From the NCBI GenBank assembly GCA_016282955.1, contig JAEELX010000130.1, positions 1 through 37,121 on the forward strand: DNA of 37,121 nucleotides, written 5' to 3'. Of the stretch, positions 1 through 37,121 are shown piece after piece (the stretch's first letter is position 1; each line of letters begins with the position of its first letter). The notes under the pieces were generated by a model that saw nothing but the letters and a program-made list of their open reading frames with translations, did not search any database and was not told where the DNA came from. This DNA is from Paludibacteraceae bacterium. Lineage in GTDB: Bacteria; Bacteroidota; Bacteroidia; Bacteroidales; Paludibacteraceae. The translations under genes were made by a program, and so were the position numbers.

Positions 1-84
1 CAAGGCACACCGATTGTGTTGCGTGACGAAACCATTAAACAAATGTATCAGGACATTTTATGTCATATTCAATCACCGAATTAG
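1..84 (+). CDS. C-terminal fragment of an unidentified CDS running in from the left edge
   Basis: Frame 1 is open from base 1 (QGTPIVLRDETIKQMYQDILCHIQSPN*) with TAG at 82-84; overlaps the start of the next gene. Confidence 0.5.
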   Translation, partial: QGTPIVLRDETIKQMYQDILCHIQSPN

Positions 85-1421
85 AAACCGTTTCTGTCCG
101 CAGACTGTTGTGGCGATATGCACTGCCGGCGATTATTGCGATGACCGCCTCTTCGTTGTACAACTTAGTGGATAGCATCTTCATTGGTCGGTGTGTGGGA
201 CCGTTGGCGTTGTCGGCGCTTGCGATTGCCAAACCACTGATGGATATTTGTGCGGCGTTTGGAGCGATGATTGGAGTGGGTGGAGGAGCGTTTTTGTCCA
301 TCAAATTAGGCGAAAAAGATTATCATACCGCCAACCAAATCTTGGGGAATGTGATTGTGTTTAACATCTTGCTCGGAATGGTTGTGATGATTGCGGGGTT
401 GCTGTTTTTAGACGAATTGCTGCTGTTGTGTGGGGTGAGTAATGATACGCTTTTTTACGCTCATAGTTATATGGAAGTCATTCTGTATGGCAACATTTTT
501 ACGCATATTTACTTTGGGCTAAACAACCTATTGCGTTCGATGGGCAAGCCGAAAATCGCGATGTATGCAACTATTGTAGCGGTGATTACGAACATTTTCT
601 TGGATTATCTTTTTGTGTATGTGATGGGGATGGGCACACGAGGAGCGGCTTGGGGAACGGTTATTGCACAAACGGTCGCTATTTGTTTGCAAATTTTTAT
701 CTACTGCAATCGGCGTCAATTGTTGCATTTTCAGCGAAATATATGGAAGCCAACCGTCTATATGGCGAAAAACATTCTCACCATTGGCATTGCACCGTTT
801 TTGATGAACTTGGCGATATGCTTCGTGGTTATCATCTTAAACAACCAACTCAAAACCTACGGGGGCGACTTGTCCATTGCTGCGTTTGGGATTATCAACC
901 GCGTAACATTTATTTTTATGATGATTGTCATGGGCTTAAATCAGGGAATGCAACCCATCGTGGGCTATAATTTTGGGGCGAAAAGGTTCGATAGAATGTG
1001 GCAAGCGTTTAAGTTAACCTCCATTTTTGCCACTATCATCATGGGAGTCGTTTTTCTGCTGGGAGAGTGCATTCCGCAACCGCTAATAATGATGTTCACC
1101 GAAGACCAAACCCTAATAGAACAAACCATCAAACCGATGCGGATTATCACTTCGGTGGGCTTGGTGATTGGCTTTCAGATGGTAACCATCAACTTTTTTA
1201 CGTCTATCGGACAGGTGAAGAAGTCGATTTTTCTATCTTTGACGCGACAAGTGATTTATTTTATTCCACTTTGTTTAATCTTACCTAAATTTGTAACGCC
1301 AAATATCAACGGTGTCTGGTTTAGTTTGCCTATTTCAGACGTTTTGGCAGCGATTACGACAACAATTATTCTTTTGCGAGAAATAAAACGGATAAAAAAT
1401 GGAACGGATATTAGTTATTGA
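60..1421 (+). CDS. MATE family efflux transporter
   Basis: 453 aa polytopic protein; N-terminus LLWRYALPAIIAMTASSLYNLVDSIFIGR and GxxQGxQPIVGYNFGAK are typical of MATE proteins. Confidence 0.93.
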   Translation: MSYSITELETVSVRRLLWRYALPAIIAMTASSLYNLVDSIFIGRCVGPLALSALAIAKPLMDICAAFGAMIGVGGGAFLSIKLGEKDYHTANQILGNVIVFNILLGMVVMIAGLLFLDELLLLCGVSNDTLFYAHSYMEVILYGNIFTHIYFGLNNLLRSMGKPKIAMYATIVAVITNIFLDYLFVYVMGMGTRGAAWGTVIAQTVAICLQIFIYCNRRQLLHFQRNIWKPTVYMAKNILTIGIAPFLMNLAICFVVIILNNQLKTYGGDLSIAAFGIINRVTFIFMMIVMGLNQGMQPIVGYNFGAKRFDRMWQAFKLTSIFATIIMGVVFLLGECIPQPLIMMFTEDQTLIEQTIKPMRIITSVGLVIGFQMVTINFFTSIGQVKKSIFLSLTRQVIYFIPLCLILPKFVTPNINGVWFSLPISDVLAAITTTIILLREIKRIKNGTDISY

Positions 1422-2556
1422 CGACGAACGTGCGATTCGGAACACACTCAAAGAGGTGTTAGAATTTGAAGAATATCAAGTAGAGGTGGCTCAAAATGCC
1501 GAAGAAGCCCTCGAAAAGTTGAAAGAAAAAGCATATAATCTCATCTATTGCGACATCAAAATGCCCGGCATGGACGGCATGGAGTTGTTGCAGATGATAA
1601 AAAATGATGAACTGTTGGAAAATGTGCCTATCGTGATGATTTCGGGGCACGGGAACATTGAAACAGCCGTTGATGCCATCAAAAAAGGGGCTTTCGACTT
1701 CATTATGAAGCCGTTGGACTTGAATAGGCTGCTCATAACGACCAAAAATGCCTTAGACCATAAGTCGCTGTTGCAAGAAACGAAGGTTTTGCGGAAGAAA
1801 ATTGCGACCAAGAATCAGATGATTGGTCAAAGCAAAGAAATAGAACAAGTCCGCGAGATAATCGCAAAGGTGGCTCCTACAGACGCTCGTGTGCTTATTA
1901 CGGGTGAGAATGGAACGGGAAAAGAAATCGTTGCACGCCTCATCCACGAGCAGTCCAACCGCAATAATCGGCCGTTGGTGGAGGTGAACTGTGCTGCTAT
2001 CCCGTCCGAGTTGATTGAATCGGAACTGTTTGGACACATGAAGGGCTCGTTTACGGGTGCAATCAAAGACCGAGCAGGTAAGTTTGAGCAAGCCGATGGT
2101 GGAACGCTTTTCTTGGACGAAATCGGCGATATGTCCATCTCGGCACAAACCAAAGTGTTGCGAGCGTTGCAAGAGAACGAAATCACGCGGGTGGGTTCGG
2201 ACAAAACCATCAAAGTCAATGTTCGCGTGTTGGCAGCCACCAACAAAAACCTGCACGAAGAGATTGAAAAAGGAACGTTCCGCGAGGATTTATTCCACCG
2301 TTTGAACGTCATCCCTATCCACGTACCCGCTCTCAAAGACCGTTTGGAGGATGTTCCGTTGTTGGTTGATTACTTTTTGAACCAGATTTGCACCGAACAG
2401 GGCATAAAAATCAAAACCATCAACAAAGAAGCCATCCAAGAGCTGCAAAAACGCCCTTGGACGGGAAATATACGTGAATTACGCAATGTGATTGAACGCT
2501 TGATTATCCTTTCGAACGATAAAATAACCTTGGAAAACGTCAAAAACTACGTGTAA
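1399..2556 (+). CDS. Sigma-54-dependent response regulator (receiver + AAA+), no C-terminal HTH
   Basis: Receiver domain (VIDDERAIRN..., YCDIKMPGMDG), AAA+ (GENGTGKE, ELFGHMKGSFTGA, GGTLFLDEIGDM). Ends at ...NVIERLIILSNDKITLENVKNYV with no Fis-type HTH. Confidence 0.93.
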   Translation: MERILVIDDERAIRNTLKEVLEFEEYQVEVAQNAEEALEKLKEKAYNLIYCDIKMPGMDGMELLQMIKNDELLENVPIVMISGHGNIETAVDAIKKGAFDFIMKPLDLNRLLITTKNALDHKSLLQETKVLRKKIATKNQMIGQSKEIEQVREIIAKVAPTDARVLITGENGTGKEIVARLIHEQSNRNNRPLVEVNCAAIPSELIESELFGHMKGSFTGAIKDRAGKFEQADGGTLFLDEIGDMSISAQTKVLRALQENEITRVGSDKTIKVNVRVLAATNKNLHEEIEKGTFREDLFHRLNVIPIHVPALKDRLEDVPLLVDYFLNQICTEQGIKIKTINKEAIQELQKRPWTGNIRELRNVIERLIILSNDKITLENVKNYV

Positions 2557-2565
2557 ATCAATCCG

Positions 2566-4845
2566 TTAAATTTTTACGTTTACCCCCACAAAATACGTGC
2601 GGGGTATATTGGGACCGTACATATACGCTGCATCCCGCAGGTCGCCTTTGTCTAAATCGTTTTGGAACTGATTGAACAGGTTTTTAACACCCGCATTCAC
2701 CTCCAACGAGTAGTTTTTGTACAGCCGAATGTCGTATGCCACCTTCACACCCACTTCGCAAAAAGTCGGGGTGGTCTCCTCCCTATCTTCGGGGATATAC
2801 CCTTCGTAGTGTTGCACCAACATCGACCCCGTAATTTTCCCCGAAATAGCGAGCGTCAAAGCCCGTAACGGCTTGATGTTCAGCAACCAATAAGCATAGT
2901 TGTCGGGCGTTCGAAACATACGTTTTTGCGGTTGAATGTCGGGGTTCTCGCTCCACGTTTGAGCCTCTAAATAGTTGCTTTTTTGGAAGGTATAGCCAGC
3001 CTGCAAGTCAACAAAAGGTTTATAGCCAATCTTGCCTTCTATGTTCAACCCAGCCACCTGAGCCCCTGCCACATTGATACGTGTCAGCAGTAAGTTGCCA
3101 CCTGCATCGCGACCATCTTCGCGGAGATAAAATACATCATTGAGGCGAGTAAAAAAGCCCTCGACCAACAGATTACCGTACCATCTGCCCCAATTGCCAT
3201 ACATATCACTGCTTAGGTTGACGCTGTGCGAGTTCTCGGCTTTGAGGTTGGAAGCGTTCGAGATAAGCGACACCTCACCCCCGACTGCATTGACGTGCAA
3301 GTCCTCCTCGTAGGTTTGTGGGGGACGATAGCCCGACGAGTAACCTGTCCGCAAGATAACCCACTTGGCAGGCGTCCAACGCAGGTTCGCACGGGGCAAA
3401 AACATCGGCAGGTTCAGCAGGTTATGTTTCTCCACTCGCAAGCCAACCAACGCACTCCACTGTTCATTTTTCCACTCATTTTGCACATAACCGCCGTAGG
3501 TGTACGCCTCTTGCCGAATATGACGGTCGTATGCCATGATGTCGTCTTTGAGATTATTATAACTATACTCCACACCAGCACTAAACTCGGCAGGCATAAA
3601 ACCCAACTTATTAACCAACCAACGATAGGTGGCACCACTCACGGAAGTCAAATCGCGAGACTTTCCATAGGCATTAGGGTCTTTTTGAGCCCCGTAATAA
3701 CTGTTCCGCAAGACGTTTTGCAAAGAGGAATAAACCGAGATTTGATGGTGATTATCGGGGGTTGTCCACATAAAATTCAACCCACCTGCATCTATCTCGT
3801 GGCGTGCTTGCTCGGTGATGTCCGACTCGTGTGGTTGCAAATCAAATTTATTACCACCCCGCCGAAAATCGCTCACATGGTGGTAATCAACCGTTATCTT
3901 GGAGTAAGTGGACGTGCGGAAAAACGAACGGAACCCCGCTGTAGTACTGTTCAATTTGGGTATATCCGAAAAACCATCGTCATCGTGGTCGTATTGCTTG
4001 CGGTTGCGTTGGACGGCAAAGAGGAACATCCCCGCTTTTTGGTTGTCGCTAAGCACGGTTGCATTAAGCGATGTGTTGATGTCGTATGCCGATTTACCCA
4101 TCATCGAAGAGGTGTTACTGACGTTGAAATAGTTCTTCGTGGGTTCTTTGGTGATGATATTCACGACCCCACCAATCGCATTGGAGCCATACAAGGCCGA
4201 CGTTCCACCCCGCACAACCTCCACATAATCCACCATGCCCATCGGGATTTGCTCCAAGCCGTACACCGAAGCCAACGACGAGAATATCGGACGCGAATCC
4301 ATCAGAATCTGCGAGTATTGTCCTTCCAAGCCGTTGATTCGCAGTTGCGTTTGACCACAGTTGGCACAGGTTGACTCCACCCGTAAGCCCGTTTGGAAGC
4401 CCAGTGCGTCCATCATACAAGTCGCCCCAGTCGCTTCAATCACGAGTGGCGAAACGACATTGACAATGGTTGCCATGTCTTTTTTGCGGGTCTCGTAGCG
4501 GTCAACGGTAACGACCACGTTGTCCAACGCAATCGCATCTTCTTGTAACTCCACTTTGATTTCTTTGGTCGTATTGGCTGGTAAATCGACGGGAATTTCG
4601 AGCGTTTTATACCCCATATACGAAAAAACGAGGGTGAGATGCCCCACAGGCAAGTCTTTGAGGAAATAATGCCCCGTTTCGTCTGTCTGACAGCCAATCG
4701 TCGTCCCCTTCACTTGTATATGCACAAAAGGCAGATGTTCTCTATTGGAGGCGTCTAACACGTGTCCGACAATGTGTGCATCATTCTGTGCAAACCCCAT
4801 TAAAACAAAAAAAGTTAAAAAAATACTGATCCCAAATTTCTTCAT
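2566..4845 (-). CDS. TonB-dependent receptor with N-terminal carboxypeptidase-like regulatory domain
   Basis: 759 aa; signal peptide, HVLDASNREHLPFVHIQVKGTTIG..., plug CANCGQTQLRINGLEGQYSQILMDSRPIFSS, VVRGGTSALYGSNAIGGVVNIITK, terminal beta-barrel. Confidence 0.95.
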   Translation of the reverse strand: MKKFGISIFLTFFVLMGFAQNDAHIVGHVLDASNREHLPFVHIQVKGTTIGCQTDETGHYFLKDLPVGHLTLVFSYMGYKTLEIPVDLPANTTKEIKVELQEDAIALDNVVVTVDRYETRKKDMATIVNVVSPLVIEATGATCMMDALGFQTGLRVESTCANCGQTQLRINGLEGQYSQILMDSRPIFSSLASVYGLEQIPMGMVDYVEVVRGGTSALYGSNAIGGVVNIITKEPTKNYFNVSNTSSMMGKSAYDINTSLNATVLSDNQKAGMFLFAVQRNRKQYDHDDDGFSDIPKLNSTTAGFRSFFRTSTYSKITVDYHHVSDFRRGGNKFDLQPHESDITEQARHEIDAGGLNFMWTTPDNHHQISVYSSLQNVLRNSYYGAQKDPNAYGKSRDLTSVSGATYRWLVNKLGFMPAEFSAGVEYSYNNLKDDIMAYDRHIRQEAYTYGGYVQNEWKNEQWSALVGLRVEKHNLLNLPMFLPRANLRWTPAKWVILRTGYSSGYRPPQTYEEDLHVNAVGGEVSLISNASNLKAENSHSVNLSSDMYGNWGRWYGNLLVEGFFTRLNDVFYLREDGRDAGGNLLLTRINVAGAQVAGLNIEGKIGYKPFVDLQAGYTFQKSNYLEAQTWSENPDIQPQKRMFRTPDNYAYWLLNIKPLRALTLAISGKITGSMLVQHYEGYIPEDREETTPTFCEVGVKVAYDIRLYKNYSLEVNAGVKNLFNQFQNDLDKGDLRDAAYMYGPNIPRTYFVGVNVKI

Positions 4846-5048
4846 AACACTAAGATTTAAAAATTAAAAAATCAGCGAAGGTAGAATTATTTTTTAAAAA
4901 CCACAAAAAACAGTTTAGTAATTTTTCTCAACCCCAATATGTACATAATGCATACCTTTTAAGAAAGGAGCGAAAGCAAACCCACATAACAAAAAAGGCA
5001 AGCACCACGCGATTGAGCAAAGCGGGGAAATGAGGAATTGGTAAACTG

Positions 5049-5150
5049 TTTTTCACTTTTCATCTTTCAATTTTCAATTTAGGAGAAGCCCGCCAGAAAT
5101 CGGCCGCTCATCTCGAATGCCACGCCATGGCGAGAGGCTCGCCACCCCAC
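5049..5150 (+). repeat. Left arm of a 102-bp inverted repeat (with 7360-7461)
   Basis: tttttcacttttcatctttcaattttcaa...ggcgagaggctcgccaccccac matches the reverse complement of 7360-7461 with 4 mismatches by eye; contains hairpin GGCGAG-agg-CTCGCC at 5129-5143. Confidence 0.93.
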
Positions 5151-5234
5151 AAAGCCACACAAAAAATGAAGGCCTGAGGCCTGCACTACTACATAGCACC
5201 CAACATAGCCCGCATTTCGAATGCCACGCATTTT

Positions 5235-6296
5235 TCAATCCAAAGGGTCTTCTGGTATTGTTGTGTCTTCTGTGGGGAGTCCACTATGGCTTGCTTCAAT
5301 TAATCGATTGAAATCAGATTTATATTCTCTGTCTTGGATAACTCTGAACTTACTATATTCTGTTTCTGCAAATTGTTTGGCAATATCAGCACGAACCTTC
5401 CCTGCATCTGTCAGCACTGGGTATTCGTTAAAATTCAAAAACATTTCAAGTCGTTTTGCCCAATCAGCCATTTTATAACTTCCTCGTCCCTTCTCAGCCA
5501 TACGTTCAGCGTAGTCCAGAAACATATTCACAAGTCGATTTAAGCCTTTTATCTCATCCTCGGACAAATAATTCTTAGCCTTCGTAACATCGGATTTGTA
5601 TATTTTACCTCCTTTTTTCTGATTATTCCAACTTGTCAGTCCCATATAGGGTTTTGAGGCATCTGCACGGTATAACACTTCGGCTGCCGTATGCTGATGA
5701 ATGGCATAATGGAACTTATTTTGCATCGTAGCATAAAACAGACGAGACTCTGGCGACTTGGGATCATAATCTATACTACAGTCCTTAAAGATGTCCGTAA
5801 TCTTGTCATAGAACATCCTCTCAGAAGCCCTAATCTCCTGTATTCGTTCTATGAGTTCTTTGAAGAAGTCCTTCCCAAAGAGATTATTTCCTTGTTTCAA
5901 CCTTTCATCATCCAAAGCGAATCCTTTGATAAGGTACTCCTTCAACACGCGGGTCGCCCAAATACGGAACTGGGTTGCCTGATAACTATTCACACGGTAA
6001 CCGACGGCAATGATTGTATCAAGGCTATAATATATAACAGGCTTATCAGAATTTGCATTTTGCATTTTTTGCAAATTGCTTTTTTCATCAAGTTCCCCAC
6101 TATTGAAAATATTATTGATATGTCTGGATATGCCAGAAATATCTACTCCAAAAATCTCAGCCATCCCCTTTTGGGTAGTCCAAATGGTATCGCGTACAGT
6201 ATCAACAATAACCTGCACATTAACCTTGCCGTCATTTGACGAATAAAACAGGAAATTTTGTGCCGTTTCTTCTGGCGGTACAGTTACAGACGACAA
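5235..6296 (-). CDS. RhuM family protein
   Basis: 353 aa; FLFYSSNDGKVNVQVIVDTVRDTIWTTQKGMAEIFGVDISGISRHINNIF..., VIYYSLDTIIAVGYRVNSYQATQFRIWATRVLKEYLIKGFALDDERLK is the characteristic RhuM core. Confidence 0.93.
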   Translation of the reverse strand: MSSVTVPPEETAQNFLFYSSNDGKVNVQVIVDTVRDTIWTTQKGMAEIFGVDISGISRHINNIFNSGELDEKSNLQKMQNANSDKPVIYYSLDTIIAVGYRVNSYQATQFRIWATRVLKEYLIKGFALDDERLKQGNNLFGKDFFKELIERIQEIRASERMFYDKITDIFKDCSIDYDPKSPESRLFYATMQNKFHYAIHQHTAAEVLYRADASKPYMGLTSWNNQKKGGKIYKSDVTKAKNYLSEDEIKGLNRLVNMFLDYAERMAEKGRGSYKMADWAKRLEMFLNFNEYPVLTDAGKVRADIAKQFAETEYSKFRVIQDREYKSDFNRLIEASHSGLPTEDTTIPEDPLD

Positions 6297-6483
6297 CTGG
6301 CGTAAGATGCAGTTGCAAGGGTGTGTGTTTATACCACAAGTCTCAGATCCATACTACTGGACTTCTACTACTTATGTCTCGGGTTCTTATTATATGTTTA
6401 CAGCTAGGAGTGGTTATAACAGATGGAATGTAAGTGAAGGGGGTAGATATAACGGATATACACGTTATGTGACGAATCTTTAA
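6247..6483 (+). pseudogene. C-terminal remnant of a FISUMP-like paralogous-domain surface protein
   Basis: Open frame NRKFCAVSSGGTVTDDNWRKMQLQGCVFIPQVSDPYYWTSTTYVSGSYYMFTARSGYNRWNVSEGGRYNGYTRYVTNL* lacks its N-terminus but is followed directly by a terminator. Confidence 0.6.
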
Positions 6484-6491
6484 AATTTCGT

Positions 6492-6525
6492 GGGAGATAA
6501 GAATCGCCTTATCTCCCTTTATTTT
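6492..6525 (+). terminator. Rho-independent-like terminator
   Basis: Perfect stem GGGAGATAAG (6492-6501) / CTTATCTCCC (6508-6517) followed by a T-rich tract. Confidence 0.85.
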
Positions 6526-6556
6526 TCTTTGCTATTGAATCTATCCCGATGATTAT

Positions 6557-6587
6557 TTTGATAATTTGTTTTTTTGTGTTATTTTTG
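6557..6587 (+). promoter_or_regulatory. Bacteroidetes-type promoter of the TA pair
   Basis: TTTG (6557-6560) - 19 bp - TATTTTTG (6580-6587) matches TTTG-N19-TAnnTTTG. Confidence 0.7.
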
Positions 6588-6617
6588 CAAACAAAGTAAT
6601 TCAAAAATTAAAGAAAC

Positions 6618-6839
6618 ATGCAGTTAAGTAGTATGAATAAGTCACAAATGATGATTCTTGAATCTTTTGCTGGTGCTCAAAACGAGGACGAAGTGAATGC
6701 TTTGATGGACGTATTGCGTGATTTCTATGCCAATCGGTTAGAACGTGAAATGCAACGACTCTGGGATTGTGGAACATTAGACCAAAATGCCCTTAAAGAG
6801 TTAGAAAATAAACATTTGCGGACTCCTTATCGAAAATAA
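6618..6839 (+). CDS. Small putative antitoxin of a PIN-type TA module
   Basis: 73 aa acidic/alpha-helical ORF 8 bp upstream of a PIN-domain gene, own promoter. Confidence 0.75.
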   Translation: MQLSSMNKSQMMILESFAGAQNEDEVNALMDVLRDFYANRLEREMQRLWDCGTLDQNALKELENKHLRTPYRK

Positions 6840-6847
6840 TTACCTTC

Positions 6848-7264
6848 ATGGATACCCCTCGTATCGTGCTGGATACCAACTGCTTGATTCAAATACTTGG
6901 TGCTAAAACCAAGTACCATTTTTTATTTTCAGAATTTTTGAAAGGAAACTATATACTTTGTATATCTACCGAAATTCTTCTTGAATATGAAGAGATATTG
7001 TGCCAAAAAGCCTCAACCGAAGCAGCAGATTTGTTTCTGAAAGTTATTGCACGGTCACGTAATGTTATTCAGAAAGATCCTTTTTTTAGGTTGGAGATAA
7101 TAAAAGCAGATGAAGATGATAATAAATTTGTGGATTGTGCTTTCGCGTGTCAAGCGGATTTTATTGTAACGAACGACAAGCATTTTGACGAGGTTACCAA
7201 TAGTCCTTTTCCGCACATCCAAGTTTTGTCTTTAGATGAATTTTCCGCGTTGATACTGCCATAA
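6848..7264 (+). CDS. PIN family putative toxin of a type II TA system
   Basis: 138 aa; IVLDTNCLIQIL N-terminus, EILLEYEEIL, DDNKFVDCAFACQADFIVTNDKHF with conserved PIN acidic residues. Confidence 0.9.
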   Translation: MDTPRIVLDTNCLIQILGAKTKYHFLFSEFLKGNYILCISTEILLEYEEILCQKASTEAADLFLKVIARSRNVIQKDPFFRLEIIKADEDDNKFVDCAFACQADFIVTNDKHFDEVTNSPFPHIQVLSLDEFSALILP

Positions 7265-7359
7265 TCTACAACACTAATTCGACACACCATTAAAATCTAA
7301 ATTAAATAATTTACAATTAACCATTGACCGTGTTTTGCGTGGTGTTTTGGCGTTTTTTT

Positions 7360-7461
7360 GTTGGGTGGCGAGCCTCTCGCCAAGGCGTGGCATTCGAGAT
7401 GAGCGGCTGATTTCTGGCGGGCTTCTCCTAATTTGAAAATTGAAAGATGAAAAGTGAAAAA
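7360..7461 (-). repeat. Right arm of the 102-bp inverted repeat (with 5049-5150)
   Basis: gttgggtggcgagcctctcgcc...ttgaaaattgaaagatgaaaagtgaaaaa; reverse complement of the left arm. Confidence 0.93.
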
Positions 7462-7568
7462 TTCCATTTTTGACCTAAATAAAACCTCTTGGTGCTTTGC
7501 AGGGAGCTGCAGAATCATAAATTGGTCGGTCTGTTGCGAAAAAATCGTTTCAATTCTTTTTTTTTTCT

Positions 7569-7576
7569 TACCTTTG
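7569..7576 (+). promoter_or_regulatory. -7 element TAccTTTG upstream of waaA
   Basis: TACCTTTG 26 bp before the waaA start codon. Confidence 0.5.
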
Positions 7577-7601
7577 CCCCAAATTTTTACGTGATAGAAT
7601 A

Positions 7602-8801
7602 ATGTGGATATATTTTTTCTTGGTTCGTTTAGCGGCATTGTTTGGGCATCGGAAGGCTAAGATGTTGGTGCAAGGGCAAGGTCAAACCATTCCCGCTTTA
7701 TCAAAAGCCATACATAAAGATGACAAAATTGTTTGGTTTCACGCTTCGTCTGTGGGAGAGTTTGAGCAGGCGATTCCGTTGATTGAAATGCTACACAAAC
7801 AGCAGCCGCAGTATCGTATCGTGGCAACTTTTTTCTCGCCTTCGGGCTACAACCATTTCAAGAACTACGAGTTGGCAGACGTGTTTTATTTGCCGTTTGC
7901 TTCTCGCACCAAAGCCCACCGTTTTGTGCAAGCGTTGCACCCGCAGATGGCGTTTTTGGTCAAGTATGATTTGTGGCCAGCGTACTTGAAGGAGTTGAAA
8001 GAGAAGAAGATTCCGACCTATCTCATTTCGTCTATTTTCCGTCCTTCGCAGTTCTTTTTCTCAATTTTTGGTGGGGCGTATCTCAATCTGTTGCACTGCT
8101 TTACGCATATCTTTGTGCAAAATGAGGCGTCTAAAAAGTTGTTGGGCGAACACGGTGTGCAAAACGTGACGGTGATGGGCGACACACGCTTTGACCGAGT
8201 GGACGACATAGCCAATAAACATCAACAACTGCCCATCGTGGAGGCGTTTGTGAAGAATGCCCAAAAAGTGATTGTGGCAGGCAGTACGTGGCCGAAAGAT
8301 GAGGTGCTCTTGGCGAGGTACTTGGAGAATCGTCCCGATGTACGTTTGATTTTGGCACCCCACGAACTGAACGAAAAGCATCTGCAGTTTATCTTCCAAC
8401 TCTTCGAGGGTCGCTATGCCAACTATTCGCAAACCGACGAACATAACTCGGGTTCGGCACGCATCCTACTCATCGATGTGATTGGCAAGCTGTCTTCTAT
8501 CTACGCTTACGGCGATGTGGCGTACATTGGTGGTGGCTTTGGCAAAGGCATCCATAACACGTTGGAGGCTGCTGTGTACGGCGTGCCGGTGTTGTTTGGA
8601 ACCAACTACAAGCGTTTCCGTGAGGCGTGCGACTTAGTCGAGAACAAAGGTGGTTTTGTGGTGAAGAACTACAAAACCTTGGAAGAGAATATGGACTATG
8701 CCTTGGACGACAGCAAAGCCATCGGCAAGATAACCAAAGCCTACGTACAAGCCGAAAAAGGCACTACGCAAAAAATCTATAACTTTATTTGGAAAGTATG
8801 A
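7602..8801 (+). CDS. waaA: 3-deoxy-D-manno-octulosonic acid transferase
   Basis: 399 aa; [71 protein letters not shown]. Confidence 0.95.
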
Positions 8802-10153
8802 AACCGAGTATCCCAAAAGGCACACGCGACTTCTCGCCGTTGCAAATGAATCGGAGAAATTATATCTTTGACACCATCAAAAATGTGTTTCAACTGTATG
8901 GTTATCAGGTGATTGAGACGCCCGCGATGGAGAACCTATCCACGTTGATGGGCAAATATGGCGAGGAAGGCGACAAACTATTGTTTAAGATTCTTAATTC
9001 GGGCGATTGGCGTTCGGCGTTGGACAACACGAGCGACCTCTCGTTGGGACAAGCCACGAACAAAGTGGCTGAAAAAGGGCTTCGTTACGACTTGACCGTG
9101 CCGTTTGCTCGTTATGTGGTGCAGCACCGTGCCGAAATCGTTTTTCCGTTTAAGCGTTACCAGATACAGCCCGTTTGGCGTGCCGACCGACCGCAACATG
9201 GCAGGTACCGCGAGTTTTTTCAGTGCGATGTGGACATCATCGGGACACGTTCGTTGCTTGCCGAGGTGGAACTGTTGCAGATTATTGCGGAGGTGTATAA
9301 ACGGCTGAATATCGCGGTGGAAGTGCATATAAACAACCGCAAAGTGCTGGCTGGCATCGCACAATACATCGGTTTCCCCGACAAGATGGTGGATTTGACC
9401 GTTGCCATTGATAAGTTCGAAAAGATTGGCAAAGAGGCTGTGGAAGAGGAGTTACGGCAGAAGGGGCTGACGCAAGAGGCGATTGATTTGTTGCAACCGA
9501 TTTGGCAGTTGGAGGGCTCAACGGAGCAGAAACTGACCAAGTTAGCCGATTTGCTCAAAGATACCGACGAGGGTTTGAAGGGCGTGGCAGAGTTGCAGCA
9601 GTTATTCCAGCTGTGCGAGGGCTGCGGGGTGGACAAAACGAACCTGCTATTAGACCTGACGCTTGCTCGTGGCCTGAACTACTACACGGGGGCTATCTTT
9701 GAAGTCAAAACAACCGAAATCCCAATGGGTAGTATAACCGGTGGTGGTCGATACGATAACTTAACAGGTATTTTTGGGTTGCCAGACGTGTCGGGTGTGG
9801 GCATCAGCTTTGGTGCTGACCGTATCTACGACGTGCTAACGGAGTTGAATCGTTTCCCCGAAAATATCGCACAAAATACCGATGTTTTGTTTGTTTGTTT
9901 TGGCGAAAAGGAGTCGCAATACGCTATGCAATGTGCCAAGATGATGCGTCAGAATGGGATTAAGACGGAGGTGTTCCTCGACCAAAGCAAAATCAAAAAG
10001 CAGCTGGCGTATGCGAACGAGCGAGGCATTCCGTACGTGGCAATCATTGGCGAAGAAGAGATGGCAAGCGAGGTTATTTTGCTGAAAAACATGCTCTCGG
10101 GCGAGCAAAAACAGGTTGCCAAAGCGGAGTTGGAACATTTTACACTTCGGTAA
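8798..10153 (+). CDS. hisS: Histidyl-tRNA synthetase
   Basis: PKGTRDFSP, motif 2 [47 protein letters not shown]; start chosen at the ATG overlapping the waaA stop (ATGA). Confidence 0.96.
10074..10153 (+). repeat. hisS 3'-end repeat, copy 1 (in the intact gene)
   Basis: 80 bp ending exactly at the hisS TAA; 71/80 identical by eye to 13139-13218. Confidence 0.93.
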
Positions 10154-10339
10154 AGAATATCGGAAACATTATTTTACGTTGGATGCATTATAGTAACTAA
10201 CGATTTGACATTGCCAAGAATCTGGACGTTGGCGTGAAGCCTTATTAAACTCTAATAACGATTAAAAAAAATAAAAATAAAGAAAATGTCAAAATAAAAA
10301 TGCCTCTGGATTGTGTGTTTAGAAAATAAAATTGAAAAA

Positions 10340-11407
10340 ATGAATATGGAAGCAATAGATAAAAAGCAAATATCAGCAATAGACCTCTTTTGCGGAATAG
10401 GTGGACTAACAAATGGTTTGAAAGAAGCAGGAATAACCGTAAAGGCAGGGATTGATTCCGACAAAAGTTGTAAATATGCGTACGAAATCAACAATAACGC
10501 CAAATTCATTGGAGAAGACATCGCTAAAATTTCAGGTGATGACCTAAAAAAAATTTGGGGCGAGGATGATATTAGAATTTTGGTAGGGTGTGCTCCCTGT
10601 CAGCCATTTTCCACTCATTCCAACAAAGTTAAAGATAAAGAATTAGGTAGCAAATGGTTTCTATTGAATGAATATTTGAGACTTGTAGAAGAATCAATGC
10701 CATTGGTAATATCAATGGAAAATGTTACAAATCTAGCAAATAAGGATATTTTTCAGCATTTTGTACAAAGATTAGAAGAGATTGGCTACAATGTTTCGTA
10801 TAAGAAAGTGTTTTGTCCAGATTATGGCATACCTCAAAAACGAAGAAGGTTGGTTTTATTAGCCTCAAAACTTGGCAAAATAGAATTATTATCCCCGACA
10901 CATACCAAATCTCAGTATGCTACAGTTAAAGAAGCAATTGGCTCATTACCAAAGGTAAATGATGGAGAATGTTGTTCAAAAGACAGATTGCACTTTACCT
11001 CAAAATTATCAGAATTGAATATGAAAAGAATGATGTCTTCTGTTCCCAATGGAACTTGGGAAACATGGAGTGATGATCTGAAACTAAACTGTCACAAGAA
11101 ACAAACAGGAAAGACATACAGAGCAGTATATGGTCGTATGGCTTGGAATGAACCTTCTCCAACCATCACTACACAGTTTTACAATTACGGGACTGGGCGA
11201 TTTGGACATCCTGAACAAAATCGAGCACTGACTGTAAGAGAAGCATCTATACTTCAAACTTTTCCTGAAAACTATGTTTTTGCTCGTGAAGACGAAAAGC
11301 TTCATATAACAAAATTAGGAACCCATATTGGCAATGCTGTTCCTGTGAAATTGGGCTGTATTATAGGACAAAGTATTCTTAATCATATAAAATCATACGA
11401 GAAATGA
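10340..11407 (+). CDS. DNA (cytosine-5-)-methyltransferase
   Basis: Motif I DLFCGIGGLTNGL, catalytic GCAPCQPFS, ENV, PQKRRR, and C-terminal GNAVPVKLG. Probable start 10340 (ORF track opens at 10313). Confidence 0.95.
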   Translation: MNMEAIDKKQISAIDLFCGIGGLTNGLKEAGITVKAGIDSDKSCKYAYEINNNAKFIGEDIAKISGDDLKKIWGEDDIRILVGCAPCQPFSTHSNKVKDKELGSKWFLLNEYLRLVEESMPLVISMENVTNLANKDIFQHFVQRLEEIGYNVSYKKVFCPDYGIPQKRRRLVLLASKLGKIELLSPTHTKSQYATVKEAIGSLPKVNDGECCSKDRLHFTSKLSELNMKRMMSSVPNGTWETWSDDLKLNCHKKQTGKTYRAVYGRMAWNEPSPTITTQFYNYGTGRFGHPEQNRALTVREASILQTFPENYVFAREDEKLHITKLGTHIGNAVPVKLGCIIGQSILNHIKSYEK

Positions 11408-13056
11408 AAAATTTCACATTTAATATTTCATTAAGCGTACTCAATCATTTAGGTAGAAATCTTTACCGAAATTTTATAACGGTATTGGGCGAAGCCATTT
11501 CAAACTCGTGGGATGCAGATGCAAAAAATGTTTGGATATACATTGATAGAATCAATAATACCCTTATAATCAAAGATGATGGTTTGGGTATGACAGAAAA
11601 TGATTTTCAAGAAAAATTTCTGAAAATTGGTTATTCTAAACGTAAAGATGGACAAACTAAAACAATAGGCGGAAGACCTTTTATAGGAAGAAAGGGGATT
11701 GGAAAGTTAGCGTTGTTATCTTGTGCAGAAAAAGTACATATTTGTACTAAAACTCAAAATAATAATTTTGTGGGTGGCATTATTGATAACAGTAATCTTG
11801 ACAAGGCTATTAATGATGACAATTCTCAATATCAATTGGATACTATTGACTTAAGCCGATTTCAGCAATTAAAACAATCGCTACAAAGTGGAACAATACT
11901 GTTGTTTGAAAACATAAACGATGGCATAAGGAATAGAGTAGAATATATTCGTAAATTAATTGCTCTATCATTTCGCTTTTCGATACTTGATAACTCGTTC
12001 AAAATATTCTTGAATGATGAACAAATATCGCTCAATGAACTAAACGATTTAGCACTAAGTACACAATTTGTTTGGCAAATTGAATCAATTGATGATGCTT
12101 ATTTACGTGATAAAATCTCTGCAACGCAAGAATATATCAAGCAATACAAAAAACTTACTTCAAAATTGAAGATATGCGGTTTTATTGCATCTGTGGAAAA
12201 ACCATCCAAGTTAAAAATAACAGGGTCGGACGAGAAAGTTTCGGTTGATTTATTTGTCAATGGAAGATTGCGAGAAAAAGATATATTAAAACACATTCAA
12301 ACTACAAGAGTTGTTGATAGTTATCTATACGGACAAATTCATTACAATGAATTGGATGATGATACCGACCGTTTTACGAGCAGTCGCGAAGGAGTTATTT
12401 CTGATGATCCAAAACTAAAATTATTATTAGAAGAGTTAAAAACAAATATCGTTAAAACAATTATTGAGGATTGGGATATTTGGAGGGTCGAAAATAGGCA
12501 AGAAGGTGATTCTGAGAATACAAGAATTACAAAAAAAGAACGAAAATCAAAGGAATTATTTGATACTGTTATTGATGAATACACACCACCCAAAGAATCA
12601 CCTAAACGTCACCAAGTTGATGAATGGGTAAATTCGTTACGTGATGATGCACAATTTAATCTAACATCTTACACAGAATGCTTTATTTCCGAAAATCTTT
12701 TGCGTAAATATATTGACCACAACAAAATAGCATTGTCAAAAGAGGCGCAAACGAAATTAAGCGAGTATAAGAAGAGAGAAAACACAGCGAAAGGTGCTGC
12801 CAATATCAGTTTTGATATTAGGCAAAACTCTACTGATTTGCTGTATTTTAGTATGGACGATTTGGCAAATCTTGTAGATAAACCGCAAGATCCTAATAAA
12901 CAATCGGGTATTGCAAGAGATGCAAAAGTATATAAGCCAATTCGTGATGCTGTGGCACACACTTCTCTAATTACACAGGTAGCAAAACAAAGTTTAAATA
13001 CAACATTCGAGAATATCAAAGCAAGAATAAAGCAATTAATAAATGGGAATACTTGA
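11404..13056 (+). CDS. GHKL (MORC/MutL/Hsp90-like) ATPase with C-terminal HEPN-like motif
   Basis: 550 aa; N-box EAISNSWDADA, IKDDGLGM, GRKGIGKLAL; C-terminus VYKPIRDAVAHTSLI with RxxxxH at 12943-12960; ATGA overlap with the methyltransferase. Confidence 0.85.
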   Translation: MKNFTFNISLSVLNHLGRNLYRNFITVLGEAISNSWDADAKNVWIYIDRINNTLIIKDDGLGMTENDFQEKFLKIGYSKRKDGQTKTIGGRPFIGRKGIGKLALLSCAEKVHICTKTQNNNFVGGIIDNSNLDKAINDDNSQYQLDTIDLSRFQQLKQSLQSGTILLFENINDGIRNRVEYIRKLIALSFRFSILDNSFKIFLNDEQISLNELNDLALSTQFVWQIESIDDAYLRDKISATQEYIKQYKKLTSKLKICGFIASVEKPSKLKITGSDEKVSVDLFVNGRLREKDILKHIQTTRVVDSYLYGQIHYNELDDDTDRFTSSREGVISDDPKLKLLLEELKTNIVKTIIEDWDIWRVENRQEGDSENTRITKKERKSKELFDTVIDEYTPPKESPKRHQVDEWVNSLRDDAQFNLTSYTECFISENLLRKYIDHNKIALSKEAQTKLSEYKKRENTAKGAANISFDIRQNSTDLLYFSMDDLANLVDKPQDPNKQSGIARDAKVYKPIRDAVAHTSLITQVAKQSLNTTFENIKARIKQLINGNT

Positions 13057-13138
13057 GTTGTCATAATCAACATATCAAAAACAATAAATCTTTCCTTAAA
13101 ACCCAAATAATGAGCATACCTTTTTGATTTACAACTAT

Positions 13139-13218
13139 TTATTTTGCTAAAAAACATGCTCTCAGGCGAGCAAAAGCAAGTTGTCAAAGCGGAGTTGGAA
13201 CGCGTTACACTTCAGTAA
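13139..13218 (+). pseudogene. Displaced second 3' end of hisS (direct repeat copy 2)
   Basis: Reads [25 protein letters not shown] in frame vs [25 protein letters not shown] in hisS; overlaps the 3' end of the convergent MFS gene. Confidence 0.92.
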
Positions 13219-14422
13219 CACTTTTCTTTTCTATCTGTTGGGCATAATCGACGCGGGTGCGGAAAAAGAAGAACAAGAAGCCGATTAGGTGCACGCCCAC
13301 AATCGTCCAAAAGGCAAACTGATAACTCAAATGCTCCGTCAAAACACCTCCCAACAGCACTCCCAGCCCGATTCCTAAATCCCACGCGGTCAAGGTGGTG
13401 GAATTAGCCGTGCCACGCTCATCTTTACGGGCGATATTGATAATCATATTCTGAATCGCTGGCCAATAATGCCCATTTCCCCAACCTATCAGCACTGCCG
13501 AACTATAATATCCGATACTGTTCGGGAACAAGATAAACACCAAATAACCCAACGTAGAGTAGAATAAACCTTGCCATGCACTTTGTGTCAAAAGCCCTTT
13601 TCGTAAGGCACGAACGCCCGTCAACCGTGCCAGCATCAAGCCGATTGCCAAAATCATAAAATAAACCCCCGTGCCACTCGTGATGCCCATCACTTCCTTG
13701 CCGTAGATTGCCAAATAGTTGCTCAAAACGCCGTAACAAAGCCCACAAAACATCGTATTGACCGCAATCATCCAGCCATTGAGCAAGAAAAATCGGTCTA
13801 AGGATAGTTTTTTCTTTTCTGCCACAGGTTGCCGTGTTGCGATATTGATTCGCGAGTCTGCCCACAGCCCAACCGCTGCCACAGCCAATGCCAGCCAAAA
13901 AAGTACATCAAAATTCCCCGTATATTTATAAATTGCGATGCCTGCCGAAGGTGCAATCGCAGTCGCCACATTACCGCTCAATCCGTAATAACCTACTCCC
14001 TCAGTGCGTTTAGACGAGGGCAACACATCAATCGCCATCGTACTATTGGCAACCGTTGCGGCTCCAAAAGGACCACCGTGCAACGTGCGGAAAATACCAA
14101 ACAGAAGCAACGTGCCAGCCACCAAATAGCCTCCAAAACACACCACATACAGCAATAAACTAATGAGCAACACCTTTTTTCGAGGGAACGTGTCCGCAAT
14201 ATACCCGCTGAAAGGTCGCACCAACAGTGCCGTTATCGCATAACCCGACAGCACCAAACCAATCGTATCTTTGCCCGCTCCAAACTGCTCGGAGAGGTAC
14301 AGCGGGAGCAACGGCGTGAGCAGATAAAAAGAGAATGCCATCGAAAAATTCGCCGTCATCACACGCCAATAATTAGCGTTCCAGAGCCGTTCTGTTGGGG
14401 TTATGTTGTTGGACATAATCAA
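13205..14422 (-). CDS. MFS transporter
   Basis: 405 aa, 12-TM type; LLPLYLSEQFGAGKDTIGLVLSGYAITALLVRPFSGYIADTFPRKKVL. Confidence 0.93.
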   Translation of the reverse strand: MIMSNNITPTERLWNANYWRVMTANFSMAFSFYLLTPLLPLYLSEQFGAGKDTIGLVLSGYAITALLVRPFSGYIADTFPRKKVLLISLLLYVVCFGGYLVAGTLLLFGIFRTLHGGPFGAATVANSTMAIDVLPSSKRTEGVGYYGLSGNVATAIAPSAGIAIYKYTGNFDVLFWLALAVAAVGLWADSRINIATRQPVAEKKKLSLDRFFLLNGWMIAVNTMFCGLCYGVLSNYLAIYGKEVMGITSGTGVYFMILAIGLMLARLTGVRALRKGLLTQSAWQGLFYSTLGYLVFILFPNSIGYYSSAVLIGWGNGHYWPAIQNMIINIARKDERGTANSTTLTAWDLGIGLGVLLGGVLTEHLSYQFAFWTIVGVHLIGFLFFFFRTRVDYAQQIEKKSVTEV

Positions 14423-14592
14423 AATTGCCTTGCGAAGATAGGATTTTTTACGGATTGTAGCATTTTTTTATTTTTGGGAGGCAGAAGCACAAATAGGGCT
14501 TCTCATCGCCTCTATTTCCTCTTTGGAAAGCCATCACTTGGGTGGTTCAATCCTTGAAAATGGTTTATATCTTCTTTGGCCGACCATTTTTC

Positions 14593-15369
14593 TTAATCGT
14601 GATAATCCACAATCACCGGGGCATGGTCGGAAAATTTCTCGTCTTTGTAAATAAAAGCCTGCTGTGCGAGCGGGGCAAGAGCGGGACTCAATAGTTGATA
14701 ATCAATTCGCCAACCCACATCGTTGGCATACGCCTGTCCCCGATTGCTCCACCACGAATAACCCGCTAAATCAGGATACAGCGATCGCCAAACATCCGTC
14801 CAGCCAGACGCAATCACATCGCCAATCCACGCTCGTTCTTCGGGCAGAAAACCCGAGTTGTTCTGGTTGCTTTTCCAATTTTTTATGTCGATATTTTGAT
14901 GAGCGATATTAAAATCGCCACACACCACCATTTTACGATTTTCGTGCAACAGTTGGTCTAAAATAGGTCGAAACACGTCTAAAAAGCGAAACTTGGATGC
15001 TTGCCGTTCATCGGACGCAGACCCTGAAGGTAAATACAGCGAAATGACCGACAAATCGCCGAAATCCGCACGCACAAAACGTCCTTCACGGTCAAACTCT
15101 TCCACACCAAAACCCACTTGCACACGGTCGGGGGCTTGACGAGAATACAACGCCACGCCACTATAGCCCTTTTTCTCGGCAAACGCAAAACAACTGTGCA
15201 TGCCACACGGGTTTTTCATGTCCGCTGACAAGTCGTTTTCTTGTGCTTTGAGTTCCTGCACGCACACAAAATCCGCATTCGTCGTTCCCAACCACGCCAA
15301 AAACCCTTTGTTCGTAGCGGAACGAATACCGTTTAAATTCGCTGTAATGATTCGCATAGTTTTGTCCAA
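14593..15369 (-). CDS. xth: Exodeoxyribonuclease III
   Basis: 258 aa; MRIITANLNGIRSA, VCVQELKAQ, GDFNIAHQNIDIKN, GWRIDYQLLSP, SDHAPVIVDY. Confidence 0.95.
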   Translation of the reverse strand: MDKTMRIITANLNGIRSATNKGFLAWLGTTNADFVCVQELKAQENDLSADMKNPCGMHSCFAFAEKKGYSGVALYSRQAPDRVQVGFGVEEFDREGRFVRADFGDLSVISLYLPSGSASDERQASKFRFLDVFRPILDQLLHENRKMVVCGDFNIAHQNIDIKNWKSNQNNSGFLPEERAWIGDVIASGWTDVWRSLYPDLAGYSWWSNRGQAYANDVGWRIDYQLLSPALAPLAQQAFIYKDEKFSDHAPVIVDYHD

Positions 15370-15709
15370 ATTTAGTTTTTAGTTAATGGAGTTGAAATCA
15401 ATCACCTCCGAGTGCGAAAGTAATGATAAAATTGTAAAAAATAGTCTTTTGGCGTTTAATTTTTTTTATGGTGTGATTGCAGGATAAAGCGGAAGTCGAG
15501 GAGTAAAATCTCTTCTTTTACAATAGCCCAGTCGGCTCGTACGGTAAAAATCTACTGCATTTTGGCTTTTTCATAAAAGTTATCGTGACGTTGCAAAAAT
15601 GCCTAAAAAAATTTTTTACCAAAACCCTTTATTCCTTGTATTTAGTCACTTCTTTACCGTCTTTTTAGGTATTTTGAAAACAAAAAAACATCATTTATTT
15701 AAAAATTTA

Positions 15710-15739
15710 TTTGCAAATAAAAAAAAAGCTGTACCTTCG
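15710..15739 (+). promoter_or_regulatory. Bacteroidetes-type promoter for the porin-imelysin operon
   Basis: TTTG (15710-15713) - 18 bp - TACCTTCG (15732-15739). Confidence 0.5.
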
Positions 15740-15953
15740 CAGGTTAATCTAATACGAAAACACGATGGATTCTTGGATTGATTTTTGGGGTTGCATAACA
15801 TTTCTTTGTTGGCTTTTTTACCTCGGTTGTAGAACAAAATTTTTGAAAACTCGCTATCAGAGATTCTTCGCTTTGGTAGGTGCAGTGAGTGGATTTAAGT
15901 TTTTAGCGTATAAAATGGGGAATTTTGCACTCCATAGACACGCTGAAAAAGTG

Positions 15954-17396
15954 ATGCGAGGACTTCTTGCCAGAAAAATAGCATATAGTTTCAGTATTCT
16001 GTTTTTGGTGTCGCCTTTTGCCTTTGCAGACGATTCGATTTTGGTTAGTCAGACGCAATGGGAGTCCCTTTTACAACGTGTAGAACGATTGGAAAACAAA
16101 CAAATGACGCCCGACAGCATGAGTATTAGTGCTGCCGAACAGCCCAGAATCATGAACAGCGAACGCAAAAATAAGTTCACCATTGGTGGCTACGGCGAAG
16201 CGACTATGTCTCGCAAATTTTACTCCAATAATTACAAGCGATATACCAATCCAGAGGGTTACAAGCATGACTCGTATGGCGAATTTGATTTGCCCCATGT
16301 GGTGATTTATTTGGGCTATGATTTTGGCAAAGGTTGGTCAATGAGTTCGGAGATTGAATACGAACACGGTGGAACAGAGGTCGCTGTGGAGGTGGAAGCA
16401 GAAGAAAATGGCGAATATGAAACGGAAGTGGAACGTGGTGGCGAGGTGTTTTTGGAGCAGTTTTGGTTGCAGAAATCGTTTTGTAAACAGGCGAATATCC
16501 GTGCTGGTATGCTTATCGTGCCGATGGGTGGAACGAATGCCCATCACGAGCCCAACCAGTTTTTTGGCGTTTTTCGTCCGCAAGGTGATAACACAATTTT
16601 GCCTTGTACGTGGCATGAATTAGGCATCCAATTTCACGGCAGGCATAAATGGTTAGGTTATACGGCACAATTTTTAGCGGGCATGGAAAGCGACTTGTTT
16701 GGCTGTCAATACTGGGTTAAAAACGGTGCTTCGTCTCCGTATGAGTTCAAATTGGGCAATACGTATGCGGGCTTGGGACGCTTGGATTTTTATCCGACCA
16801 AAGGACTGCGATTGTCGGCAACGGGCTACTGTGGCAATACGTTTCATAACACGTTGCAAAACACGTCTTCCTCGAAATACGATAATGTACATGGGACTTT
16901 GGCGATGGGTTCGGTGGAGTTGAAGTATCAAGGTTTTAATTGGATTATTCGCGGTAGTGGGATATATGGGCATCTGGCTGACGCTGCAACGATTACTTCG
17001 TTTAACCTGTCGATGTCTAAAAATTCCATCTCCAAACGGCAATCTGTGGCGAGCGATGCTTATTCTTTTTGGGGTGAAGTGGGCTACGATTTCTTTGGAT
17101 TAAATGCACAACTTGCCCAAAAACAACAAAAATTCTATCTCTTTTTCCACTATGATAACTTTAATTCGCAGTATTTGGTGGATGGGAAGAAAAATTATAG
17201 TTATTCGTGGTGTGGCAGGCAACGTTTTTCGGCAGGTTTCAACTATTCGCCTCTGTCAGAGCTGATTATCAAGGGTGAGTATGCTTACGGATTACTCAAT
17301 AAGGCACAAAATGCGGATGGTGAGATGTATCGGAAATATAATCCAGAACCCGAATTTTCGGTTGGCATAACCTATTGTGGATTTTTTAAGTTGTAA
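15954..17396 (+). CDS. Outer-membrane porin-like beta-barrel protein
   Basis: Signal peptide at MRGLLARKIAYSFSILFLVSPFAFA (ORF track opens at 15765), coiled-coil-like region, then beta-barrel ending ...FSVGITYCGFFKL. Confidence 0.75.
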   Translation: MRGLLARKIAYSFSILFLVSPFAFADDSILVSQTQWESLLQRVERLENKQMTPDSMSISAAEQPRIMNSERKNKFTIGGYGEATMSRKFYSNNYKRYTNPEGYKHDSYGEFDLPHVVIYLGYDFGKGWSMSSEIEYEHGGTEVAVEVEAEENGEYETEVERGGEVFLEQFWLQKSFCKQANIRAGMLIVPMGGTNAHHEPNQFFGVFRPQGDNTILPCTWHELGIQFHGRHKWLGYTAQFLAGMESDLFGCQYWVKNGASSPYEFKLGNTYAGLGRLDFYPTKGLRLSATGYCGNTFHNTLQNTSSSKYDNVHGTLAMGSVELKYQGFNWIIRGSGIYGHLADAATITSFNLSMSKNSISKRQSVASDAYSFWGEVGYDFFGLNAQLAQKQQKFYLFFHYDNFNSQYLVDGKKNYSYSWCGRQRFSAGFNYSPLSELIIKGEYAYGLLNKAQNADGEMYRKYNPEPEFSVGITYCGFFKL

Positions 17397-17415
17397 AAAT
17401 AAAATATAAAAGGGT

Positions 17416-18591
17416 ATGAAAAGAATAATTTATTTTGTGATGATTGCCTGTGTGGCAACGCTGGTTGGATGTAAAAATGACGATAATGGTTCGGAGGACA
17501 TGTCAGCCAAAGAACAAGCATTGAAGAGGATTGTAGCAGATTATACGGCTAAAAATGTGATTCCTATTTATGATTCGTTAGCCAATGCAACAATAGACCT
17601 TTATGATGCGTGTGCTACAATGTTGGAAAAATACGGAAGTAATCTCACGGAAGCAGACGTAAAAGTAGCGGCAGGTCATTGGGAAAATGCACGTAAATAC
17701 TGGGAACGAAGCGAAAGTTTCTTGTATGGTCCTGTGGCAGATTATAACATTGACCCGCACATCGATTCGTGGCCTCTTGACCAAACGGCTATGGACGCAT
17801 TATTAGGCAATGCAGAAACAATGAAACAAATTGAAGAAAAAGGAGCCGATTATATCAGTAATTTAGGCTACGGTTTGTTAGGATTTCACGCTGCCGAGTA
17901 TATGCTTTATGCCCATAATAACACGAACAAAAACAATGTACAACTTTACCCTGTTAGCGATTATACGCGTGCACAGTTGGTTTATTTGAAAGCTGTAGCC
18001 GAAGATTTGCGTAATCAAACAGTTTTGTTGGAAGCGTGCTGGGAAGGTATTAACAACGTTTCGGCGAATAAAAAAGGAATTTTAAAAGAGGCTGAATTAG
18101 ATGGATATACTTATTTATCAGTGGGTTATGCGTGGTATATGAACAATGCAGGGGCTCCTGGTAGCAGTTTTAAGACCTTCCAAGAGTCTGCCGAAGAAAT
18201 CATTCAAGGTTGCATTGACATCGCTGACGAAGTGGGCAATACGAAGATTGGTACGCCCTGCAATGCTGCCAATGACAAAGACCGCAACTATATTGAGTCG
18301 CCTTATTCGCTCAATTCGATTGAGGATTTTCAAGATAATATCCGTTCCATTTGTAACTCGTATGCGGGTGTAAATGGTGGTTCGGCACTGTCCAATTATG
18401 TGCAAAGCATCAATCCCGATTTGGATACAAAGGTTAAAAAAGCGATTGAAGATGCCTTGAAGGCTATTGCTGCTATCCCAGAACCGTTTGCTACAAACGC
18501 TACGGGTACGGAGTCCAAAAATGCTGTAAAGGTAGTGGGAACTGATTTAGCAGACGTGTTGAGTGAAGTGATGGAGTTGATTACAAAATAA
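17416..18591 (+). CDS. Imelysin family (peptidase M75-like) lipoprotein
   Basis: Lipobox LVGC; WENARKYWERSESFLYGP, GFHAAEYMLY. Confidence 0.9.
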   Translation: MKRIIYFVMIACVATLVGCKNDDNGSEDMSAKEQALKRIVADYTAKNVIPIYDSLANATIDLYDACATMLEKYGSNLTEADVKVAAGHWENARKYWERSESFLYGPVADYNIDPHIDSWPLDQTAMDALLGNAETMKQIEEKGADYISNLGYGLLGFHAAEYMLYAHNNTNKNNVQLYPVSDYTRAQLVYLKAVAEDLRNQTVLLEACWEGINNVSANKKGILKEAELDGYTYLSVGYAWYMNNAGAPGSSFKTFQESAEEIIQGCIDIADEVGNTKIGTPCNAANDKDRNYIESPYSLNSIEDFQDNIRSICNSYAGVNGGSALSNYVQSINPDLDTKVKKAIEDALKAIAAIPEPFATNATGTESKNAVKVVGTDLADVLSEVMELITK

Positions 18592-18606
18592 TAAAAATAA
18601 AACGTT

Positions 18607-20259
18607 ATGAAAGTAAAGTATATCATTCTTTGTGCAGTTGTTTTGGGTTTGGTTGTTGGTTGCAAAAATGACGACTCTCCCACGCCCGATAAAACAAACA
18701 ATTCTTTGCCCGATTGGTACTATGCGGGTGGAAAATTAGGTACGACTACCCTTGCGACCTCAAATGCTTTTGAGCAGCCGACTGCGTCTGTTGAAGCGGG
18801 TTTTTATGAGTCGTTCAAGCGTGGTGAGGCTCTTTTTGAAAAGCAGTTTATGAGCAATCCTAAGGGAACGCGTGGTGGCTTAGGCCCTGTGTATGTGCGG
18901 TCGTCATGTATTCATTGCCATCCAGGGTATGGGCACGGAAAACGAATTGAAGCAGGGACATATAACTCAACCGAAATAGGCAATGGTACCTTGCTCGTCA
19001 TCTATAATCCTACAACGGAAGCCTATTGTACGTGGGTGGCTGGAATGCCACAGTTGCATGCCGTAGCACCATTTAAGGCACCGATTGATGAGAGCCAAAT
19101 CATTATCAAGTGGAACACCTACACGGTTGGCGTTTTCGGCAATGCGTTCCCCGATGGTGAAAAATTTGAATTGGTCTATCCTACGGTTGAAATGCCTACT
19201 TCGGCTATTTATGGCTATGATAAATTGGCTGAATTAGGAAACGATATGGATTATGCCGTAAAATTGGAAAACACAATCGGTATATTTGGTACAGGTTTGA
19301 CGGACGCTATTCCAGACGATTCCATTACGGCACAATGGGCAAAAGAAGAGGAGGCTTTTAACAAAGGTTACTTAAAGCATTGGAGAAAAGACTGGTTCGA
19401 GGGAGGTACTTGGAAAACCTACTACACTAACAGTCGTCAAGGTGATGGCACGCAGTATGTTCGCCGTTATACATATGCGATGTCGCGAGGACCGATTTTA
19501 GATGCAGCGGGTGCAAACGCCATTTGGAACATACCCAACGTTACTCGTTCCGACCGCAGATACCATTATTTGGACTTGAAAGGAACCAACTATGCGACAG
19601 TTGCCTCAAAAGATGCTGAAGTACAAGCCGCTTTCCCCGATTATATCAAACAATATGCAAATGCGACAGACAATCCCGAATTTTTTACCGAAAATGTAGA
19701 GCAAAACATCTATAATTACCTCACTTCGACCAATCTTCCTGTGGAAATGACCGATGAGGAATACACCGATGTGATGGTTTGGCATCGTGGTTTGGCGGTT
19801 CCAGCTGTGCGAAATATCAACGATTCGGCAGTATGGAAAGGGAAAGAGTTGTTTACAAAAATCGGTTGTGCACAATGCCATCGTCCTTCGTGGACTACGG
19901 GTCCCGATAATTTGCAAGATCCCAATAAGTTCTTCAAAAGCGAAAAAGATATGCCACATTATGCTTATCAGAAGATATGGCCGTATTCGGATTTTGTGCA
20001 ACATAAATTATGTATGGTGGAGGATATTCGTACGGGTTGGTGTCGTACAACGCCTTTGTGGGGACGCGGTTTGCACCAAAAATGTACAGGCGATGAGACA
20101 GCCGCACGTTTGCATGACACGCGTGCCAGGAACGTAATCGAAGCCATCATGTGGCATGCCGTAAGCGAAGAATCGGATGCGTATGAAAGTGTAAAACAAT
20201 TTTACAAGCTCTCTAAAACCGAAAGAGATGCAATCGTAGCGTTTGTAGATGCTATTTAA
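18607..20259 (+). CDS. Di-haem oxidoreductase / peroxidase-like lipoprotein
   Basis: Lipobox VVGC; two CxxCH motifs (CIHCH, CAQCH); TTPLWGRGLHQKCTGDETAARLHDTRARNVIEAIMWH. Confidence 0.93.
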   Translation: MKVKYIILCAVVLGLVVGCKNDDSPTPDKTNNSLPDWYYAGGKLGTTTLATSNAFEQPTASVEAGFYESFKRGEALFEKQFMSNPKGTRGGLGPVYVRSSCIHCHPGYGHGKRIEAGTYNSTEIGNGTLLVIYNPTTEAYCTWVAGMPQLHAVAPFKAPIDESQIIIKWNTYTVGVFGNAFPDGEKFELVYPTVEMPTSAIYGYDKLAELGNDMDYAVKLENTIGIFGTGLTDAIPDDSITAQWAKEEEAFNKGYLKHWRKDWFEGGTWKTYYTNSRQGDGTQYVRRYTYAMSRGPILDAAGANAIWNIPNVTRSDRRYHYLDLKGTNYATVASKDAEVQAAFPDYIKQYANATDNPEFFTENVEQNIYNYLTSTNLPVEMTDEEYTDVMVWHRGLAVPAVRNINDSAVWKGKELFTKIGCAQCHRPSWTTGPDNLQDPNKFFKSEKDMPHYAYQKIWPYSDFVQHKLCMVEDIRTGWCRTTPLWGRGLHQKCTGDETAARLHDTRARNVIEAIMWHAVSEESDAYESVKQFYKLSKTERDAIVAFVDAI

Positions 20260-22438
20260 TCAACAAAAAACAAAGAAGGTTACTATCGGTGTGGTGATAC
20301 TTGTTATTATCACGCTGATAGTTTCCTCTTTATTGCAGAAAATCAACGGCGAACAATGGGCAAGCGAAAACATGTACGGAAGCGTTTGGTTCATTACGTT
20401 ATGGGCGGTGCTTGCGTTTTTGATGATGGCTACGTTTGCTCGTTTTAACAAAAAATCGTTCACTTTCCTGCTTCATGTCAGTTTTGTTTTTATCCTTCTG
20501 GGGGCTTTGATTACGCATTGGTTCGGTGTGCAAGGCACGATACGATTGCACGAAAATGTAAAGCAAAATATCTGTATCACGCCAAAAGATAGCGTTCCAT
20601 TGCCTTTTTCGGTTGCATTGCAAAAATTTGACACGGAGTACTATCCAGGCACTTCGGCACATTTGGATTACATCACAACCTTTGATATTTTCCCTACGGC
20701 AGGCGAAAAAGTGTTGGGGCAAGTGTCTATGAATCGTATTTTTGAGTACGCTCATTATCGTTTTTATCAGCATAGTTTTGACGGCAGAGAGGTAACGCTC
20801 GCCATCTCGTACGACCCGTGGGGCATCGGTATTACATACTTTGGATATGCGTTGCTTTTCCTTTCTATGCTGGGATTTTTTCTGCAAAAACGATCGTATT
20901 TCAAGGTGTTATTTGCCAAAATTCAGAAACCACTTTCGGTTGTGTTGTTGCTTGGTTCGTGGCTTTCAGTGCAGGCTACCGAATTGCCTCGCGTGCCCGA
21001 ACGTGCTGTAGCAAGCCAATTTGGGAACTTGTACGTTTATCATAATGAGCGTGTATGTCCGTTGCGAACGATGGCGAACGATGTTTGTCTCAAAGTGTAC
21101 GGCAAAAGCGACTTTCACGGTTTAACCGAAGAACAAGTGATCATGGGCTGGCTGCTGTATTATGATAGTTGGAAAAAAACGCCCTTCATCAAAGTGAAAG
21201 GCAAAAACGTTCGGGAAGCATTGGGGATTGACGGGAAATATGCCTCTTTGAACGATTTTTACGACCAAAACGGCTATAAATTGAAGCATCTGCTGGAACA
21301 ACGCGATAAAAACGCCATCGCTACGGACGAAAAAGTGCAACTTATTTCTATGGTTGCGACGGGTACGCTGTTTCGCATTTGGGCTGTGGAAGAGCATAAA
21401 ACACTACGATGGTATTCGTGGGTAGAAAATTCGCCACCCGATTTGGCGTTTGAAGATTGGCAGTTCCGCACTCAAATCATTCCGCATATAGCCATGCTGT
21501 TGGACGAGCAGAAAAACACGACCGCTTTTGAAACCATCGGCAAAATGCGAGCCTATCAACGCAAAAGTGTAAGCGTTGACCAGTTACCGTCCGAAAAAAA
21601 GTTCAACGCCGAACGAGCCTTTGTGCGTATCCATTACACGCGTCCGCTGGCGATGGGAAACATGCTGTTTGGGATTTTTTTGTTTGCTGTTTTTGTGCTT
21701 TTGTGGAGCAAAGAGCGTCCGCTGTCTAAACGTGCTTTTTGGGGCATCATAGTCTTGCTTTGCTTGCAATGGCTTTTCCTCACGGCTATGTTAGCCTTGC
21801 GTTGGTACATCAGTGGACATTTACCGTTATCCAACGGACACGAAACGATGCAATTTCTCGCATGGGTTACGTTTTTGTTAACCATTTGCATTTCGATGTA
21901 TCGTGGTCATTCGCCACATTCGTTGCACTTACAACTACCTTTTGGCGTGCTGATTGCCGCTTTATCGCTCATGGTTTCAATGATGACGGCTTCTAATCCC
22001 CAACTAACGAACCTGATGCCCGTTTTGCAATCGCCCTTACTCAGTATTCACGTGGCAATAATCATGTTGGCTTATAGTTTATTGGCTTTTATTATGCTCA
22101 ACAGCGTCTTAGGGCTTTGTATGCCGACTTTACGCGAACGACTGATGGTTATTTCGCAAATTATGCTCTATCCTGCTGTTTTTGCACTAACGATGGGGAT
22201 TTTTATCGGGGCTATTTGGGCAAATATCAGTTGGGGACGTTATTGGGGTTGGGACCCAAAAGAAACGTGGGCATTGATTACAATGCTTATTTATGCTTTG
22301 CCTCTGCATACACAACATCTTAAATTCTTTCAAAACCCCAAACATTTTCATATTTATTGTCTGTTGGCTTTTTTCTCGGTACTAATCACCTATTTTGGGG
22401 TCAATTTTCTGTTGGGAGGAATGCACAGTTATGCCTAA
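20249..22438 (+). CDS. ccsBA: Cytochrome c biogenesis protein, fused ResB/CcsB-CcsA type
   Basis: 729 aa membrane protein with the CcsA haem-handling WWD-type motif WGRYWGWDPKETWALIT. Confidence 0.93.
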   Translation: MLFNQQKTKKVTIGVVILVIITLIVSSLLQKINGEQWASENMYGSVWFITLWAVLAFLMMATFARFNKKSFTFLLHVSFVFILLGALITHWFGVQGTIRLHENVKQNICITPKDSVPLPFSVALQKFDTEYYPGTSAHLDYITTFDIFPTAGEKVLGQVSMNRIFEYAHYRFYQHSFDGREVTLAISYDPWGIGITYFGYALLFLSMLGFFLQKRSYFKVLFAKIQKPLSVVLLLGSWLSVQATELPRVPERAVASQFGNLYVYHNERVCPLRTMANDVCLKVYGKSDFHGLTEEQVIMGWLLYYDSWKKTPFIKVKGKNVREALGIDGKYASLNDFYDQNGYKLKHLLEQRDKNAIATDEKVQLISMVATGTLFRIWAVEEHKTLRWYSWVENSPPDLAFEDWQFRTQIIPHIAMLLDEQKNTTAFETIGKMRAYQRKSVSVDQLPSEKKFNAERAFVRIHYTRPLAMGNMLFGIFLFAVFVLLWSKERPLSKRAFWGIIVLLCLQWLFLTAMLALRWYISGHLPLSNGHETMQFLAWVTFLLTICISMYRGHSPHSLHLQLPFGVLIAALSLMVSMMTASNPQLTNLMPVLQSPLLSIHVAIIMLAYSLLAFIMLNSVLGLCMPTLRERLMVISQIMLYPAVFALTMGIFIGAIWANISWGRYWGWDPKETWALITMLIYALPLHTQHLKFFQNPKHFHIYCLLAFFSVLITYFGVNFLLGGMHSYA

Positions 22439-22544
22439 ATAAATCCTAAAATCACATTTTTTATATACTTTTCTCCAAAAATCCACATAATACATTGCTT
22501 TTTCAAACTTTTTTCCTATTTTCGTGCAAATAAGTCGCAAGAAA

Positions 22545-23768
22545 ATGAAAACGCAACCACAAATCGCCGTCGGCATTATGACGGAAAAGCAAATAGATGT
22601 AGTCCAACCCGGTCCGCATAGCACGCCAACCAACCCTACTTTTGTGCTGAAAAATGTACTTATCGGGGTTAATTTCCACTGGGAACGGCGTGAAGACCAA
22701 GAGTTTGAGGGTTCGCTCGAAATCGTGCATAACCCAGACGGCACGCAGACGGCTATCAATCGCATTGGGGTGGAGGATTATCTCACGTCGGTTATCACGT
22801 CCGAGATGAACGCAACCGCCTCTTTTGAGTACCTCAAAGCCCATTCAGTTATCTCGCGGAGTTGGGTTTTGCGACCGATTATCAACAAGCACGTGGCGAA
22901 CAAGCAAAGTCAGGGCTTCATCAACACGGACGAGAAACGCATTGTGTGGTACGAACGTGATGCCCATGTGGGTTTTGATGTGTGTGCTGACGACCACTGC
23001 CAACGTTACGAGGGTATCACTCGCCGTGATGAGCATAAAGAGGCTTCTGTAAACGTTCGCAAGGCGATTGAGGAGACGTGGGGAGAGGTTTTGGTGGAAG
23101 CCACGAGCGACGAAAACAACGTGGAGATTTGCGACGCACGCTTTTCCAAGTGTTGTGGTGGGGTGAGTGAGTTGTTCGAAAACGCGTGGGCAAACGAGCA
23201 TTACGATTATTTGGAGCCGATACGAGACGCTTCGGAAGGTGTTTTGCCAGATTTAACCATCGAAGTGAATGCTCAAGTATGGATTCGTTCAACACCCAAG
23301 TCGTTTTGCAACACGCATGACGCAACGATTTTGAAGCAAGTGTTGAATACCTACGACCAAGAAACGACCGATTTTTACCGTTGGGAAGTGGTTTATACCC
23401 CTGCCGAAATTAGGGCGTTGTTGCAAGAAAAATTGGGCATCGATTTTGGTGAAATTCAAGCACTTAACCCCATCAAACGAGGCTCGTCTGGTCGCATTTA
23501 TGAGTTGGAAATTGTGGGTAGCAAGAAGACGATGATTATCGGCAAGGAGTTGGAGATTCGCCGTGCGTTGAGCAAAAGTCATCTATACAGTAGTGCTTTC
23601 GTGGTGGATAGGGACGAGCATGGCAACTTCATTTTGACGGGTGCTGGTTGGGGACACGGTGTCGGATTTTGTCAGATTGGAGCGGCTGTGATGGCAGCAA
23701 AAGGGTATGATTACAAGCAGATTTTGGCACATTATTTCCCAAATAGTAAATTGCAAAAATTATTTTGA
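22545..23768 (+). CDS. SpoIID/LytB domain protein
   Basis: INRIGVEDYLTSVITSEMNATASFEYLKAHSVISRSW..., GWGHGVGFCQIGAAVMAAKGYDYKQILAHYFPNSKL. Confidence 0.92.
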   Translation: MKTQPQIAVGIMTEKQIDVVQPGPHSTPTNPTFVLKNVLIGVNFHWERREDQEFEGSLEIVHNPDGTQTAINRIGVEDYLTSVITSEMNATASFEYLKAHSVISRSWVLRPIINKHVANKQSQGFINTDEKRIVWYERDAHVGFDVCADDHCQRYEGITRRDEHKEASVNVRKAIEETWGEVLVEATSDENNVEICDARFSKCCGGVSELFENAWANEHYDYLEPIRDASEGVLPDLTIEVNAQVWIRSTPKSFCNTHDATILKQVLNTYDQETTDFYRWEVVYTPAEIRALLQEKLGIDFGEIQALNPIKRGSSGRIYELEIVGSKKTMIIGKELEIRRALSKSHLYSSAFVVDRDEHGNFILTGAGWGHGVGFCQIGAAVMAAKGYDYKQILAHYFPNSKLQKLF

Positions 23769-23769
23769 T

Positions 23770-24237
23770 ATGACACATGAAGAGATAGAAAAACGAGTAG
23801 AGCGAGCAAAGACGCTGTTTCATGAGGGTTTTAATTGCAGTCAAGCGGTGGTGGCATCGTGTGCGGATGTGGTGGGGTTGGATGAGCAGGTGGCACTGCG
23901 AGTTAGTGCGTCTTTTGGTGGTGGGATCGGGCGTATGCGTCAGACTTGCGGGGCTTTTTGTGGGTTGAGTATCTTGGAAGGAATGCGTTCGGGCAGTACA
24001 GAAGGGCAGGATGTGGAAAAGAAGAAAAATAATTATGCCAACATCCAAACTTACGCCAAAGCCTTTAAGGAAGCCAATGGTTCGCTGATGTGTGGTGAGT
24101 TGCTGGGGTTGGTGCCAAAAGCGGAGCCGAACGACCCAACGCCCGAAAAACGAACGGATAGTTACTACAAGAAACGCCCTTGCGATGAGATGGTGGCGTG
24201 TGCGGTGCGGTTATTTTTGGAAAATAAAACGATGTGA
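23770..24237 (+). CDS. C_GCAxxG_C_C family protein
   Basis: EGFNCSQAVVASC, FGGGIGRMRQTCGAFCGL, CDEMVACAVRLF; internal start follows the SpoIID stop. Confidence 0.93.
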   Translation: MTHEEIEKRVERAKTLFHEGFNCSQAVVASCADVVGLDEQVALRVSASFGGGIGRMRQTCGAFCGLSILEGMRSGSTEGQDVEKKKNNYANIQTYAKAFKEANGSLMCGELLGLVPKAEPNDPTPEKRTDSYYKKRPCDEMVACAVRLFLENKTM

Positions 24238-24258
24238 ATATAAATTTTAATAGTTAAT

Positions 24259-24984
24259 ATGATGGCAGATAGTAAAAGAACGTGCATCAAATGCGATAAT
24301 GTGGTTGATGCAGGATATGGAAAAGATACTTCGAATGGTTTTGTGTGCAATGATTGTTTGAAAAAACGGAGGCGTGCACTCATTCTGTTACTGGTGATTT
24401 GTGTCTTGATTGCTGTTGCGGGGTACATTATTTGGCAGAAAAATAGTAAGCCAAAAGAGGTGAAACCGCCAGTAGTTGAAGTACCCAAAGAGGAACCCAA
24501 GGTGGAAGTGCCCGAGAAACCAGCTTTTAATTTGGCGAACACCAAAGCGGTTCGTTTAACGTTTGATAAGCCAATTAGCGAGGTGGGGTTGTTCCAGTCC
24601 GATTTTGAGAAAAGCGTGGCTTCGGCGGAACAAGCCAATGCGAACACGGTTGGGATTCCTACGATTGCAACGCATTACAAGTTCAGACGTTTTAGCATAA
24701 GCAAGAAGGATGCGGAGTTAGTGCAAGCGTTTGCCGAGGCGTATTTAAAGACGGATAAAACGGCTGTGATAGTGGTTGAAGGGTATGCTTGTAGCATAGG
24801 GAAGCGTTGGGCGAATAACTGGATTTCGAAGAAGAGAGCCCAGAATGTGGCAAGTACGCTTGTTGCGGCTGGCATCCCACAAAGCAACATCGAAGTGAAG
24901 TGGTACGGCGAAACACGGAATAAAGAGTTTCGTTTCCCCAAACGCTCCGCTTATCGGCGTGCTGTGGTGAGTATCAAAGAGTAA
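24259..24984 (+). CDS. OmpA-like domain protein with N-terminal zinc-ribbon-like motif and one TM helix
   Basis: CIKCD...CNDC, TM ALILLLVICVLIAVAGYIIW, Pro/Glu/Lys linker, VIVVEGYACSIGKRWANNWISKKRAQNVASTLVAAGI. Confidence 0.85.
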   Translation: MMADSKRTCIKCDNVVDAGYGKDTSNGFVCNDCLKKRRRALILLLVICVLIAVAGYIIWQKNSKPKEVKPPVVEVPKEEPKVEVPEKPAFNLANTKAVRLTFDKPISEVGLFQSDFEKSVASAEQANANTVGIPTIATHYKFRRFSISKKDAELVQAFAEAYLKTDKTAVIVVEGYACSIGKRWANNWISKKRAQNVASTLVAAGIPQSNIEVKWYGETRNKEFRFPKRSAYRRAVVSIKE

Positions 24985-25073
24985 AAAATCTTTCTCTATG
25001 TTTGCCACGTTTGAGTGGTGAATACAGAGGATTTTGCCATTTGTTCGTAATAAGTTAGATGTTACTTTTCACC

Positions 25074-27164
25074 TTAAAAAGAATCTAAGAAATCTTTTAC
25101 CTTTTGTGCTTTTTTATCATATACAGGGCTTATTTTTGCCATCTTTTGAAAGATTTCCAAACTTTCTTGTGCTGCCTTCAAAGCATCATGTTGATTTCCT
25201 TGTCCATTATACCAAAGTGCAAGAATAAAAAGCGTCTGTGCCACATACGGCAGGTAGGCTTCAGGACTAATTTCCGCCAACTTTCGACGAATCTCCAATG
25301 CTTCCGCTAATTCCTTCTCCGCGTCGTCGTGTTTGCCTGTAACGCTATGGAGCTCGCCCAAATTGTTCAGCGTCGTCGCCACATCAGGCAGGTAGGCTTC
25401 GGGGGTAGATTCCGCCAACTTCCGGCGAATCTCCAACGCCTCACCGTATTCCTTCTCCGCGTCGCCGTGCTTGCCTATATTTCTATGGAGAATGCCCAAA
25501 TTGTTCAGCGTCATAGCCACATCCGGCAGGTAGGCTTCAGGGGTAGCTTCCGCCAACTTGCGGTATTTCTCCAACGCCTCAACGTATTCCTTCTCCGCGT
25601 CGCCGTGCTTGCCTGTATCGCTATGGAGATTGCCCAAATTGTTCAGCGTCCCAGACACATACGGCAAGTAGACTTCGGGGGTAGATTCCGCCAACTTGCG
25701 GTATTTCTCCAACGCCTCAACGTATTCCTTCTCCGCGTCGCCGTGTTTGCCTGTATCGCTATGGAGATTGCCCAGATTGTTCAGCGTCGTCGCCACATCC
25801 GGCAGGTAGGCTTCGGGGCTGGTTTCCGCCAACTTCCGAAATATGGTCAAAATCTCACTAAACTCCTTTTCCGCCTCTGCATATTTGCCCGTACCTATAT
25901 GAAGAAGGCCCAAATTACCTAATGTATACGCCACAAACGGCAGGTAGGCTTCGGGGGTAGATGCCGCCAACTTGCGGTATTTCTCAAACACTTCTTCATA
26001 GACACATATTGAATCTGCAAATTGGTTGTTATCCTGAAGGAAATAGGCTTGTTTGAAAAGCAAATCAGCAAGTTCAGGAATAGTGTAGCATTTTCGAGCG
26101 TGAAACACTGCCTTTTCATATAGTTCTTTGCACTCACTAACCCAATTCTTTACTTTTGCAACAGACAAGTATTGGATGCGCAGCACGATGGTTTCAATCT
26201 TAGCACGATATTTTTCCTTTGCTTTGTCGGCCAAGGCTTTGGCAGTTTCAAAGTCCTTTTCACATTGGGCTGCATCAGCCAATATCTCTTCGCGGTTCAA
26301 GATGTCAAGGGCATTATGATAATTGCCTTCCTCAAACTCCTTTTGGGCCAAGGCAACCCGTTTGTCGTCAGGGTCGGCAGTGGTAATTCTCGTAATGGTT
26401 TGGGCCATTTCCATTAGGGCTTTTTCAAAATTCAGGAGTTCTTTCTTTTTTTCTGACAACTGCTTTTCAAGCAAAGGAATACTTGAACTTTCAGGATTTG
26501 AAGTTTTCAACGAAAGCAAATCCTTTTCCAAATCCGAAACTTCTTTGCTCAATTTCTGGTATAGCTTGTTGTTATAGGCCAAAGACAGGTTGGAAATATT
26601 GCCCAATTCCTGTCCATCTAACATAATCTTGGAATCTTGGATGGACAATTTGGCAGCAGGGACATTCTTGCCAATGAAAAACAAGAGAAAATCGCTCTCA
26701 ACACCTTCTATGCCACGATACGAGGAATAAAATTTTTCACCGTGATTTTTTGCAAATCCTTTTTTTATTTTTATCAGTTTTTTATAGTCTTTTTCAACTT
26801 CAGAAGTTATATCACCATCTTTCACATCTTTGAAATAAACCACCAATCTGGTTATTTTTCCACCTCCAAAGCGTTCATTATATGCAATCTCAAATTCTTC
26901 TTTGCTGTATTTACCTACCTTCCTCCAAAACAATACAATGCACTCGTCACAATTTTTCAGAATCTTGTTGTATTCATCTTGGCTACGTTTATCAGGTAAA
27001 GCAGGGTCGGCAAATTCCCAAGCCTCCACATCAATCTGATAACCAAATTTTGCGAGGACTTTGTTTATTTTGATTGTGTATTGGAAAAAATCATTCCTCT
27101 CATCTGCCAATTCATTGCTGCTGGCCAAGAAAACTTTATAGTGATTCAATTGCTTTGTTTCCAT
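25074..27164 (-). CDS. TIR-like/DUF4062 N-terminal domain with coiled coil and C-terminal TPR array
   Basis: N-terminus YKVFLASSNELADERNDF..., WEFADPALPDKRSQDEYNKILKNCDECIVLFWRKVGKYSKEEFEIAYNERF; TPR units ESTPEAYLPDVATTLNNLGNLHSDTGKHGDAEKEYVEALEKYRKLA. Confidence 0.88.
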   Translation of the reverse strand: METKQLNHYKVFLASSNELADERNDFFQYTIKINKVLAKFGYQIDVEAWEFADPALPDKRSQDEYNKILKNCDECIVLFWRKVGKYSKEEFEIAYNERFGGGKITRLVVYFKDVKDGDITSEVEKDYKKLIKIKKGFAKNHGEKFYSSYRGIEGVESDFLLFFIGKNVPAAKLSIQDSKIMLDGQELGNISNLSLAYNNKLYQKLSKEVSDLEKDLLSLKTSNPESSSIPLLEKQLSEKKKELLNFEKALMEMAQTITRITTADPDDKRVALAQKEFEEGNYHNALDILNREEILADAAQCEKDFETAKALADKAKEKYRAKIETIVLRIQYLSVAKVKNWVSECKELYEKAVFHARKCYTIPELADLLFKQAYFLQDNNQFADSICVYEEVFEKYRKLAASTPEAYLPFVAYTLGNLGLLHIGTGKYAEAEKEFSEILTIFRKLAETSPEAYLPDVATTLNNLGNLHSDTGKHGDAEKEYVEALEKYRKLAESTPEVYLPYVSGTLNNLGNLHSDTGKHGDAEKEYVEALEKYRKLAEATPEAYLPDVAMTLNNLGILHRNIGKHGDAEKEYGEALEIRRKLAESTPEAYLPDVATTLNNLGELHSVTGKHDDAEKELAEALEIRRKLAEISPEAYLPYVAQTLFILALWYNGQGNQHDALKAAQESLEIFQKMAKISPVYDKKAQKVKDFLDSF
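25246..25990 (-). repeat. Tandem 138-bp TPR-coding repeats (about 5-6 units)
   Basis: Motif ggcaggtaggcttc recurs about every 138 bp, with long near-identical stretches between units. Confidence 0.9.
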
Positions 27165-27399
27165 AATATGCGACGAATTTTGTTACAAAAATAAGTATTT
27201 TCCCATAATCACTAAAAACTTTTTAAACAACATGGTTGAAAACATATCTAATAATGCTCCATCAATGTTATTAATCTACATGAAATGCTAAATATATTTA
27301 ATGTTTCTTTTGAAATTGGGAAAAGTGAAACGAAAATACAACGATTTTATGTATTTTTTCAAATAGCAACTTTGAGCAACTTGTTATATATCTTATAAC

Positions 27400-27552
27400 C
27401 TTATCCTTTCTCCTTTTCATACTGCTCGGTAGCGAAGCGTTTCATCTGTTTGAGCATGGATAGTAATCCGTTGCTTCGCGAAGGAGAGAGGTGGTTTTTC
27501 AAATCGATGGCGTCCAAAAAGTAAATATCGGCATCCACGATTTCTTTGGGTG
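27400..27552 (-). pseudogene. Displaced second 3' end of sufE (direct repeat copy 1)
   Basis: Matches 28224-28376; 4 mismatches over 147 bp by eye, all synonymous; encodes TPKEIVDADIYFLDAIDLKNHLSPSRSNGLLSMLKQMKRFATEQYEKEKG*. Confidence 0.93.
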
Positions 27553-27565
27553 TTCAAAAATATTT

Positions 27566-27593
27566 TTTGTTTGTATATTTTTTTCTACCTTCG
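27566..27593 (+). promoter_or_regulatory. Possible Bacteroidetes-type promoter inside the sufE-end cassette
   Basis: TTTG (27566-27569) and TACCTTCG (27586-27593), spacing 16 bp (shorter than ideal). Confidence 0.35.
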
Positions 27594-27626
27594 TGGTGTA
27601 ATTTATTTATTGTGTTTCAGCCACTT

Positions 27627-27658
27627 CTTTTATTAGACCTACATTTTTCTAATAAAAG
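27627..27658. repeat. 10-bp perfect inverted repeat (hairpin)
   Basis: CTTTTATTAG (27627-27636) / CTAATAAAAG (27649-27658). Confidence 0.8.
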
Positions 27659-27713
27659 CGGTACAGAAATAAAGAGTGTAGGCTATCTTTATGCTAATTT
27701 GAATACATTTGTA

Positions 27714-28145
27714 TTAGTGGTCGTTAGCACACAATAATTTTTTAAGACACAGCTGTTTCGAGTTAATTGGAGTGGCTGTGTTTATTTTATATACTATCTT
27801 TTCCTCTGTTACGAGTTTATGTATTTCAACCGCTGCTATATTGGATGTGTGTTGTCTATGAACCGCTAACAAAATTGTTCCATTCGTTCCCTGTCTTAAT
27901 TCGTTGAAGTTATTGCAAATAAATTTTACGAAATCAAATGCCGTCATACCTATCTTCTGTAATTCGGCATTATGTTTATTCTTAATATGCACTAATTCTG
28001 ATTCATATATAACGATATCGCACGCTTTGAGAATTTTTGTTGCCCAACTATTCATGCGTATGCGTCCCACTTTAATACATTTGTTATCATTGTGTGCTTT
28101 TTTTCCGTCTGTGGCATTATTCTTTTTTGGAAGTTCCGTCTTCAT
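27714..28145 (-). CDS. Putative PBECR-like (Barnase-EndoU-ColicinE5/D-RelE-like) nuclease domain protein
   Basis: WATKILKACDIVIYESELVHIKNKHNAELQKIGMTAFDFVKFICNNFNELRQGTNGTILLAVHRQHTSNIAAVEIHKLVTEEKIVYKINTATPI resembles the PBECR fold pattern; family call from memory. Confidence 0.5.
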   Translation of the reverse strand: MKTELPKKNNATDGKKAHNDNKCIKVGRIRMNSWATKILKACDIVIYESELVHIKNKHNAELQKIGMTAFDFVKFICNNFNELRQGTNGTILLAVHRQHTSNIAAVEIHKLVTEEKIVYKINTATPINSKQLCLKKLLCANDH

Positions 28146-28223
28146 GCTTGATTTCTGTTTTTTCAGGATATGTTATAGGCTTTTTTGCCATCGCTGTTGG
28201 GTCTTCGGTTAGCAAGATGTTCA

Positions 28224-28376
28224 CTTATCCTTTCTCCTTTTCATACTGCTCGGTAGCGAAACGTTTCATTTGTTTGAGCATGGATAGTAACCCGTTGCTT
28301 CGCGAAGGAGAGAGGTGGTTTTTCAAATCGATGGCATCCAAAAAGTAAATATCGGCATCCACGATTTCTTGGGCGG
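28224..28376 (-). repeat. sufE 3'-end repeat copy 2 (in the intact gene)
   Basis: See 27400-27552; repeat ends 1 bp past the sufE stop codon. Confidence 0.93.
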
Positions 28377-28650
28377 TGTGGTTCGAAAGCACCTTGATGA
28401 GCAATGCCACAAGACCCTTGACCAAAATAGCATCGCTCTCGCCGTGATAGATAATACGTCCTTCCTGCATCTCGATGAAAAACCATAACTTACTTTGACA
28501 CCCCGGAATGAGATTCTCGTCCGTCTTCTTCTCTTGCGGAAACGGCTCCAAATGGTTGCCATAGTCGATGAGCAAGGCGTAGCGGTCTGTCCAGTCGTCA
28601 AACGATTCAAATTCTTCGATTATTTCATCTTGTATCTCGTTGATTGTCAT
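28225..28650 (-). CDS. sufE: SufE family Fe-S cluster assembly protein
   Basis: 141 aa; LIPGCQSKLWFFIEMQEGRIIYHGESDAILVKGLVALLIKVLSNHTAQEIVDADIYFLDAIDLKNHLSPSRSNGLLSMLKQMK. Confidence 0.95.
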   Translation of the reverse strand: MTINEIQDEIIEEFESFDDWTDRYALLIDYGNHLEPFPQEKKTDENLIPGCQSKLWFFIEMQEGRIIYHGESDAILVKGLVALLIKVLSNHTAQEIVDADIYFLDAIDLKNHLSPSRSNGLLSMLKQMKRFATEQYEKEKG

Positions 28651-29194
28651 AGTTTTGGATTTTTTTGTATAGATAATCTACAATTTGTTCGTCATTTTCT
28701 TCGCTAAAATCCTGCAACGGTGCCTCAACCACCCAATTCGCTCTGCGGTAGATGGGCTCGCGTTGTGCCATTTGCTGTTGGACGTGCGATAAAAGTTCCT
28801 TGTTCGTCTTATTTTTGAGCAACGGTCGGAGCGACAAATCCGTGAGCATCAGCCGTTGTGTCAGGTGTTTAGGGTGCCATTTGATATACACGCTCGTCCC
28901 CAACTCCAACAGACAATCCATATTATCTTCCCAGCACGGATAGCCACCACCGAGGGCATACACCACCTTTTGTATCTCGCAGTCTGCCAACTCTTCCACC
29001 ACGCGTTTTTCTTTGATTCGGAACGCATTTTCGCCGTATTGCTCAATAAATTTGCCCACTTTGATGTTGTAATACTCCTCGAAAGCATCGTCCATATCCA
29101 CAAAAGCCCAGTCCAATCGCTGTGCCAACGACTTGCCGATAGTGGACTTTCCAGCCCCCATATAACCGATTAAGAAAAGCGGGAGTTGAATCAT
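28625..29194 (-). CDS. aroK: Shikimate kinase
   Basis: P-loop FLIGYMGAGKSTIGKSLA, FVDMDDAFE, ALGGGYPCWEDN, LSLRPLLKN. Confidence 0.95.
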   Translation of the reverse strand: MIQLPLFLIGYMGAGKSTIGKSLAQRLDWAFVDMDDAFEEYYNIKVGKFIEQYGENAFRIKEKRVVEELADCEIQKVVYALGGGYPCWEDNMDCLLELGTSVYIKWHPKHLTQRLMLTDLSLRPLLKNKTNKELLSHVQQQMAQREPIYRRANWVVEAPLQDFSEENDEQIVDYLYKKIQNYDNQRDTR

Positions 29195-29580
29195 TGGAAG
29201 GTTGAATCAATCTCTACTTGGTAGGTGTTATCTTGCCAAACGATTTGCAAATCTTCGCTGAAAGTGGCTTGCAAAAACGTACCTTTGATGTTTGGTTTGA
29301 TATTTGTCAGAAAATTCCAACTCTTGTCGTAAGCTTTCACAATAGACGAGCAAATCGGCTCGCAAACAGTCTGAATGCAAAAAATAGTGTCGTGCGATTC
29401 GGCAAAATAAGCGTAGCATTCGTCTGCCATCTTCATCGAAACCACATCGCCCGATTGCTCAATGACAGGACGCCCATTCACGGCTTTGGTGAGCGAACGC
29501 AAGAAAGCCAATCGATTTTCAGCGTGTAAAGAAAACGTAACTGAAAATAGTAAAACCAAAAAGAAAGCCATTTTTTTCAT
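29191..29580 (-). CDS. Small secreted protein of unknown function
   Basis: 129 aa with signal peptide [24 protein letters not shown] overlap with aroK. Confidence 0.7.
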
Positions 29581-30047
29581 ATCTCTTGTAATAAAGTTAC
29601 TGCGTAAGCACTTATTCCTTCTTTGTTGCCCACAAAACCCAACTTTTCGGTGGTCGTGGCTTTGATGGAGACTTGCGAAGTTTCAAGGTGCAGTAGGTTG
29701 CTAATTTTCTGTTGCATTGCCTCTATGTAGGGTGCCAACTTCGGTTCTTGTGCACAAATGGTTGCGTCAATGTTCGCAATCGTATATTTTTCGGCTATCA
29801 TTTCGCCCGTTTTTCGCAATAATTTGGTGGAATCAATGCCTTTGTATGCTTCGTCCGTATCGGGAAAATGCTTTCCAATATCGCCTAAACAAGCCGCTCC
29901 TAACAACGCATCGCAAATCGCGTGTAGCAACACATCTGCGTCCGAATGCCCCAATAATCCGTGCGTATGCGGTAAGTTCACGCCACCTAAAATCAGGGGA
30001 CGGTCGGTTACCAAACGGTGTACATCATACCCAAAACCGATACGCAT
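29577..30047 (-). CDS. ispF: 2-C-methyl-D-erythritol 2,4-cyclodiphosphate synthase
   Basis: [64 protein letters not shown]. Confidence 0.97.
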
Positions 30048-31237
30048 TATCGCTTGTTGCTAACTAAGTCTTTAATGCCTGCCACGTCAAAGCCGAGCGT
30101 AAAACGCAACGTTTGGTCGAGCGGGTTGGTTGAAACAGTCGCTATACAGTAGGACACATCCAACGAGAAAATACTCAAATGGAAACCTGCACCCAACGTG
30201 AAGTAATTACGGTTACCTTTGTAGTAGTTCTCGTAACTATACCCTAAACGTCCGAAGAACTGCTGATTATAACTATACTCCAGACCTACACCCGGTTGCA
30301 ATTCTTGCATTTCTTCTTTGAAGCCACCCGGAGCATCCGCAAAAGAATAGAAAATACCTTTTACCGAACTCAACTCCGAATACCATTCATTCAATTTCTG
30401 TCCAGTTAATTCATTGCCATCATCGTCTTTGGCATATTTTGAATTACGACTCGGCACCATCAATTTGCCCACGTCTGCATAGATACCCAAACTATTGTAG
30501 CGGTTGAAGGGGATTTTATATCCAAGTCCCAGACGTATACTTGCAGGGATAAATTGCTTGGTGATGTCGTCATAACTCATTTTACCACCCAAGTTATTGA
30601 GGGTTAAACCTACACTCAACAGACTCGTACCACTCTTAATTTCTAAGGGTTGTCTATAATAAAAACCGATGTCTGCTGCCATGGTCCACGCTGCTTTCAT
30701 CTCGGTCGAAGCATCACTAGTCGACAAATTCGAGCCGTTATTTAAGTCAGAATACATAAAACGCAAGGTTGCCGACATACTGATAAAATCGTGCAATTTA
30801 CGCGAATAAGCCACGTCAAAAGCAAATTCGTTCGGCTTTGCGTGTCCCAAATCTTGTCCAGAATAGTCCGTCAAGTTCACTTCTCCCAACGAAAAATACG
30901 TGAAAGAAGCGGAAATAGCCTGCAAATCATCAAATTTATAATAACCAGCAATATATGCCAAGTTAATGTCCTTTACCAATTTACGCAACCAAGGAGAATA
31001 ATTCACAGAAAGTCCTCCTTTGCTGTTGATGAAAGCGTATTTAGCCGCATTCCAATGTTGTGAATTTTGGTCAGTTGATGTTGCAGCACCTATATCTCCC
31101 AAGCCCGAAGCACGTCCGTCTGGTGAAATCGTCAACGATGGCATCGCTGTAATCAAAGGATTCAGTTCTTTTTCTACCGCAAACACATTCATTACTCCCA
31201 AACACACGAAAAGCGAAACGACAAGTAGTTTTTTCAT
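30047..31237 (-). CDS. porV: Type IX secretion system outer-membrane protein PorV
   Basis: Signal peptide [59 protein letters not shown]; adjacent to porU. Start chosen downstream of the ORF-track start. Confidence 0.93.
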
Positions 31238-31250
31238 TGATATGACTTTT

Positions 31251-34200
31251 TTAATTAACAATTATCTTTCCTTTCCTTACAATTTTTGTACCATTTACGA
31301 AAAATTGCACATTATATATATACAAACCTGTACCAATCACATTATTTTTTACGTTCCATTGTATCTCGCTATACGTCTCTTGCGAGTGATGCCAATAGAG
31401 TTTTCCGCTTATGTCATACACCCGAATTTCCATGTCGGTAACATATTCGGGTTGATTGATTGCGATACGAAAATACACATTTTCTGACAATTTCACAGGA
31501 TTTGGATAAATTAGCAACGCAAAATCGTCGGGCACGTAACCCGTGAACACTTCAAAATGGAGATTTTTGGTTGTGCTGTTGTTCGCCAAATCCCAAATCC
31601 GAAACGACAGCGTGTGCTTTCCTTCTGCCAAATCCGACAGCGGATAGGTTATGATGCCTCCATTAGCGTCTATGGGCGTGTAGTGTTTGTGGTTGAGGTA
31701 GTAAATAGCATCCATCGATTGGTCCAACATCAGCATTCCAGTGTGCCCAATCCCGCTCCCCGAGATATTGATTCCGTTTTCGTCCGTGATGTGTGCGTAA
31801 AAAATAGGGTTGTTGTTCGTCCCGTCGCCGTCTTTGAAGTTTTCGTGGTCAAGATATAACCTGATTTGTGGTCCCGTGATGTCCTCTATCGCGTTCGGGT
31901 CGGTGCCACCGATGGTAAAATCTTCGTTATGACCCACTGCATCTTGGCAAGAACTCTCATCGTAGGCATAAAGAACCATCCGTCCATCGCCGTAGTTGTA
32001 GTGAATATCCTTCGGTACGCGGAACGGGAACGAGAAATGTCCATCAACCACATCAACAACCCCTTTGTAAAGCAGGTTGGGGTAGTCGTCGTAGGCAATG
32101 CGGGTCTTTTGACTTTCATCTCGTTCGTCGTTGTCGTTACTCAGCACAGTTTGTTTTTTATCGTAGATAGAAATATCCAATTTGCCATTAAATTCGGTCG
32201 CCTTTTGCCCACTTGGGTTGATTATGTCGCCTTCAATAGTATGCAACGACAAGGCTCTGAGCGTGTCTTTTTGCAAAGTCGTCTGAATAGTATAGTTGTT
32301 TGGATAATTAAATTTCAAGGCTGGGTCGCACAGCAAAACATAGGCTAATTTATTATGTTCTACGCCACATTGATTCTTCGCTTGTCGGGTTGCTTCGCCA
32401 AAGGAGATGTTTTTGGACATATCGCCCAAGAGGTTGGTGCAAACGTAATAATTGATGTCGCTATTGAAGCTCGCCAAAACGGTTCTACAAGCGGATAAAA
32501 CGCCGATTGCTCCACCTTTTGGAGACAAAACCGCGACTTCGCCTGCACTCTGATGACGCGAATCAAAATGCGAAAAACTGCACGTTGCCAACATCCAAAA
32601 GCCCAAATTCTTGTTCTTCAAATTGCGAATATCGTAAATCGACAGAATGTTCTCCGAAGTGATGTTATTGTAACCTCCGTGCCCGCTGTAATCAAAAAAC
32701 AGCATTCCTTCTGTCAAAAACTCGTTCAGCAGCGATTCTGCCATCGGATAACTTTCATTGGAGGCGTTTGTTTGCTGTTGGTAAGCGTCAAAATAAATTT
32801 TGTTCACGACCAACTGTCGATTTTTGGTTTCCACACCTTTGGCAGCCCGTTCTGCCACGTTGAGATGAACCGCTTTGTCGCCATCGTCTGCCAAAAAAAC
32901 AACCTGATTTTTCCACTCGCCCAAGCGGCATTCCGTGATATAATTGCGGATTTTTTCCACCATCTCGTTGGCTTCTTGCACGGTCGAAATCGGCAACCGA
33001 CCCACTGCAATGTCTATCGTCGCCATCTTATCTTGGTAGTTTCCATTCGCATCAATGCCCGTTTCGTCACCCAAACAACCGAAATAATCATCAATCGGAA
33101 AAGCGTACATCTCATTGAGGTAGTTTTGCCCTTCCAAATCGTTTATTTGGTAGGTTATGAGCGTATTTTCAGGGTTTTTATTCAAAATGTTGCGGTTATC
33201 AAAGGTGCCATCGCCAAAAAGCAAAAGATATGTCAAACTGCCATTGCCCCGCTCGTATAGCATTTTTGCGAACCAACGAATAGCCGTTGCGTCTGGCGTT
33301 CCCGACGAAAACTCGTTGAAAATCTGCTCGTCCGTAACCACAACCGTATTCAAACCGTCGTTTTGCCGATGGATTTTTGCCAACTCTTCGGCTTGTTGAA
33401 CGAATGCTGCAGGCGTTACAATGATCATCTCCACATCGGAAAAAGCGTGCAGATTTTGATTCGGAATCGTGCCAATGACCGTGGGCGTTGGAAACTTGGT
33501 GTATTGGCTATTGAAGGCAACGTAATGTCGCACTTTTTTTGTTGAACCATAGAAAGTTAGCGTATTCCCACTTCGTGTTGCAGGCACCTGAAAAATCGTA
33601 TCCAAACGGCTCACATCCCAGATTTGCGTGTATTCATTGGCGTTTTGCAAACGATAGGCATGGAGGACATCATTTCCCACGTTGGTGATATTATAAAATT
33701 GCATTTCGTCCGCTACCATAGACAGATTTTGCCGATAATTGAGTTCAATAAAATTGAGCCAACCTTTCGCCGTTGCATCCACGTTGGAGAACGAAATGGA
33801 GACGTTTTGTTGGGTGGCAGAAGGGCTAAACGCAAGTTGTGCAACCACATTTTTGGCCTGCATATAAAAATCCGTGAGCGTGAAAATGGTGTGCTGTTGC
33901 GTTTGATTTTGGGCAGAAACCGTGAACGAACTGCTGTTATCGTGGCTCGCAGCCGCTAATTCGTAGCGGATAGTCGCTTGTGTCGAAGTGATGATATTGG
34001 GAGTTGGGAAAGAAACCGTATGCGAAGTTTTGGGGTTAAAACTTTCGCCAAAAAACTCCCTTCCACCGCCATTTATCCCATTGACATCCACCAAATTAAC
34101 AAGTTCCTGCTCGTGCAAATCGGTTCGCACACAAAAATCCATATCGGTTGCAGTTTTGCCGTTGATGTCCGTTGCAATTGCCTTGATAAAACGGCTTGCA

Positions 34201-34640
34201 TCTTCGCTTTCGCCCACAAAATAGTAGCCAAAATTGCTGTACGGATTGCGTTTGTGGAATAAAAATGCTTTTTGCTTGTCCCAATGCCACGAAACGGGTC
34301 CTTGTGCGTAAAAAAGGATGTTGTCGCCTCGCCCAAAAACACCGTCAGAGCCTTTATTCATCAAAATCGACACCATCGGAAGGTCATCTATTTTACTATC
34401 TTTTTGCTTGAATGATTGGTTCAAAATCGCTCCACCATAGCCAAAAATACACACTTTTTGCGGGTTGATACCCATTTTTTCGATTTGCTCATACGTGAGC
34501 GAATGAATGCCCGATTGCTCGACCCTGATTTTCACGAATTTTCCCTCTCGCAAGACCGAAGAAGTCGGAAAAGTATGAATGCCCGCAACAATAGGCGTAA
34601 CGAGCAACGCAAAAAATATCGCAAACAAAAGTCGTTTCAT
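31251..34640 (-). CDS. porU: Type IX secretion system sortase PorU (gingipain/C25-like)
   Basis: 1129 aa; FFDYSGHGGYNNITSENIL, LATCSFSHFDSRHQSAGEVAVLSPKGGAIGVLSACR. Confidence 0.95.
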   Translation of the reverse strand: MKRLLFAIFFALLVTPIVAGIHTFPTSSVLREGKFVKIRVEQSGIHSLTYEQIEKMGINPQKVCIFGYGGAILNQSFKQKDSKIDDLPMVSILMNKGSDGVFGRGDNILFYAQGPVSWHWDKQKAFLFHKRNPYSNFGYYFVGESEDASRFIKAIATDINGKTATDMDFCVRTDLHEQELVNLVDVNGINGGGREFFGESFNPKTSHTVSFPTPNIITSTQATIRYELAAASHDNSSSFTVSAQNQTQQHTIFTLTDFYMQAKNVVAQLAFSPSATQQNVSISFSNVDATAKGWLNFIELNYRQNLSMVADEMQFYNITNVGNDVLHAYRLQNANEYTQIWDVSRLDTIFQVPATRSGNTLTFYGSTKKVRHYVAFNSQYTKFPTPTVIGTIPNQNLHAFSDVEMIIVTPAAFVQQAEELAKIHRQNDGLNTVVVTDEQIFNEFSSGTPDATAIRWFAKMLYERGNGSLTYLLLFGDGTFDNRNILNKNPENTLITYQINDLEGQNYLNEMYAFPIDDYFGCLGDETGIDANGNYQDKMATIDIAVGRLPISTVQEANEMVEKIRNYITECRLGEWKNQVVFLADDGDKAVHLNVAERAAKGVETKNRQLVVNKIYFDAYQQQTNASNESYPMAESLLNEFLTEGMLFFDYSGHGGYNNITSENILSIYDIRNLKNKNLGFWMLATCSFSHFDSRHQSAGEVAVLSPKGGAIGVLSACRTVLASFNSDINYYVCTNLLGDMSKNISFGEATRQAKNQCGVEHNKLAYVLLCDPALKFNYPNNYTIQTTLQKDTLRALSLHTIEGDIINPSGQKATEFNGKLDISIYDKKQTVLSNDNDERDESQKTRIAYDDYPNLLYKGVVDVVDGHFSFPFRVPKDIHYNYGDGRMVLYAYDESSCQDAVGHNEDFTIGGTDPNAIEDITGPQIRLYLDHENFKDGDGTNNNPIFYAHITDENGINISGSGIGHTGMLMLDQSMDAIYYLNHKHYTPIDANGGIITYPLSDLAEGKHTLSFRIWDLANNSTTKNLHFEVFTGYVPDDFALLIYPNPVKLSENVYFRIAINQPEYVTDMEIRVYDISGKLYWHHSQETYSEIQWNVKNNVIGTGLYIYNVQFFVNGTKIVRKGKIIVN

Positions 34641-35203
34641 TTGATGGCACAGAATAAAATTTCTTCGTCGTTATAGGTTACTTTGCAGTTCGTATTTTGT
34701 TGTAAATCATAAACATAGCGTTTATTATCCATAAAAAGTAAGTCGCCTTGCCGAATCGTCATCAAGTGGCTCACTTTTTCAATGGTTTCTTCTGCCGTTA
34801 AAGCCCAATCTTGCAAAGTAAATTGTTGTTTTTCAGCACCAATTTGCAAATCAAAAACAAAATCTTCAAACAGTTCTTTGTCCAACATTTTGCCCACCAC
34901 AAGCGAGTAATCAAACGCTATGGCAGCCGTCCAAGCATCGCCCGTTTGGTGTGCCTGCTGCAACAAATCCTTCGCCTTGATGTTCAATCCAAACGTGAAA
35001 CTATCCCAATAACGCGGTGCAAAGTGCTTTGTGATGGATTTTCCCACCTTACACAAGCGAAAAACCAAGCACGGAGTCGCCGTAAAATGTTGGGCAAAAT
35101 CGGGAATAAAAAATGGCTTGCGATTGACCAATAACGACGAATCGCTCTTCAAAATAAGGGTTGGAAGATCCGCTTGCTCGTATGTAAATCCAACTAATTT
35201 CAC
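34637..35203 (-). CDS. Fumarylacetoacetate hydrolase-like fold protein, possibly degenerate active site
   Basis: PFFIPDFAQHFTATPCLVFRLCKVGKSITKHFAPRYWDSFTFGLNIKAKDLLQQAHQTGDAWTAAIAFDYSLVVG aligns by memory with Bacteroidetes FAH-family proteins. Confidence 0.7.
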   Translation of the reverse strand: MKLVGFTYEQADLPTLILKSDSSLLVNRKPFFIPDFAQHFTATPCLVFRLCKVGKSITKHFAPRYWDSFTFGLNIKAKDLLQQAHQTGDAWTAAIAFDYSLVVGKMLDKELFEDFVFDLQIGAEKQQFTLQDWALTAEETIEKVSHLMTIRQGDLLFMDNKRYVYDLQQNTNCKVTYNDEEILFCAIK

Positions 35204-35204
35204 A

Positions 35205-36518
35205 TCACTTCGGACGAATAAAAATTTGCACTTGTGTACCCGAAAAATTCCACCACGAACGCAATTTATTTTCCAAAAAACGCCGATAATTTTCCTTCAC
35301 ATACTGCGGCAAATTGGCAAAAAACACGAAGGTCGGAATTTGCGTATTGGGCAGTTGTGTACAGTACTTTATTTTGACGTATTTTCCTTTGGTTGCGGGT
35401 GGCGGATAATTTTCTATCAAGGGTAAAAATTTTTCATTTAGTTGCGAGGTCGGCACTTTGCGTTCCTTGTTTTCGTACACTGTCAGAGCCGTTTCTATCA
35501 CCTTGAAGATTCGCTGTTTATTGATCGTAGAGATGAACAAAATCGGAAAATCGGTGAAAGGTGCCAAGCGTTCCCGAATCGCATTCTCAAAAACCTTAAT
35601 GCTTTGCGTGGTTTTGTCCTCCACCAAATCCCATTTATTGACGCATACGACTAACCCTTTTTTGTTTTTTTGGATGATGGAAAAGATGTTCAAATCCTGC
35701 CCTTCGATGCCTTTGGTAGCGTCAATCATCAAGATGCAAACGTCCGAATTTTCAATCGCCCGCAACGCCCGAACCACCGAATAATACTCCAAATCCTCTG
35801 TTACTTTGGCTTTTTTGCGGATACCCGCCGTGTCCACCAAATAAAAACGCTTGCCAAATTTGTTGTATTCTGTGTAAATACTGTCGCGTGTGGTGCCTGC
35901 GATGTCGGTTACGATGGTGCGTTCTTCGCCAATGAAAGCGTTGATTAAGCTACTCTTACCCGCATTGGGTCGCCCCACCACCGCAAAACGTGGTAACTCC
36001 TCTTCTAACTCCTCGCCGTCGAATGCTGGGAAACGAGCACATATCTCGTCCAATAATTCGCCTGTCCCCAAGCCATTTTCCGCACTAATCACGAAGGGTT
36101 CCCCCAACCCCAACTTATAAAACTCCGCCGCACCATACTGTGCCGTGAAGGTATCCACCTTATTGACCGCCAAAAGACACCTCTTATTAGAGCGTTTGAG
36201 CAACTGTGCCACCTCCATGTCAAACTCGGTGATGCCCACCTGCACATCGACCAACAGCAACACTTCGGTCGCCTCTTCTATCGCCAATGTTACCTGTCGG
36301 TTGATTTGGTTCTCGAACGTGTCGTCCGAATTAACCACCCAACCACCCGTATCAATGACGCTGAACTCCTTCCCGCACCACTCAACCTTCCCGTATTGAC
36401 GGTCGCGAGTTGTACCCGCTTCGGCACTAACGATGGCTCGGCGAGTTTTCGTCAAGCGGTTAAAGAGCGTGGATTTGCCCACATTTGGACGCCCTACTAT
36501 GGCTAATATATTTCCCAT
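35205..36518 (-). CDS. der: Ribosome biogenesis GTPase Der (EngA)
   Basis: Tandem G domains: [17 protein letters not shown] and [17 protein letters not shown], plus KH-like C-terminus. Confidence 0.97.
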
Positions 36519-36521
36519 TTT

Positions 36522-36953
36522 TTACGGAATTGGATACTTACAAATCTCTTTCAAAGGTGTCATCACGAACTCGCGTTCCTTCATAAACCGATGGGGAATG
36601 GTCAATTCGTCCGTTTGAACAGACACTGATTCGCCATTTTCAAAGCATAAAATCAAATCAATATCAATCGTGCGGTCATGATAAACGCCATTGACCGATT
36701 TGGTCAAACGCCCCAACTGTTTTTCAATGTCTTGCGTTATGTGCAAAACATCTATCAGAGCCAAATTTGTGGTAAAACAAGCCACGACATTGCAATAACC
36801 ATTTTCGCTTTCGTAACCCCACGGTTCCGAGTAAAAAAATGCCGAACAACTCTGCTGTTTGCCTATCTTTTCAGCCATTTTTTGCAACGCATTTTGAATC
36901 GTCTGTTCGCGATTACCTAAATTACTGCCTAAACCAAAATAAATTTCTTTCAT
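36522..36953 (-). CDS. folK: 2-amino-4-hydroxy-6-hydroxymethyldihydropteridine pyrophosphokinase
   Basis: MKEIYFGLGSNLGNREQTIQNAL, HDRTIDIDLILC, LTIPHRFMKEREFVMTPL; start set at the ATG overlapping the upstream stop. Confidence 0.93.
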   Translation of the reverse strand: MKEIYFGLGSNLGNREQTIQNALQKMAEKIGKQQSCSAFFYSEPWGYESENGYCNVVACFTTNLALIDVLHITQDIEKQLGRLTKSVNGVYHDRTIDIDLILCFENGESVSVQTDELTIPHRFMKEREFVMTPLKEICKYPIP

Positions 36954-37121
36954 ACTACTTTTTCCCAACAATTATTACCCATTTTGACAAAGGGTAGATA
37001 TAAAAACGACTCTTCTTTTGTTTCTTGTGGCAAAAAATGCACAATCGAATCAATCTTATTGACACAAAAAACCACAATTAAAACCACTATTCCGTACTTG
37101 ATAGCTCCAAATAAACTCCCC
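36950..37121 (-). CDS. C-terminal fragment of a CvpA-like membrane protein, cut by the right edge
   Basis: Minus-strand open frame GSLFGAIKYGIVVLIVVFCVNKIDSIVHFLPQETKEESFLYLPFVKMGNNCWEKVV*. Confidence 0.55.
   Translation of the reverse strand, partial: GSLFGAIKYGIVVLIVVFCVNKIDSIVHFLPQETKEESFLYLPFVKMGNNCWEKVV

Follow-up and report, generated by a model that had tools for sequence, protein, structure and literature searches.

A C5 methyltransferase coupled to a restriction-enzyme-like GHKL ATPase with a probable Swt1-like HEPN domain in a Paludibacteraceae genome

Introduction

The occurrence of paraMORC proteins in restriction-modification (R-M) loci was described in 2008 (PMC2292703). In 2013, fusions of paraMORC proteins with Ymh HEPN domains were predicted in R-M neighbourhoods, and a function like that of PrrC and RloC was proposed for them (Anantharaman et al., PMC3710099). 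In the same work, it was proposed that the R-M subunits restrain the RNase of R-M-tied HEPN domains until it is released from this block. The GHKL-Shedu protein VcSduA (paraMORC3) also consists of a GHKL ATPase joined to a C-terminal effector, in this case a nuclease, and its phage defence is abolished by either E27A or K557A, indicating that the ATPase and the nuclease are both needed (PMC12137116). In GHKL-TIR relatives (paraMORC4, PMC2292703), the GHKL module is combined with a TIR domain as the exchangeable C-terminal effector. R-M systems of the BbrUII/HgiDII kind (NCBIfam NF050001) pair a C5 methylase with a protein that includes a GHKL-S5 half and a nuclease half.

Here, a two-gene locus of a Paludibacteraceae bacterium was analysed in a stretch of DNA of 37,121 nucleotides, referred to as the window. 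Like the BbrUII/HgiDII systems, the locus encodes a C5 methylase and a protein with the equivalent GHKL-S5 half, but the nuclease half (model positions ~372-659) is absent and a HEPN-like domain is found in its place (Table 1). The locus shares with the paraMORC-Ymh HEPN systems (PMC3710099), which are represented in our set by L011-L013, a GHKL ATPase, a C-terminal HEPN domain and a neighbouring DNA methylase. However, the domain in the window is not Ymh, as the curated PF09509 model matched neither the window protein nor the alignment of its homologues and hhalign detected no similarity to Ymh HEPN (P 0.4), and its nearest HEPN relatives are Swt1-like. VcSduA differs in that its effector is a PD-(D/E)xK nuclease of the DUF4263 type, whereas the window protein ends in a HEPN-like domain and is constantly partnered by a methylase, and the GHKL-TIR relatives differ in that the effector is TIR and not HEPN. 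HEPN_Swt1 proteins (PF18731) resemble the C-terminal domain over the whole domain profile, with E-N-x-x-R and R-x4-H in register, but this similarity is remote, and no GHKL fusion was noticed among the Swt1 proteins collected.

The window system is a further variant of the paraMORC-HEPN fusions predicted in 2013, and the Swt1-like HEPN domain is its new element. A full-text literature search for HEPN together with GHKL, the coverage of which is incomplete, returned only PMC3710099 and a paper on sacsin.

Table 1. Features of the methylase-GHKL cassette and its flanks, with positions in the window.
Feature	Position	Strand	Remarks
3' end of hisS, left copy of flanking direct repeat	10074..10153	+	80 bp, 89% identical to 13139-13218
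C5 cytosine DNA methyltransferase, HgiDII/BbrUII-type stock	10340..11407	+	355 aa from ATG
GHKL ATPase with C-terminal Swt1-like HEPN domain (putative), 550 aa	11404..13056	+	
GHKL-S5-like module, residues 1-372	11404..12519	+	homologous to N-terminal half of BbrUII/HgiDII enzymes
C-terminal domain, residues 378-550, probable HEPN, Swt1-like	12535..13053	+	profile match ~12634-13035
E430-N-L-L-R434, HEPN Ex3[KR] element (putative)	12691..12705	+	aligns with EN[ST]VR of HEPN_Swt1
R514-D-A-V-A-H519, putative HEPN R-[N/D]-x3-H catalytic motif	12943..12960	+	
Second hisS 3'-end copy, right of cassette	13139..13218	+	80-bp direct repeat

Results and discussion

The gene pair and its methylase

The two ORFs and their ATGA overlap, which lies at positions 11404-11407, were found as originally predicted, and an in-frame GTG of the methylase ORF is present at 10313. 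The motif set that had been described as complete could be located in full (DLFCGIGG, PCQPFS, ENV, QKRRR and GNAVP), which identifies the product as a C5 DNA methyltransferase, and the same assignment was obtained with Pfam DNA_methylase (PF00145, E 3e-59) and with TIGR00675 dcm (E 1.8e-42). In the methylase tree, the window-type and HgiDII-type methylases share a single supported clade without confident separation of one kind from the other, and their TRD-containing regions are 50-59% identical. M.HgiDII methylates GTCGAC (PMC5867850), and by analogy a target related to GTCGAC is a reasonable guess for the window methylase. Avoidance of GTCGAC was considered as evidence on the target and was rejected as unspecific: the window has one such site where 5.1 are expected, yet the sequence ranks only 19 among palindromic hexamers.

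Kinship of the GHKL half with restriction enzymes

The N-box, G1 and G2 motifs of a GHKL ATPase, on which the initial assignment had been based, were confirmed at residues 30, 58 and 95, respectively. They are accompanied by GTILLFE at residue 163 and by a match to HATPase_c_3 (E 6e-20). The window protein thus combines intact GHKL motifs with an R-M gene context, as expected of paraMORC-type proteins.

Residues 4-372 were found to match NF050001, the model of the BbrUII/HgiDII enzymes, with an E value of 3.4e-88 and a score of 296.8 bits. The match stops at position 372 of the 659 positions of the model, and the lack of the C-terminal nuclease half keeps the score below the curated cut-off of 550 bits. 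An equivalent partial match was observed for the homologues L004, L005, L033 and L035. The S5 region is inside the NF050001 alignment, which extends to residue 372, but it is poor in the structure model. PADLOC labels the GHKL protein as REase_II (E 2e-40). Together, this label and the partial NF050001 match make the GHKL protein, as judged by homology, the restriction-side partner of the methylase, with the nuclease half apparently replaced. Hence, the original statement that the methylase lacks an endonuclease is correct for a separate gene but does not hold for the GHKL protein, which is itself a restriction-side homologue. The R-M-like logic proposed for the locus is strengthened, since the ATPase half is related to a genuine family of restriction enzymes and the methylases of both systems belong to one stock.

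Conserved residues and profile similarity of the C-terminal domain

The C-terminal domain of ~170 aa is recognised by no Pfam model and no PDB sequence, and a comparison of its alignment with Pfam and PDB sequences gave noise only. The curated PF18731 (HEPN_Swt1) model was unmatched in all six members of the homologue alignment at E values up to 10. HEPN domains are helical and are defined by an R-x4-6-H motif in which the R is followed by a polar residue, N, D or H. The motif is located at the end of helix 3 and before helix 4, and inserts can occur between helices 2 and 3 (PMC3710099). Such a signature had been noted near the C-terminus in the original prediction, which made its HEPN reading depend on conservation of the R and H in homologues. 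The motif is RDAVAH at residues 514-519, and both residues are invariant in the window protein and its eight homologues, as are E430 and R434 (9/9 sequences for each of the four). At position 515, every one of the nine has D or N. This conservation speaks against a motif that arose by chance. The upstream acidic residue expected in an Ex3[KR] element is E430, and the consensus of this element across the nine sequences is E430-N-L-[L/V/I]-R434.

For profile comparison, HEPN_Swt1 domains were gathered from Bacteroidota. Comparison of the C-terminal domain with HEPN_Swt1 by hhalign gave P values of 0.0016 and 0.0039 with sets of 9 and 16 sequences, respectively. With an 11-sequence core, the P value was 1.8e-4 and the score 31.6, and the alignment spanned 123 columns and kept the two motifs in register; this core was picked after inspection of the sequences, and the values for the 9- and 16-sequence sets are the fairer ones. 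The hhalign probability for the Swt1 match is at most 48%, and the similarity is remote. The core score was reached by none of 600 column shuffles (best 22.7), and the scores observed with the 9- and 16-sequence sets by none of 200 shuffles each. Real unrelated families, used as a control, scored 21.8 at most, and none of them aligned over more than 34 columns. In two-way HMMER searches over 969 ORFs, the first non-self matches of the C-terminal domain were Swt1-type HEPN proteins (E 0.014 and 0.017), and the first non-Swt1 match of the Swt1 core model was the C-terminus of L005 (E 0.0031). On these profiles, the C-terminal domain is probably a HEPN domain of a Swt1-like kind beyond the current Pfam models, and it is best described as a relative, and not a member, of HEPN_Swt1 PF18731.

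Structure model of the C-terminal domain

AlphaFold models were built on seven sequences, with the plasmid homologues L033 and L034 left out. The full-length model was too poor for use (pLDDT 49.7), and the model of the domain, which is all helical, is of moderate confidence (pLDDT 78.6, pTM 0.71). In the latter, the putative catalytic motif corresponds to domain residues 137-142 and ends the helix formed by residues 125-142, which precedes the last helix (148-170), as is typical of HEPN domains.

It is very improbable that this domain is a diverged DNase and that the protein is simply a type II restriction enzyme like HgiDII, even though the N-terminal half groups with that restriction-enzyme family and is labelled REase_II by PADLOC. 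The NF050001 match ends at residue 372, whereas the model continues to position 659; the domain model contains only helices, unlike PD-(D/E)xK folds; and conservation falls on R, H and E-x3-R, not on E-D-ExK. An ordinary DNase C-terminus was rejected on the secondary structure of the model and the conserved residues.

In the fold comparison by AlphaFold and Foldseek, which the original prediction had proposed as a check, the moderate domain model had no match in the PDB at E <= 0.001 (best E 0.73). A Foldseek search of the viral library BFVD with the same model returned nothing. The 39 weak matches include HEPN chains below significance, namely Csm6 (8pe3 and 6tug) and 7bxo_F, a toxin-antitoxin chain with TM scores of 0.39/0.49 that is probably the HEPN toxin of its pair. 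The HEPN reading is supported by the conservation of R and H and by the Swt1 profile similarity, but not by a significant fold match.

A fold unconfirmed by Foldseek would also suit a HEPN-like domain that serves to bind RNA or DNA or to dimerise, in which case the protein would remodel DNA in an ATP-dependent manner as a partner of the methylase and would have no RNase activity. Some HEPN families without an intact motif are indeed thought to be non-catalytic and RNA-binding (PMC3710099). Nevertheless, we regard such a role as unlikely, since conservation of the full catalytic set (R, D/N, H and Ex3R) is unexpected for a degenerate domain and related modules bear nuclease or TIR effectors at the equivalent position.

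C-termini carried by related GHKL modules

At least four C-termini were found on the common N-terminal module: the HgiDII nuclease, Ymh HEPN, the domain of the window protein and a SpbK-like TIR. NF050001 proteins proper are encoded at L006 and L008 (about 800 bits), and L009 has a HgiDII nuclease by similarity. Ymh HEPN C-termini on the GHKL module were seen at L011-L013, and in L008-L013 a C5 methylase is located directly upstream of the GHKL gene. At L010:2635-3372, a HgiDII-type GHKL module lies by a C5 methylase, and its C-terminus matches SpbK (E 3.2e-7), an anti-phage TIR protein (PDB 9phb). The ParaMORC3 protein of Escherichia phage PhiR44_1 matches NF050001 with 751 bits, which ties the HgiDII enzymes to the paraMORC3 label. 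In this phage, which has P2-like gene names, the ParaMORC3 gene adjoins a Dcm-like gene that points the other way, and both are found between genes for replication and the portal (L086:4001-7049).

The presence of Ymh HEPN or SpbK-like TIR in relatives that each lie beside a C5 methylase indicates that effector exchange is a pattern. In the tree, a long branch (2.69) separates the GHKL halves of types A and C, and it is thus not demonstrated that one exchange of effectors links them by descent. It is conceivable, though we hold it only tentatively, that a methylase-guarded GHKL sensor chassis, known best from the N-terminal half of HgiDII-type enzymes, has been armed repeatedly with a DNase, two distinct types of HEPN and TIR, which would turn R-M into methylation-gated abortive infection, and that the window system represents a Swt1-like HEPN branch not described before.

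Proposed mode of action

On balance, the two genes rather likely form a mobile defence pair, guarded by the methylase and akin to HgiDII/BbrUII-type R-M systems, in which a GHKL-gated HEPN RNase would cause abortive infection. The methylase would mark a specific DNA site with 5-methylcytosine, and the GHKL-S5 half would survey DNA, as its restriction-enzyme relatives presumably do. GHKL proteins form dimers in response to ATP, and the active site of a HEPN domain commonly arises between the two partners of a dimer. Unmodified foreign DNA may thus induce ATP-driven dimerisation of the GHKL halves, which would bring two C-terminal HEPN domains together, and the paired domains would constitute an active metal-independent RNase that stops translation in the infected cell.

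If this is true, the sensing module of a restriction enzyme is separable from the DNA nuclease and can be coupled to an RNase with the protective methylase kept, which suggests that an RNase can serve as a new weapon within R-M logic. The pair would also be a compact two-gene system in which to study the reading of DNA methylation by a GHKL ATPase. With its clear choice of catalytic mutants, it would offer a small test of the RNase prediction made in 2013 for paraMORC-HEPN proteins. The same precedent (PMC3710099) limits its interest.

Distribution and mobility of the gene pair

Eight homologues of the pair (L001, L004, L005, L033, L034, L035, L037 and L040) were identified in Bacteroidota, on alphaproteobacterial plasmids and on viral contigs. 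Identity is 72% for L001, which is from a Bacteroidales MAG, 68% for L004 and 51% for L005; L033 and L034 are plasmids of Paracoccus and Celeribacter, respectively, and the sequence of L035 is identical in L036. In the full-length homologues, a C5 methylase gene is directly upstream and the reading frames overlap. In the Celeribacter plasmid pP73D (L034:3675-7092), the gene for the GHKL homologue is split by an IS1380-family transposase and the methylase is intact.

Of 396 Bacteroidota genomes, three had a full-length match, one of the three being the genome of the window. Such matches were also present on two plasmids but in no annotated phage record; among 395 genomes of the class to which the window belongs, only its own genome had one. 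The methylase-GHKL-HEPN kind is rare. An integrase and a repressor are encoded close to the L035 pair, and tail genes lie beside the L037 pair; these locations, together with the carriage on plasmids, show that the system travels with prophages and plasmids. In the prophage region of L037, a Ymh-type HEPN protein (PF09509, E 6e-41) is encoded ~1 kb downstream of the pair (L037:7698-8495).

The G+C content of the cassette in the window is 33%, compared with 48% in the left and 47% in the right flank, and its GC3 is 24-27%, compared with 59-61% for waaA and hisS. The cassette is flanked by two copies of the hisS 3' end (Table 1). The right hisS remnant encodes 25 residues that match HisS 429-453 at 84%, and this repeat copy overlaps a convergent MFS gene. 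The low G+C content and the flanking 80-bp repeat indicate horizontal acquisition of the cassette, which seems to have entered at the hisS terminus and to have duplicated its target there; the hisS loci of relatives, only about 65% similar, are too diverged to show an empty site. Insertion of R-M units with long target duplications is a topic known from the literature.

Carriage on small plasmids, low G+C and a flanking target repeat could also be properties of a mainly selfish addiction module, with the GHKL-HEPN protein as toxin and the methylase as antitoxin, that acts by post-segregational killing and has defence as a secondary role. R-M systems are known to behave in this way (reviewed in PMC3874152). 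That addiction is the main role nonetheless appears rather unlikely. It is compatible with the defence reading and not opposed to it, as both roles could coexist, and location in prophage regions fits defence equally well. The methylase-guarded defence pair is the preferred reading.

A further low-G+C segment of the window (5235-7264), near the putative defence cassette, holds a possible toxin-antitoxin pair: next after a RhuM-family gene (PF13310), a small ORF and a PIN-domain gene (PF13470) lie on the opposite strand.
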